NCBI GenBank assembly: GCA_905235375.1 | Contig: CAJOLH010000013.1 | Coordinates: forward strand, 1 to 64,000 | Reading direction: 5' to 3' | Source of the DNA: an uncultured Bacteroidales bacterium | GTDB lineage: Bacteria; Bacteroidota; Bacteroidia; Bacteroidales; UBA3663 | DNA: 64,000 nucleotides | Shown: positions 1 through 64,000 of the stretch, in pieces | How positions within the stretch are numbered: position 1 is the first letter of the stretch | Layout of the letters: each line of letters opens with the position of its first letter | Made by a program: the position numbers and the translations under genes | The notes under the pieces: model-generated | Seen by the model: the letters and a program-made list of their open reading frames with translations, nothing else | Database searches by the model: none | Told to the model about the DNA's origin: nothing

Positions 1-416
1 CCGAAAACTACGAAAACATCGAAATCAACGAAAACTTTTTTGTCTCAGCTTTTCGAGTTTTAGATGTTATAATTCATTTTTGTTTTCGATATGTCGAAAT
101 GAGCGCTGCAAAGATATGCAAAAAGATTCTTGTTTCCAAATTTTCCCCGTTTTTTTGAGTATTTGCGAAATGGAGAATTTGTTGTTTTCGTGCAGGAAGC
201 GGGCTGTTGGGAGGAATGGTTTAGCATGTCGAATTGTCAAAAAGTGAATTAGGGAGGCAATTCGGCATTTTTATTTGAAAAAGATGGGGGAAGGGAGACC
301 GACATACGATGAATTTTTATACCTTTGCACCCGCGTTTCGGCCAAAATCTGCGGATGGCGGCACGGGACACATTATTTAATAACCATCAAAATTTACAAC
401 TTAAAGGTTCAAACAA

Positions 417-764
417 ATGAATCATTACGAAACCGTTTTCATTTTGACTCCCGTTTTATCTGATGCTCAGGTAAAGGAAACGGTAGAAGCTGTAAAGGCT
501 GAACTCGAAAAGAATGGCGCTGCCATTATCAACGAGGAGGCTTGGGGTATGAAGAAGCTCGCTTATCCAATCGAGAAGAAATCTACCGGCTTTTACTTCC
601 TGCTGGAGTTCGATGGCGAAGGTACCATCGTCAAGAAACTTGAGACTTATTTCCGTCGTCAGGATCGCGTGATCCGTTTCATCACTGTCAAGAATGACAA
701 GTACGCTGCAGAGTATGCTGCAAAGCGTCGTTCACTCAAGGCACCTAAAACAGAGGAGGCATAA
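417..764 (+). CDS. rpsF: 30S ribosomal protein S6
   Basis: 115 aa, [15 protein letters not shown]...; followed by S18 and L9 in the usual order. Confidence 0.97.
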
Positions 765-766
765 TT

Positions 767-1033
767 ATGGCAGAGACTACTGAAATCCGTTACTTGACCC
801 CAGTATCTGTTGACGTCAAGAAGAAGAAGTATTGCCGTTTCAAGAAGAGCGGCATCAAGTACATCGACTACAAGGATCCCGAGTTCCTCAAGAAGTTCCT
901 CAACGAGCAGGGTAAGATTCTTCCCCGTCGCATCACCGGTACCTCTTTGAAGTTCCAGCGTCGCGTGGCTACCGCTGTTAAGCGTGCCCGTCAGATTGCG
1001 CTGCTTCCATACGTAACCGACCTTTTGAAGTAA
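767..1033 (+). CDS. rpsR: 30S ribosomal protein S18
   Basis: 88 aa with [34 protein letters not shown] core. Confidence 0.97.
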
Positions 1034-1063
1034 TTATTAACCAAGTAAAACTTTAGACTGATT

Positions 1064-1522
1064 ATGAAGATTATTCTGATTGAAGACGTCCAGAACCTTG
1101 GTTATAAGGACGACGTTGTAGAGGTTAAGAACGGCTATGCCCGCAACTTCCTTCTCCCCACCAAGAAGGCTATTCTTGCTACTGAGTCTGCCCTGAAGCA
1201 GCTCGCTGAGAAGCAGAAGCAGCAGGCACAGAAGATGGCCAAGATCAAGGCTGATGCCGAGGCTCTTGCTGAGGCAGTGAAGGCTGCTGGTGCTCTGGAG
1301 TTTGCCGTGAAGGCATCCGAAGAGGGCAAGATTTATGGCTCGGTAAGCAATGCTCAGGTAGCCGAGGCTCTCGCAGCCAAGGGTGCTAACGTTGAGAAGA
1401 AGCAGATTGTGCTCGACAACATCAAGGTTCTCGGCGAATATGTCGCTGTTGCCAAGCTCCACCGTGAGGTTAGCGTTGAGATTCCTATGAAGGTCGTAGC
1501 TGAGGAGGCTGCTGCTGAGTAA
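1064..1522 (+). CDS. rplI: 50S ribosomal protein L9
   Basis: 152 aa, MKIILIEDVQNLGYKDDVVEVKNGYARNFLLP. Confidence 0.97.
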   Translation: MKIILIEDVQNLGYKDDVVEVKNGYARNFLLPTKKAILATESALKQLAEKQKQQAQKMAKIKADAEALAEAVKAAGALEFAVKASEEGKIYGSVSNAQVAEALAAKGANVEKKQIVLDNIKVLGEYVAVAKLHREVSVEIPMKVVAEEAAAE

Positions 1523-1545
1523 GGCATCCCGCTTTTTGCAAAGAT

Positions 1546-1577
1546 AAGGCGCATCACTGAAAAGTGGTGCGCCTTTA
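1546..1577 (+). terminator. Intrinsic terminator of rpsF-rpsR-rplI
   Basis: AAGGCGCATCAC-TGAAAA-GTGGTGCGCCTTT stem-loop just after rplI. Confidence 0.8.
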
Positions 1578-1583
1578 TTGGCT

Positions 1584-1628
1584 CTAGATGATCTAGATGC
1601 ACTAGAAAAACTAGAAGCTCTAGAGGCC
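1584..1628. repeat. 9-bp-period repeat CTAGANNNN, 5 copies
   Basis: CTAGA at 1584, 1593, 1602, 1611 and 1620. Confidence 0.9.
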
Positions 1629-2743
1629 TACTCCAACCAAAGGTAATCGTAGTGGACGAGGGGCTTCTGGCCTTTCTTTCCGAGGAGCTTCTGAGCGCGT
1701 TCGGAGGAGCAGCTGATTTTGCCTACACCGAGACGACTGCCATCGGTGTCGGCGAGGATGCGGACGATGTCGTCGGCCTCAAATGTGCCTTCCACACGGG
1801 TGACACCCACGGGGAGGATGGAGGCAGCCATTTCGCCGTGGAGGGCACGGACGGCACCTTCGTTGAGGTAGATGGCACCTTTGGAGAAATCCTCGGAGTG
1901 GGCAATCCACTTCTTGACATTCGAGGCTTCGTGCTTGTCGGCCACGAAGCGTGTGCAACGCACTTCGGGCGCAATCTCGTTGCGACCAGTCACGGGATTG
2001 ACGTGGACGAGTTCGAGCAACACGCCCGGGCGCTTGCCGTTGGAGATGATGACCTCGATGCCTTCGGCGGCTACCTTGCGTGCGATGCGTTGCTTGGTGA
2101 CCATGCCGCCGCGTCCGAAACTCGAACGGCTGGTCTGAATGTATTGGCTGATGTCGGCATCGTCGCTGATGATGGGGATAAGCTGCGCGTCGGGGTCGGA
2201 GGGATTGCCCGTGAAGATGCCGTCGATGTTGCTAAGCAGGATGAGCAGGTCGGCCGACATCATGGTGGCGATGAGACCCGAGAGTTCGTCGTTGTCGGTG
2301 AACATCAGTTCGGTGACTGAGATGGTGTCGTTCTCGTTGACGATGGGTACCACGCCTTCCTGTAGCATCACCTCCATGCAGTTCTTCTGGTTGAGGTAAT
2401 GGCCGCGCGAGCCGAACGACTCCTTGGTGGTGAGTACCTGTCCGCAAGCGATGCTGTGGTCGCGGAAGAGTTCGTAGTATTTGTTGATGAGTTTGGCCTG
2501 ACCTACGGCGGAGTAGAGCTGGCGCTGATCGACGGTGTCGAGCCGGTCGGTGGAGAGGCGGCCTTTGAGTTCGCTGCGTCCGCTGGCTACGGCGCCCGAC
2601 GACACCAAAATGATCTGTATGCCCTGACGATGGAGGGCTGCCACCTGATCGACAATGGCCGACATACGGGTGACATCGAGCGTGCCATCGGGACGGGTGA
2701 GGACGTTGGAGCCTACTTTGACGGTGATGCGGAATGGGGTCAT
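1628..2743 (-). CDS. proB: Glutamate 5-kinase
   Basis: 371 aa, RITVKVGSNVLTRPDG..., amino-acid kinase fold with C-terminal PUA-like region. Confidence 0.93.
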   Translation of the reverse strand: MTPFRITVKVGSNVLTRPDGTLDVTRMSAIVDQVAALHRQGIQIILVSSGAVASGRSELKGRLSTDRLDTVDQRQLYSAVGQAKLINKYYELFRDHSIACGQVLTTKESFGSRGHYLNQKNCMEVMLQEGVVPIVNENDTISVTELMFTDNDELSGLIATMMSADLLILLSNIDGIFTGNPSDPDAQLIPIISDDADISQYIQTSRSSFGRGGMVTKQRIARKVAAEGIEVIISNGKRPGVLLELVHVNPVTGRNEIAPEVRCTRFVADKHEASNVKKWIAHSEDFSKGAIYLNEGAVRALHGEMAASILPVGVTRVEGTFEADDIVRILADTDGSRLGVGKISCSSERAQKLLGKKGQKPLVHYDYLWLE

Positions 2744-2843
2744 GAATTATGAGTTTTTATCACGAATTATAGAATTATAGAATTTTGAAGTAGGGAATAG
2801 AAATAATAATTTTCAAATTCGCTAATTCGTGATAATAATAGAT

Positions 2844-3221
2844 TTACTTTAGAAATGCGAAGAAGACGGCGAGGACGATGCAGGCGAAGGCTGCGATGTG
2901 GTTCCAGTGGATGGGTTCGCCCTTGAAGACGAGGGCCACGATGAGGGTGAAGATGATGAGCGAGATGCCTTCCTGGATGACCTTGAGCTGCATCAACGAG
3001 AAGGGGCCTCCGTTGATTTGCGAACCTATGCGGTTGGCAGGAACCATGAAGGAATACTCAAAGAAGGCGATGCCCCACGACATGAGGATGATCAGGATGA
3101 GGGGCCAGTCCTTGATTTGCGGATGAATCTGCTGCATTTTCAGATTGCCGTACCAGGCAAACGTCATGAACGTATTGCTGACACAAAGCAGCGCGATGGT
3201 ACCAATAGCGCGGGAAATCAT
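2844..3221 (-). CDS. DMT family protein (DUF486-like)
   Basis: 125 aa, four TM segments, TFAWYGNLK...MSWGIAFFEYSFMVPANRIG. Confidence 0.85.
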   Translation of the reverse strand: MISRAIGTIALLCVSNTFMTFAWYGNLKMQQIHPQIKDWPLILIILMSWGIAFFEYSFMVPANRIGSQINGGPFSLMQLKVIQEGISLIIFTLIVALVFKGEPIHWNHIAAFACIVLAVFFAFLK

Positions 3222-3486
3222 TGGTCTCTGGATTATAGGTATCTATACATATTTTATATATGACTTTTTAATCATACAATGGCGCAAAGATACAACAATT
3301 CCGTGAGTAATCAAAATAAATAAAGGTAAAACTGAATTTTTCATGAAATTATCGTGACAAAGGACTAATAATACAATTATTATTTGCCAAATAATCTTTT
3401 TGCGAAATTATTTTTGGAGCATTCAGAATTATTCCTTATCTTTGCACTCAAAACCTATAGCAAATAACCAACAATCCTATTATACA

Positions 3487-5538
3487 ATGAAACATCTTCT
3501 TCCAATTCTTTTTCTCGGTGTCATGACCACATCATGCAGTCAGGAGCCACAGCAGCGCGGCAATCTGCAGATGGGTGACTACGGATATCTTTATTGCCAC
3601 ATGTCGGATCATGGGCAGTGGACTGCTTACGCCCTTTCGCGCGACGGACTGCATTACCACGACCTGCTCTGCGGCGACTCCATCTTCTCTGCCTTCGAGA
3701 TGGCCAAGATTGAAGGTGGTACGCGCGATGCGTATATTTGCCGCAAGATTGATGGCTCAGGCTATCTGATGGTGACCACTGACATGAACAATTCGATGAC
3801 CAAACGGTTGAACAAAGGCGGCGAGTGGGAGAACTTCGGCATCGACCTGCTCACCAGCGACGACCTCATTCATTGGCAATCGACGTCGTTCGATTTCCGC
3901 AAGGGCCTTTCGATTTTCTGCGATGGCGACGACACGACGAATCCCGCCTATAAGGATTTCAGCACCATCTGCCGCGTATGGGCACCGCAGATCATCTGGG
4001 ATGGCGACTACCGCTGGGCAGATGGCACGAAGGGCGGCTACATGATCTACTATTCGCTGCTCAACCGCCCCGAGGAGGGCTACGACCGAATGTATTATTC
4101 CCATGCCGACCGCACTTTTACCCGTCTTACACAGCCTCGTGTGCTGCTCGATTGGGGTTATGCCACCATTGATGCCGACATCAACTGGCTCGACTCCGAC
4201 CAGCAGTATCACCTTATGATCAAGAAGGAGGGCGGTAAGCCAGGCCTTTTCACTTCAGCATCACCTTCACTGATGGGTCCATGGCCTGAGCCCGACGATA
4301 CCGACTATGTCAACTTCGAGGGTAACAAGAAGTGCGAGGGTGTATCGGCTTTCCAGATTGCAGGCGAGGAAGGCTGGCGTATCGGCTATATCGAGTACAG
4401 CAGCAATCCCAAGAACTACCGCATCTGCAAGGCCGACAAGAATATGCGCAACTTCTCCGATCCGCACAACATCGAGGGCGTGAACGGTCCGCAGCATGGC
4501 TCGTTCCTGCGCCTCACCCAGGAGGAGTATGAGCGACTGCAGAACTGGAGCGATGGCGAAGAGGCGTTGCACCTTGCCCCCAATGTTGCCAACCCTGTCG
4601 TCTCAGGCTTGTTTGCCGATCCTGAGATCCTCTATTCCGAAAAGAACCATCGTTACTATCTCTATCCTACCACCGATGGTGAGGAGGAATGGCAGAATCA
4701 CGACTTTCATGTCTTTTCCTCGTCCGACCTGCAACGCTGGCATGATGAAGGCGTGATGCTTGACCTCCAGAAGGATGTGACTTGGGCTGACAAGTGTGCT
4801 TGGGCTCCCTGTATCATTGAGAAGCCCGTTTATGCCGATGGCTCGAAGACGAAGGTGAAGGGCTACAAGTATTACTATTACTTCGTGGCCGAAGGCAAGA
4901 TTGGTGTAGCTGTGGCTGACGATCCTGCCGGACCGTTCCGCGATGCGTTGGGTCGTCCGCTGCTGACACGGGAGGACACCACGGAGCCAGGTCAGGTGAT
5001 TGACCCCGATGTCTTCATGGATCCGAAGTCGGGCAAGTATTATCTCTATTGGGGCAATTCGTTCCTTGCCTGCTCGGAGCTTGCCGATGACATGGTGAGC
5101 ATCGTCCCAGGTTCGACCCGCTATCTCATCCCAAGGAACAAGAAACAGGATTTCCACTACAACGAGGGCACCTACGTCTTCTATCGCAAAGGCCTCTATT
5201 ACTTCATGTGGAGTGAGAACGACACGCGCTCTGCGCTCTATCAGGTGCGTTATCTGATCAGCGACTCACCCACGGAGTGGGTTCGCAACGGGCAGCCGGC
5301 GCAAGTGGAGCGTCAGGTGGTGCTGAAGCAGAATCCCAGACTTCAGATCTTTGGCACAGGACATCATTCGGTGATTCAGGAACCCGGTACTGACCAGTGG
5401 CATATCCTTTATCACCGCTTTGCACGTCCCGATGCCGTCAAGAAAGGCTGGTCAGCTGGCTATAACCGTGAGGTATGCATCGACAAGATGGAATTCAATG
5501 CCGATGGTACTATTAAGCCGGTGGAGGTAACATTGTAG
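3487..5538 (+). CDS. Glycoside hydrolase family 43-like lipoprotein with two beta-propeller domains
   Basis: Starts MKHLLPILFLGVMTTSCSQ (lipobox); repeated GH43-type motifs such as NPVVSGLFADPEILY; TATCTTTGC promoter upstream. Confidence 0.82.
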   Translation: MKHLLPILFLGVMTTSCSQEPQQRGNLQMGDYGYLYCHMSDHGQWTAYALSRDGLHYHDLLCGDSIFSAFEMAKIEGGTRDAYICRKIDGSGYLMVTTDMNNSMTKRLNKGGEWENFGIDLLTSDDLIHWQSTSFDFRKGLSIFCDGDDTTNPAYKDFSTICRVWAPQIIWDGDYRWADGTKGGYMIYYSLLNRPEEGYDRMYYSHADRTFTRLTQPRVLLDWGYATIDADINWLDSDQQYHLMIKKEGGKPGLFTSASPSLMGPWPEPDDTDYVNFEGNKKCEGVSAFQIAGEEGWRIGYIEYSSNPKNYRICKADKNMRNFSDPHNIEGVNGPQHGSFLRLTQEEYERLQNWSDGEEALHLAPNVANPVVSGLFADPEILYSEKNHRYYLYPTTDGEEEWQNHDFHVFSSSDLQRWHDEGVMLDLQKDVTWADKCAWAPCIIEKPVYADGSKTKVKGYKYYYYFVAEGKIGVAVADDPAGPFRDALGRPLLTREDTTEPGQVIDPDVFMDPKSGKYYLYWGNSFLACSELADDMVSIVPGSTRYLIPRNKKQDFHYNEGTYVFYRKGLYYFMWSENDTRSALYQVRYLISDSPTEWVRNGQPAQVERQVVLKQNPRLQIFGTGHHSVIQEPGTDQWHILYHRFARPDAVKKGWSAGYNREVCIDKMEFNADGTIKPVEVTL

Positions 5539-5662
5539 GGATATTTGGGGATATTAAGGGATATTAAGGGATTTTAGGGGACGTCACTAACGTCTTTTGA
5601 TAACTCAAGAAATAATTGTCATTTAATATCTCTTATAATCCCTTAATGTCCCTTGGAATCCC

Positions 5663-6244
5663 TTAGGTGGGCATCTCATCCGTCTCGTGATAGAGGCGGT
5701 GGGGCGGAATGATGGAGAGGATGTCGGGATGATGGTGTATGCCAATGCTGATGGAGAAGCCGGCATCGAGGAGCTGACGGGCGAGCTGCGGTCCTTTGCG
5801 GAAGCCGTGAATGATAAGGGGAGGGGTGGTTTCACTCCTCTCTTTTGTTGATGTCATAAAGGGCCTGGCTTCGGCCATGACCTGACTCCATAGCTTGACA
5901 CAGTGAATGATGACGGGTTTACCCAGCGACTGGGCGGACTGGAGTGCCGTGCGAAAGGCGGTGAGCTGCAGACTGAGGGGCGTGGAGCAGAGACCATCGA
6001 GGCCACATTCGCCGATGGCGACGAAGTGCGGATCGTTGCGGTATTGCTCCACAGCATGGAGGAATGTGGCGATGCTGCTTTCGGTGAGATGCCAGGGATG
6101 GAGCTCGATGCTGAAATATTGTTGTTCGTTGAGCGGCTTGTTGTGATTGGCATCAACGACAGCACCCACCTCCTCGGCTGGAACCGAGAGGATGGATCCT
6201 GGACGGCCGGGAATGTGGGTGTGGATGTCGGTAAAGGGGAGCAA
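5663..6244 (-). CDS. TatD family hydrolase
   Basis: 193 aa, FTDIHTHI...IGECGLDGL...PVIIHCVK. Confidence 0.85.
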   Translation of the reverse strand: MLPFTDIHTHIPGRPGSILSVPAEEVGAVVDANHNKPLNEQQYFSIELHPWHLTESSIATFLHAVEQYRNDPHFVAIGECGLDGLCSTPLSLQLTAFRTALQSAQSLGKPVIIHCVKLWSQVMAEARPFMTSTKERSETTPPLIIHGFRKGPQLARQLLDAGFSISIGIHHHPDILSIIPPHRLYHETDEMPT

Positions 6245-6307
6245 GGGGAGGGGAGGTGATTAATGTTGCGATGGCATCGCAACATACTGAACGGGGGCGA
6301 AGAGGGG

Positions 6308-8644
6308 TTATTTCCTGATTGCCTTTTGGCCTGGGCTTATGGCGATTTTTCCCTTGCCTTCTTGTATGGGTCGACCGAAGAGGTCGTAGTGACGGATGAC
6401 GGGGGCATCGTCGATGGTGATGGTTTCGATGCCTGAGGCATTATAGACACGCACTTCGATGGGGGCAGGTGTAGTTAATGCACCATCGGCATCGACGATC
6501 TTGAGGAGTTGCTCGTTGCCATAAGCGTCGCGATAGTAGGGACGGGCATAATACTTCCACATACCTTTGGCTTCGGAGAGCAATCCGCGGATGATGACGG
6601 TGTCCGACTGGGCGCTCATTGCTATTTCAATGTCGTTGTCGATGGTAAATGCGGGTCGTGTGCCGGTGGATTGGCTTGTGTAGAATCGTATGCCCAAGAG
6701 GTCGGAGAACTTGCCGCCTTCGTTATCGACAATCAGCTGGAATTCAATCTCGCCATCGACTTCACAGTGTTCGGTAAGAAGTTTGGGAGCCTCGACAAGG
6801 TGGATTGAAGCGGGAGACTCCTCAGTGAATCTGGCCGAGAAGGTGATGGGGGTATCCAGGAGGCAATTTGCCATCTCATAGCCCATCGGGATATTGTAGG
6901 CATAGAGTCGCGCACTCCATTCGCCTTCCTGGGAAATCAGGAAAGGAATCCTGGCGGTGTAGGTGCCTCCCGCAGGAATGAAGACGTGCGGATCGGGACA
7001 ATCGCAATCGGGGATGTTGGTCCCTTTCCCATCGGGGGTGATGATTTCGAGGGAGATGATACCGCTGAAAGGATCGTTGCCATGATTGTCGAGGTCGATG
7101 GTGGCGACATACTCCTTGCCGACGGCAAGCTCTTGCCCTTGCAGGCTGAAGTTGCGACCTTCGATGACATTGGTGCCTGAATGACTGGCGATGGTGGTAA
7201 TTTGTTCGTCCTTGATGGAGAAGTCGAGTCTCGGTGTATTAAAATAATGAGTAGGCACTTCGCAGATTATCGTGTCGGCACCGAACTGCTCGAAGCAAAG
7301 TCGAGCCGAATAGTCGCCATCGGGCAGTCCCTGTCCGTAGCCGTAGGTATTGGTCCACGCATAAAAGTAATGGTTGTGGCGACGATCCCAGGTGGCATAG
7401 GGATAGAGGGTGATGGTGTCGCCCATCTCATAGCGCACATGCTGACCGAGATTGTCAAGCACCTCGACACCGGCAACGCCCTGCAGCGTATCGTAGGACG
7501 CATTTTCGAAATAGGCACTGAGGACGTAAGCGTACTCGTTGCTATTGAACCATGCGCCGCTCGACTTGGCCTTGCTGTAGATGCGGCCTACTCCTTTTTC
7601 GGGGCATACCTGAATGACGGCATTCTGACCCAGGCAGAAACCTAATTCAGTTTCGGTGGCACCAATGCCTGCACCATAAGGATTGAGAATACAGATGTCG
7701 AAGTAACCATTGTACCAGCCATCCCAGCCCCAATTGACATGGAAGAGACCATCCTTGTCGATGCCATCGATGACGAAGGCGTGTCCCGCCTTGTCACTGC
7801 TGGCCGAGAAGATGATGGGCCGACCTGCCTCAAGTTCGCTGATGAGCAGCTCGTTCCAGTCGTCGAAGGAATAGCTCTCACGATAGACGACGGCTGCACG
7901 TTCGTTATAATCGAAATAATCGCGGAGGGCAGTGGGAATATGCTCGGTATAGGTGCCGCTGCCGCCTGACTGCCACATCATGTCGATTGACACGCCGCAA
8001 TGGTAGCTGAGCTTGGCCGCCTCGGCTTCCTGCTCGGGTGTGGCATAGGCAGACCTGCCATATTTAGGCAGCATCAGGTCCCAATTGTAAGTGGTTGCAC
8101 CGAAATCGACGGTGTGGGTTATTCCATTCCATGTCCAGGTGTGCGAGCCCGTGCCTTGTTCGGGATGTTTCCAATAGAGCATGACCTGCGCCATGGCGGT
8201 GGCCACGCATCCTACGGGGGTGCCTGATGGGCACAGCTGGTCGTAGGGGGCAGACTGATCCCATTCGATTCTGCCAAGCAGCGGAGGGATTACCCTCGAT
8301 GTGGCACGTCGGGCAGCGTTGCTGCCAAGTTGGGCCTCGGGATGCCGGGAGACATAGGCGGCACCCTGCTCGACACATTCAAGCCAGTATTGCATATTGG
8401 ACGGTATGGCAGCATCGGCAGTGATGGGCGTATCGGTATATCCCATCACAATGGTTTCGGAGGACGGGTTGGCGATGACCTGCATACGACCGGTAGGAAT
8501 GACTTCCATCTCGACGCGCTGACAGTTCTCGACCTGAAGGCGGCTGCCTGCGACCAATGGCTGGGAAGCCTGTGCAAAAGTATTCGTTATTACAATTCCT
8601 GCTATAGCAAAGCAGAGAAGGTGTCGATAGACTGGAAATGACAT
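6308..8644 (-). CDS. C10 family (streptopain-like) peptidase
   Basis: PVGCVATAMAQVMLYWKHP (catalytic Cys), GHAFVIDGIDKDGLFHVNWGWDG (catalytic His); signal peptide. Confidence 0.88.
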   Translation of the reverse strand: MSFPVYRHLLCFAIAGIVITNTFAQASQPLVAGSRLQVENCQRVEMEVIPTGRMQVIANPSSETIVMGYTDTPITADAAIPSNMQYWLECVEQGAAYVSRHPEAQLGSNAARRATSRVIPPLLGRIEWDQSAPYDQLCPSGTPVGCVATAMAQVMLYWKHPEQGTGSHTWTWNGITHTVDFGATTYNWDLMLPKYGRSAYATPEQEAEAAKLSYHCGVSIDMMWQSGGSGTYTEHIPTALRDYFDYNERAAVVYRESYSFDDWNELLISELEAGRPIIFSASSDKAGHAFVIDGIDKDGLFHVNWGWDGWYNGYFDICILNPYGAGIGATETELGFCLGQNAVIQVCPEKGVGRIYSKAKSSGAWFNSNEYAYVLSAYFENASYDTLQGVAGVEVLDNLGQHVRYEMGDTITLYPYATWDRRHNHYFYAWTNTYGYGQGLPDGDYSARLCFEQFGADTIICEVPTHYFNTPRLDFSIKDEQITTIASHSGTNVIEGRNFSLQGQELAVGKEYVATIDLDNHGNDPFSGIISLEIITPDGKGTNIPDCDCPDPHVFIPAGGTYTARIPFLISQEGEWSARLYAYNIPMGYEMANCLLDTPITFSARFTEESPASIHLVEAPKLLTEHCEVDGEIEFQLIVDNEGGKFSDLLGIRFYTSQSTGTRPAFTIDNDIEIAMSAQSDTVIIRGLLSEAKGMWKYYARPYYRDAYGNEQLLKIVDADGALTTPAPIEVRVYNASGIETITIDDAPVIRHYDLFGRPIQEGKGKIAISPGQKAIRK

Positions 8645-8799
8645 GAAATAATTACGATGATAGTTTATAAATTGAGCGACAAAGATAGTCAGAAATCTTA
8701 AAACCATCAAGAATTTTTCGAAATAATTTGTCTATTTGAAAAAAATGATGTCGAAAATTTGGAAAATAGAAACTAAAGTGATAACTTTGCCGCTTAATT

Positions 8800-10737
8800 A
8801 TGAAGAAAATGTTACAAACTGCCGTGCGATATGGAATCGCAGCGGCTTTGATGGTGCTTGCATTGCCGGGCTGTGCCCAGAGCAAGACACAACGGGTGAA
8901 TGAGGAGATAGCACGGGCTTCGGTGCGCTTCAATGACGCCCCGCCTGTGGTTGATTCGAACAGGCGTTATCATCTGCCTGTCGATACGCGACCGGCATTG
9001 GCGGGCAACTATGGTGAGTTGCGTCCCAATCATTTCCATGGCGGCCTGGACTTCAAGACCGACCAGACCATCGGGCATCCGGTCTATGCCTTTTCCGATG
9101 GTTATGTGCGGCGAGTGGGCATCAATGCCTATGGCTATGGGTTGGCACTCTACGTGGAGCATCCAGACCTTGGGCTCACGTCGGTGTATGGACATCTTGA
9201 TACGTTCAGCAAAAAGATATGGAAGAAAGTGCGTGAGCGTCAGGTCAGCGAAGAACTGAACAACTGTGATATCACCTTCGGCCCCGAGGATTTGCCCGTG
9301 AAGGAGGGCGAAGTGATTGCTTTGAGCGGCAACACTGGCAGTTCGGGAGGGCCGCATGTGCATTTCGAACTGCGCAATATTCCAGATGACGACAACGACA
9401 TCTGCTATGATCCGATGATGTTCTTCCTGCGCGAACTGAAAGACACCCAGGCTCCGCGCATCAGCCATATTTATCTTTATCCGCAGCCGGGTGAGGGATT
9501 GGCCAACGGCATGACCACACGGCAGATGAGCCCCGTGACAGGGGTGTGTGCCACGACAGGCGGCATAGGCGGCAGTGTGACCAAGCCTTTCACCGCTTGG
9601 GGGCGCGTCGGACTGGCACTCAAGGCCTACGATTACATGGACGGGCAGTCGAACCGTTATGGCGTGAAGCAGCTACGCCTGCTGATGCGTCTCGAAGGAC
9701 AATTTGCCGACAATGGCGAACCGCTCTACCAGGAGATCTTCAGTTTCCGACAGGATGCCTTCCGCTTTTCGGAGAACCGATTCAACAACACGGTGACTGA
9801 CTATGCAGCGTGGGTGGGACAGAAGTCGATGATCATGAAGTCGTTCATCGAGCCGGGTAATTTCCTGCAGCAGGTCGATCCGACGGTGGGAGACGGCATT
9901 GTGGATATCAAGGAAGAGCGAGCCTATCATTTCGTCTATGAGCTTACTGACGCACATGGCAATTTCACTTCGCTCGATTTCTCCATCCGTGGCGTTCCGC
10001 CCACCGAACCCATTCCAGCGGCTGACCATAACGAAGCCTTCTGGGCACAGGCGATGCAGCCGCTCGAGATTGACACGGCAGGCTGCTATTTCCGCGCGGC
10101 TCCAGGCGTGTTCTATACCGACGTGGATTTTCGTTTCAGCATTGCAGACAAGGCGCAAGCCACGCGCACGGTGACTCGTTACCGCAAGAACAAGAAAGGT
10201 CGTCGTATCGCCTACAAGGCAGAGGAGAAGTACGACGTGCCATGCGTCTCGAAGGTCTATACCTTAGGAGAAACCCAGATACCCTTGCACACATGGTGTG
10301 AACTGAGCCTTGAGGTGCCCGACTCGGCTGTTCATCCTGAGCAGCTCTATCTGGCTAATGTCGATGAAGAGGGCGCTGTGAGAAATTCACATTATGAGGC
10401 TCCAACTAAGAAGGGAAAGCCAGCACGCGTCAGCGGACAAGTGCGCCAATGCGGGCGTTATGCCATTCGACGCGACGATAGCGGTCCAGAGGTGACATTG
10501 CCGAAGGTGAGCTACCAGAAGATACAACTCAACATTGTCGATGCGGGCAGCGGAGTGCGTCAGCACAAGGTAACTATCGATGGCAAGTTCGTGCCTTTCG
10601 ACATGGACAATACGGGTCACTACTTCGGTGAACCCTGCAACTACGGGATTGCCCAGGGGCGCAATCATAAGATCGAGGTCTATGCCGTGGATCGCGTGGG
10701 CAACGAGACGAAGGTGAGCTTTGAAAAGAACTTTTGA
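8800..10737 (+). CDS. M23 family metallopeptidase
   Basis: HFHGGLDFKT...GYGLALYVEHPDLGLTSVYGHLD...GGPHVHFELR. Confidence 0.92.
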   Translation: MKKMLQTAVRYGIAAALMVLALPGCAQSKTQRVNEEIARASVRFNDAPPVVDSNRRYHLPVDTRPALAGNYGELRPNHFHGGLDFKTDQTIGHPVYAFSDGYVRRVGINAYGYGLALYVEHPDLGLTSVYGHLDTFSKKIWKKVRERQVSEELNNCDITFGPEDLPVKEGEVIALSGNTGSSGGPHVHFELRNIPDDDNDICYDPMMFFLRELKDTQAPRISHIYLYPQPGEGLANGMTTRQMSPVTGVCATTGGIGGSVTKPFTAWGRVGLALKAYDYMDGQSNRYGVKQLRLLMRLEGQFADNGEPLYQEIFSFRQDAFRFSENRFNNTVTDYAAWVGQKSMIMKSFIEPGNFLQQVDPTVGDGIVDIKEERAYHFVYELTDAHGNFTSLDFSIRGVPPTEPIPAADHNEAFWAQAMQPLEIDTAGCYFRAAPGVFYTDVDFRFSIADKAQATRTVTRYRKNKKGRRIAYKAEEKYDVPCVSKVYTLGETQIPLHTWCELSLEVPDSAVHPEQLYLANVDEEGAVRNSHYEAPTKKGKPARVSGQVRQCGRYAIRRDDSGPEVTLPKVSYQKIQLNIVDAGSGVRQHKVTIDGKFVPFDMDNTGHYFGEPCNYGIAQGRNHKIEVYAVDRVGNETKVSFEKNF

Positions 10738-10778
10738 TTGGAAATCTATATTTTTCAGATTCATAAACAAATAAAGCA

Positions 10779-12596
10779 ATGAATAAGAGAATCATCGCAG
10801 CCGCAGCGCTCAGTGCGGCGATTGTGCCAATGACGTTGGCATGTACCAACCTGCTGGTGGGCAAGAAGGCATCGGTCAATGGTTCTACCATGATCAGTTA
10901 TAATGCCGACAGTCATCAACTCTACGGCGACCTGCAATTTACTCCTGCTGCCGACCATCGGGTGGGAGAGATGCGTCAGGTGATTGATTGGGACTCACAG
11001 CGTCCCTTGGGACAGATTCCACAGCCTGCACACACTTATCGCGTGGTAGGTAACCAAAACGAATGGCAGGTGACAATCGGCGAATCGACGTGGGGCGGTG
11101 ACCTCAGTCTGATGGACACGACGGCTATCGTTGACTATGGTTCGCTGATGTATATTGCTTTGGAGCGTAGTCGTACGGCACGCGAGGCCATCGATGTGAT
11201 GACACAACTGGTGGAGGAATATGGCTATGCATCGGAAGGCGAGACTTTCTCGATAGGTGATCCCAACGAAATATGGGTGATGGACCTCATTGGCAAGGGT
11301 ACACCTGGTGCGCCTATCTGCGAAGGAAAGACGACGGGACAGAAAGGTGCGGTATGGGTGGCTCGTCTGATTCCCGAGGATTGCATCTCGGGTCATGCCA
11401 ACCAGGCGCGTATCCATACTTTCCCACAGGAGGGCCGCAAGTTGAAGAAGGTGGCTTCGGTAATCAATTATCCAGGTTCGAACCTCAAGACCAAGAAATA
11501 CCAGCGTTATGAAGTGGGCGATTCGTGCTATTTCAGCGCTGACCTCATATCCTTTGCACGTCAATGCGGCAAGTATGCAATTGATGGTTCTGACCAGGAC
11601 TTCGACTTTTCAATGGCTTTTGGTGAGCAGGACTATAGTGCATATCGTGGTTGCGATGGTCGTGTCTGGGCATGGTTCAACCGTTGCGCCAAAGGCATGG
11701 ACCGTTATTTCCCGTTTGTAGATATGCAGGGCAAGCCTTCGGCTAACGGATATGTGAACGACAAGGGTGAGCAGGTGGAGATACTTCCCCTTTACATCAA
11801 GCCCGACAAGAAGATCTCTCATCTCGATGTGCAGGCTGCCATGGCCGACCATTTTGAGGGGACACCTTGGGACATGACGCAGGATGTGGGTGCCGGCCCC
11901 TTCAAGGTGCCTTACCGCTGGCGTCCGATGCATTGGAAGGTAGAGGCCGACGGCCCGAAAGACGCACCCACCTATCTGCACGAACGAGCCATCGGTACTC
12001 AGCAGACTGGCTTCACGTTTGTGGCCGAGATGCGCGGTTGGTTGCCTCGTGAGGTGGGTTCAAAGACATGGTTCGGCGTGGATGACGCGGCTACAGCTCT
12101 TTATGTACCTATATATAATAATGTGTCGGCTGTGCCGGAGTGTTTGCGTCCTGGCAATGGCGACTTGCTGACTTTCTCGTGGACCTCGCTCTTCTGGATG
12201 ACTTCATGGGTTTCGCAGCAGCGTTATACACGCTGGTCGGACATGAGTGTCGATGTGGAGGCGGTGCGTGATTCGCTGTTTGCACGCTGGGACAAGCAGG
12301 AGGCTGAGGTCGATGCCCATGCAAAGGCGCTCATCGAGGCTGGCAATGAAGCTGAGGCAATGAGGTATCTGACGGGCTATTGTGCTACGGAGGCCAATGC
12401 AGCGACTGCCTGCTATAAGGATCTGGCGGTCTATCTGCTTGTGAAGTACCTGGACGGAAACATCAAGAAGGAGAAGGACGGCGAGTTCCAGCGCACCCAA
12501 TGGGGTGTGCCCGTTCCTCCTATGCAGCCCCGCTATAGTGACGACTTCTATCGCGCCATCGTCAGGGAGCGTGGCGATGAGCTCCTCGTGAAGTAA
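10779..12596 (+). CDS. C69 family dipeptidase
   Basis: CTNLLVGKKASVNGSTMISYNADSH N-terminal Cys motif, 605 aa. Confidence 0.9.
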   Translation: MNKRIIAAAALSAAIVPMTLACTNLLVGKKASVNGSTMISYNADSHQLYGDLQFTPAADHRVGEMRQVIDWDSQRPLGQIPQPAHTYRVVGNQNEWQVTIGESTWGGDLSLMDTTAIVDYGSLMYIALERSRTAREAIDVMTQLVEEYGYASEGETFSIGDPNEIWVMDLIGKGTPGAPICEGKTTGQKGAVWVARLIPEDCISGHANQARIHTFPQEGRKLKKVASVINYPGSNLKTKKYQRYEVGDSCYFSADLISFARQCGKYAIDGSDQDFDFSMAFGEQDYSAYRGCDGRVWAWFNRCAKGMDRYFPFVDMQGKPSANGYVNDKGEQVEILPLYIKPDKKISHLDVQAAMADHFEGTPWDMTQDVGAGPFKVPYRWRPMHWKVEADGPKDAPTYLHERAIGTQQTGFTFVAEMRGWLPREVGSKTWFGVDDAATALYVPIYNNVSAVPECLRPGNGDLLTFSWTSLFWMTSWVSQQRYTRWSDMSVDVEAVRDSLFARWDKQEAEVDAHAKALIEAGNEAEAMRYLTGYCATEANAATACYKDLAVYLLVKYLDGNIKKEKDGEFQRTQWGVPVPPMQPRYSDDFYRAIVRERGDELLVK

Positions 12597-12605
12597 TATC
12601 GGGAA

Positions 12606-12761
12606 AATAAGATGAAGGACCGCCAATCCCTCGGATTAACGGCCCTTATCTTCTAACTCAAAGCTTCACAGCTAAAGAGTTTCGGTTCTTTTCGCGTGTT
12701 CTTCATGTTTAAGGTTGAGATACGTCTGTCATTCTGTAAGTATAATAGCTTTTATCTTAAT
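12606..12761 (-). ncRNA. Candidate small RNA / 17-aa micropeptide transcript
   Basis: Consensus minus-strand promoter 12768-12799 (TTTG-N20-TACCTTTG) and a terminator-like hairpin at about 12612-12656; no annotated minus-strand gene. Confidence 0.4.
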
Positions 12762-12853
12762 GCGCTGCAAAGGTACGAAAAATTATTGATTGCGCCAAAT
12801 ATTTGCGCATTAAATTGCGCGGAATTGCGCATATTTAACATTTTTTGTCTAAA

Positions 12854-14332
12854 ATGGAACATAAAAAGAAGAAATTGCCTATTCTTACGGGCATAAAAAT
12901 CGAAAGATATGCTGCCGAAGGCAAATGTGTGGCACACTTTGATAGTGTGGGCAGCAATGGTGGGATTAGTCGCGACAAGGAGGGTAATCAGATTCGAAAG
13001 GTTCTTTTTGTGCCCTTTGCTGCCGAAGGTGACATCTGCGATGTGCAGATCTTGAAATCGCGCAGTTCGTATGCCGAAGGGAAGATTGTTCGCCTCATAG
13101 AGCCATCGCCTGTACGTGTGCAACCAGTGTGCAATATGTTCGGAGTGTGTGGCGGTTGCAAGTGGCAGCATGTGCCTTACGAAGAGCAATTGAAATTCAA
13201 GCAGCAGCAGGTGATGGATGCTTTGCAGCGCATCGGGAAGGTAGAGTTGCCGACGTGCCACCCGATTGATGGTTCGCGCGAAACGATGCGGTACCGCAAT
13301 AAACTCGAGTTCACTTTTTCGAACAAGAAATGGATCTCGTTTGAGGAAATGGATGAGCTTCGAGCACAGGGCAAGGAAATTCCCATGGAGCCTGGCGTTG
13401 GTTTCCATATCCCTGAGAGTTTCGACAAGGTGCTGGATATCGACCATTGTTATCTGCAGGAAGAAATATCGGACGAAGTGCGACTTTGGGTCAAGCAATA
13501 TGCCATTGAGCATGGTTTGACGTTCTACGACCTTCGTCAGCGTCATGGCCTGCTTCGCAACATGGTGGTTCGCACTGCCTCGACGGGAGAGAAGATGCTG
13601 ATTATGATCTTCGGTGAAGATGAGGCTGAGCAAATCGACCGGCTGATGAGCGCATTGCATGAACGGTTTCCCCAGTTCACTTCGCTGATGTATGTGGTCA
13701 ACCGTAAACTCAACGATGCATGGAGCGACCAGCCTGTCGAATGCTATTGGGGCAAGGATCATATTGTTGAAGAGATGGAGGGCTTGCGCTTCAAGGTAGG
13801 TCCCAAATCGTTCTATCAGACCAATTCGCGGCAGGCCTACGAGTTGTATAAGCACGCTCGTCATTATGCCGGACTCGACGAGAAGCAGGATGCCTTGGTC
13901 TATGACCTTTATACCGGCACAGGCACCATCGCGAACTTCGTGGCCCGCAATGCCCGCAAGGTAGTGGGCATAGAATATGTGGAAGATGCCATTGCGGATG
14001 CCAGAATCAATTCGGCCTTCAACGGCATCGACAACACGCTGTTCTTTGCAGGTGATATGAAGGACATCCTTACCGAAGACTTTGTGCGGGAGCACGGACG
14101 ACCGGACATCATCATCACCGACCCACCGCGTGCAGGAATGCATGAGGATGTAATCAATGTGATTCTGATGGCCGAACCGAAAGTAATCGTCTATGTGAGC
14201 TGCAATCCTGCCACCCAAGCTCGCGACCTGCAGTTGCTCGACGGCAAGTATCGTGTCACTGACATTCAACCCGTCGATATGTTCCCGCATACGCAACATG
14301 TGGAAAACGTGGTTCGATTGGAACTGAGATAA
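12854..14332 (+). CDS. rlmD: 23S rRNA (uracil-5-)-methyltransferase RlmD family
   Basis: TRAM domain, C-x5-C-x2-C Fe-S motif (CNMFGVCGGCKWQH), DPPRAGMHEDV, YVSCNPATQARDL. Confidence 0.9.
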   Translation: MEHKKKKLPILTGIKIERYAAEGKCVAHFDSVGSNGGISRDKEGNQIRKVLFVPFAAEGDICDVQILKSRSSYAEGKIVRLIEPSPVRVQPVCNMFGVCGGCKWQHVPYEEQLKFKQQQVMDALQRIGKVELPTCHPIDGSRETMRYRNKLEFTFSNKKWISFEEMDELRAQGKEIPMEPGVGFHIPESFDKVLDIDHCYLQEEISDEVRLWVKQYAIEHGLTFYDLRQRHGLLRNMVVRTASTGEKMLIMIFGEDEAEQIDRLMSALHERFPQFTSLMYVVNRKLNDAWSDQPVECYWGKDHIVEEMEGLRFKVGPKSFYQTNSRQAYELYKHARHYAGLDEKQDALVYDLYTGTGTIANFVARNARKVVGIEYVEDAIADARINSAFNGIDNTLFFAGDMKDILTEDFVREHGRPDIIITDPPRAGMHEDVINVILMAEPKVIVYVSCNPATQARDLQLLDGKYRVTDIQPVDMFPHTQHVENVVRLELR

Positions 14333-14400
14333 GAAAAACATTCGTTATGGCGCTATGGGCTATCGCTTTATAGCGTTTTAAGCATTTTTATCGACTAAAA

Positions 14401-14442
14401 TTTGGAAATGCGATGCAAAAGTCCTATCTTTGCATCGCATTT
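14401..14442 (+). promoter_or_regulatory. uvrA promoter with 14-bp inverted repeat
   Basis: TTTG (14401) -N20- TATCTTTG (14425); AAATGCGATGCAAA-N9-TTTGCATCGCATTT at 14406-14442. Confidence 0.75.
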
Positions 14443-14453
14443 TTGTCATTAAG

Positions 14454-17400
14454 ATGGGCACAATCAAGGAACAGATAAAGGCATTGAGGAAAAGAAGCGG
14501 CCAGGCCGACTATGATCCGACAGACGAAGGCAACATCATCGTCAAAGGGGCACGTGTGAACAATCTCAAGAACATCGATGTTGAGATTCCGCGCGGGAAG
14601 CTTGTGGTCGTGACAGGTTTGTCGGGTTCGGGTAAGTCGTCGCTGGCTTTCGACACGCTCTATGCCGAGGGGCAACGTCGATATGTGGAGTCTCTCTCGT
14701 CGTATGCCCGTCAGTTCCTGGGTAGAATGGGCAAGCCGGAATGTGATTATATCCTCGGCATCCCGCCCGCTGTGGCCATCCAACAAAAGGTCATCGTTCG
14801 CAATCCGCGAAGCACCGTGGGTACGTCAACAGAGATATACGATTACCTTCGTTTGCTTTTCGCACGAGTGGGCAAGACGTATAGCCCAGTGAGCGGACAG
14901 CTTGTGAAGAAACACACGGTGGAGGATGTCATCGCCCGTGCGAACCAGATGCCTGATGGCACCCGACTGGCCATTCTGGTGAAGGCTGACGTGCCTGATG
15001 GACGCACGCTGAAGGAGCACATAGAGGTTTTGATAAAGAGCGGTTTTTCGCGTGCAGAGTCCAACGGTCGCTTCATCCGATTGGAGGAGGTGGAGTCGCA
15101 TCCGTTCAACCTCGTGATTGACCGTGTGATGCTTCCTTTCGCTGACCATGCAGCGTTGTCGCGCTTCGCCGATTCGGTCGAGACTGCGTTTTATGAGGGC
15201 GATGGCGAGTTCATCTTGAAGTCGTGGGGCAGCGATGCTTCGTTCGAGGAGATACTTTTTTCCAAGCGTTTCGAAGCTGATGGGATGACATTCGAAGAAC
15301 CTTCGGACATGATGTTCAACTTCAACTCGCCTGCCGGTGCATGTCCGAAATGTGAGGGCTTTGGCAAGGTGCTGGGCATCGATGAGGATCTGGTGATACC
15401 GAACAAGGCGTTGTCGCTCTACGAGGACTGCGTGGTGCCGTGGCGCGGTGACAAGATGTCGGAATGGAAGAAGTACTTTATCTCGCGGGCAGGGGAAGTG
15501 ATTCTGAGTGACGGACAGTCTTTCCCGGTACACAGACCATATTACCAGCTGACACAGGAGCAGAAGGATCTGCTTTGGCATGGATACCCCGCAGGCATAA
15601 TGTCGCGAAAGGAACGCGAAGAAGCTGCACGCGGGAATGCTGTCAGCGAAGTGACTGGCTGGGAGGAAAGCAAGACGCTGTACGGCATCGACGACTTCTT
15701 CCAGATGGTGTCGGAGAACCTTTACAAGATCCAGTATCGCGTCATGCAGGCCCGCTATCGAGGCAAGACGATATGCCCGGTTTGTCACGGCTCACGGCTC
15801 AAGAAGGAAGCCGAATACGTAAAGGTGGGCGGCAAGTCCATTGCTGAAGTGGTGCGTATGCCGGTCAGCGATCTGATAGCGTGGTTCGACAAATTGACCT
15901 TGACGGAGCATGAAGCAATGATTGCCCGACGATTGCTTGCTGAGATCAAGAACCGTCTGCACTTCCTTCAGGAGGTAGGCCTCTCGTATCTGACGCTCGA
16001 CCGACTCTCAAATTCGTTGTCGGGAGGCGAATCACAGCGTATCAATCTGGCCACCTCGTTAGGTTCGGCGCTTGTCGGCTCGATGTATATTCTCGACGAG
16101 CCATCGATTGGGCTGCACAGCCGCGACACCGATCAGTTGATTCATGTTCTCAAGGAGTTGCGCGATCAGGGAAATACGGTCATCGTGGTGGAGCATGACG
16201 AGGAGATCATTCGCTCGGCCGACTGGTTGATTGACGTGGGGCCGCGTGCAGGACGCTATGGTGGAGAGATCTCCTATCAGGGTCCCCTCTTCGACTTGAC
16301 GAAAGGAGACAGCTATACCGCCCGATACCTGACTGGACGCGAGACCATCCCAGTGCCTCGGCTTGCTCGGCCGTGGTCTTCCTACATCGAGGTGCGTGGT
16401 GCTGTACAGAACAACCTCAAGGATATCAGCGTCAAGTTCCCGCTGGGGGTATTGACGGTTGTTACCGGTGTGTCGGGTTCGGGCAAATCGACTTTGGTGC
16501 GCGACATCCTCTACCGAGGCTTGTTGCGTTGGATGGGCGAGGCAGGCGATGCGCCAGGCGCCTTTGCCGGATTTGAAGGTGATATGCGCCGGATACAGCA
16601 CATCGAATTCATTGATCAGAACCCCATTGGTAAGTCCTCACGCTCGAATGCTGCCACCTACCTGAAAGCTTACGATGAGATCCGCAAGCTCTTTGCCGAG
16701 CAGCCCTTGTCGAAGCAGATGGGCTTCACGCCAGCGACCTTTTCGTTCAACGTCGAAGGAGGGCGTTGCGAAGAGTGCAAGGGCGAAGGCACCATCACTG
16801 TTGAAATGCAGTTCATGGCCGATCTGGTCATCGAATGTGAGTCGTGTCATGGCAAGCGCTTCAACAGCGATGTGCTTGAGGTGCACTACAAGGACAAGGA
16901 TATCTCCGATGTTCTTGACATGAGTGTCGATGAGGCCATCGAATTCTTTGGCAATAATGACACGAAGATGCTGGCGGGTGCCAATTTCGCTGAGAATGTG
17001 GTGCGCCGGTTGCTTCCGTTGCAGAAGGTGGGTCTGGGATATATCAAGCTCGGGCAGTCGTCATCCTCCTTGTCGGGCGGTGAGAACCAGCGCGTGAAGC
17101 TGGCATTCTACTTGGGCGACATGACTGAAAGCAGGTCGCGTAATACGATGACAAACATTGGCGCTTCGTCATCGGACGGTGAAAAGACGTTGTTCATCTT
17201 TGATGAGCCCACGACGGGCTTGCATCTCTACGATGTCCATGTTCTGCTCCAGGCATTCGACTTCCTTTTGCAGCATGGTCATACGCTGGTTGTCATCGAA
17301 CATAACCTCGATGTAATCAAATGTGCTGACCACGTCATCGACCTGGGACCAGAAGGAGGCGCAGAGGGCGGTTACCTCGTCTTCCAGGGAACACCACGTG

Positions 17401-17459
17401 ACCTTTGTGCCTGCGATAATTCCTATACTGCACGCTATCTGCGTTCGAAATTCAATTGA
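14454..17459 (+). CDS. uvrA: Excinuclease ABC subunit A
   Basis: About 1000 aa, two ABC cassettes, [35 protein letters not shown]. Confidence 0.98.
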
Positions 17460-17462
17460 CAA

Positions 17463-18203
17463 ATGGCAGAACTTCCGCTTGTTACCGTCATTACGGTTTG
17501 TCACAATGATGCAGATACCGTCGAACGGACAATCTGCTCCGTGCTGGATCAGCAGTATCCTCGGATGAATTATGTAGTTTGGGATGGCTGCTCGACGGAT
17601 GGGACCTTGGACATCGTCAAGAGGTATGATGAACATCTGACCTATTGGGCCAGTGAGCCGAACAATGGGACATACGATGCCATGAACCGGGCTGCAAGGA
17701 AAGCCGTCGAATTGGCGGGCACTGACCAACAGTGGCTCTTCTTTCTCTATGCGGGTGATCGATTCCCCCATGAGAAGGTACTTGCCCAGGTCTTTTCGAA
17801 GGAGAGGCTGGACTTCGACATTCTCAAAATGATCGGTGGCGGGGTACTTCGGGAAAAGGGGAGTGGCGAAGGTTCCCTGTTTGAAGCACCTAAGCCTATC
17901 GATGTTATCCCCATGGAGCCAGCTTTCGACGTGGCATCAAGTTTCATCCGTGCTGACGTTTGCCGATTTGACCTTGATTATCCTTTAGGCGCTGATTATG
18001 CATTGCAGTACGAACTCTACCATGAACTCGGACATGATAGTCTTACAATCATTGATGTGCCTGTGGTAGTCATGCAGGAAGAAGAGCGGGATGCCCGGCT
18101 TTTGAACCAGCGAATTGTCAAGGGCGAGTATCTTGGTGTTCAATCGCAGCACTTCTCCTGGCGTTGGGTGAAAGAATACTTCAGGTGGAGGTTCTTTGGT
18201 TAG
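17463..18203 (+). CDS. Glycosyltransferase family 2
   Basis: PLVTVITVCHNDADTVERTICSVLDQ...WDGCSTDGT. Confidence 0.9.
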   Translation: MAELPLVTVITVCHNDADTVERTICSVLDQQYPRMNYVVWDGCSTDGTLDIVKRYDEHLTYWASEPNNGTYDAMNRAARKAVELAGTDQQWLFFLYAGDRFPHEKVLAQVFSKERLDFDILKMIGGGVLREKGSGEGSLFEAPKPIDVIPMEPAFDVASSFIRADVCRFDLDYPLGADYALQYELYHELGHDSLTIIDVPVVVMQEEERDARLLNQRIVKGEYLGVQSQHFSWRWVKEYFRWRFFG

Positions 18204-18762
18204 ACAAATTTACGCTATGTATGCGAAACAGATGATAGGACATGTTACGCTGAGTAACAAATTGCGCCGCGCCCTATGGAACGTGGTGCGTGTTGGTCTG
18301 TTTCGACCATTTGGTACCAAACTCTTCCGACCTTGGCGCATTGCACTACTGAAGTTATTCGGGGCGAACGCAGCATGGACATCCGAGGTCTATGCATCGA
18401 GCAAGGTGTGGGCTCCCTGGCTGTTGACCTTGGGCAAGCACAGCTGCATCGGACCCTATGCAGTTGTTTATAACCAGGCACGGGTAACGCTCGACGACGA
18501 TGCCTGCCTCTCGCAATATGCCTACGTCTGTACCGCTGGACACGCTCTCGGCATGACGAACAATGCCCAAATGGGGCTTGTAGTTGCACCTGTTACAATG
18601 GGCAAAGGTGCCTGGGTGGGCGCTCGGGCATTCGTGAATATGGGCGTGACGGTAGGTGAAGGCGCTGTGGTTGCAGCGTGTGCCTGCGTGGTCAAGGATG
18701 TAGCACCACGCACCGTTGTAGGTGGGAATCCTGCCGTCGTGATCAGGACGTTGGACAATTGA
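18196..18762 (+). CDS. WcaF-like left-handed beta-helix acetyltransferase
   Basis: Hexapeptide repeats, VTVGEGAVVAACACVVKDVAPRTVVGGNPA. Confidence 0.85.
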   Translation: MVRQIYAMYAKQMIGHVTLSNKLRRALWNVVRVGLFRPFGTKLFRPWRIALLKLFGANAAWTSEVYASSKVWAPWLLTLGKHSCIGPYAVVYNQARVTLDDDACLSQYAYVCTAGHALGMTNNAQMGLVVAPVTMGKGAWVGARAFVNMGVTVGEGAVVAACACVVKDVAPRTVVGGNPAVVIRTLDN

Positions 18763-18776
18763 ACTGTTGTCGGCTT

Positions 18777-19625
18777 ATGTTGGATATCGCATGTATCATA
18801 CTCACCAAAGACGAGGAACTCCATGTGGAGCGTTGCATCCTTTCCGCACGGAAGGTATGCTGCGACGTCTGGGTGGTCGATTCATATAGCACCGACAAGA
18901 CATGCGAAATCGCCGAAAGGCTTGGTGCCCATGTTGTCCAGCATCGTTTCAATTATCAGGCTGAACAGTTCAATTGGGCTATCGACAACCTCCCTATCAG
19001 CAATCGATGGATCTGGCGCTTGGATGCCGACGAAATCATCACCGACCACTTGGCGGACTTGGCCGAAGAGCATTTGCCGACCTTGGCCGACCATGTGAAT
19101 GGCATTTATGTGAACAAGCAGATCATCTTTATGGGCCGTCCGCTTAGGCATGGGGGGTGGTATCCGGCACCTCAGATCAAGATCATCCGCCGTGGGTTCG
19201 GACGTTGCGAAGACAAGCTGATGGACGAGCATCTTATCGTGTTGGGAGGAGAGACTGTCTATTGGGACGGTGACCAGACCGATTGGAATCTGCGAGACCT
19301 CAATTGGTGGTGGGCTAAACATCAGGGCTATGCCAAGCGTGAGGCGCGCAACATGCTTCTGATGGAACGTCAGAAGGCGGGTGACGATGAAGTGAGAGGC
19401 CGGCTTTTCGGCACTGGTGCCGAGCGTAAACGTTGGGTCAAGCGGCTTTACGCCCATTGTCCGCTTTTTGTCAGACCTGTCATCTATTTCATCAGCCGAT
19501 ACATTTTCATGGGTGGTTTCCTCGATGGCTATCCCGGATGGTACTGGCATACACGCCAAGGTCTGCGCTATCGGATGCTGGTGGATTATGAACTTTTCAA
19601 ACTTCGTAAGCAGTCAAGGCAATAA
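18777..19625 (+). CDS. Glycosyltransferase family 2 (WaaE/KdtX-like)
   Basis: MLDIACIILTKDEELHVERCI...WIWRLDADE. Confidence 0.87.
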   Translation: MLDIACIILTKDEELHVERCILSARKVCCDVWVVDSYSTDKTCEIAERLGAHVVQHRFNYQAEQFNWAIDNLPISNRWIWRLDADEIITDHLADLAEEHLPTLADHVNGIYVNKQIIFMGRPLRHGGWYPAPQIKIIRRGFGRCEDKLMDEHLIVLGGETVYWDGDQTDWNLRDLNWWWAKHQGYAKREARNMLLMERQKAGDDEVRGRLFGTGAERKRWVKRLYAHCPLFVRPVIYFISRYIFMGGFLDGYPGWYWHTRQGLRYRMLVDYELFKLRKQSRQ

Positions 19626-19690
19626 ATCGCGAAATTTCGCGTTATTACTATATACCATTCTTAATCTTGTCAATTTAATCCTTTCAGACC

Positions 19691-20707
19691 ATGCGACTCA
19701 GTTTCATTATACCTATATATAATATATCGAAATGGCTTGGCAGATGCTTGGCATCGGTTCGTAACCAGGGTCTTGATCCCGATGACTATGAAATCATCTG
19801 CGTCAACGATGGTTCGACCGACGATTCGCGCCAGGTGCTTGATGACTTTTTGGCGCGTGAGGTTCAGTCGGGCGTAAAGACAGCCCCAGTCATAATCATT
19901 GATCAAGAGAATTGCGGTCTGAGTGCTGCTCGCAATGCTGGCTTCAAGAAGGCTCGCGGCAACTATGTGTGGTGGGTCGATGGCGACGATAGTCTGGAAT
20001 CGTGTTTCGCACCTCGTTTGCTTGAGAGGGCTGAGAAAGAGCGTCTCGATGTGCTTTGTTTCGGCCTCAATATGGTGGATGAGAACAAGGGAACTTCGGT
20101 GCCTTATAGAATCATCGACAAAACGAACGGACGAACTGTGAAAGGGGAGGAATTCCTGCTCAACTGCGGAATGCCGGCAGCTGCTTGGGCGGCCATTTAC
20201 CGTCGTGGGTTTGTCGAACGCTACGGACTCCAGTTCCTCGATGGAGCTTTCCACGAAGACCAGGAGTTCACGCCAAGGGCGTATTTCTTTGCCCGTCGAA
20301 TCGCATTCGAGAACTTGAACGTGTATAATTTCTACCAGCGCGCAGCCTCCATAACCAACTGCAAGAATCCCAAGAAGACCGATGACTTGCTCAACATCTG
20401 CCAGATTCTTTGGAATTTTGCCATGGAGCATACGCAAATCGAGTCGGCCATCCGATACACCTTCATCAATCGTGTGTCATACCTCTTCTCGCAGGCATTG
20501 TCAAACCTCTGCCGTTGCGGCCTTTATGAGTTCCCTGGTGATTACAAATCGCTGCCATACTATCCTCTTTCGGTCAACAGTTACTTGAACAAGACCGAGC
20601 GCTACAAGTTCAGGCTTATCAACCAGAGTATTCCGCTTTATTTGAAGATGTATCGAAAGTTCGTCAAGCCTACACGACCAGTGAATAAGCTACGTACACA
20701 TGCATAA
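19691..20707 (+). CDS. Glycosyltransferase family 2
   Basis: RLSFIIPIYNISKWLGRCLASV...CVNDGSTDDS...WWVDGDD. Confidence 0.92.
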   Translation: MRLSFIIPIYNISKWLGRCLASVRNQGLDPDDYEIICVNDGSTDDSRQVLDDFLAREVQSGVKTAPVIIIDQENCGLSAARNAGFKKARGNYVWWVDGDDSLESCFAPRLLERAEKERLDVLCFGLNMVDENKGTSVPYRIIDKTNGRTVKGEEFLLNCGMPAAAWAAIYRRGFVERYGLQFLDGAFHEDQEFTPRAYFFARRIAFENLNVYNFYQRAASITNCKNPKKTDDLLNICQILWNFAMEHTQIESAIRYTFINRVSYLFSQALSNLCRCGLYEFPGDYKSLPYYPLSVNSYLNKTERYKFRLINQSIPLYLKMYRKFVKPTRPVNKLRTHA

Positions 20708-20872
20708 ATCGCGGATTTTTTCGTGCATGAGGTGTCAAAACTTGCACAAAATCGGAATATTGAGCGGTTTTTTACATTTTTTGCATCTAAAATTTCGCGT
20801 ATTGAAATTTATTGCTTATATTTGCAGTGTCACAAATCCTTGGTATCTATTGCCAGCTAATCTCAAACAACT

Positions 20873-21763
20873 ATGAATGGACATGTCCTCTCTTTTTTGA
20901 AATATATACAGTACGAGAGGAACTATTCTGACCGCACTGTTGAGGCATACGCGGACGATCTGAAGAACTTTGAGGATTTTGTGACCCGCATGACTGGTTC
21001 GTTCGACCCGCTTCAGCCCGATCTCAATCTTGTCAGGGGTTGGATGGCCGAGATGGGAAAACGGCATCAGGCAGCTTCGAGCATCAAGCGCAGGATATGC
21101 TGTCTTCGCAGTTTCTATCGCTACTTGAGGCGCCAGGGATTGATAACCGCCAATCCACTCACGCTGCTGCCATCGCCCAAGATACCCCGGACGCTTCCAG
21201 TCTGGATCAATGAGGACCAGATGGATTATCTGCTCGATGACATCGACTACGGGCAGGACTTCGAAGGCATACGAGACCATCTGCTCATCGACATGCTCTA
21301 TTCAACAGGTATGCGTCGCTCAGAAGCTGCCGGTCTTAAGGATCGCGATGTCGATCTCGACGGACATCAGCTCAAGGTAATGGGTAAAGGGAACAAGGAG
21401 CGACTGATTCCCACTGGTCCGGAGCTCGAAGCACTCATTGCCCAGTACCGCGATCGCCGCGATGCCGAGGTGGGAATAGAGACAGACCATTTCTTCACCG
21501 ATATAGATGGTCACCCGCTCACGCCTCGAAGGGTATATGCCTTGGCTCACAAGTATCTGGTTCAACTGCCTCAGTTGTCGCGCAAGGGAGCCCACGTGCT
21601 GAGACATTCGTTCGCCACCAACATGCTTGCCGAGGGTGCCGATCTGATGGCGGTCAAGGAACTGCTTGGCCACGCTTCCCTCCAATCGACAGAAGTCTAT
21701 ACGCACCTCACGCCAAAAGACATCATTGAGAATTATAAACAGGCCCATCCCCGCGCAAAGTAA
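20873..21763 (+). CDS. Tyrosine recombinase XerC/XerD
   Basis: 296 aa, GMRRSEAAGL, HVLRHSFATNMLAEGADLMAVKELLGHASLQSTEVYTHL. Confidence 0.93.
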   Translation: MNGHVLSFLKYIQYERNYSDRTVEAYADDLKNFEDFVTRMTGSFDPLQPDLNLVRGWMAEMGKRHQAASSIKRRICCLRSFYRYLRRQGLITANPLTLLPSPKIPRTLPVWINEDQMDYLLDDIDYGQDFEGIRDHLLIDMLYSTGMRRSEAAGLKDRDVDLDGHQLKVMGKGNKERLIPTGPELEALIAQYRDRRDAEVGIETDHFFTDIDGHPLTPRRVYALAHKYLVQLPQLSRKGAHVLRHSFATNMLAEGADLMAVKELLGHASLQSTEVYTHLTPKDIIENYKQAHPRAK

Positions 21764-21827
21764 AGCGGTGAGGCCGTACGTGATAAACATCAAGTTAACT
21801 TTAACATCTTAAAGAAAGGAGACCATT

Positions 21828-22118
21828 ATGGAGATTACTATCCAGTCCGTCAACTTCGAGACATCAGAGTCACTCAACGCGTACATCACAAAGAAACTCG
21901 GCAAGATGAACCGATTCACGGAGATTCGTGTAGCCGAAGTACAGTTGAAAATTCTTAATACCGCCGAAAAGTCTAACCGAGAAGTAGGAGTCAAACTCCA
22001 TGTAGGCGACGAATTGTTCTATGCTTCCAAGACCGCTGAGAAGTTTGAAGATGCAGCGAGTCAGGCTATCGAGGCCCTTGAACGTCAGGTTATCAAGGCT
22101 AAGGAAAAAAGACATTGA
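21828..22118 (+). CDS. hpf: Ribosome hibernation-promoting factor, HPF/YfiA family
   Basis: 96 aa, MEITIQSVNFETSESLNAYITKKLGKM; next to xerC and tuf cluster. Confidence 0.88.
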   Translation: MEITIQSVNFETSESLNAYITKKLGKMNRFTEIRVAEVQLKILNTAEKSNREVGVKLHVGDELFYASKTAEKFEDAASQAIEALERQVIKAKEKRH

Positions 22119-22257
22119 TTCTCACCATTCACACGTGTTTAACTGATTTTAAAGCAGCAATTTGACATTTAGAAGCGACAAATTTGCAATACGTCCCTCC
22201 CGAAAAGGCGAAAAATCACCTTTTTTGGGGGGATTTTTCAAAAAAAACATGAAAATA

Positions 22258-22296
22258 TTTGGCGGAATAAAATTATTTTTCTACCTTTGCACCCGC
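22258..22296 (+). promoter_or_regulatory. Promoter of tRNA-Gly/tRNA-Thr/tuf unit
   Basis: TTTG-N20-TACCTTTG followed by CACCCGC. Confidence 0.8.
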
Positions 22297-22325
22297 AAAA
22301 CGTGGGGACGATGCGCCCCTAACCT

Positions 22326-22401
22326 GCGGGTATAGCTCAATTGGTAGAGTGTCAGCCCTCCAAGCTGAATGTTGCGAGTTCGAGTCTCGTTGCCCGCTCC
22401 A
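22326..22401 (+). tRNA. tRNA-Gly(TCC)
   Basis: Cloverleaf; anticodon loop CCTCCAA; acceptor GCGGGTA/TGCCCGC; CCA encoded. Confidence 0.95.
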
Positions 22402-22436
22402 AGATATCGAAAGTGTGCTTTCTAACTGAAAATGTT

Positions 22437-22508
<72 letters not shown>

Positions 22509-22568
22509 CAAGAGAATTCTGGAAATCAGACCAAACAATATAAACTTTTAATAAAAAATTACTACACT

Positions 22569-23747
22569 ATGGCAAAAGAACAATTTGACCGTTCAAAACC
22601 ACATGTTAACATTGGTACTATCGGTCACGTCGATCACGGTAAGACTACCCTGACCGCTGCTATTACCCTTGTACTCGCTAAGAAGGGTCTTTCTGAGGTG
22701 AAGACTTTCGACCAGATTGACAACGCACCTGAGGAGAAGGAGCGCGGTATCACCATCAACACCGCTCACGTTGAGTATCAGACTGAGAATCGTCACTATG
22801 CACACGTTGACTGCCCAGGCCACGCTGACTATGTAAAGAACATGGTTACTGGTGCTGCTCAGATGGATGGTGCCATCATCGTAGTTGCCGCTACTGATGG
22901 TCCTATGCCTCAGACTCGTGAGCACATCCTTCTCGCTCGTCAGGTGAACGTTCCACGTCTCGTGGTATTCATCAACAAGTGCGACCAGGTTGATGACGAG
23001 GAGATGCTTGATCTCGTTGAGATGGAAATGCGCGACCTGCTCGATCAGTATAACTTCGAGGAGGATACTCCATTCATCCGTGGTTCTGCCCTTGGCGCCC
23101 TCAATGGTGTGCCCGAATGGGAAGAGAAGATCATGGAGCTCATGGATGCCTGCGACAACTGGATCCAGCTGCCTCCACGTGCTCTTGACAAGCCATTCCT
23201 GATGCCTATCGAGGATATCTTCTCTATCACTGGTCGTGGCACCGTTGCTACTGGCCGTATCGAGACTGGTATCGTGAAGGTTGGTGACCAGGTACAGCTC
23301 CTTGGCCTTGGCGCTGATCGTCTCACCGTTGTTACTGGTGTCGAGATGTTCCGTAAGCTCCTCGATGAGGGCGAAGCTGGCGACAACGTTGGTCTTCTCC
23401 TCCGTGGCGTTGACAAGAACGAGGTTAAGCGCGGTATGGTACTCTGCAAGCCCAACAGCGTTACTCCTCATGACCACTTCAAGGCTCAGATCTACGTCCT
23501 CAAGAAGGAGGAAGGTGGCCGTCACACTCCATTCCACAACCACTATCGTCCACAGTTCTATCTCCGCACCATGGACGTTACTGGCGAGATTATGCTCCCA
23601 GAAGGCGTTGAAATGGTAATGCCTGGCGATCACGTAACCATCGACGTTACTCTGATTACCCCAGTTGCTATGGCTCAGGGTCTCCAGTTCGCTATCCGTG
23701 AGGGTGGCCGCACCGTAGGTTCAGGCCAGATCACTGAGATTCTCTAA
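22569..23747 (+). CDS. tuf: Elongation factor Tu
   Basis: [32 protein letters not shown]; upstream extension in the ORF track runs through the tRNA and is not real. Confidence 0.99.
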
Positions 23748-23816
23748 TCTCCTTGATAGCAACGCGTATATCATTTTGCGGACTATCAGCGTATGAACGC
23801 GGGTAGTTCGCATTCT

Positions 23817-23892
23817 ACGGGTGTAGCTCAGTCGGTAGAGCACTGGTCTCCAAAACCAGGTGTCGTGAGTTCGAATCTTACCACCCGTGCCA
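23817..23892 (+). tRNA. tRNA-Trp(CCA)
   Basis: Cloverleaf; anticodon loop CTCCAAA; followed by GCCA. Confidence 0.95.
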
Positions 23893-23909
23893 ATTAATAA
23901 AATACGAAA

Positions 23910-24110
23910 ATGAAGAAAATCGTCAACTACGTAAAAGAATCTTATTACGAATTGGTCAATAAGGTTTCTTGGCCAACCCTTCAGGAGGTGACCAATAGCT
24001 CGGTAGTCGTTTTAACTGCTTCCGTGATTATCGCTCTTGTAATCCTTGTGATGGATATGGCATTTGGAGCTTCCAAGTTCAGTTTGATGCAGCTCATCTA
24101 TTCTCTTTAA
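23910..24110 (+). CDS. secE: Preprotein translocase subunit SecE
   Basis: 66 aa, YYELVNKVSWPTLQEVTNSSVVV; upstream of nusG. Confidence 0.95.
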   Translation: MKKIVNYVKESYYELVNKVSWPTLQEVTNSSVVVLTASVIIALVILVMDMAFGASKFSLMQLIYSL

Positions 24111-24143
24111 GCACATCTCTAACCCCACAAAAGTGATCAGAGT

Positions 24144-24692
24144 ATGGCAGTAGAGTACAGATGGTATTGCCTTCGTGCGATTAGCGGCAAGGAATTGAAG
24201 GTGAAGGAACTTCTTGAGGCACAAATCAAGAATGGTGAATTCAATGGCAATGTCGAGCAGGTGATCGTCCCCACCGAGAAGGTTGTGGTGCAGAAAGGCA
24301 ATAAGAAGGACATCAAGGAGAAGGTACTCTTCTCGGGTTACGTCTTTGTGCGTTGCAAGCTTGTGGGTGAGGTTCAAGCACAGTTGGCCAACACTACCAA
24401 TGTGGTTAACTTCCTTATGGGTCGAGTAACCAAAAAGCCTGAACCGCTGCCTGATGACCAGATTGCTGCTATGCTTGGCAATGTGGACGAGCGTATCGAT
24501 GCACAGGAAAACAGTCAGGTGACATTTATGGTCGGTGAGACCATCAAGGTCAACGACGGTCCTTTCAAGGACTTCGACGGTGTTATCGAGGAGATTTCCG
24601 AAGAAAAGAAGAAACTTAAGGTGAGTGTCAAGATTTTCGGTCGCAAGACCCCACTTGAACTCAATTTTGACCAAGTCGTCAAAGAAGCCTGA
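24144..24692 (+). CDS. nusG: Transcription antitermination factor NusG
   Basis: 182 aa, YRWYCLRAISGKELKVKELLE...; NGN and KOW regions. Confidence 0.96.
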   Translation: MAVEYRWYCLRAISGKELKVKELLEAQIKNGEFNGNVEQVIVPTEKVVVQKGNKKDIKEKVLFSGYVFVRCKLVGEVQAQLANTTNVVNFLMGRVTKKPEPLPDDQIAAMLGNVDERIDAQENSQVTFMVGETIKVNDGPFKDFDGVIEEISEEKKKLKVSVKIFGRKTPLELNFDQVVKEA

Positions 24693-24808
24693 TTCAGAAG
24701 GGAGTTTGTACTGGTTCCAGAGCCAGATGAGCCTGGCAGCTGCGTGAGCAGTCTTGTTACGCTGGAAGAGAAGCAATCCCGTTGGACTGATTCAGACAAA
24801 TATTAACA

Positions 24809-24852
24809 GCCAGTGTGTCGCGAGTCTAACTGACGTCTGTAGCGATACTGGC
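24809..24852 (+). promoter_or_regulatory. Leader hairpin upstream of rplK (possible L1 autoregulatory site)
   Basis: GCCAGT-GTG-TCGC...GCGA-T-ACTGGC stem with a 3x1 asymmetric internal loop. Confidence 0.5.
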
Positions 24853-24872
24853 ACAAATCATTTTATTCCACA

Positions 24873-25313
24873 ATGGCAAAAGAAATTGCTGGACAGATCA
24901 AATTGCAGATTAAAGGTGGCGCTGCAAATCCTGCACCTCCAGTAGGCCCAGCCCTTGGTTCTAAGGGTATCAACATTATGGCCTTCTGCAAGGAGTTCAA
25001 TGCTCGTACGCAGGACAAGGCCGGTAAGGTGCTCCCAGTGGTAATCACCTATTACACCGACAAGTCTTACGATTTTGTGGTAAAGACTCCACCTGCAGCT
25101 GTCCAACTTCTCGAGGCCGCCAAAATCAAGGGCGGTTCTGCTGAGCCTAACCGCAAGAAGGTTGGTTCGGTTACATGGGACCAGATCAAGGCAATTGCCG
25201 AAGACAAGCTCCCCGACCTTAATTGCTTCACTGTAGAGTCAGCAATGAATCTCATCGCTGGCACAGCTCGTAGCATGGGTATCACCGTAACTGGCGAAAA
25301 GCCACAGTTGTAA
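24873..25313 (+). CDS. rplK: 50S ribosomal protein L11
   Basis: 146 aa, [28 protein letters not shown]. Confidence 0.98.
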
Positions 25314-25335
25314 TCCTTAACACTTCAAACTAACA

Positions 25336-26031
25336 ATGGCAAAACTTACTAAGAATCAGAAGGCCGCCGCTGCTAAGATTGAAGCAGGTAAGGCTTATAC
25401 TCTCTCTGAGGCTACGGCTCTCGTAAAGGAGATCACTTATACTAAGTTCGATGCCTCTGTCGATATCGACATCCGTCTTGGTGTTGATCCTCGCAAGGCT
25501 AATCAGATGGTACGTGGTACTGCTACTCTGCCTAATGGTACGGGTAAGGTGGTTCGCGTGCTCGCTCTCTGTACACCCGATCAGGAGGCAGCTGCTCAGG
25601 CAGCAGGTGCTGACTATGTAGGTCTTGATGAGTACATTCAGAAGATCAAGGAAGGATGGACTGACGTTGATGTCATCATCACTCAGCCTGCTTGCATGGG
25701 CAAGCTTGGTCCTCTCGGTCGTATTCTCGGTCCTCGTGGCCTGATGCCTAACCCCAAGTCTGGCACTGTAACTATGGACGTTGCCAAGGCTGTCAAGGAG
25801 GTTAAGCAGGGTAAGATTGACTTCAAGGTTGACAAGGGTGGTATTGTTCATACCTCTATCGGTAAGGTAAGCTTCACACCACAGGCGCTTAAGGAGAATG
25901 CTAAGGAGTTCATCCAGACCATTATCAAGCTTAAGCCTGCTACTGCCAAGGGTACATATATCAAGTCTATCTTTGTGTCCAGCACCATGAGTCCTGGTAT
26001 CAAGGTTGACACTAAGTCTATTGACGAGTAA
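25336..26031 (+). CDS. rplA: 50S ribosomal protein L1
   Basis: 231 aa, [26 protein letters not shown]. Confidence 0.98.
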
Positions 26032-26117
26032 AAACTTCGGGTTCATCCCGGTATAAGATTTATCTATCCAGTCTGGTTGCCCATTGACTGGGACCAAACT
26101 GAAACAATTCAACAATT

Positions 26118-26636
26118 ATGAAGAAAGAAGATAAAGTCCTCAATATTGAGAAGCTCGAAGGTCTCATCTCTGAATATGCTCACTTCTATGTAACCAATAT
26201 AGAGGGTCTCGATGCTGCAAAGACGAGCGCATTGCGTCGCGAGTGCTTCAAGCAGGACGTAAAACTTGTGATGGTAAAGAACAAGTTCTTCGTCAAGGCT
26301 CTTGAGAGAAAGGGCATCGATGTAGCTCCTATCGCTACCGCTTTCAAAGGCACCAGCGCCATCATGTTCTGCAACACTGGCAACGTGCCTGCCAAGCTGA
26401 TTAAGACCCTTAATAAGAAGGAGCAGATCGTTGCCCTCAAGGGTGCATACGTCGAGGAAGGCTGCTTTGGTGCAGACCAGCTTGAGGCACTTGTTGCCAT
26501 CAAGAGCAAGAACGAGCTCATCGCCGACGTTATCGCTCTGTTGCAGTCGCCTGCAAAGAACGTTATCTCTGCTTTGCAGAGTGGCGCTGGCACCATTCAT
26601 GGTGTGCTCAAGACCCTGGGCGAGCGTCCAGAGTAA
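26118..26636 (+). CDS. rplJ: 50S ribosomal protein L10
   Basis: 172 aa, position between rplA and rplL. Confidence 0.96.
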   Translation: MKKEDKVLNIEKLEGLISEYAHFYVTNIEGLDAAKTSALRRECFKQDVKLVMVKNKFFVKALERKGIDVAPIATAFKGTSAIMFCNTGNVPAKLIKTLNKKEQIVALKGAYVEEGCFGADQLEALVAIKSKNELIADVIALLQSPAKNVISALQSGAGTIHGVLKTLGERPE

Positions 26637-26744
26637 TCGGATTAATGGCAGGAATCCGTGCATGCCCGCGAGGGCTGCGTAATATTACCGGCCAACAATA
26701 TGCAATTATTCAATAAAAATTATTAATATTTAAAAATTACAATT

Positions 26745-27119
26745 ATGGCAGATTTGAAAGTTCTTGCAGAGGAGTTGGTTAACCTCACCGTTAAGGAAGT
26801 AAACGAACTCGCACAGATTTTGAAGGAAGAGTATGGTATTGAGCCTGCTGCTGCAGCTGTTGCTGTTGCTGCTGCTCCTGCAGCTGAGGCTGCTGCTGTT
26901 GAGGAGAAGACCAATTTTGATGTTGTCCTCAAGGAGGCAGGTGCTCAGAAGCTTCAGGTCGTTAAGGCCGTTAAGGAAGCTTGTGGCCTTGGTCTGAAGG
27001 AGGCTAAGGAGCTTGTTGACGGCGCTCCCAGCACCGTTAAGGAGGCTCTTCCAAAGGCAGAGGCTGAGGCTCTCAAGAAGACTCTTGAGGGTGTTGGCGC
27101 TGTTGTCGAGCTCAAGTAA
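26745..27119 (+). CDS. rplL: 50S ribosomal protein L7/L12
   Basis: 124 aa, [39 protein letters not shown]. Confidence 0.98.
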
Positions 27120-27141
27120 TTTTGATCTCGTATCAACCATA

Positions 27142-27186
27142 GGTTTAGGTCCTTATCACTATATTGAGGGACCTAAACCCTTTTTA
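27142..27186 (+). terminator. Intrinsic terminator/attenuator 1 between rplL and rpoB
   Basis: GGTTTAGGTCC...GGACCTAAACC followed by CTTTTT. Confidence 0.8.
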
Positions 27187-27293
27187 CGTTTTTGGACGGA
27201 AAAGTTCAGACAAGCATTTTCTTTTTCCTTGGAGCGACCGGCTTCTACCGAGTTCTGGGGTTAGAATGATAAAACATTCTGCAAAAAAGTTCG

Positions 27294-27320
27294 AAAGGGC
27301 ACGCCATCGCGTCCCTTTTT
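27294..27320 (+). terminator. Intrinsic terminator/attenuator 2 between rplL and rpoB
   Basis: AAAGGG-C-ACGC-CATC-GCGT-CCCTTTTT. Confidence 0.7.
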
Positions 27321-27469
27321 GCCGTGTCTATAGGTCTGCTATTTCTGAAAATAGTTTGATTTTTTGTAATTTACGGCTTTCACTTTTTGACTGAAAATCA
27401 TTGTTTCTGCTAAGGTTGCTTCCTAATGACCATTTATAAGCAGAAAATTCCAATTTCATAGTCACCAAT

Positions 27470-30400
27470 ATGACAAAAACTGTTTCTGGAACAAGAAAAC
27501 CGAGAGTAAACTTCTCATCCACGAAGGCTCCTCTTGCCTATCCTGACTTCCTCGACATTCAGCTCAAGTCCTTCCATGACTTTCTTCAGCTGGATACACC
27601 GCCTGAGGATCGCAAGAAGGAGGGTCTTTACAAGGTATTTGCCGAGAATTTCCCCATTGCTGACACGCGAAACAATTATGTGCTGGAATTTCTCGACTAC
27701 TATGTTGATCTCCCCCGCTATTCTATCGAAGAGTGCTTACTCCGTGGTTTGACCTACAATGTGCCTCTTAAGGCCAAGTTGAAACTCTATTGCACTGATC
27801 CTGATCATGAGGATTTTACGACTAAGGTAACTGATGTTTTCCTTGGCCAGATTCCTTACATGACACCCCAAGGCACCTTTGTCATCAATGGCGCCGAGCG
27901 TGTCGTAGTTAGTCAGTTGCATCGTTCTCCAGGTGTCTTCTTCGGCCAGAGTCTCCACAGCAACGGAACTAAGCTCTATTCAGCCCGTATCATCCCATTT
28001 AAGGGTTCGTGGATCGAGTTCGCAACTGACATCAACAATGTCATGTATGCTTACATCGACCGCAAGAAAAAGTTGCCTGTAACCACCTTGCTTCGTGCTA
28101 TCGGTTATGAGAGCGACAAAGACATCCTCCAGATCTTCAACCTTGCCGAAACTGTCGAGGTCAATGAGAAGACCATGTTCGAAGCGCGTGGCCGCAAGCT
28201 GGCTGCACGTGTTCTCAAGTCCTGGGTAGAGGACTTCTCCGATGAGGAAACTGGCGAAGTTGTATCGATTGAACGTAATGAAGTGCTCGTCGAGCGCGAG
28301 GCAATCCTTGACGATGCAAATATCGAGAAGATTCTCGAAAGTGGTGCCGAAACGGTGCTTCTCCAGCGTGATGATGCCAAACTTGATGATTTTGCAATCA
28401 TCTACAACTCACTCCAGAAGGACCCCTCAAACTCTGAGAAGGAAGCTGTCATCTACATCTATCGTCAGCTCCGTAATGCAGAGCCAGCCGATGATGCTTC
28501 TGCACGCGAGGTGATTCAGAACCTCTTTTTCAGCGACAAGCGTTATGACCTCGGTGAGGTTGGTCGCTATCGTATCAACAAGAAGTTCGGCCTTGCGACT
28601 CCTATTGAAAACCGCGTCCTCACTCGTGAGGATATTATCGCCATCATCAAGTATCTGATTGAGCTCATCAACTCGAAGGCAGATGTCGATGATATTGACC
28701 ACCTTTCGAATCGTCGTGTACGTACCGTGGGTGAACAACTCTACAATCAGTTCGCTATCGGTCTGAACCGCATGAGCCGCACCATTCGTGAGCGCATGAA
28801 CGTTCGTGACAACGAGGACTTCTCGCCTGTCGATCTGATTAATGCCAAGACTATCTCCAGCGTCATCAATTCCTATTTCGGCACCAATGCTCTGAGCCAG
28901 TTCATGGATCAGACTAATCCACTGGCCGAAATCACCCACAAGCGCCGTATGTCAGCTCTTGGCCCTGGCGGTCTGTCGCGTGAACGTGCAGGCTTCGAGG
29001 TTCGTGATGTGCACTACACCCATTATGGTCGTCTGTGTCCTATCGAGTCGCCTGAAGGTCCTAACATCGGCCTTATCTCTTCGATGTGTGTCTATGCCAA
29101 GGTCAATGACCTCGGATTCATCGAGACACCTTATCGCAAGGTTGAGAATGGTGTCGTTGATCTCTCTGACGAGGGCGTTGAGTGGTTGTCGGCCGAGGCT
29201 GAAGAGGGCAAATACATTGCTCAATCTACCGCGCGTATGGACAAGCATGGAAAGCTCCTCGACAAGGGCGTTATCGTGCGTGAGGGTGCTGACTTCCCCA
29301 AGGTACTGCCTACCGAGGTGGCTCTCTGCGACGTGGCCCCCAACCAGATTGCATCCATCGCTGCTGCACTTATCCCATTCCTTGAGCACGACGATGCGCA
29401 CCGTGCACTCATGGGTTCCAACATGATGCGCCAGGCTGTGCCTCTGATGACTTGCGAAGCTCCTATCGTAGGTACTGGTATCGAGGAGCAGCTTATCCGC
29501 GACAGCCGCACTCAGATTATCGCTGAGGGTAATGGCAAGGTAATCTTTGTCGATGCTACGGTCATTCGTGTGCGTTACGACCGCACTGCCGAGGAGGAGT
29601 TCTGCTCATTCGATGAGCCTGTCAAGGAATACTTCCTGCCCAAGTGGCGCAAGACCAACCAATCGACCACCTACGACCTGCAGCCTGCCTGCGTCAAGGG
29701 TCAGCGTGTACGCAAGGGAGATATCCTAACCAAGGGTTATTCCACCGAACGTGGCGAATTGGCTATCGGCAAGAACCTCAAGGTGGCTTATATGCCTTGG
29801 AAGGGCTACAACTACGAGGATGCCATTGTCCTTTCGGAGCGTATCGTTCGCGAGGATATCCTCACCTCGGTGCATGTGGACGAATATACACTCGAGGTGC
29901 GCGAGACCAAGCGTGGCGTCGAGGAACTCACCAGTGATATCCCCAACGTGAGCGAGGATGCTACCAAGGATCTCGATGAGAATGGCATTGTTCGTATCGG
30001 TGCCATGATTGAACCCGGTGACATCATGATTGGTAAGATTACGCCTAAGGGCGAGTCTGATCCAACTCCCGAAGAGAAGCTGCTTCGTGCCATCTTTGGT
30101 GACAAAGCCGGAGATGTCAAGGATGCTTCGCTCAAGGCAAATCCTTCGCTCCATGGTGTTGTCATTGGCACTGCACTCTATAGCCGTGCCAATAAGGACC
30201 GCAATGGCCGAAGGGCAGAAAAGGCGATGATGCCGATTCTTGAGCAGGAGTATCAGGATCAGCAGGATGCCCTCAAGAAGCTACTTGTCGAGAAGCTTCT
30301 CAAGCTGACTGATGGCAAGGAATCGATGGGTGTAAAGGACTTCATGAATATAGATGTCATTGCCAAGGGGCAGGCTTTCACGGCTGAGGCTCTCAATGCC

Positions 30401-31291
30401 ATCGACTATCGTACGGTGACCCTTCAGGACTGGACCAGCGACGAACATACCAATGAGCTCATCAAGGCCACAGTGATGAACTATCTCCGCAAGAGTAAGG
30501 ACATCAGTGCCAAACTGTCGCGTCGCAAGTTCGATATGAGCATCGGCGACGAACTTCCCTCGGGCATCATCAAGCTTGCCAAGGTTTATATCGCCAAAAA
30601 ACGCAAGATTGGTGTAGGTGACAAGATGGCAGGTCGTCATGGTAACAAGGGTATTGTTTCGAAGGTTGTTCGCGATGAGGATATGCCATTCACCGCAGAT
30701 GGTCGTCCGGTCGATATCGTTCTTAACCCGCTTGGCGTGCCTTCACGAATGAATCTCGGTCAGATTTTCGAGGCTGTACTCGGTTGGGCTGGTTATCAGC
30801 TCGGTGAGCACTTTGCTACTCCAATCTTCGATGGTGCAAGTCTTGATGAACTTAACGCTTGGACCGACAAGGCCGGACTTCCGCGTTATGGCAAGACTCA
30901 ATTGTATGACGGTGGTACGGGTGAGCCATTCGACCAGATGGCAACCGTTGGTGTAACCTACATGCTGAAGCTTGGTCACATGGTCGAGGATAAGATGCAT
31001 GCACGTTCCATTGGCCCATACTCACTTATTACCCAGCAGCCTCTCGGAGGTAAGGCACAGTTCGGTGGCCAGCGTTTCGGTGAGATGGAAGTTTGGGCGC
31101 TCGAAGCATTCGGTGCCGCCCACACACTTCAGGAGATCCTTACTGTCAAGTCGGATGATGTCACGGGCCGCAGCAAGACCTACGAGGCTATCGTCAAGGG
31201 TGATAATATGCCAACACCAGGTCTCCCAGAGTCACTTAACGTGCTTCTCCACGAACTCAAGGGCCTCTGCTTAAGCATCAAAATTGAATAA
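27470..31291 (+). CDS. rpoB: DNA-directed RNA polymerase subunit beta
   Basis: 1273 aa with canonical RpoB motifs. Confidence 0.99.
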
Positions 31292-31312
31292 TTCATAATA
31301 GTCAAATATAAT

Positions 31313-35614
<4,302 letters not shown>

Positions 35615-35648
35615 ACAGACTCCATCTTATACAAGTCCTACAAGATAA

Positions 35649-35685
35649 GGGCCGCAATCCATTCAGTGTGGGTTGCGGCCCTTTT
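35649..35685 (+). terminator. Intrinsic terminator after rpoC
   Basis: GGGCCGCAA...TTGCGGCCC TTTT. Confidence 0.85.
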
Positions 35686-35687
35686 CA

Positions 35688-35743
35688 TATATATGAATTG
35701 TACTAAAGGTGCTGGTATATATGAATTGTACTATAAGTGCCGG
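35688..35743. repeat. 28-bp tandem duplication
   Basis: tatatatgaattgtactaaaggtgctgg / tatatatgaattgtactataagtgccgg, 3 mismatches. Confidence 0.85.
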
Positions 35744-35769
35744 AAATAGCGCTATTTCGAGTCTAATTC

Positions 35770-36708
35770 TCAGATTAGCCCTGCAACGATCGGGATGGTG
35801 GCGAGAGAGAGGACGGTGGTGAGGAAAGTGCCTTGTGCCATAACAGTCTCATCGACACCGTACTTGAGGCAGAAGATGGTGCCGAACGATGCGACGGGCA
35901 TGGCGATGATGAGTGTGTTGATGCGGACGATGGAAGGGTCGAAGATGATGCTTGCTTCAGGAATTGCCAATACGATGAGTTGGAATATGGCAAATACCAA
36001 CAAGGGCATGACTAAAAGACGACAGAAACTCGTGACCCAAACGTGCGGACCACCTGCCATGTGCTTGGCAGGTATTTGCGAGATGCTGTAGCCGATGATG
36101 ATGAGAGAAGCTGGCACGGTGATGTTGCCAATCATCGTAATGGGTTGTACTATGATGTGTGGGGCGTGCCATGCTGTAGCTACGACAATGATGCTGAGAT
36201 AGGTGCCAATCATGGCTGGCGTGACAAGACGGCTGAGCAGCGAGCCGCTGACATCGCGTCCGGCAATGAAGCGGGCTCCCCACACGAAGACCGAAATGGT
36301 GTTGGGCACGTTGAGGATGGCGGCATAGAAGACGGCTTCGGGTCCGAAGACCGAGGCTACGACAGGATAACCGATGAAGCCGACATTGCCGAAAGTGAGC
36401 ATGAAGCTGTGCAAGCCGCGTTCGGGGGCGTGGCATCCCCACAGTCGAGGCAGATATGCACTGACGGGAAGCAGGATGGCATAGGTGGCTGTGCCGACGA
36501 TGAGCAGCGGTACAATGAGACGGCGGTCAGGCATGGCTTCGCCCATTGTGCTGGCAAGGACTAGACAAGGACAGGTGAGATTAACTATTAGACCCGACAA
36601 CCCTTTACTAAGGGGCGCCGTCATCAGATGAGTGCGTCCACAGATATAACCTGCAATGACCACTAGAAAAAGGATGGTCATCTGGGAAAGCAGCACATTG
36701 ATATCCAT
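35770..36708 (-). CDS. AEC family transporter
   Basis: 312 aa, ten-TM pattern, FGNVGFIGYPVVASVFG. Confidence 0.87.
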   Translation of the reverse strand: MDINVLLSQMTILFLVVIAGYICGRTHLMTAPLSKGLSGLIVNLTCPCLVLASTMGEAMPDRRLIVPLLIVGTATYAILLPVSAYLPRLWGCHAPERGLHSFMLTFGNVGFIGYPVVASVFGPEAVFYAAILNVPNTISVFVWGARFIAGRDVSGSLLSRLVTPAMIGTYLSIIVVATAWHAPHIIVQPITMIGNITVPASLIIIGYSISQIPAKHMAGGPHVWVTSFCRLLVMPLLVFAIFQLIVLAIPEASIIFDPSIVRINTLIIAMPVASFGTIFCLKYGVDETVMAQGTFLTTVLSLATIPIVAGLI

Positions 36709-36711
36709 TTT

Positions 36712-37842
36712 TTATTCTTTGATGAACCTGTAGATTGTGGTGCTGCGGAATGTTTCGCCAGGACGGAGCAGGGTGCTGGGCCAATGAGGCTGGTTTGGGG
36801 AATCGGGGAAGTGCATCGTCTCGAAGCAGATAGCGTTGCGGCGGATGTAGGGCTTGCCTTCCTTACCGATCAGGTTGCCCTTGTGTCCGTTGGCAGTGTA
36901 GATTTGCATGGCAGGCTCAGTGGTATAGACTTCCATGGTGAGTCCTGTTTCATTGTCATGGAGCCATGCCACGGGAGCGCGGAGCAGTGCTTCGTCGCAG
37001 CATCTGTTGCCACAGCATCCTTTGCAGCATTTGTGCTGAGGTTGGCGCAGGTAGTTGCGGAGCTGATAGCAGTGGTCATAACCGCCCGTCACACCAAGTT
37101 GGAAGTTGTCATCGTCAATGCGGTGGCCGATGGCTAAGGGCTTGTTGAAGTCGAATGGAGTGTCTGCAACGGCACCGAGCTGGCCATAGACGCGCTTGTT
37201 CTCGTCGTAAAGGGCAATGCTGTCACTGTCGATCCAAAGTGTTTCATCGAGCACGTCGCTGCCCAAATCACCCGAAAGATTGAAAAACGAGTGATTGCAG
37301 GGATTCAAGACCGTAGGCTTGGTGGTTGTGGCCCGATAATCGATGCGAAGGGCATCGGACAGGAGGGTGTAGGTGACGTCGAGAGTGAGTTCGCCTGGGA
37401 AGCCATTCTCTCCATCGGGCGAGACGTAACGCATGGTCACGGTGGTGTCGGTAGCGGCTGTGATGTTCCAGTAGCGTGCGCCAAAGTTGGGATTGCCGCC
37501 GTGTCCGCAGTCTCCGCTACCCTGTTTCTGCAGTTCGTAGGAGCGTCCGTCAATTTCAAGATGTCCGCCGATGATGCGCCCGATGTATCGGCCTACAACG
37601 GCACCGAAGTTATGGCGTGTCTCGACATAATCGCTAAGTTTGTCATAGCCGAGAACGACATCTGTGCCATAAGCCTTGAGTGTGACGATGCGTGCACCAT
37701 AGTTGATGGCCGTCATTTCGAAGCCTGTGGCAGGATGACGGAGGGTTACTGGTTTGATCTCGTCCTGAGCCAAGACTACAGATGTTCCCATAAGCAGGCA
37801 GATGCTTGCCATGAATAGACGAAGGGAAGAGAACATATTCAA
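36712..37842 (-). CDS. galM: Secreted aldose 1-epimerase with Cys-rich insertion
   Basis: Signal peptide; NHSFFNLSGD, GGYDHCYQL, MEVYTTEPAMQIYTAN; HKCCKGCCGNRCC segment. Confidence 0.9.
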   Translation of the reverse strand: MNMFSSLRLFMASICLLMGTSVVLAQDEIKPVTLRHPATGFEMTAINYGARIVTLKAYGTDVVLGYDKLSDYVETRHNFGAVVGRYIGRIIGGHLEIDGRSYELQKQGSGDCGHGGNPNFGARYWNITAATDTTVTMRYVSPDGENGFPGELTLDVTYTLLSDALRIDYRATTTKPTVLNPCNHSFFNLSGDLGSDVLDETLWIDSDSIALYDENKRVYGQLGAVADTPFDFNKPLAIGHRIDDDNFQLGVTGGYDHCYQLRNYLRQPQHKCCKGCCGNRCCDEALLRAPVAWLHDNETGLTMEVYTTEPAMQIYTANGHKGNLIGKEGKPYIRRNAICFETMHFPDSPNQPHWPSTLLRPGETFRSTTIYRFIKE

Positions 37843-37884
37843 TTAATAATTAATAATTAACAAATAACGATTTTGAATTAACAA

Positions 37885-38559
37885 TTAGCATTTAGTAATT
37901 TCTGCTCCGCTGACCTCCAGAATCTGTCGTATTTTGGAAGCAAGAAGGTTCAGGTCGAACTCCTTGAAACTATGGCACACATTCATAATCTCGAAGTATG
38001 AATCTGTGTGGTTCATCTTGACGCAGCCGATGCTGTTGCTCGTCATCGCAGTGCCGATGACGTCGGTTCGCATCTCAAGGGGACCAGTCGGGATGCCGTT
38101 CAGGTCGGCAAGGAGGCAGCGCGTCGAAAGTTCATCGATGACGTTGCCATGCCAGACGGCTTTGTCGAGCAGCACTTCGACATCCGGGTCGGTGACTCCA
38201 TATTGCGCCTGCAATGCGCAAGAGCCTTGAATCATGATGTCCTTGAAATCCTGCTCCATCTCAGAAGGAATAGCGACAAGGGCTTCGGCGTTCGCAGGTA
38301 TTGTGTCGGCTGCATCGCCACCTTCAAAACGAACCAGATAGAGCGCTACGTGCTGATGCTGGATGCTCACCTGAAGCAGATTGGCTAGAACCTTGATGCA
38401 ATTTGCCCGCTGCTTGACGATATCTGCTTCGGCATCGCCCCCCAATCCTCCGCTCACGCGTACCTTATAATATATATAATCCTTGGGAGCACGTATCTCG
38501 TGAAAGGGAAGTTGTGCGTGTAGGGTTATTTGTCCGTTGCTATAATTCTGTGTGTCCAT
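37885..38559 (-). CDS. Stand-alone PepD (aminoacyl-histidine dipeptidase) lid-domain protein
   Basis: YYKVRVSGGLGGDAEADIVKQRANCIKVLANLL...LYLVRFEGGDAADTIPANAEALVAIP...IRQILEVSGAEI aligns with the PepD lid; start re-set to MDTQNYSNG at 38559. Confidence 0.7.
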   Translation of the reverse strand: MDTQNYSNGQITLHAQLPFHEIRAPKDYIYYKVRVSGGLGGDAEADIVKQRANCIKVLANLLQVSIQHQHVALYLVRFEGGDAADTIPANAEALVAIPSEMEQDFKDIMIQGSCALQAQYGVTDPDVEVLLDKAVWHGNVIDELSTRCLLADLNGIPTGPLEMRTDVIGTAMTSNSIGCVKMNHTDSYFEIMNVCHSFKEFDLNLLASKIRQILEVSGAEITKC

Positions 38560-38683
38560 TTTCTTCTGTTTTATGGGGCAAAGATAGGGTAATTTTTTAT
38601 AAAAAGCAAAAAACGATGCCAATTTATTGCATTTCACGAAATATTTGTGTATCTTTGCCGCAGAAATATAAATTATTGGACTT

Positions 38684-39655
38684 ATGAAAAACATAACAAA
38701 CGGAATTGTCACCATTCAGGTGGCAGAGCATGGCGCCGAATTGTCATCGCTTGTTTTGAATGCTACTGGTCGCGAATATCTTTGGCAGGCTGACCCAGCC
38801 TTCTGGAAACGTCATTCGCCCGTTCTTTTCCCCATCGTCGGTTCGGTTTGGAATGGCGAATATCGCAGTGCAGGTCCTGGTGCAGCATCCGATGCTGAGC
38901 CACAGACCTACAAGTTGGGTCAGCATGGTTTCGCACGCGATATGGACTTCACGCTTCTCAGCGATGCTCCCGATGCCGATGGCAACCCACAGCTGATGTT
39001 CGTGCTGGAGTCGAACGAAGAGACTTTGAAGAAGTATCCTTACGCTTTCCGCCTTGAGATCGGTTATCGATTGGTAGGACGTAGCGTTGAGGTGATTTGG
39101 CGTGTCATCAATCCTGACAAGGCGAACGAACTGAAGTTCCAGATTGGAGCGCATCCCGCCTTCTATTGGCCGCTGTTAAGCAACGATGATGTGGCAGCAG
39201 GTGTCGCAAGACAGAACGAAGTGCTGGCGCAAAGCATAGAACGCGGCTTTTTCAGGCTCAGCACAGGAGCAATTGCGTTTAAGAAGAGTGTCATCACCGA
39301 AAAAGGATGCGTCGATCCTGCACAAAGTGCCTTGGTTCAGATGGACGCCGATGGCTATCTGCCGCTTACTACGTCATCCTTCAATCAGGATGCGCTCATC
39401 TTCGAGCATAGTCAGGCACCCATTGTGACGTTGTGCGATAACGACCGCAAACCCTATCTTACGCTCAAGAGCGAAGCTCCGCTCATGGGACTGTGGTCAC
39501 CTCCGGGAAAGAACGCACCTTTCGTTTGCATCGAACCGTGGTACGGACGTTGCGACCGTGTGCATTATGACGGCACGTACGAAGAGAAGGACTGGATTCA
39601 GACACTACCACCTTCGGGTACATTTGAAGCACGATACCAGATCGTGATTGAATAA
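38684..39655 (+). CDS. Aldose 1-epimerase family protein (LacX-like)
   Basis: EHGAELSSLVLNATGREYLWQADPAFWKRHSPVLFPIVGS. Confidence 0.9.
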   Translation: MKNITNGIVTIQVAEHGAELSSLVLNATGREYLWQADPAFWKRHSPVLFPIVGSVWNGEYRSAGPGAASDAEPQTYKLGQHGFARDMDFTLLSDAPDADGNPQLMFVLESNEETLKKYPYAFRLEIGYRLVGRSVEVIWRVINPDKANELKFQIGAHPAFYWPLLSNDDVAAGVARQNEVLAQSIERGFFRLSTGAIAFKKSVITEKGCVDPAQSALVQMDADGYLPLTTSSFNQDALIFEHSQAPIVTLCDNDRKPYLTLKSEAPLMGLWSPPGKNAPFVCIEPWYGRCDRVHYDGTYEEKDWIQTLPPSGTFEARYQIVIE

Positions 39656-39750
39656 ATCTCAAAAGGTGCGAGCATGGTAATATAATATGACAAAGGCGAC
39701 TCATTTTCTTGAGCTGCCTTTGTCATATTATTAATAACCTCGGTGTGAGT

Positions 39751-41415
39751 TTACAGCAGGAAAAGCAGGAGCACCTGAATGATGACTACGCGGAGGAACA
39801 TGCCGAGCGGATAGACTGTGGCATAGCTGACGGCGGGAGCATCGCCCTCGACGCTGTCATTGGCGTAGGTGAGCGCCATGGGGTTGGCCATGCTGCCGCA
39901 CAACGTGCCGTAGATGGTACCGAGGTCCATCTTGCCCCATTTGAGACACCAGATGGCGATGAGCAATACGGGAATCACCGTGATGAGGAAGCCTAAGAAG
40001 ATCCAAAGTGCGCCCTCGGGACGAAGCATCGTGCTGATAAAGTCAGGACCCGAATCAAGGCCGAGACAGGCAAGATAGAGCGACAGGCCGACACCGCGCA
40101 ACATCAGGTTGGCCGAACGGGTGGTATAGGTGCGCAGATGCAGTCGCGAGCCATAGGCTCCCATAAGGATGCCGGCAATGATGGGGCCACCAGCCAGACC
40201 AAGTCGAACGGGGAGGTTGACACCTGGCACGAAGATGGGGATGCTGCCCAACATCAGACCCAGGGTGATGCCTACGAAGATGGATGCGAGGTTGGGATCC
40301 TTGAGCGACTGGTTGGCATTGCCGAGCTCGGCTTCAGCTTTTGCGATGTCTTCGGCGCGACCCACGACGGTGAGGCGGTCGCCGTATTGCAGTACCAGAT
40401 TGGGCGTGGCAAGCAGGTTGAGTCCCATGCGTCCCACACGGCTCACATTCAGTTTGTAACGGTTGTGGAGGCGCAACGAACCCAATTTGCGGCCATTGGC
40501 CGAGCTCTGCGTGATGATGATCTTCTTCGAAATGAGTTGCCCGTCGAGGTGATCCCAATCGACATCCTTGCGGTTCCAATCCTGGCTCTTGTCCTGCAGG
40601 CCGAAAAGCACGGTGAGCTGAGGCAGATACTGCTCCTCGGTGACAACCATCAGCCGGTCGTTGGCTTGCAGGCTTGTTTCGCCGACGGGACTCAACGTCG
40701 TGTCGGCATCGCGCCAGATGCGCGAGATGATGAACTTGGCAGGTGTGAGGGTTACGACATCCTTCAGCTTTTGGTCGAAGAGGGCAGGGTTCTTGACTTG
40801 GAATGTGGCGAAATACGGCTCCTTGCCATCGTCCTGAGGCGGGTGGTTGGCCTGTTGCGCAATACGCAGTTTGTTGAGGAACGCCATGGCCAGGATGACG
40901 CCAACTACACCCAACGGGTAGGTGACGGCGCAACCCAGTGCCGAACTGCGTGAGTCGATGCCGAGTTGTGTGAGTGTCTGTTGGGCAGCGGCAAGAGCGG
41001 GCGTGTTGGTGACAGCGCCACTCAAGATGCCTGCCATGTCGGCTATCGGTACGCTGCAAGCGTAGGCCAGGCCGACGGCAAAAGCTGTGCCCAGCAGGAC
41101 GTTGGCAGTACTGATGACGTTGAGCCGGATGCCTTCGCCCTTAAAGGTGGCAAAGAATCCAGGGCCGACCTGCAAGCCGACCTCATAGACGAAGATTACA
41201 AGTCCGAAGCTTTGGGCAAACTTCAGCATCTGTGGGTCGATGGCAAAGCCAAGGCTTCCGGCCATGATGCCCACAAAGAAGACGAAGGTGGCTCCTAAGG
41301 ATATTCCTGCCACCCGTATCTTTCCCAATGCAGTGCCGAGGGCAATGATGGAGGCAAGGACGACGGTGGCCTGTATAGGTGAATGAATATTGAAGAGCTC
41401 GTTTAGCCAATCCAT
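39751..41415 (-). CDS. Putative aspartate:alanine exchanger family transporter (AspT/YidE-like)
   Basis: 554 aa, two membrane halves flanking two TrkA-C-like domains. Confidence 0.88.
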   Translation of the reverse strand: MDWLNELFNIHSPIQATVVLASIIALGTALGKIRVAGISLGATFVFFVGIMAGSLGFAIDPQMLKFAQSFGLVIFVYEVGLQVGPGFFATFKGEGIRLNVISTANVLLGTAFAVGLAYACSVPIADMAGILSGAVTNTPALAAAQQTLTQLGIDSRSSALGCAVTYPLGVVGVILAMAFLNKLRIAQQANHPPQDDGKEPYFATFQVKNPALFDQKLKDVVTLTPAKFIISRIWRDADTTLSPVGETSLQANDRLMVVTEEQYLPQLTVLFGLQDKSQDWNRKDVDWDHLDGQLISKKIIITQSSANGRKLGSLRLHNRYKLNVSRVGRMGLNLLATPNLVLQYGDRLTVVGRAEDIAKAEAELGNANQSLKDPNLASIFVGITLGLMLGSIPIFVPGVNLPVRLGLAGGPIIAGILMGAYGSRLHLRTYTTRSANLMLRGVGLSLYLACLGLDSGPDFISTMLRPEGALWIFLGFLITVIPVLLIAIWCLKWGKMDLGTIYGTLCGSMANPMALTYANDSVEGDAPAVSYATVYPLGMFLRVVIIQVLLLFLL

Positions 41416-41491
41416 GATATTAGCTATAGAGAGGTCGCTGCGCTCAAAATCCTAATGTTAAGATCTTGAGCGCAGCGGTCTTTTTAGTCAA

Positions 41492-43204
41492 TTACTTGCG
41501 GTAGTTCTCGAGGTCGGCAGGCTGAGCGTCGGCCACGAAGTCGGCGTGCTTCTCTACCTCGGCAGCAGCGTAGCGCACATAGACCTTGGCGCTCTTCTCG
41601 AAGAGGTCGGGGCACTGGGTGGCGTTGCGGAGGATGAGGATGCTCATCACAGTGAGGGCAGCCATCTCGTAGAGGTGACGTGAGCAGAAGTCCTTGAACT
41701 CGTCATCCTTCAGGTCAACAACCTTGGCGACGGCAGCATTGTACTTCTCGAACATCTTCACGACACGCTCCTTGAGGCCAGCATACTGCTCGGCTATCTC
41801 GGTCTCGGCCAGCAGGTCGTTGATGACCTCGCTGTAGAAGCCGTTGGTGACATAGCGGATGGCAGCAACGGTCTGGAGCTGTGTGGTGCCCTCGTAGATC
41901 GAAGTGATACGGGCATCGCGATAGAGTCGCTGGCAGGCATATTCGAGCATGAAGCCCGATCCACCGTGTATCTGGATACAGTCGTAGGTGTTCTGGTTGG
42001 CATACTCCGAGTTCATGCCCTTGGCGAGTGGGGTGAAGCTGTCGGCGAGTTTGCTGTACTTCTTGAGTTCCTTCTTCTCCTCGGGAGTGAGCTTGCGCTC
42101 GCGTTCGATGTCCTCAAGGCACTTGTAGATATCGACGTAGCGGGCTGTCTGGTAGAGCAGGGCACGACCGGCATCGAGCTTGGCCTTCATGATGGCGAGC
42201 ATGTCATAGACGGCTGGGAAGTTGATGATCTCCTTGCCGAACTGACGGCGATCCTTGGCGTAGGCCAGACCTTCTTCGTAGGCGGCTGCCGAGATGCCGA
42301 CCGATTGGGCAGCAATGCCGAGGCGCGCACCGTTCATCAGGGCCATGACGTACTTGATGAGGCCCAGTTTGCGGCTTCCGCAAAGTTCGGCGTGTGCATT
42401 CTTATAGACGAGCTCGCAGGTAGGTGAGCCGTGTATGCCGAGTTTGTTCTCGATGCGGCGCACGTTGACGCCACCCTGCCGCTTGTCGTAGATGAACATC
42501 GACAGGCCGCGTCCGTCCTTGGTGCCTTCCTCCGAACGAGCCAGTACGAGGTGGATGTCGGAGTCACCATTGGTGATGAAGCGCTTGCAGCCGTTGAGCA
42601 GCCAGCAGTTGTCCTCTTCGCTCCAGGTGGCCTTGAGCATGACGCTCTGCAGGTCGGAACCGGCATCGGGCTCGGTGAGGTCCATCGACATGGTCTCGCC
42701 GGCGCAGACGCGTGGAACGAAACGTTGGCGCTGGTCTTCGTCGCCGAACTCATAAAGAGTTTCGATGCAGTCCTGCAGCGACCAGATGTTCTCGAAGCCG
42801 GCATCTGCCGAGGCAATCATCTCATTGATGATGGTGTAGGCGGTGCAGGGGAGGTTGAGACCACCGTAACGGCGGGGCATGGTGACGCCGCAGAGACCGG
42901 CCTTGACGGTGGCGTCAAGGTTCTCGTAAGTCTTCGAAGCGTAGCGTACACGACCGTTCTCGCAGTGAGGACCTTCGGCATCGACTGCCTCGGCGTTGGG
43001 TGCGATGATGTTGGCGCAGATATCGCCTGTAAGTTCGCAGACGCGATCGTAGGAATCGAGGGCATCCTCAAAGTCCTGGGGAGCATAGTCGTAGGCATCC
43101 TTGTCGGCAAAGTCGCGCTCCTTGAGCTCAACGATGCGCTTCATCAACGGATTATTCTCAAGCTCGAACTTCAGTTCGGGATGATCGCTATAATAGTTAG
43201 CCAT
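41492..43204 (-). CDS. Acyl-CoA dehydrogenase
   Basis: 570 aa, MSMDLTEPDAGSDLQSVMLKA, CIQIHGGSGFMLEYACQRLYRDARITSIYEGTTQLQ. Confidence 0.93.
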   Translation of the reverse strand: MANYYSDHPELKFELENNPLMKRIVELKERDFADKDAYDYAPQDFEDALDSYDRVCELTGDICANIIAPNAEAVDAEGPHCENGRVRYASKTYENLDATVKAGLCGVTMPRRYGGLNLPCTAYTIINEMIASADAGFENIWSLQDCIETLYEFGDEDQRQRFVPRVCAGETMSMDLTEPDAGSDLQSVMLKATWSEEDNCWLLNGCKRFITNGDSDIHLVLARSEEGTKDGRGLSMFIYDKRQGGVNVRRIENKLGIHGSPTCELVYKNAHAELCGSRKLGLIKYVMALMNGARLGIAAQSVGISAAAYEEGLAYAKDRRQFGKEIINFPAVYDMLAIMKAKLDAGRALLYQTARYVDIYKCLEDIERERKLTPEEKKELKKYSKLADSFTPLAKGMNSEYANQNTYDCIQIHGGSGFMLEYACQRLYRDARITSIYEGTTQLQTVAAIRYVTNGFYSEVINDLLAETEIAEQYAGLKERVVKMFEKYNAAVAKVVDLKDDEFKDFCSRHLYEMAALTVMSILILRNATQCPDLFEKSAKVYVRYAAAEVEKHADFVADAQPADLENYRK

Positions 43205-43213
43205 ATTTTCCTT

Positions 43214-43405
43214 TTATTTTTCTTTTGGATTTTTAAGATCTTTATATGCCTCATAGGTTTGGTAGATAAACCAGCAGGCCAAAAGGATGTTCCATACTTT
43301 GGCAAAGGTGTGCTTGGGAGTGTCTGCCTCCAGATCGTATGCACACCATATCAAGCCTACTGTTAAAACCAAATAGATTATGAAGCAAATAGTCTCAGTC
43401 TTCAT
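43214..43405 (-). CDS. Small membrane protein, hypothetical
   Basis: 63 aa, two hydrophobic segments, tightly packed between acyl-CoA dehydrogenase and etfA. Confidence 0.6.
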   Translation of the reverse strand: MKTETICFIIYLVLTVGLIWCAYDLEADTPKHTFAKVWNILLACWFIYQTYEAYKDLKNPKEK

Positions 43406-43406
43406 C

Positions 43407-44450
43407 TTACTTCGAATTCTTCTTATAGTACTTAATCATCTTGGGAATAACTTCCTCGACGGTACCGTTGATGACGTAGTCGGCGATGGTGTTGATGGGA
43501 GCGTTGGGGTCGTTGTTGATCGAGATAATGATACCCGACTCCTGCATACCGGCGATGTGCTGGATCTGGCCGGAGATACCGCAAGCGATATATACCTTTG
43601 GACGAACGGTGACACCCGTCTGACCAATCTGACGGTCGTGATCGACGAAACCGGCATCGACGGCAGCACGGCTGGCGCCTACCTCGGCATGGATCTCCTT
43701 GGCCAGGTCGAAGAGCATATCGAAGTTCTCCTTCGAGCCCATGCCGTAACCACCGGAAACGATGATGGAAGCACCCTTGAGGTTGTGCTTGGCTTTCTCG
43801 ACGTGACGGTCGAGGACGCGCACCACGTATTCGGTTTCGGGAACATATTTGGCTACATCATGACGGATTACTTCGCCCTTGTAGTTCTCATCGAGTACCT
43901 CTTTCTTCATCACACCTTCGCGCACGGTAGCCATCTGTGGACGATGCTCGGGGTTGACAATGGTGGCAACAATGTTTCCACCAAAGGCAGGACGAATCTG
44001 ATAGAGCTTGTTCTCGTAATGCTTGGTGATGGGCTTCTTGTTCTCATCGAAGCCTACATTCATGTCAAACTCGCCGATCTCGAGTTCGGTGCAGTCGGCG
44101 GTGAGGCCGCTGAAGAGGGCAGACGAAACGCGCGGGCCGAGGTCGCGGCCTACTACGTCGGCACCCATCAGGCAGATCTGGGGATCCTCTTCCTTGAAGA
44201 GGTTGACGAGAATGGCGGTGTGGGGATTGGAAGTGTAGGGGAAGAGACCTGGAGCGTCGAAGACGTGTACGCGGTCAACACCATACTTCATCACCTGGTT
44301 CTCGATACCATCGAGGCCAGAGCCGGCGCAGACACACTCCAACTGTACGCCAAGAGTATTGGCGAGCTTGCGACCTTTGGTCAGGAGTTCGAGGCTGACG
44401 TCCTTGACGGTCTTGCCTTCGATTTCGCAATATACAAATACGCTGTTCAT
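43407..44450 (-). CDS. etfA: Electron transfer flavoprotein subunit alpha
   Basis: MNSVFVYCEIEGKTVKDVSLELL...; GMQESGIIISINNDPNAPI. Confidence 0.94.
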   Translation of the reverse strand: MNSVFVYCEIEGKTVKDVSLELLTKGRKLANTLGVQLECVCAGSGLDGIENQVMKYGVDRVHVFDAPGLFPYTSNPHTAILVNLFKEEDPQICLMGADVVGRDLGPRVSSALFSGLTADCTELEIGEFDMNVGFDENKKPITKHYENKLYQIRPAFGGNIVATIVNPEHRPQMATVREGVMKKEVLDENYKGEVIRHDVAKYVPETEYVVRVLDRHVEKAKHNLKGASIIVSGGYGMGSKENFDMLFDLAKEIHAEVGASRAAVDAGFVDHDRQIGQTGVTVRPKVYIACGISGQIQHIAGMQESGIIISINNDPNAPINTIADYVINGTVEEVIPKMIKYYKKNSK

Positions 44451-44477
44451 TTTTAATTTTTTTTTCGGCAAAGGCCG

Positions 44478-44519
44478 CCCCACAGAAGTGGGGCCCCAAA
44501 TGCCTGTTAACAGGCATTT
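44478..44519. repeat. Two adjacent hairpins in the etfB-etfA gap
   Basis: CCCCAC-AGAA-GTGGGG (44478-44493) and perfect 22-bp palindrome AAATGCCTGTTAACAGGCATTT (44498-44519). Confidence 0.9.
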
Positions 44520-45399
44520 AGCCAATAATCTTATCGTTCAACAATTCTACAATCAGTCCCTCCACGTCGGCATCGCTGCTGGTGAGGGTCTTGCTCTCCT
44601 TGGCCTTGAAGACGATGTTCTTCACGGTCTTCACATTGGTCGGAGAGCCGGTCTTGCCCACCTGCTTCATGTCGGCATTGATGTCGGCAGCACCCCACTG
44701 GGTGATGTTGAGGTAAGGCTTGGCAGCAATGGCTTCAGCCAATTTCTCGGCCTGTTCGGGCGTGCGCTCGGCAGGAGCTGTAGCGTTCTTGTACTTCATG
44801 ACACGCTTGGCGTTGCGTGGACGGCAGGGAGCAGCCGAACCATTCACGGTGACAACGAGTGGGAGAGGAGCCTCAACGGTCTCAACACCACCGTCGATGT
44901 GACGCTTGATGACGACCTTCTTGGCTTCAGGGTCAAGGTTGAGGATTTCTTCGGCGTAGGTCACTTGGGTCAGACCCAGTTTCTCTGCCACCTGAGGACC
45001 TACCTGTGCCGTGTCGCCGTCGATGGCCTGACGACCGCCAAGGATGATGTCGAATCCTCCAATCTTTCTAATAGCTTGGGCAATAGTGTAAGAGGTAGCA
45101 AGGGTATCGGCGCCGCCGAGACAGCGGTCGGTGATTACATAACCGGCATCAGCGCCACGATAGAGCGCTTCACGAATAACCTCAGCAGACTTGGGGAGAC
45201 CCATGGTAACGACCGAAACAGTGGAACCAGGGAACTGCTCCTTGAGGCGAAGCGCCTGCTCGAGTGCATTGAGGTCATCGGGATTGAAGACTGCAGGAAG
45301 GGCAGCACGATTGACGGTGCCTTCGGGAGTCATGGCGTCAGGACCCACATTGCGGGTGTCGGGTACCTGCTTGGCAAGTACGATAATCTTTAGTGCCAT
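44518..45399 (-). CDS. etfB: Electron transfer flavoprotein subunit beta
   Basis: 293 aa, MALKIIVLAKQVPDTRNVGPDAM. Confidence 0.95.
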   Translation of the reverse strand: MALKIIVLAKQVPDTRNVGPDAMTPEGTVNRAALPAVFNPDDLNALEQALRLKEQFPGSTVSVVTMGLPKSAEVIREALYRGADAGYVITDRCLGGADTLATSYTIAQAIRKIGGFDIILGGRQAIDGDTAQVGPQVAEKLGLTQVTYAEEILNLDPEAKKVVIKRHIDGGVETVEAPLPLVVTVNGSAAPCRPRNAKRVMKYKNATAPAERTPEQAEKLAEAIAAKPYLNITQWGAADINADMKQVGKTGSPTNVKTVKNIVFKAKESKTLTSSDADVEGLIVELLNDKIIG

Positions 45400-45483
45400 A
45401 AATTAAATAATGTATATTTAAATTGTTTCTTTGTTGTTTCTTCTTTTTTGAATAATGACAATGATTGTTCTAAATAATCGATG

Positions 45484-45515
45484 CAAAGGTATAGAAAAAA
45501 AACGAGCCTGCAAAG
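45484..45515 (-). promoter_or_regulatory. etfB promoter
   Basis: Minus strand TTTG-N19-TACCTTTG. Confidence 0.7.
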
Positions 45516-45661
45516 CGATTGATTCGAAATTCAGCGGGTTATCCCTCCAAAATGCCCGATTTTGATACTTTTGGAACGTAGATAATGCACAATTTTGCGA
45601 AAAGTGTGCATCTATTTTGTCGGAAAACTGCTTCGAAAACGAAATGAGTGATTCATGTTCG

Positions 45662-46123
45662 TGCCATGACCAATCTCGGCCAAGAAAGGTCATGCTCCTG
45701 TAGAAGAATAACCAATTTTGGCCAAGAAAGGTTATGCTCCTACAGAAGAATAACCAATTTTGGCCAAGAAAGGTTATGCCTCTATCGAAGCAAGCATTCT
45801 CACGGCCGACAGAGTGCTTTTTCCGATTGGAGCATACCCATTTTTAGCCAGGAAAGGTCATGCTCTCACCGAAGAATAACCAATCCTGGCCAAGAAAGGT
45901 TATGCCTCCATCGAAGCAAGTACTATCTCGGCCGACAGAGTGCTCTATCCAGTCGGAGCATACCCAATTTCGGCCAAGAAAGGTCATGCCTTCAGCGTGG
46001 CATAACGATTTCAAGTATCAAATCTGTATGCTTCAATCTTCGCATACCTAATCTTGGCCAAGAAAGGTCATGCTCCCGCAGAAGAATAACCAATCTTGGC
46101 CAAAAAAGGTTATGCGACGGAAA
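45662..46123. repeat. Tandem array of eleven 42-bp units, each an imperfect palindrome centred on GGCC
   Basis: Manual unit-by-unit alignment; all units exactly 42 bp; pairing register i+j=37 kept in every unit. Confidence 0.93.
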
Positions 46124-46176
46124 TAAATTCGTAGTCCTCCATTGAGACCTAAGTTACTGGTTTGTATTATGAAAAA

Positions 46177-46214
46177 AAGTGGATGCATTGCTATAAAGCT
46201 ACACATCCACTATT
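46177..46214 (-). terminator. Intrinsic terminator of asd
   Basis: Minus strand AGTGGATG-N18-CATCCACT TTTTTTC. Confidence 0.85.
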
Positions 46215-46277
46215 TCAATTTGTTTCGTTTATGGATTGCTACGAACTATTGTTTCTCGAATTATGCGACGAAGTTTC

Positions 46278-47287
46278 TTATTTGTTGAATCCGTTGTTGG
46301 CAATGAGCCACTCGGCAATCTGTACGGCATTGAGGGCAGCGCCTTTCTTGATCTGGTCGCCAACGAGCCAGAACGAGAGACCGTGGTCATCGGCCAGATC
46401 CTTGCGGATGCGGCCTACATAAACATCGTCCTTGCCGGCGAGGAAGAGGGGCATCGGGTACTCTTTCTTTTCGGGATTGTCCATGAGCTGTACGCCTTCG
46501 CCCTTGCGGATTGCCTCCTTGAAGTCCTCAATGCTCACTGGCTCCTCGGTCTCGACCCAAACGGCCTCGGAGTGGCTGCGAAGCGATGGGACACGCACAC
46601 AGGTGGCTGAGCAAAGTGCATCGGTGTGCATGATCTTGCGTGTCTCGTTGTACATCTTCATCTCCTCCTTGGTGTAGCCGTTCTCGGTGAAGACATCAAT
46701 CTGAGGAATGACGTTATAGGCAAGCTGATAGGCGAACTTCTCGACGGTGACAGGCTCACCGTTGAGCACTTGGCGATACTGTGTCTCCAGTTCCTTCATG
46801 GCTGCGGCTCCTGCACCTGATGCAGCTTGATAGGAAGCGACACGAATCTTCTTAATATGGCTGATGTTCTCGATGCACTGGAGAACCACAACCATCATGA
46901 TGGTGGTGCAGTTGGGATTGGCAATGATTCCCCTTGGTCGAACGAGCGCATCCTTGGCATTGCACTCGGGCACTACAAGGGGTACATCGGGATCCATGCG
47001 GAATGCCGAACTGTTGTCAATCATCACGGCGCCATACTTCGTGATGTCGGCTGCAAACTCCTTCGATGTGCCACCGCCTGCCGAAGTGAAGGCGATATCC
47101 ACGCCCTTGAAGTGTCGTGCTTCAGTTCCTTGACAACGATGTCCTTGCCACGGAAGTTATAGGTACGGCCTGCAGAACGGCTTGAACCGAACAGCAGAAG
47201 TTCATCGATAGGAAAGTTGCGTTCGTCGAGTACGCGAAGAAATTCCTGTCCCACGGCGCCACTGGCACCAACAATTGCTACTCTCAT
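46278..47287 (-). pseudogene. asd: Aspartate-semialdehyde dehydrogenase with single-base frameshift
   Basis: Two overlapping ORFs: [17 protein letters not shown]...VVKELKHD and [19 protein letters not shown]...; frames meet at about 47113. Confidence 0.85.
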
Positions 47288-47631
47288 TTCTTTTTCTAAT
47301 GATGATGTTATAATATTTTTATGCGCAAAGAGAAGAAAATGCGCAGAAAGTGGGCGCAAAGATACGCATTTTTATAGGTTCTGCCAAGAAAATGGAAAAT
47401 TTTTCGATTGAAAACCCGAGAAACGTGGCATTTTGCAATGTATATATGTGGGTTAGGCGGTGGGTTCGGTCGTTCGATATAATTAGTACGACGGAATAAC
47501 AGAATATCGGGATTCCTTGATTCGACCCTTTCTTTTTTTGTGAAGAAAAATGCCTTCCTATGCTTCGTATTTCAGGAAAAATAGTTATCTTTGCACCCGA
47601 GATTCATCTTTTTCACATAAGTCAGATAGCT

Positions 47632-49014
47632 ATGAACCGCGAGATACTTCGAATCGCCCTCCCCAGCATCATCACCAATATCACTGTGCCCTTGCTCGGC
47701 ATCGTGGACCTGGCTATCGTCGGCCACCTCAATAACGAGGCGGCTATCGGTGCCATCGCTGTCGGCGGATTGATCTTCAACATGGTCTATTGGCTTTTCA
47801 ACTTTCTCCGTATGGGTTCGAGCGGCCTTACTGCCCAGGCATACGGTCGGCGTGACATGGCTTCGATCCGAAAGGTGCTGCGTATGGGACTCACAGTTTC
47901 TCTGCTTTGCGGCATTGGTATCTTTGCCATCCAACGACCTATGGAGTGGGCTTCGCACATCATCATTGCTCCTACCGATCAGGTGTGGACTTTGGCGTTG
48001 CAGTATTTCCGTGTGCGAATATGGGCGGCACCTGCTGTCTTGGCACTCTTTGCAATGAACGGTTGGCTCGTGGGCAATCAGAACTCGCGCTTCCCCTTGT
48101 ATATTGCGGTGGGGCAGAACCTGCTGAACATTGCAGCCAGTTACCTGCTGGTCTTTCATGCCGGAATGGGAGTCAGGGGCGTCGCGCTGGGCACGGTGAT
48201 TGCCGAATATGCGGGTGTCACAGCCGCATTTTGCTGGTGTCGATATCAGATGAAGTTGTCAACAGAGTTATTCACAAAAATTGTTGATAAATCCCTTTCC
48301 GCAGGCTTTGAACAAGAGATTGTTGATAAAATAGGGGAATATGAACTGAGTTATCAACAGTTTTTCACCGTAAATAGGGATATCTTCTTCCGAACAATCT
48401 GCTTGATTGCAGTAACCACAGCCTTTACCGCATTCGGTGCCCGAATGGGTGACACCTTGCTTGCAGTGAATGCGTTGCTGATGCAACTCTTTACGCTGTT
48501 CAGTTATTTCAGCGATGGTTTTGCCTTGGCGGGAGAGGCTTTGGTCGGCAAATATTTCGGACTTGCCCAGGCATCGGGCGAAGGAGGCAAAGCGCGGGTG
48601 AATGATGTGGTGAAAAGGCTGTTCATCATGGGTGGCGTTGTGATGCTGCTCTTCACATTATTATATATTATGGCAGGAAAGGGCATCCTCGGCCTTTTGA
48701 CCGACGATACCCTTATCGTTGAGGCGGCAATGCCTTATCTGCCATGGGCGGCAGCCATACCGATCTGCGGCGTGGCGGCATTTATGTGGGATGGCATCTA
48801 CATTGGAGCAACAGAAACACGCGAGATGTTCTTTTCGCTGCTGCTCGGTACAATCTGTTTCTTTGTGATGCACTTTGCCTTAGGACATCTGCTGGCAGAT
48901 GCCAATGACGCCTTGTGGTGCAGTTTCCTGCTTTATCTTTTGATGCGTGGCGCTTATTTGGGCTTGCGCTGGAAAAGCATTATAGGAAATGCTTTACAGG
49001 CTCGCCAACGATAG
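47632..49014 (+). CDS. MATE family efflux transporter
   Basis: MNREILRIALPSIITNITVPLLGIVDLAIVGHL; TTATCTTTGC promoter upstream. Confidence 0.92.
   Translation: MNREILRIALPSIITNITVPLLGIVDLAIVGHLNNEAAIGAIAVGGLIFNMVYWLFNFLRMGSSGLTAQAYGRRDMASIRKVLRMGLTVSLLCGIGIFAIQRPMEWASHIIIAPTDQVWTLALQYFRVRIWAAPAVLALFAMNGWLVGNQNSRFPLYIAVGQNLLNIAASYLLVFHAGMGVRGVALGTVIAEYAGVTAAFCWCRYQMKLSTELFTKIVDKSLSAGFEQEIVDKIGEYELSYQQFFTVNRDIFFRTICLIAVTTAFTAFGARMGDTLLAVNALLMQLFTLFSYFSDGFALAGEALVGKYFGLAQASGEGGKARVNDVVKRLFIMGGVVMLLFTLLYIMAGKGILGLLTDDTLIVEAAMPYLPWAAAIPICGVAAFMWDGIYIGATETREMFFSLLLGTICFFVMHFALGHLLADANDALWCSFLLYLLMRGAYLGLRWKSIIGNALQARQR
48256..48359. other. Cluster of five DnaA-box-like 9-mers inside the MATE gene
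   Basis: TTGTCAACA 48256(+), TTATTCACA 48268(+), TTATCAACA 48282(-), 48321(-), 48351(+). Confidence 0.55.
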
Positions 49015-49867
49015 CAGAAAGCAGATTGTTGGCAGCGCTTGATGCGCCGATGCGGTAAAGGTCCTTGGTGAGCCATTCGTCACCAAGCACGGCCTTGACG
49101 ATGCTGTAATAGATGACGGCATCCTCGGGCGTGCGCACACCGCCAGCCACCTTGAATCCGACCTTGTTGCCTGTCTGCTCATAATATGCCTTGATCATCT
49201 TGCACATCACGAGGGCGGCTTCGGGCGTGGCGGCTACGCTGATCTTGCCTGTCGATGTCTTGATGAAGTCGGCACCAGAGTACATGGCGAGGATGGATGC
49301 CTTGGCGATGAGCGAAGCGCTCTTGAGGGCGCCGGTTTCGAGAATGACTTTGAAGAGCTTGTCGCGGCAGGCTGCCTTACATTCCTGGATGGTGTCGCAC
49401 ATCTCTTCGTAGTTGCCTGAAAGCATTTGGCCTACGTTGATGACGATGTCCACTTCGTCGGCTCCACCAGCCAGGGCGAGGGAGATTTCTGCCACCTTGA
49501 TTTCGTCGAACGTCTGGCTGGAGGGGAATCCTCCGGCTACGACTGTTGTATCGACTTCGGAAACATCGAGGTTGGTGGAAACCACTTCTGCAAAGTTGGG
49601 ATAGACGCAGATGGAGGCGACGTTGTCAAGTTCGGGATATTTCTCCTCGAAGTCGTTGACGCGCTTGGTGAACTCCGTGATGCGTTCCTCGTTGTCGGTG
49701 GGGTTGAGGCTGGTGAGGTCGATGCAGCCGAGACTGAACTTGAGAACGTCGATGGTGTTGTTGGCATCATAGTTCTCGGTGACTATCTGCTTCACCTCGT
49801 TTGCGATCTCCTCGTCACTGAGGTTCACGTCGTACTTGCTGAGGGTGTCAAGATATTTGTCTTTCAT
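48980..49867 (-). CDS. deoC: Deoxyribose-phosphate aldolase
   Basis: 295 aa, GADFIKTSTGKISVAATPEAALVM, GFKVAGGVRTPEDA. Confidence 0.94.
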   Translation of the reverse strand: MKDKYLDTLSKYDVNLSDEEIANEVKQIVTENYDANNTIDVLKFSLGCIDLTSLNPTDNEERITEFTKRVNDFEEKYPELDNVASICVYPNFAEVVSTNLDVSEVDTTVVAGGFPSSQTFDEIKVAEISLALAGGADEVDIVINVGQMLSGNYEEMCDTIQECKAACRDKLFKVILETGALKSASLIAKASILAMYSGADFIKTSTGKISVAATPEAALVMCKMIKAYYEQTGNKVGFKVAGGVRTPEDAVIYYSIVKAVLGDEWLTKDLYRIGASSAANNLLSAIVGEPVKHFL

Positions 49868-49893
49868 AAATAAAAAGTATTAATTGTTGCTGG

Positions 49894-50154
49894 TTATTGC
49901 ACTGCCTGGCCAATCAAGATGCAAAGTGTAGTCCATGCTGCCAATCCAAGCATAACGAGAATAACAATGTTCATGTCCCTGAATTCTTTCCAATGCAGCA
50001 GCATATAGATTATTTGGAGCGCAATTATGCCTACGCCTGCCTTTTTGATATAATCGGCGGCAGTCCAACTGGTGAGGTCACGGATGATCGAACCGAGAAA
50101 ATAAAGGAAAAAACCGGCAGTTTGAACTATCTGAAGTTTTTCTGGGCGTGTCAT
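49894..50154 (-). CDS. Small membrane protein, hypothetical
   Basis: 86 aa with three hydrophobic stretches. Confidence 0.55.
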   Translation of the reverse strand: MTRPEKLQIVQTAGFFLYFLGSIIRDLTSWTAADYIKKAGVGIIALQIIYMLLHWKEFRDMNIVILVMLGLAAWTTLCILIGQAVQ

Positions 50155-50204
50155 ATTATAAAAATGCTGGCGAGGTTTGTAAAAATAGTTAGCTTGGCCT
50201 GTGG

Positions 50205-50657
50205 TTATTCCTTGTTCTTACTGTCGATGAGGATGGTGACGGGACCATCGTTGACCAGTTCGACCTGCATATTGGCACCGAAGACACCTGTGGCAACAGA
50301 TTGACCGAGACCTTGTTCGATGGCTTGGACAAACTTCTCGTAGAGCGGCACGGCTATATCGCGCCCTGCGGCACGGATGTAGGCTGGACGGTTACCTTTG
50401 GCGGTGAGTGCATGGAGGGTGAACTGCGAGACGATGCACACTTCGCCTCCGACATCCTTCACCGAGCGGTTCATTACGCCACGCTCATCGTCGAAGATGC
50501 GAAGCGCCAGTAGTTTGTGTGCCATCCAGTCGATGTCCTCCTGCGTGTCGGCAGTCTCAAAGCCTACGAGCACGAGCAGACCTTGGCCGATTTGGCAGCG
50601 CAATTCACCTTCGATGGTTACTGAGGCACGGCTGACACGTTGGGTGACGGTTCTCAT
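50205..50657 (-). CDS. dtd: D-aminoacyl-tRNA deacylase
   Basis: 150 aa, MRTVTQRVSRASVTIEGE...GPVTILIDS. Confidence 0.95.
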   Translation of the reverse strand: MRTVTQRVSRASVTIEGELRCQIGQGLLVLVGFETADTQEDIDWMAHKLLALRIFDDERGVMNRSVKDVGGEVCIVSQFTLHALTAKGNRPAYIRAAGRDIAVPLYEKFVQAIEQGLGQSVATGVFGANMQVELVNDGPVTILIDSKNKE

Positions 50658-51112
50658 CCGAGTTTGCTGAGCAGGTCCTTCACTGCTGCTGAGATAGCCT
50701 TGCCGTCGGCCATGCCTGCGAGTTTGGCGGTGGCAGCCTTCATCACGCGACCCATGTCCTTGGGGCTTGTGGCACCCACTTCGGCTATTACGGCCTTGAT
50801 CTTTTCGCTGATCTCTTCGGGAGTGAGTGCCTTGGGCAGGAACTCCTCCATTACCTTCACCTGAGCCAGCTCCTCGTCGGCAAGGTCCTGACGGCCTCCG
50901 GCAATGAACTGCTCGGCGGCGTCCTTGCCTTTCTTCACCATCTTGGCGATGATCTTGAGGGCTTCGCTGTCGGAGAGTTCGCCATTGGCGCCTCCTGCGG
51001 TCTTGGCCTCAATAAATTCTTTCTTCACATTTCGGAGCGTATCGCGACGCACTGCATCGCGTTCCTTCATGGCATTCTTGATGCCTTCGCTGATTTGATC
51101 AAACAGATTCAT
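50654..51112 (-). CDS. GatB/YqeY domain protein
   Basis: MNLFDQISEGIKNAMKERDAVRRDTLRNVKKEFIEAK; start re-set to 51112. Confidence 0.92.
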   Translation of the reverse strand: MNLFDQISEGIKNAMKERDAVRRDTLRNVKKEFIEAKTAGGANGELSDSEALKIIAKMVKKGKDAAEQFIAGGRQDLADEELAQVKVMEEFLPKALTPEEISEKIKAVIAEVGATSPKDMGRVMKAATAKLAGMADGKAISAAVKDLLSKLG

Positions 51113-51130
51113 AATTTTAATATTTAATAA

Positions 51131-51210
51131 GGGTAGTAAAAGAGTAGTAAAAGGGTAGTAAAAGAGTAGTAAAAGGGTAGTAAAAGGGTAGTAAAAGGGT
51201 AGTAAAAGGG
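51131..51210. repeat. 11-bp tandem repeat, 7 copies plus GGG
   Basis: (G[G/A]GTAGTAAAA)x7; leader of the yqeY-like gene. Confidence 0.95.
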
Positions 51211-51393
51211 ACATTGCCCAATGTTGCGTTGTTCATTGTCCGCTTGCATTTCGGGTTTGGTCGAAATGCGTTGCAAAGGTAGGGATAAATTCTGAGAAAT
51301 GCAAATTTTGTCACCTAAAAGATGCAAAAAAGGGAGGAAAATCGCCGTTGCTGCTTTGTTTAAGCGAAAAAACTTCATTTTTCTGTTGAAAAA

Positions 51394-51432
51394 TTTGGCA
51401 ATTTCGGCAAAAGTCATTATCTTTGCACCCGC
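51394..51432 (+). promoter_or_regulatory. tRNA-His promoter
   Basis: TTTG-N20-TATCTTTG then CACCCGC. Confidence 0.75.
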
Positions 51433-51454
51433 TAATCAAGTTTTAGCCTACATG

Positions 51455-51528
51455 GTGGGTATAGTTCAGTTGGTTAGAGCGACAGATTGTGGTTCTGTAT
51501 GTCGTGGGTTCGAATCCCACTACCCACC
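51455..51528 (+). tRNA. tRNA-His(GTG)
   Basis: Cloverleaf; anticodon loop TTGTGGT; G-1 at 51454 opposite C73. Confidence 0.93.
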
Positions 51529-51549
51529 CAACTTTTTCAAGGTTTCCCT

Positions 51550-51621
51550 GGCGCTTTCATCTAGCGGTTAGGATACCGGCCTCTCACGCCGGGTACACGG
51601 GTTCGAGTCCCGTAGGCGCTA
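51550..51621 (+). tRNA. tRNA-Glu(CTC)
   Basis: Cloverleaf; anticodon stem CCGGC/GCCGG with loop CTCTCAC. Confidence 0.9.
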
Positions 51622-51656
51622 CGTAAGACCAATCATCGAAAGGTGGTTGGTCTGTT

Positions 51657-52610
51657 TCATTGTCTCTCCTTGTTGCGCTTCAGCACGTCGGTGGGTGATT
51701 CGTTGAACTGCTCCTTGTAGCACTTCGCAAAATAGCTTGGCGACGAGAACCCAACTTCGTAGGCAATCTCTGAGACGGTCTTGTCGCTCTCATGCAGCAA
51801 TCGGTCGGCTGTTCTCAGACGGATGAGGCGGATGAGTTCGATGGGCGACTTGCCGGTGATTGTCTTGCATTTGCGATAGAGCTGTACTCGACTCATATTG
51901 AACTCCTTGCTCAGCTGCTGGATGTCGAGGTTGTCATTACTGATATTCTCAGTGACGAAGCTTTGAAAGTGGTTGTAGAAATTGCGGCCAGGACTCCCGC
52001 TTGCAGCGCGTGTCGTCTTCCTGTAGATGTCTCTTTCGGCATCGATAAGCGGTGTCAGGCTGCTGCGCCGTTTTAGGCCGTCGGATGCGATGAATGTGCG
52101 CTGCGCCGACTGGCGGTCAGCGTCATAAGGGCGTTCGCTATCTTTCATGAGATCGTCCTGTAGGATGCTGAGCACCTTGTCGGCCAGTATCCCAAGTTCA
52201 TTGGTCTGTTGGACCATCCGTCCCATCAGTTCCTTCTGCCTTTCGGTGAGACCGCCCTCCTCCAGCATGGTCTGGATTGGTTCGGTAATCAGGGCGAACG
52301 ATGTTCGGAAACTCTGACTGGCATTTGCGAAGAGTGTCAGCTTGGCTTGTGCGGCTTCTTCGATTTCCTTGCGAAGCTTGGCGCGTTGCCGCATGGTCCA
52401 AATGACATAGGTCGCAAAGCCGATAATCAATGCTGCCAAGATGATTGCAGCCAGCACGAGCAGATGGAGCAGTTGGGAATCCAGATACCTGCAATCGTCG
52501 TGAATGATTTGTGATACGTCGATTGAAAACGTCTTGTCCTGGCATGCGGTGAATAGGAATAATGTAATTAATAGGATGAAGGTCTTTAGCATATTGTACA
52601 TTCGAGGCAT
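51657..52610 (-). CDS. Membrane-anchored AraC-family regulator with degenerate HisKA region
   Basis: TM segment; KLTLFANASQSFRTSFALITEPI (HisKA-like without His); C-terminal AraC HTH IAYEVGFSSPSYFAKCYKEQF. Confidence 0.85.
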   Translation of the reverse strand: MPRMYNMLKTFILLITLFLFTACQDKTFSIDVSQIIHDDCRYLDSQLLHLLVLAAIILAALIIGFATYVIWTMRQRAKLRKEIEEAAQAKLTLFANASQSFRTSFALITEPIQTMLEEGGLTERQKELMGRMVQQTNELGILADKVLSILQDDLMKDSERPYDADRQSAQRTFIASDGLKRRSSLTPLIDAERDIYRKTTRAASGSPGRNFYNHFQSFVTENISNDNLDIQQLSKEFNMSRVQLYRKCKTITGKSPIELIRLIRLRTADRLLHESDKTVSEIAYEVGFSSPSYFAKCYKEQFNESPTDVLKRNKERQ

Positions 52611-52636
52611 TTTCGCAAGTTCTTGCTTTGTGATGT

Positions 52637-53431
52637 TTATTCAAAAGAGAGATAAGGGAGAATCTTTTGGATCTGCTCAGTAGTGAATGTGTTGAGCTGC
52701 TGGAATTCGACGATTGACGACAATCGCTTATGGCGTGTGCGGTAACGAACGATTTCGACTGCCTGCTCGTAAGAGATGTATGGATGGCGTTGCAGTTCGG
52801 AAACCGTTGCATCATTGATATGAATGAGCCTGAGTCGGTTGGCATCGGCTGTGAACCAGCATCTACACCATTCTTCCATGTAATCTTTCGCTGCATCCCA
52901 GGTAAGGAATTCCTCCAGTTGTCGCGTGTCGTAGAATCCTCCATAGCGTTGGCGGTACTTGAGTATCACCGAAGCTGTGCGTGCAGCAATGCCTGGAATT
53001 CGGATGAGGGTCAGGCTATCGATAGTGTTAAGGTCAAAGAGGTGAGGCTCGGTGAATTTTCGTGGGCGTTGATCCTTCTCTGTCGTAGCAGCTGCAGCAG
53101 CTGTTGCCTCGACGTTGCTTGGCTCGTCCGTCACGGGTTCTTGCTTGGGTGCTGCGATTTCCTGACGGGAGTAGGAATGATTGCGGCGTTGGTAGGTGCG
53201 ATTGTTGTGCTGGTTGCTTGAGCTGTAGCGATGGGCAGGAGAGGGGGAAATCTGCAATCTTGTGGTGTCGGCAAGCAGCTGGGCCACTTGTGCTTCGAGC
53301 ACTTCGATACGCTCCTCCTGCTTGTGCATTGTGACGAAGAATCGCGCCACACTGATGCTGATCAGGAAAATGATGAACATCGCAAGGCTGCGTTGTATGT
53401 AGGGAGGTATGTGTTTATTATTTCCGGCCAT
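52637..53431 (-). CDS. Helix-hairpin-helix (ComEA-like) membrane protein
   Basis: FDLNTIDSLTLIRIPGIAARTASVILKYRQRYGGFYDTRQLEEF; N-terminal TM. Confidence 0.85.
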   Translation of the reverse strand: MAGNNKHIPPYIQRSLAMFIIFLISISVARFFVTMHKQEERIEVLEAQVAQLLADTTRLQISPSPAHRYSSSNQHNNRTYQRRNHSYSRQEIAAPKQEPVTDEPSNVEATAAAAATTEKDQRPRKFTEPHLFDLNTIDSLTLIRIPGIAARTASVILKYRQRYGGFYDTRQLEEFLTWDAAKDYMEEWCRCWFTADANRLRLIHINDATVSELQRHPYISYEQAVEIVRYRTRHKRLSSIVEFQQLNTFTTEQIQKILPYLSFE

Positions 53432-53530
53432 TGTCTTTTTTTCGTTCGTGAAGGGACGAAAATTGCCAAATGGGATACTTGTGCGTGCACCCCATTCGGC
53501 AATTTATAGAAGTGTGTTTAGGTCAGAGCG

Positions 53531-54877
53531 TTACTTCTCTTCCTTCTTAGCGGCGGGTTTCTTGGCAGCTGGCTTTTTAGCGGCTGGCTTTTTGGCAGCG
53601 GCTTTCTTCTCGTCAAGCTTCTTTTCAGCCTTCTCAAGCTGAGCTTGGAGCGCTTCGATAACCTTGCCCTGCTCGTTGATCTGCTTCAGGAGCGGGTTGA
53701 GTTCCTCGTTCTCGACCTCCTCGGGGAATTCCTGCTTCAGACGAATCTCCATGTCGCTGACGATGTTCATATAGTTGGTGAACGCATCGAAACTGGAGTC
53801 GTAGGGTGAGAATGGAACGTAGGCACCCATCTTGGTTGACATGAACTTGAAGTGGTCGGCAGAAAGCAGGTAAGCGAAGTCCTGACGAAGAATCTCGTTG
53901 TTCGACATGTGCAGACGCTCGGAGATTGAGTAGATGGCACGGATAGCCTCGTTCTGCAGGTCATTGCCCATCCAGGAGCTGACGTCCTTGTCGTAGCCGT
54001 CCCACGAGATGGGGTGACCGACGTTGGCAACAGCGATGGGGGAGATGTTTTCCCAGCACTCGGCAGGTGTGGCAAAGCGGAGATTCTTCTGCTCGGCGAA
54101 GTATGGCAGCGCCTTGAAGAAGTTGAAGATGCCGCTCGACTCGGGATTCATGCCACCGATAACGTCAAAGTTCATGGCGATGAGGTAAACCTTCTCTTCG
54201 GCAGGCGAGTCAGCAATCCAACCCATATACTGGCCGGCATCGAGACCATACTGGAAGTTGAGGCAGATATCCTCCGAAAGCTTGGTGTTGCGGAACATCA
54301 GGCCCACATCCTGCTTGGCAGCGGTGGCGTAAACATAGTTGGGTGACTTCCAGCCCAGGACGTGACGGGTTCCTTCGGTTATGATACCCTTGAATCCCAA
54401 GGCTGCAACCTCGGCACCAATTTCATCGTTGTAGATGAAGCCGGTGTTGACGAAGGTCTTCGAATCGTACTGGAAGGTGTCGCTGATGATCTTCTTCTGG
54501 ATCTCAACCTGATACTTGAAGTCCTCGGCATCGACAAGCGACGACAGGGAGTGGGAGTAGGTCTCGCAGCAGAGTTCGCAGCAGCCCGTGGCCACCAGTT
54601 CGCGTACGCAGTCGAGGAACTCGGGGCAATACATCTCGAACTGCTCCATGGCAACACCCGAAATGGAGAGAGCCACCTTGAACTTCTTGTTGGAAGCCTC
54701 GATCATCTCAAGAAGCATCTTCGAAGCGGGGATATAGCTCTGATATGCCAAGCGCTTGAGAATCTCTTCGTTGGCATAATCGTCATAATAGTAATGGTCT
54801 GCACCGATATCGTAGAAACGATATTTCTTCAGACGGAAGGGCTGATGTATCTCAAACAGCAAACAAACGGTTTTCAT
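53531..54877 (-). CDS. Glycoside hydrolase family 57 with Lys/Ala/Pro-rich tail
   Basis: MKTVCLLFEIHQPFRLKKYRF...; C-terminus KKAAAKKPAAKKPAAKKPAAKKEEK. Confidence 0.9.
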   Translation of the reverse strand: MKTVCLLFEIHQPFRLKKYRFYDIGADHYYYDDYANEEILKRLAYQSYIPASKMLLEMIEASNKKFKVALSISGVAMEQFEMYCPEFLDCVRELVATGCCELCCETYSHSLSSLVDAEDFKYQVEIQKKIISDTFQYDSKTFVNTGFIYNDEIGAEVAALGFKGIITEGTRHVLGWKSPNYVYATAAKQDVGLMFRNTKLSEDICLNFQYGLDAGQYMGWIADSPAEEKVYLIAMNFDVIGGMNPESSGIFNFFKALPYFAEQKNLRFATPAECWENISPIAVANVGHPISWDGYDKDVSSWMGNDLQNEAIRAIYSISERLHMSNNEILRQDFAYLLSADHFKFMSTKMGAYVPFSPYDSSFDAFTNYMNIVSDMEIRLKQEFPEEVENEELNPLLKQINEQGKVIEALQAQLEKAEKKLDEKKAAAKKPAAKKPAAKKPAAKKEEK

Positions 54878-54926
54878 AATTAACAATTAGCAATTAAGAA
54901 TTAATAATTCAATTCCTGGTCGCTGT

Positions 54927-56210
54927 TTAGGACCAGCCTAATAATCTCTTGTAAGCGTCAACAACGCGGCGGCCTACCTTCTCCCAAGTGATCTGGTTGA
55001 CCTCGTTGCGACCCATCTCCTGCATGAACTTGTGGAGCTCGGGGTAAGTGATAAGGGCATACATGGCATCAGCCATGGCATCGATGTCCCAATAGTCGCA
55101 CTTGAAGCAATAGTCGAGAATCTCGCCGCAACCCGACTGCTTCGAGATGATCGAAGGCACGCCGCACTGCATGGCCTCAAGCGGAGATATGCCGAACGGT
55201 TCGGAAACCGAAGGCATCACATAGACATCGCTGACCTTGAACATCTCATACACCTGCTTGCCGCGAAGGAAGCCGGTGAAGTGGAAGCGGTCGGCCAGAC
55301 CCTTCTGTGCTACCAGATGGATCATCTGTTCCATCAGGTCACCGTTGCCAGCCATGACGACACGCGCATTGGGCGCCTTCTGCAGGCAGCGTGAAGCGGC
55401 CTCGACGAAGTATTCGCAGCCCTTCTGAGCGGTGATACGGCCCAGGAAGGTGATGACCTTCTCGTCGGTGCCTCGCTTGGCCTCCATGTCAAGCACTTCC
55501 TTCGACATGGGCTCCACGGCGTTGTGCATGGCGATGCACTTGGCAGGATCCTGATGGTAATGGTTAATGACCGTCTGACGTGTCAGCTCGGAAACGCACT
55601 GAATCTGGTCGGCATTGTTCATGCCGTCGAGCTCGATCTTGAAGGTCGGGTCGTTGGCATCGCACATGCCTCGGGTGCGGTCGAACTGTGTAGCGTGAAC
55701 GTGGATGACAAGCGGCTTGCCGGTCACCTGCTTGGCATGGATGCCGGCAGGATAGGTTAGCCAGTCATGGGCATGGATTACATCGAATCCGTCATGCTGC
55801 AATTCCTTACGTGCAATGACGCCAGCTACGATGGAATAGTTGTTGATCTCTTCGAGCAGGTTTTTGGGATATTTGCCCGAGAATTCGATACATCCGAGGT
55901 CGTTGGTGTAGAGGTTGCTGAAGTCAGCGTAGATGCAGTTGCGCAGGTCGTAATATTCCTGCGGATCCATCACATGACCCTGACGCTTCTGTACGTAATC
56001 CCAATCGACATCCTTCCATACGACTGGCGTATTCGATGCGCCAATGATGTGTACGAAGTCTTTGATTTCGTCGCCTTGTGGCTTTGGCAGGACAAAGGTG
56101 ACATCACATTCTCCTGTGTTGACGACACCACGTACGATACCGTACGAAGCGGGTCCGAGACCACCGAGGATATGAGGAGGCCATTCCCAGCCAAACATTA
56201 ATGCTTTCAT
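54927..56210 (-). CDS. Glycosyltransferase family 4 / glycogen synthase-type
   Basis: MKALMFGWEWPPHILGGLGPASYG...VMPSVSEPFGISPLEAMQCGVPSI. Confidence 0.9.
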   Translation of the reverse strand: MKALMFGWEWPPHILGGLGPASYGIVRGVVNTGECDVTFVLPKPQGDEIKDFVHIIGASNTPVVWKDVDWDYVQKRQGHVMDPQEYYDLRNCIYADFSNLYTNDLGCIEFSGKYPKNLLEEINNYSIVAGVIARKELQHDGFDVIHAHDWLTYPAGIHAKQVTGKPLVIHVHATQFDRTRGMCDANDPTFKIELDGMNNADQIQCVSELTRQTVINHYHQDPAKCIAMHNAVEPMSKEVLDMEAKRGTDEKVITFLGRITAQKGCEYFVEAASRCLQKAPNARVVMAGNGDLMEQMIHLVAQKGLADRFHFTGFLRGKQVYEMFKVSDVYVMPSVSEPFGISPLEAMQCGVPSIISKQSGCGEILDYCFKCDYWDIDAMADAMYALITYPELHKFMQEMGRNEVNQITWEKVGRRVVDAYKRLLGWS

Positions 56211-56228
56211 GTTTATTCTGGATTTTAT

Positions 56229-58190
56229 TTATTGTTTTTTTCTTGATTGCGCAACATATCGATCCAGGAAGTCCATGGCGCGCAGAATCTCGGCCTGGTT
56301 GATTGAGAGCGACTGTGCTCCGTGTCCACGGAATGGCGGGTTGCCGTCATAGACTTCCGAAACGGTGCCGATGCAGTGGCGACCCATCTCTTCCTCGTAG
56401 GCATACAGGCGACGCTTGATGAATGCAACGCCGGAGTTGGTGAATACCGAAAGGTATGCCTCGGTGTAGATGCCAAGCAGCCACGGCCAGCAGGCTCCGT
56501 TGTGGTAGGCGGCATTGCGCTCGCTCACATTGCCCCAGTAGTCGGGACGATAGAGGCCGGCAGTAGGCGTCAGCGAACGGAGTCCCTTGGGGGTCAGCAG
56601 CTCTCGGGTCACCATGTCGAGCACAGCCTTGCGTTCGGGCTTGGTGAATGGGGTATAGGTGAGACCAATGGCGAAGAGCTGGTTCGGACGAACGTCGGCA
56701 CACTTGAAGTTCTCGGTGACGTAGTCGTAGAGATAGCCTGTGGGAGTGGTGAACAGGCGCTTGAAGTTGGCCTCGTACTTTTCGGCAAGCAGGTCGAGCG
56801 CCTCGATCTTGTCGGCGTTCTTCTTCTCATCAGTCTTGTATAAGTCGGTCAGCAGCTTGACGGCATTGTACCATAGGGCATTGAACTCAACGATATAACC
56901 CGTACGATAGGTGATGGGATGACCGAATTCGGTGGCATTCATCCACGTGATGGCTTTTCCGTCGGCATTGGCATAGACCAGACCATTCTCGCGCAGCTCC
57001 AGTTCGGAGTTGCCCTCGATGATGTAGTTGACTACCTCCTCCACGAATTCGCCATACTTGTCGGCAGCTTTCTTGAAGCCGAAGCGGATGGCATATTGCT
57101 GGACAGCCCATACGGCCCAAAGCGGCACATCAGGATAGTTGATTTCATGGATGACCTTGTCGGATGCCTTGTCCTGCATGTAGTTGCGCAAAGCCTCGAT
57201 GCCACTGGCCATGATTTTATGGTATTCGGGCTCGTCATCGATGAAGAGTGTCGAACCTGGCACGGCGATGAACAGGTCGCGTGCACGCACCTTGAACCAT
57301 GGATAGCCGGCAATGATGTAGTCCTTGCCGTCGCGCTCAATGATGTTGCTGGTGGCTGAGATCTTGAGGCAGTTGAAGAAGCTGTCGCGTGTGGTGCGGA
57401 TCTTCAGCTCGCGTGTGAAGAGCGCCTTCAGTCCGTTCGGCTTGATGGGGGTGATGCCTCCCGAGAAGACCACGCTCTCGCCCTTCTTGATCGGGAACTC
57501 GAAATAGCCTGGCATGAAGAGGTCTTCCTTGTAGCCGTAGCCACGTACCTGCTCACGCGGGTACTCGACGCCAATGTTCCAGTCGGGATGACTGTGCCAC
57601 TGGTTTTCTTTCGACAGCTGCATGAAGAGGGTAGGATAGCCCTGGTAGAGGCAGGAACCGATACCATTCTCCACAACCTCGTAGTTGTAGTTCACCTGAT
57701 TGTTCCGCTGGGTAAGCTCGTTCACATTGCGGAAGGCAAGCTGTGGACGCAGCCTCAAGGTGGTCTCGCTGTGGGCATCAACCAGCGTGTAGCGGATGAT
57801 GACGCGCGACTCATTGTGCACCAAAAGGCTTTCACGTGTCAGGATGACTCCTCCCACACGATAGGTGTTGGTGGAGATGGTTTCGCAGTTAAACTCACGG
57901 ATGTACTTGTGTCCACGCGGGGCAAAGGTGTCGCCCTCATACTTGTGGATGCCAAGATTGAACTCTGCACCATGCTGTATGACAGTCTCATCGAGGGAAG
58001 AAAGCAATACATGGTTTTCTTCATCCATCTCCGGAATAGGAATGACCAGCAACCCGTGGTACTTGCGGGTGTTGCATCCTGTTACCGAAGTGCTCGAGTA
58101 TGCTCCGCTTTTATTCGTGCGTAGATACTCGATGTCAAGAGATTGCTCAAGGTTGGTAAGCAGAGTCTTGTCAAACTTCAGATAGCTCAT
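56229..58190 (-). CDS. Glycogen debranching enzyme
   Basis: EYLRTNKSGAYSSTSVTGCNTRKYHGLLV...; start re-set to MSYLKFDK. Confidence 0.9.
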   Translation of the reverse strand: MSYLKFDKTLLTNLEQSLDIEYLRTNKSGAYSSTSVTGCNTRKYHGLLVIPIPEMDEENHVLLSSLDETVIQHGAEFNLGIHKYEGDTFAPRGHKYIREFNCETISTNTYRVGGVILTRESLLVHNESRVIIRYTLVDAHSETTLRLRPQLAFRNVNELTQRNNQVNYNYEVVENGIGSCLYQGYPTLFMQLSKENQWHSHPDWNIGVEYPREQVRGYGYKEDLFMPGYFEFPIKKGESVVFSGGITPIKPNGLKALFTRELKIRTTRDSFFNCLKISATSNIIERDGKDYIIAGYPWFKVRARDLFIAVPGSTLFIDDEPEYHKIMASGIEALRNYMQDKASDKVIHEINYPDVPLWAVWAVQQYAIRFGFKKAADKYGEFVEEVVNYIIEGNSELELRENGLVYANADGKAITWMNATEFGHPITYRTGYIVEFNALWYNAVKLLTDLYKTDEKKNADKIEALDLLAEKYEANFKRLFTTPTGYLYDYVTENFKCADVRPNQLFAIGLTYTPFTKPERKAVLDMVTRELLTPKGLRSLTPTAGLYRPDYWGNVSERNAAYHNGACWPWLLGIYTEAYLSVFTNSGVAFIKRRLYAYEEEMGRHCIGTVSEVYDGNPPFRGHGAQSLSINQAEILRAMDFLDRYVAQSRKKQ

Positions 58191-58456
58191 ATAGATTAGA
58201 TTATCGGGTGTGATTGGGTTGATACACGACACATCGTGCCTTCTGAGCACAATATTTCGTTGCAAATATAACGCATTGATTTCATTTATCCAAATTATTT
58301 TGTAAAATAGTGCTTATTTTTATACTATATTTGTCAATTTTATGTTTTCGAGCATAAAAATAATGCCCAAAAACAAAAAAAACATTTGTTTTGGCGAACG
58401 TATGAATTTATTGTGTACTTTTGCACACAAATAATAAAAGTGAGCAATTCCGCTCA

Positions 58457-59074
58457 ATGTCTGTTATGAGTGTCAATACAAGGTCTGAACTTATCGAAGT
58501 GGCGCGTCAGCTGTTTGCCTCTAAAGGTTTCGACAATACGACGATGAATGAGATCGCTGCAAAGTCGGAGAAGGGGCGGCGTACACTTTATACGTATTTC
58601 AAGTCGAAGTCGGAAATTTTCCTGGCAGTTGTTGATAGCGAGATGAGCCATATCATCGAGGCCATCGAAGAAATACCACCGCTCGAGATTCCTGCCGACG
58701 AGAAGCTCAAGCGCTACATCCTCTGCCGTCTCGACCAGGTGCGCGACACGGTGATTCGCAATGGTTCGCTCAAGGCAGAATTCTTCCGCGATGTCATTCA
58801 GCTCGAACATGCGCGGCGACGTCTCGATGTGCGCGAACTGAACATCCTGCGGAGCATCCTGCAGCAAGGCATCGAAGAGGGTACTTTCGACATCGACAAT
58901 GCTTCGGTCGTGGCTGTGACAATTCACTATGCCTTGCGTGGTCTTGATTTGCCCAACATTCGCGGACAGTTCACTGCATTGGGTGTGCCTACGGCACGGC
59001 TGCGCGAGTGTATCTTCAAGATGATCTTCTATGGTATTGTCCGCACTCATTCTCGTTCATATACACATTATTGA
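58457..59074 (+). CDS. TetR/AcrR family transcriptional regulator
   Basis: LIEVARQLFASKGFDNTTMNEIAAKSEKGRRTLYTYFKSK. Confidence 0.92.
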   Translation: MSVMSVNTRSELIEVARQLFASKGFDNTTMNEIAAKSEKGRRTLYTYFKSKSEIFLAVVDSEMSHIIEAIEEIPPLEIPADEKLKRYILCRLDQVRDTVIRNGSLKAEFFRDVIQLEHARRRLDVRELNILRSILQQGIEEGTFDIDNASVVAVTIHYALRGLDLPNIRGQFTALGVPTARLRECIFKMIFYGIVRTHSRSYTHY

Positions 59075-59097
59075 TAATATAAATAATAGTACAAACA

Positions 59098-59856
59098 ATG
59101 AAACTCCTCGAAGGAAAAGTGGCACTTATCACAGGTGCTGCCCGTGGCATTGGCAACGCCATTGCCCACAAGTTCGCCACTGAAGGCGCTGATATCGCAT
59201 TCACTGACCTCGCGCTCAACGATGAGCACCTCGCCAACATCAACCGTGCTGCCGAGGAAATCGCCGCCCATGGTGTCAAGTGCATCGGCTACGCATCGAA
59301 TGCTGCTGACTTTGCTGAGACCGAAGCTGTCGTTGCAAAGATCAAGGCTGACTTCGGTCGCATCGATATCCTTGTCAACAATGCAGGTATCACCAAGGAC
59401 GGACTCATGCTCCGTATGTCGGAGGCACAGTGGGATGCCGTAATCAACGTCAACCTCAAGTCTGCCTTCAATTTCATCCACGCTTGTTGCCCCATCATGC
59501 TTCGTCAGAAGGGCGGTTCGATCATCAACATGTCATCCGTCGTCGGCGTACACGGCAATGCCGGCCAGTGCAACTATTCTGCTTCGAAGGCAGGTATGAT
59601 AGCCCTTGCCAAGTCCATCGCCCAGGAGATGGGTCCCAAAGGCATCCGAGCCAATGCTGTCGCTCCGGGCTTCATCGAGACGGCCATGACTGCTCAGCTG
59701 CCGCAGGCAGTGCGTGACGAGTGGATGAAGAAGATTCCGCTTCGTCGTGGTGGACAGACCGAAGACATTGCCAACGTCTGTGTGTTCCTTGCCAGCGATA
59801 TGTCAAGCTATGTCAGCGGCCAGGTCATCCAGATTGATGGCGGCATGAATATGTAA
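59098..59856 (+). CDS. fabG: 3-oxoacyl-ACP reductase
   Basis: SDR motifs GAARGIG, NNAG, YSASKAG, DGGMNM. Confidence 0.93.
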   Translation: MKLLEGKVALITGAARGIGNAIAHKFATEGADIAFTDLALNDEHLANINRAAEEIAAHGVKCIGYASNAADFAETEAVVAKIKADFGRIDILVNNAGITKDGLMLRMSEAQWDAVINVNLKSAFNFIHACCPIMLRQKGGSIINMSSVVGVHGNAGQCNYSASKAGMIALAKSIAQEMGPKGIRANAVAPGFIETAMTAQLPQAVRDEWMKKIPLRRGGQTEDIANVCVFLASDMSSYVSGQVIQIDGGMNM

Positions 59857-59905
59857 GCAATTAACAGTTGATAATTAACAATTAACAATTATAATTGTTG
59901 GTTAG

Positions 59906-60622
59906 GTGGAGATTATCTACGAAGATAACCATATCATCGCCGTCAGCAAGACCTGCCACGAGATTGTGCAGGCCGACAAGTCGGGCGACGAGCCGTTGTC
60001 CGACACGCTGAAGCGCCTTATCAAGGAGCGTGACGCCAAGCCGGGCAATGTCTTTCTGGGTGTCACCCATAGGCTGGATCGTCCCACTACCGGGGTCGTC
60101 CTTTTTGCCAAGACCAGCAAAGCTCTCGAACGTCTCAACCGGATGTTTGCGAGTGGTGAAGTCCACAAGACCTATTGGTGCATCGTCGAGAACGTCTGGG
60201 CTTCTGGTGAAAATGCGGCAGGAGCGACTGTCAATCTGCCTCCTCAGGAACAGGACTTGACCGATTATCTGGTCCGCAACGAGAAGCAGAACCGTTCCTA
60301 CGCCTACCGTGAACCTCGTCAGGGTGCCAAGGAGGCGCGTCTGCATTATCGTGTGATAGCCTCCACCGACCGCTATGCGCTGCTTGAGGTTCAACTCTTT
60401 ACGGGGCGTCACCATCAGATACGTTGTCAGCTCGCCAACATCGGTCTGCCCATCAAGGGCGACCTGAAGTACGGCGCGCCGCGTTCCAATCCCGATGGTG
60501 GCATCTCCCTTCATTCGCGCCAGGCACGGTTCGTTCATCCTGTCTCTAAGCAGGAGGTTGTCGTTGTGGCACCCGTACCCGACGACACGCTTTGGAAGGC
60601 TCTCGCCACCCAGTTGGCATAG
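59906..60622 (+). CDS. RluA family pseudouridine synthase
   Basis: VTHRLDRPTTGVVLFAKTSKAL, GRHHQIRCQLA; GTG start likely. Confidence 0.9.
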   Translation: MEIIYEDNHIIAVSKTCHEIVQADKSGDEPLSDTLKRLIKERDAKPGNVFLGVTHRLDRPTTGVVLFAKTSKALERLNRMFASGEVHKTYWCIVENVWASGENAAGATVNLPPQEQDLTDYLVRNEKQNRSYAYREPRQGAKEARLHYRVIASTDRYALLEVQLFTGRHHQIRCQLANIGLPIKGDLKYGAPRSNPDGGISLHSRQARFVHPVSKQEVVVVAPVPDDTLWKALATQLA

Positions 60623-60874
60623 TCTGCATATCCTCTCCGCATAATTTGGAGGGGATATTTTTTCCCGCTTATTTTGTTTTATTTATATTCCGTTTTTCCA
60701 CCGAAAAACCGATTTTATTCATAAAAACGGATAAATTTTTTAAAAAGTTGTCACAACTCTTGGTTATGTGCTCAAAGGTTATTATCTTTGCGCAAGAATG
60801 CAGACTTTTATTTTCGAATAGCCAATTAACTTATAACTTTTTTCACTAACTAATAAATCTAACAACTTTTCACT

Positions 60875-61909
60875 ATGGCATTAATGGATCAACTCGTTGC
60901 CAAAGCCCAGGGCAATAAGCAGCGAATCGTCCTCGCAGAGGGCACCGAACCACGTACTATCCAGGCCGCTGACCGCATTCTTGGCGACGGCGTTGCAGAC
61001 ATCATCCTTATCGGTGCAAAGGCCGAGATTGACGCACTTGCGAAGGAGTACGGCCTCAAGAACATCGACAAGGCTACCATCGTAGAGCCTCTTAATAACC
61101 CCAAGGCACAGCAGTATGCCGACCTCCTCTTCAAGCTGCGCGAGAAGAAGGGCATGACCCCCGAGAAGGCTGCCGAACTTGTGAAGGATCCTCTTTATCT
61201 TGGCACTCTGATCATCAAGTCGGGTGAGGCCGACGGACAGGTGGCTGGTGCTCGCAACACCACGGGCGATGTTCTTCGTCCTGCACTCCAGATCATCAAG
61301 ACCGCTCCCGGCATCTCTTGCGTATCGGGCGCATTCATCATGATTATGGAGAATGAGGCCGCCAAGGCTTACGGCAAGGAGGGTATCCTCGTCTTCGCCG
61401 ACTGTGCCGTCACCCCCAATCCAGATGCCAAGCAGCTTGGTCAGATTGCCGTTTGCTCAGCGCAGACCGCTCACGACATCGCAGGCATCGAGACACCCGT
61501 TGTCGGTATGCTTTCGTTCTCGACCAAGGGCTCTGCCAAGCACGAGATGGTGGATAAGGTTGTTGAGGCTACCGCTGTAGCCAAGGAGCTTGATCCCAAT
61601 CTACAGATTGATGGCGAACTGCAGGCCGATGCCGCCATCGTTCCAAGTGTAGGCGCCAGCAAGGCCAAGGGCAGCACCATCGCCGGCCATTGCAACACCC
61701 TCGTCTTCCCAAGCCTTGAGGCAGGCAATATCTGCTACAAGCTCGTTCAGCGTTTCACCGGTGGCACCGCAGTAGGACCAATCCTCCAGGGTATTGCTGC
61801 TCCCGTCAACGACCTCTCGCGCGGCTGCAACGTCGATGAGGTTTATCAGACCATCGTCGTTACCTGCAACCAGGCTATCGGTGCCAAGGAGCGTGCAGCT
61901 GCCAAATAA
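60875..61909 (+). CDS. pta: Phosphate acetyltransferase
   Basis: 344 aa, followed by ackA. Confidence 0.95.
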   Translation: MALMDQLVAKAQGNKQRIVLAEGTEPRTIQAADRILGDGVADIILIGAKAEIDALAKEYGLKNIDKATIVEPLNNPKAQQYADLLFKLREKKGMTPEKAAELVKDPLYLGTLIIKSGEADGQVAGARNTTGDVLRPALQIIKTAPGISCVSGAFIMIMENEAAKAYGKEGILVFADCAVTPNPDAKQLGQIAVCSAQTAHDIAGIETPVVGMLSFSTKGSAKHEMVDKVVEATAVAKELDPNLQIDGELQADAAIVPSVGASKAKGSTIAGHCNTLVFPSLEAGNICYKLVQRFTGGTAVGPILQGIAAPVNDLSRGCNVDEVYQTIVVTCNQAIGAKERAAAK

Positions 61910-61949
61910 CTATTAAACAATAACTATTAAAAATTAACTAGGTAAATTA

Positions 61950-63146
61950 ATGAAAATTCTCGTACTGAACTGCGGTTCCTCTTCCCTCAAGTATAAGGTG
62001 TTCGACAACAAGAACGTCATTGCCCAGGGTGGTGTTGAAAAGATTGGTCTTCCCGATTCGTTCCTCAAGCTTACTGCTCCCGATGGTTCGAAGGTAGTCG
62101 TAGAGAACTTCATGCTCGAGCATACTGCTGCCGTCGAATTTGTCTTCAAGGAGCATCTGCTCAACCCGAAGTATGGCGTGCTGAAGTCGGCTGATGAGAT
62201 TCAGGCCGTAGGTCACCGTGTGCTGCATGGCGGCATGAAGGTCACCAAGTCCTGTTTGATCACCGATGAGGTTGTCGATGTCATCAAGGAATGTGCAGTC
62301 CTCGGCCCTCTTCACAATCCCGCCAACCTCAAGGGCATAATGGCCGTGAAGGAACTCCTTCCCACGGTTCCTCAGGTTGCCGTCTTCGATACAGCATTCC
62401 ATCAGACCATGCCCGAGAAGGCCTTCATGTATGCCATCCCGCTTAGCATCTACAAGAAGTGGGGCGTACGTCGCTATGGTTTCCACGGCACATCCCATCG
62501 TTTCGTCAGCAAGCGCACCATCGAGTATCTGGGTCTCGACCCCAACAATTCCAAACTCATCGTCGCTCACATCGGCAATGGTGCTTCGATGTCGGCAGTG
62601 GTCAATGGCAAGTGTGTCGATACATCTATGGGTCTCACCCCACTTGAGGGTCTTGTGATGGGCACCCGTTCGGGCGATATTGATGCTGCCGCTGTCACCT
62701 TCATCATGGAGAAGGAGGGACTCTCTCCTGCACAGATGGACACCTTCCTCAACAAGAAGTCAGGTATGCTCGGTCTCTGTGGCTCAAGCGATATGCGCGA
62801 TGCTACCATGAAGGCCAACGAAGGCGATGAGGATGCCAAGCGTGCACTCTCTGCCTACTACTACCGCGTCAAGAAGTACGTCGGTGCATACGCTGCCGCC
62901 ATGGGTGGTGTCGATGCCATCGCTTTCACGGGTGGTGTAGGAGAGAACGACAAGCTCTTCCGTGCCGAAGTCCTCAAGGATATGGAGTTCCTGGGCATCA
63001 AGCTCGATGCCGAGAAGAACAACAAGGTGCGTGGCGAAGAGGCCGTCATCTCTACTCCCGACTCCAAGGTCACTGTGGCCGTCGTTCCTACCGATGAGGA
63101 ACTGATGATTGCCACCGATACCGAGGAGATCGTAAATGCGCTCTAA
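61950..63146 (+). CDS. ackA: Acetate kinase
   Basis: MKILVLNCGSSSLKYKVFD...HIGNGASMSAVVNGKCVDTSMGLTPLEGLVMGTRSGDID. Confidence 0.97.
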   Translation: MKILVLNCGSSSLKYKVFDNKNVIAQGGVEKIGLPDSFLKLTAPDGSKVVVENFMLEHTAAVEFVFKEHLLNPKYGVLKSADEIQAVGHRVLHGGMKVTKSCLITDEVVDVIKECAVLGPLHNPANLKGIMAVKELLPTVPQVAVFDTAFHQTMPEKAFMYAIPLSIYKKWGVRRYGFHGTSHRFVSKRTIEYLGLDPNNSKLIVAHIGNGASMSAVVNGKCVDTSMGLTPLEGLVMGTRSGDIDAAAVTFIMEKEGLSPAQMDTFLNKKSGMLGLCGSSDMRDATMKANEGDEDAKRALSAYYYRVKKYVGAYAAAMGGVDAIAFTGGVGENDKLFRAEVLKDMEFLGIKLDAEKNNKVRGEEAVISTPDSKVTVAVVPTDEELMIATDTEEIVNAL

Positions 63147-63288
63147 GCCGCCCCGTGACTGGCTGATTTTAGCCGGCGAACTCAAATAAAAACAATGTCG
63201 AAGTGGCAAAAACTGCTGCTTCGACATTTTTTTGACTCAAGTGCAAAAGTTTTTCATCAATAATTTTCGTCATATAAGATAAAAGATG

Positions 63289-63303
63289 TATCTTTGCACC
63301 CGC
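63289..63303 (+). promoter_or_regulatory. rplS promoter -7 box and CACCCGC discriminator
   Basis: TATCTTTGCACCCGC. Confidence 0.7.
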
Positions 63304-63439
63304 TTTCGGCCAGTTTTTTCGGCTTCTTCTACGAATGCCGGGCGAGGCAGGATGCAAGGCCTATGTCTGGGAACGCTACCAGTTATGCCTGACGGTCCAT
63401 TAATTATTATTATAAACCACTAAATTAAATTCAGTCATT

Positions 63440-63802
63440 ATGGCAGATTTGATGAAGATTGCTGAAGAGGCATTTGCCACAGGCAAGGAACTTCCAGCAT
63501 TCCAGAGCGGTGATACGATCACTGTATCCTACAAGATCCGTGAGGGTAACAAGGAGCGTATCCAGCAGTACCGAGGCGTTGTGATCCGCATTTCGGGTCA
63601 TGGTACCAAGAAGCGTTTTACCGTACGCAAGATTTCCGACGGCGTAGGTGTAGAGCGTATTTTCCCAATTGAGTCGCCCTTTATCGAGAAGGTTGAGATC
63701 AACAAGTATGGCAAGGTTCGCCGCGCCAAGCTCTATTATCTCCGCAACCTTCAGGGCAAGGCCGCTCGCATCCGCGACCGCAAGGCTCCTGTGGCAAAAT
63801 AA
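63440..63802 (+). CDS. rplS: 50S ribosomal protein L19
   Basis: 120 aa, [29 protein letters not shown]. Confidence 0.97.
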
Positions 63803-63831
63803 ACAAACCGCTAAACAGACAACACAATGTG

Positions 63832-63858
63832 ACACCCGGCTTTTCGCTGGGTGTTTTT
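63832..63858 (+). terminator. Intrinsic terminator after rplS
   Basis: CACCCGGC-TTTTC-GCTGGGTG TTTTT. Confidence 0.85.
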
Positions 63859-63939
63859 ATTTACATTCAATCCCTCGCCAGCATTTGCCGACGAGGGATT
63901 GAATGATTAGTGTTTATAGTAGTTATGTATTAGGGATGC

Positions 63940-64000
63940 TTAGTCATCGACTTCAATCACTTGGAAGTTCTTGTTGTACTCAAGCTCCAAGCCGTTGTTG
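63940..64000 (-). CDS. Partial CDS running off the window, C-terminus ...NNGLELEYNKNFQVIEVDD
   Basis: Open minus-strand frame from the right edge to TAA at 63940-63942; family unassigned. Confidence 0.55.
   Translation of the reverse strand, partial: NNGLELEYNKNFQVIEVDD

What the first reader, a model, noticed from the sequence alone, without database searches (positions are those of the whole stretch)
45662..46123. Eleven 42-bp units, each a GGCC-centred palindrome with covarying arms, between asd and etfBA
Seen directly: eleven contiguous units of exactly 42 bp. In each, positions i and 37-i are complementary. The idealised unit is GCATAACC-AA-TCTTGGCCAAGA-AA-GGTTATGC plus a variable ~10-bp spacer. 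Paired positions change together: 7:30 is G-C in units 1, 4, 7 and A-T in units 2, 3, 6, 9, 11; 9:28 is C-G or A-T; 10:27 is C-G in most units but G-C in unit 9. Unit 9 has lost most primary sequence but keeps a hairpin (GCATA..GATTT-loop-AAATC..TATGC). There is a higher-order order A-C-B repeated twice (45746-45871 and 45872-45997). The array lies between the asd terminator and the etfB promoter, so it is outside both transcripts as predicted. 42 bp is four B-DNA turns, which would place all dyads on one helix face. Inference: a helically phased binding array for a dimeric DNA-binding protein (operator, partition-like or nucleoid-organising site), or an array of structured RNA/cruciform elements.
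Basis: partly seen in the sequence, partly recalled or inferred. Interest (0 to 1): 0.82.

Follow-up and report, generated by a model that had tools for sequence, protein, structure and literature searches.

The report
Fixed-length arrays of DNA quasi-palindromes
An uncultured ruminant-gut bacterium carries at least 25 similar blocks of about eleven near-palindromic 42-base DNA units between its genes, nearly all of the same length and mostly pointing the same way relative to the chromosome's strand bias, which looks like an undescribed chromosome element whose function and partner protein are still unknown.

Summary
In detail: 45662-46123 holds eleven contiguous 42-bp dyad units. It is one of at least 25 such arrays in this genome. 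They are restricted to 6 of 15 genomes of one uncultured ruminant Bacteroidales genus, plus MAG RUG465. All those examined are intergenic. Species sit at about 10 or 11 units (56 of 65 arrays have 9-12), and many arrays lie at orthologous positions, including beside etfB in five species.

The 'covarying arms' reflect two recurrent unit classes; unit 9 is a recurrent third class. Over 656 units, variable positions inside a class are anti-complementary. G-U and A-C mismatches are equally frequent, and ssDNA hairpins are weak. Each unit is an asymmetric quasi-palindrome with coherent polarity along the array, and that polarity follows the G-rich silent-site strand (32:3 arrays; 15:3 independent loci, p=0.008), against mutational expectation. 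Coding, known-Rfam RNA, RAYT-driven REP and Dnd readings were tested and not supported.

Best explanation (inferred): arrays of dyad binding sites for an unknown dimeric protein, acting in a polar way on chromosome organisation or replication. They resemble BIMEs as intergenic mosaics of palindromic units, but fail the defining REP tests. No protein, transcript or binding evidence exists.

The parts
45662..46123 (+). Array of eleven 42-bp quasi-palindromic units; strand given so that the 'alpha' half (A at unit position 12) comes first
45662..45787 (+). Units 1-3, class A (CATRMCC..TYTTGGCCAAGA..GGTYATG)
45788..45829 (+). Unit 4, class C (AGCAYTCT.ACGGCCGACAGAGTGCT)
45830..45913 (+). Units 5-6, class A
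45914..45955 (+). Unit 7, class C
45956..45997 (+). Unit 8, class A
45998..46039 (+). Unit 9, class D: no GGCC core, arms CATAACGATTT / AAATCTGTATG; the same class recurs in other arrays
46040..46123 (+). Units 10-11, class A
45648..46145 (+). ORF of 165 aa running through the array: rejected as a gene (no frame is shared with the other arrays)
44518..45399 (-). etfB-like gene downstream of the array (names follow the finding; 98% identical orthologues in four array-bearing relatives)
45483..45493 (-). TATACCTTTGC, a Bacteroidetes-type -7 box (TAnnTTTG) upstream of etfB
   Evidence: by eye; consensus from general knowledge
46179..46210 (-). GTGGATG..CATCCAC hairpin followed by a T run: terminator after asd
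   Evidence: by eye; not found by the short-loop scan
46278..47102 (-). asd-like gene upstream of the array (true start probably further upstream)

Best explanation
The array is one copy of a dispersed, clade-specific chromosomal element: a head-to-tail block of about 10-11 (420-462 bp) 42-bp dyad sites in intergenic DNA. SHOWN: register, near-fixed unit number, three unit classes with one centre, asymmetric halves with coherent polarity, polarity following the strand skew, and conserved positions. INFERRED: each unit is a double-stranded binding site for a dimer of an unidentified protein. Dyads lie four helical turns apart, so about eleven dimers would sit on one face and form a polar cluster of set length. 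INFERRED, weaker: the polar clusters act on the chromosome as a whole (nucleoid organisation, segregation, or one-sided interaction with replication forks or a translocase) rather than regulating the neighbouring genes.
For: At least 25 arrays in G000; all those examined are intergenic, in convergent, tandem and divergent settings. Unit number 11.4 +/- 0.7 in G000, 10.2 +/- 0.8 in G004; 495 of 565 steps are exactly 42. Isolated units are not seen with the unbiased single-unit search. Orthologous arrays with the same order of unit classes at etfB-asd. The invariant skeleton is 95-96% identical between orthologous units against 79-83% for other unit positions (partly circular). Half-sites vary without pairing and wobble is not favoured (167 G-T against 167 A-C), as expected of double-stranded half-sites. 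Coherent polarity in 45 of 50 arrays. Polarity follows the G-rich silent-site strand 32:3, or 15:3 by independent locus. The G-rich strand is also T-rich, yet it carries A/A and mostly A..C, so mutational skew predicts the opposite.
Against: No partner protein was identified and there are no binding data. Steps of 41 and 43 occur (27 and 14 of 565), so exact phasing is not absolute. Class D lacks GGCC, so one protein would have to recognise divergent arms, or several proteins are involved. The leading strand could not be assigned (ribosomal operon region inconclusive). All genomes are fragmented assemblies. Nine of fifteen genomes of the genus live without arrays, so the element is not essential in the genus.
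Confidence: 0.4

Rival explanations
1. A BIME-like repeat family without present function for the cell: palindromic units that once spread and are now kept alike by gene conversion and inherited at orthologous sites.
For: Intergenic mosaic of two or more palindromic unit classes, as in BIMEs. Units within an array are more alike (0.83) than between arrays (0.76), so some homogenisation occurs. Clade-restricted.
Against: No RAYT/Y1_Tnp in G000, G003, G004 or G006; no GTAG/CGTC end tag; few or no isolated units; near-fixed unit number; polarity aligned with the strand skew.
Confidence: 0.27
2. Bidirectional transcription-end or insulator element: the array blocks read-through between neighbouring genes as a DNA roadblock or hairpin RNA.
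For: All examined arrays are intergenic; convergent sites are the largest group, 16 of 35. At L037/L138 the convergent gene ends 18 bp from the array.
Against: Some arrays sit beside an ordinary terminator (the window; L037, L138, L241) and others lie between divergent genes (8 of 35). Unit hairpins are weak, about -3.6 kcal/mol as DNA. Polarity tracks the strand skew better than the coding strand (36:8 against 15:29 at the same threshold).
Confidence: 0.14
3. A non-coding RNA of about ten hairpins, or cruciforms/ssDNA hairpins, in which base pairing is the function.
For: Dyad symmetry persists across unit classes with different arms.
Against: Within-class pairs are anti-complementary (z about -7 and -12 at positions 7 and 12). 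No wobble preference. Equal and weak folding of both strands. No Rfam family at gathering threshold. No consistent promoter at either array end.
Confidence: 0.08
4. Recombination or rearrangement sites (for example for a site-specific recombinase).
For: Asymmetric halves around a symmetric core resemble recombinase sites. Flanks are swapped at arrays between species (G003 etfB array; L205/L206 against L214).
Against: Repeats promote homologous recombination or misassembly without a dedicated enzyme. Positions are largely conserved. Arrays of ten sites are not needed for recombination.
Confidence: 0.07
5. A translated repeat protein of 14-aa units.
For: 42 is a multiple of 3; the window frame is open for 165 aa; some arrays read AYPILAKKGHA / STLTADRVLSPIG with few stops.
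Against: Only 21 of 65 arrays have any open frame and these are spread over strands and frames; 26 arrays have steps that are not multiples of 42. Class C shows no 3-base periodicity. No array of the 14 tested lies in a longer gene.
Confidence: 0.02

Closest known systems
REP elements / bacterial interspersed mosaic elements (BIMEs), GTAG and CGTC families (PMC3733652)
   Same: Intergenic, about 40-bp imperfect palindromes, several unit classes in mosaic arrays, restricted to clades.
   Different: No GTAG/CGTC end tag, no RAYT in G000, few or no single copies, 42-bp head-to-tail register, about 10-11 units, conserved loci, replication-like polarity.
Polar replication-termination sites (Tus-Ter; RTP-Ter of Bacillus subtilis, a pseudo-palindrome with unequal halves); from general knowledge
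   Same: Asymmetric binding sites whose orientation follows replication direction.
   Different: Those are single sites clustered at the terminus; here there are about ten sites per locus at 25 or more loci. No Tus or RTP homologue was sought.
Chromosome-organising sites (parS, matS, SlmA and Noc sites, KOPS); from general knowledge
   Same: Dispersed chromosomal protein sites; KOPS is polar along the replichore.
   Different: Those are short single motifs, not fixed-length arrays of 42-bp dyads.
Plasmid iterons / centromere arrays (parC, tubC); from general knowledge
   Same: Helically regular arrays bound by dimers, about ten repeats.
   Different: One locus per replicon; here dozens on a chromosome, and no adjacent partition genes at the window locus.

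Membership tests
REP / BIME (GTAG or CGTC superfamilies) | Palindromic unit of 20-40 bp, intergenic, many copies | tested here: met
REP / BIME (GTAG or CGTC superfamilies) | Unpaired GTAG or CGTC tag at one end of the unit | tested here: not met
   GTAG in 15 and CTAC in 31 of 656 units; CGTC/GACG mainly inside class C at the core; definition from PMC3733652
REP / BIME (GTAG or CGTC superfamilies) | Associated RAYT transposase (GTAG families) | tested here: not met
   No PF01797 match in G000, G003, G004 or G006, all array-bearing; G011 not among the genomes searched; one in G007
REP / BIME (GTAG or CGTC superfamilies) | Singles and dimers predominate, units in alternating orientation | tested here: not met
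   Arrays of 9-12 same-direction units
Structured non-coding RNA family | Match to an Rfam family | tested here: not met
   No match at gathering threshold; sub-threshold microRNA-model matches only
Structured non-coding RNA family | Compensatory covariation and wobble on one strand | tested here: not met
Protein-coding tandem repeat | Shared open frame across copies | tested here: not met
Dnd phosphorothioation sites (GGCC core; lead from memory) | dnd genes in the array-bearing genomes | tested here: not met
   No DndC in G000, G003, G004, G006 or G007
Polar fork-arrest sites (Tus/RTP-like) | Site polarity follows replication direction | tested here: inconclusive
   Polarity follows silent-site strand skew 15:3 by locus; leading strand not assigned
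Polar fork-arrest sites (Tus/RTP-like) | Bound by a terminator protein and stops forks one-sidedly | not testable with these tools
   needs a binding and a fork-arrest assay

The most novel reading that the evidence does not exclude
A categorically new chromosomal element: fixed-length (about ten-unit), polarity-bearing dyad arrays placed at 25 or more conserved intergenic sites and oriented with replication, each loading a length-limited polar protein cluster that organises, segregates or guards the chromosome.
Probability: 0.3. Interest if true: 0.9.

Novelty: new variant of a known kind. Interest (0 to 1): 0.68.

Why it matters
Tandem repeats normally vary in copy number. Here dozens of arrays keep about ten units, many at the same loci across species, and their polarity tracks the chromosome's strand asymmetry. 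If this reflects a protein assembly that counts and points, it would be a new kind of bacterial chromosome-organising element. It is also directly testable: the arrays are ready-made bait for the unknown protein, and array-less species of the same genus are natural controls.

Tried and rejected
Rfam search: no family. Coding reading in six frames, stop positions, 3-base periodicity and ORF extents: rejected. GGCC triplet pattern in G049 of another family: high-GC, apparently coding chance hits. Viral contigs: seven hits, none palindromic. Y1_Tnp/RAYT and DndC: absent from the array-bearing G000. ssDNA hairpin strand preference: none. Shared promoter or terminator at array ends: none consistent. 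Flanking genes: varied, no transposase seen by reading, no family search run on them. Leading strand from the ribosomal operon contig: inconclusive. Literature searches found no description of this element, within open-access PMC only.

Full report
OBSERVATION. The window holds eleven contiguous 42-bp units at 45662-46123. About each dyad 9-12 of 15 pairs match, against a background mean of 3.8. Tandem Repeats Finder independently gives periods 42 and 126, which confirms the repeated A-C-B order.

A DISPERSED FAMILY. A single-unit search of the window's own genome (G000, 3.87 Mb, 125 contigs) finds 45 matches and none for the reversed control. Those extracted fall in arrays. Further searches give at least 25 arrays in G000. 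Within the family held (15 genomes, one genus), six genomes have 20-70 triple-unit matches and nine have none. Named records carrying arrays are rumen and omasum MAGs: Bacteroidales RGIG7573, RGIG7607, RGIG8089, Tb.RUG.418 and Prevotellaceae RUG465. Pattern hits in other organisms score low for dyad symmetry; they look like coding repeats.

ARCHITECTURE. Units fall into class A (CATRMCC..TYTTGGCC core), class C (AGCAYTC..CGGCCG core) and a rare class D without GGCC; the window's unit 9 is class D, and the class recurs in L042, L232 and L235. Hybrid A/C units are almost absent: 1 among 592 classified units. Of 565 steps, 495 are exactly 42 bp, 27 are 41 and 14 are 43. Unit number is narrow: G000 11.4 +/- 0.7, G004 10.2 +/- 0.8, G007 9.8 +/- 1.0; over five genomes 56 of 65 arrays have 9-12 units. 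Short-read collapse is an unlikely cause, because neighbouring units differ and the orthologous arrays L209 and L230 keep the same ten-unit class order in separate assemblies. Two arrays found later at contig ends are cut short there.

POSITIONS. All arrays examined are intergenic: 16 convergent, 11 tandem, 8 divergent, 4 undetermined (using a simple longest-ORF gene caller). Many are orthologous between species whose flanking proteins are about 86-93% identical. The etfB-asd array exists in G000 (11 units), G004 (10), G007 (10) and G006 (6), and G003 keeps ten units beside etfB. In G001 and G012 the etfB-asd gap has no array. Between orthologous units the invariant skeleton is 95-96% identical and other positions 79-83%. 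The skeleton was defined from the consensus, so this comparison is partly circular.

NOT BASE PAIRING. Over all 656 units, covariation exists only as the difference between classes. Inside class A the variable pairs are less complementary than independent halves would be: position 7, 137 against 212 expected; position 12, 77 against 196. In class C, position 15 has 45 against 84. G-T and A-C cells are equal, 167 each, in the 153 units of G000 first collected. As single-stranded DNA a unit folds at about -3.6 kcal/mol (class A) or -4.3 (class C) on either strand. The anti-complementarity reflects an asymmetric unit, an alpha half with A12 and a beta half with T12, pointing the same way through an array in 45 of 50 arrays. 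Units are related by descent, so unit counts overstate significance; the array-level figure is 46 of 54 arrays mostly asymmetric.

NOT CODING. The 165-aa ORF through the window array is not shared in frame with the other arrays. Only 21 of 65 arrays have any stop-free frame, spread over strands and frames, and 26 have steps that are not multiples of 42.

POLARITY AND REPLICATION. In windows of up to 20 kb, the alpha-to-beta direction of class A units agrees with the strand that is richer in G at third codon positions, comparing plus-strand with minus-strand genes so as to remove the coding effect. The count is 32 arrays for and 3 against: G007 10:0, G004 8:1, G000 9:2. Collapsing orthologous loci by hand-made groups gives 15:3, p = 0.0075. 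The G-rich strand is also T-enriched, yet it carries A/A at position 12 and mostly A..C at position 7/30, so mutational skew would push the other way. Class C alone shows a weaker trend (10:4, p = 0.18). Which strand is leading could not be assigned. The thresholds for orientation and skew were chosen during the analysis; at all three orientation thresholds tried the sign is the same.

INTERPRETATION. A near-fixed number of helically regular dyads, intergenic in every orientation class, conserved in place and polar with the strand asymmetry, fits arrays of double-stranded binding sites for a dimeric protein acting at chromosome level. That step is inference; no protein was found. The closest known kind is the REP/BIME group (PMC3733652, read), but its tag, its RAYT partner and its single/dimer layout were tested and not met. 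A functionless BIME-like family remains the main rival. No paper describing these arrays was found in the open-access library searched.

Noticed in passing
L255 (G003) against window 46124 onward; L205/L206 against L214: Flanking genes change exactly at array ends between species, as if arrays were rearrangement breakpoints; short-read misjoining at repeats is not excluded.
   Followed up: partly
window 45581-45614: A hairpin (GATAATGCAC..GTGCATC) between the etfB promoter and the array is conserved in G003, G004, G006 and G007.
   Followed up: no
L035, L037, L038, L039, L041, L205, L224 array ends: Many arrays carry one extra degenerate class C or partial unit at an end; in the L205/L206/L214/L223/L224 group a hairpin GGTCATTCC..GGAATGACTTTT sits at the end.
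   Followed up: partly
G000:C2:23542-23938 and C76:5322-5763: Some arrays match mainly as class C units, several with GGGC or GCGC in place of the GGCC core.
   Followed up: partly
window 51129-51210: Separate tandem repeat, 11-bp unit AAGGGTAGTAA, 7.5 copies, 94% matches.
   Followed up: no
G011:C72 (L266): EtfB of the array-bearing genome G011 is only 70% identical to the window's, although several other array-flanking proteins of G011 are over 90% identical to G000; possibly a replaced gene or a second copy.
   Followed up: no
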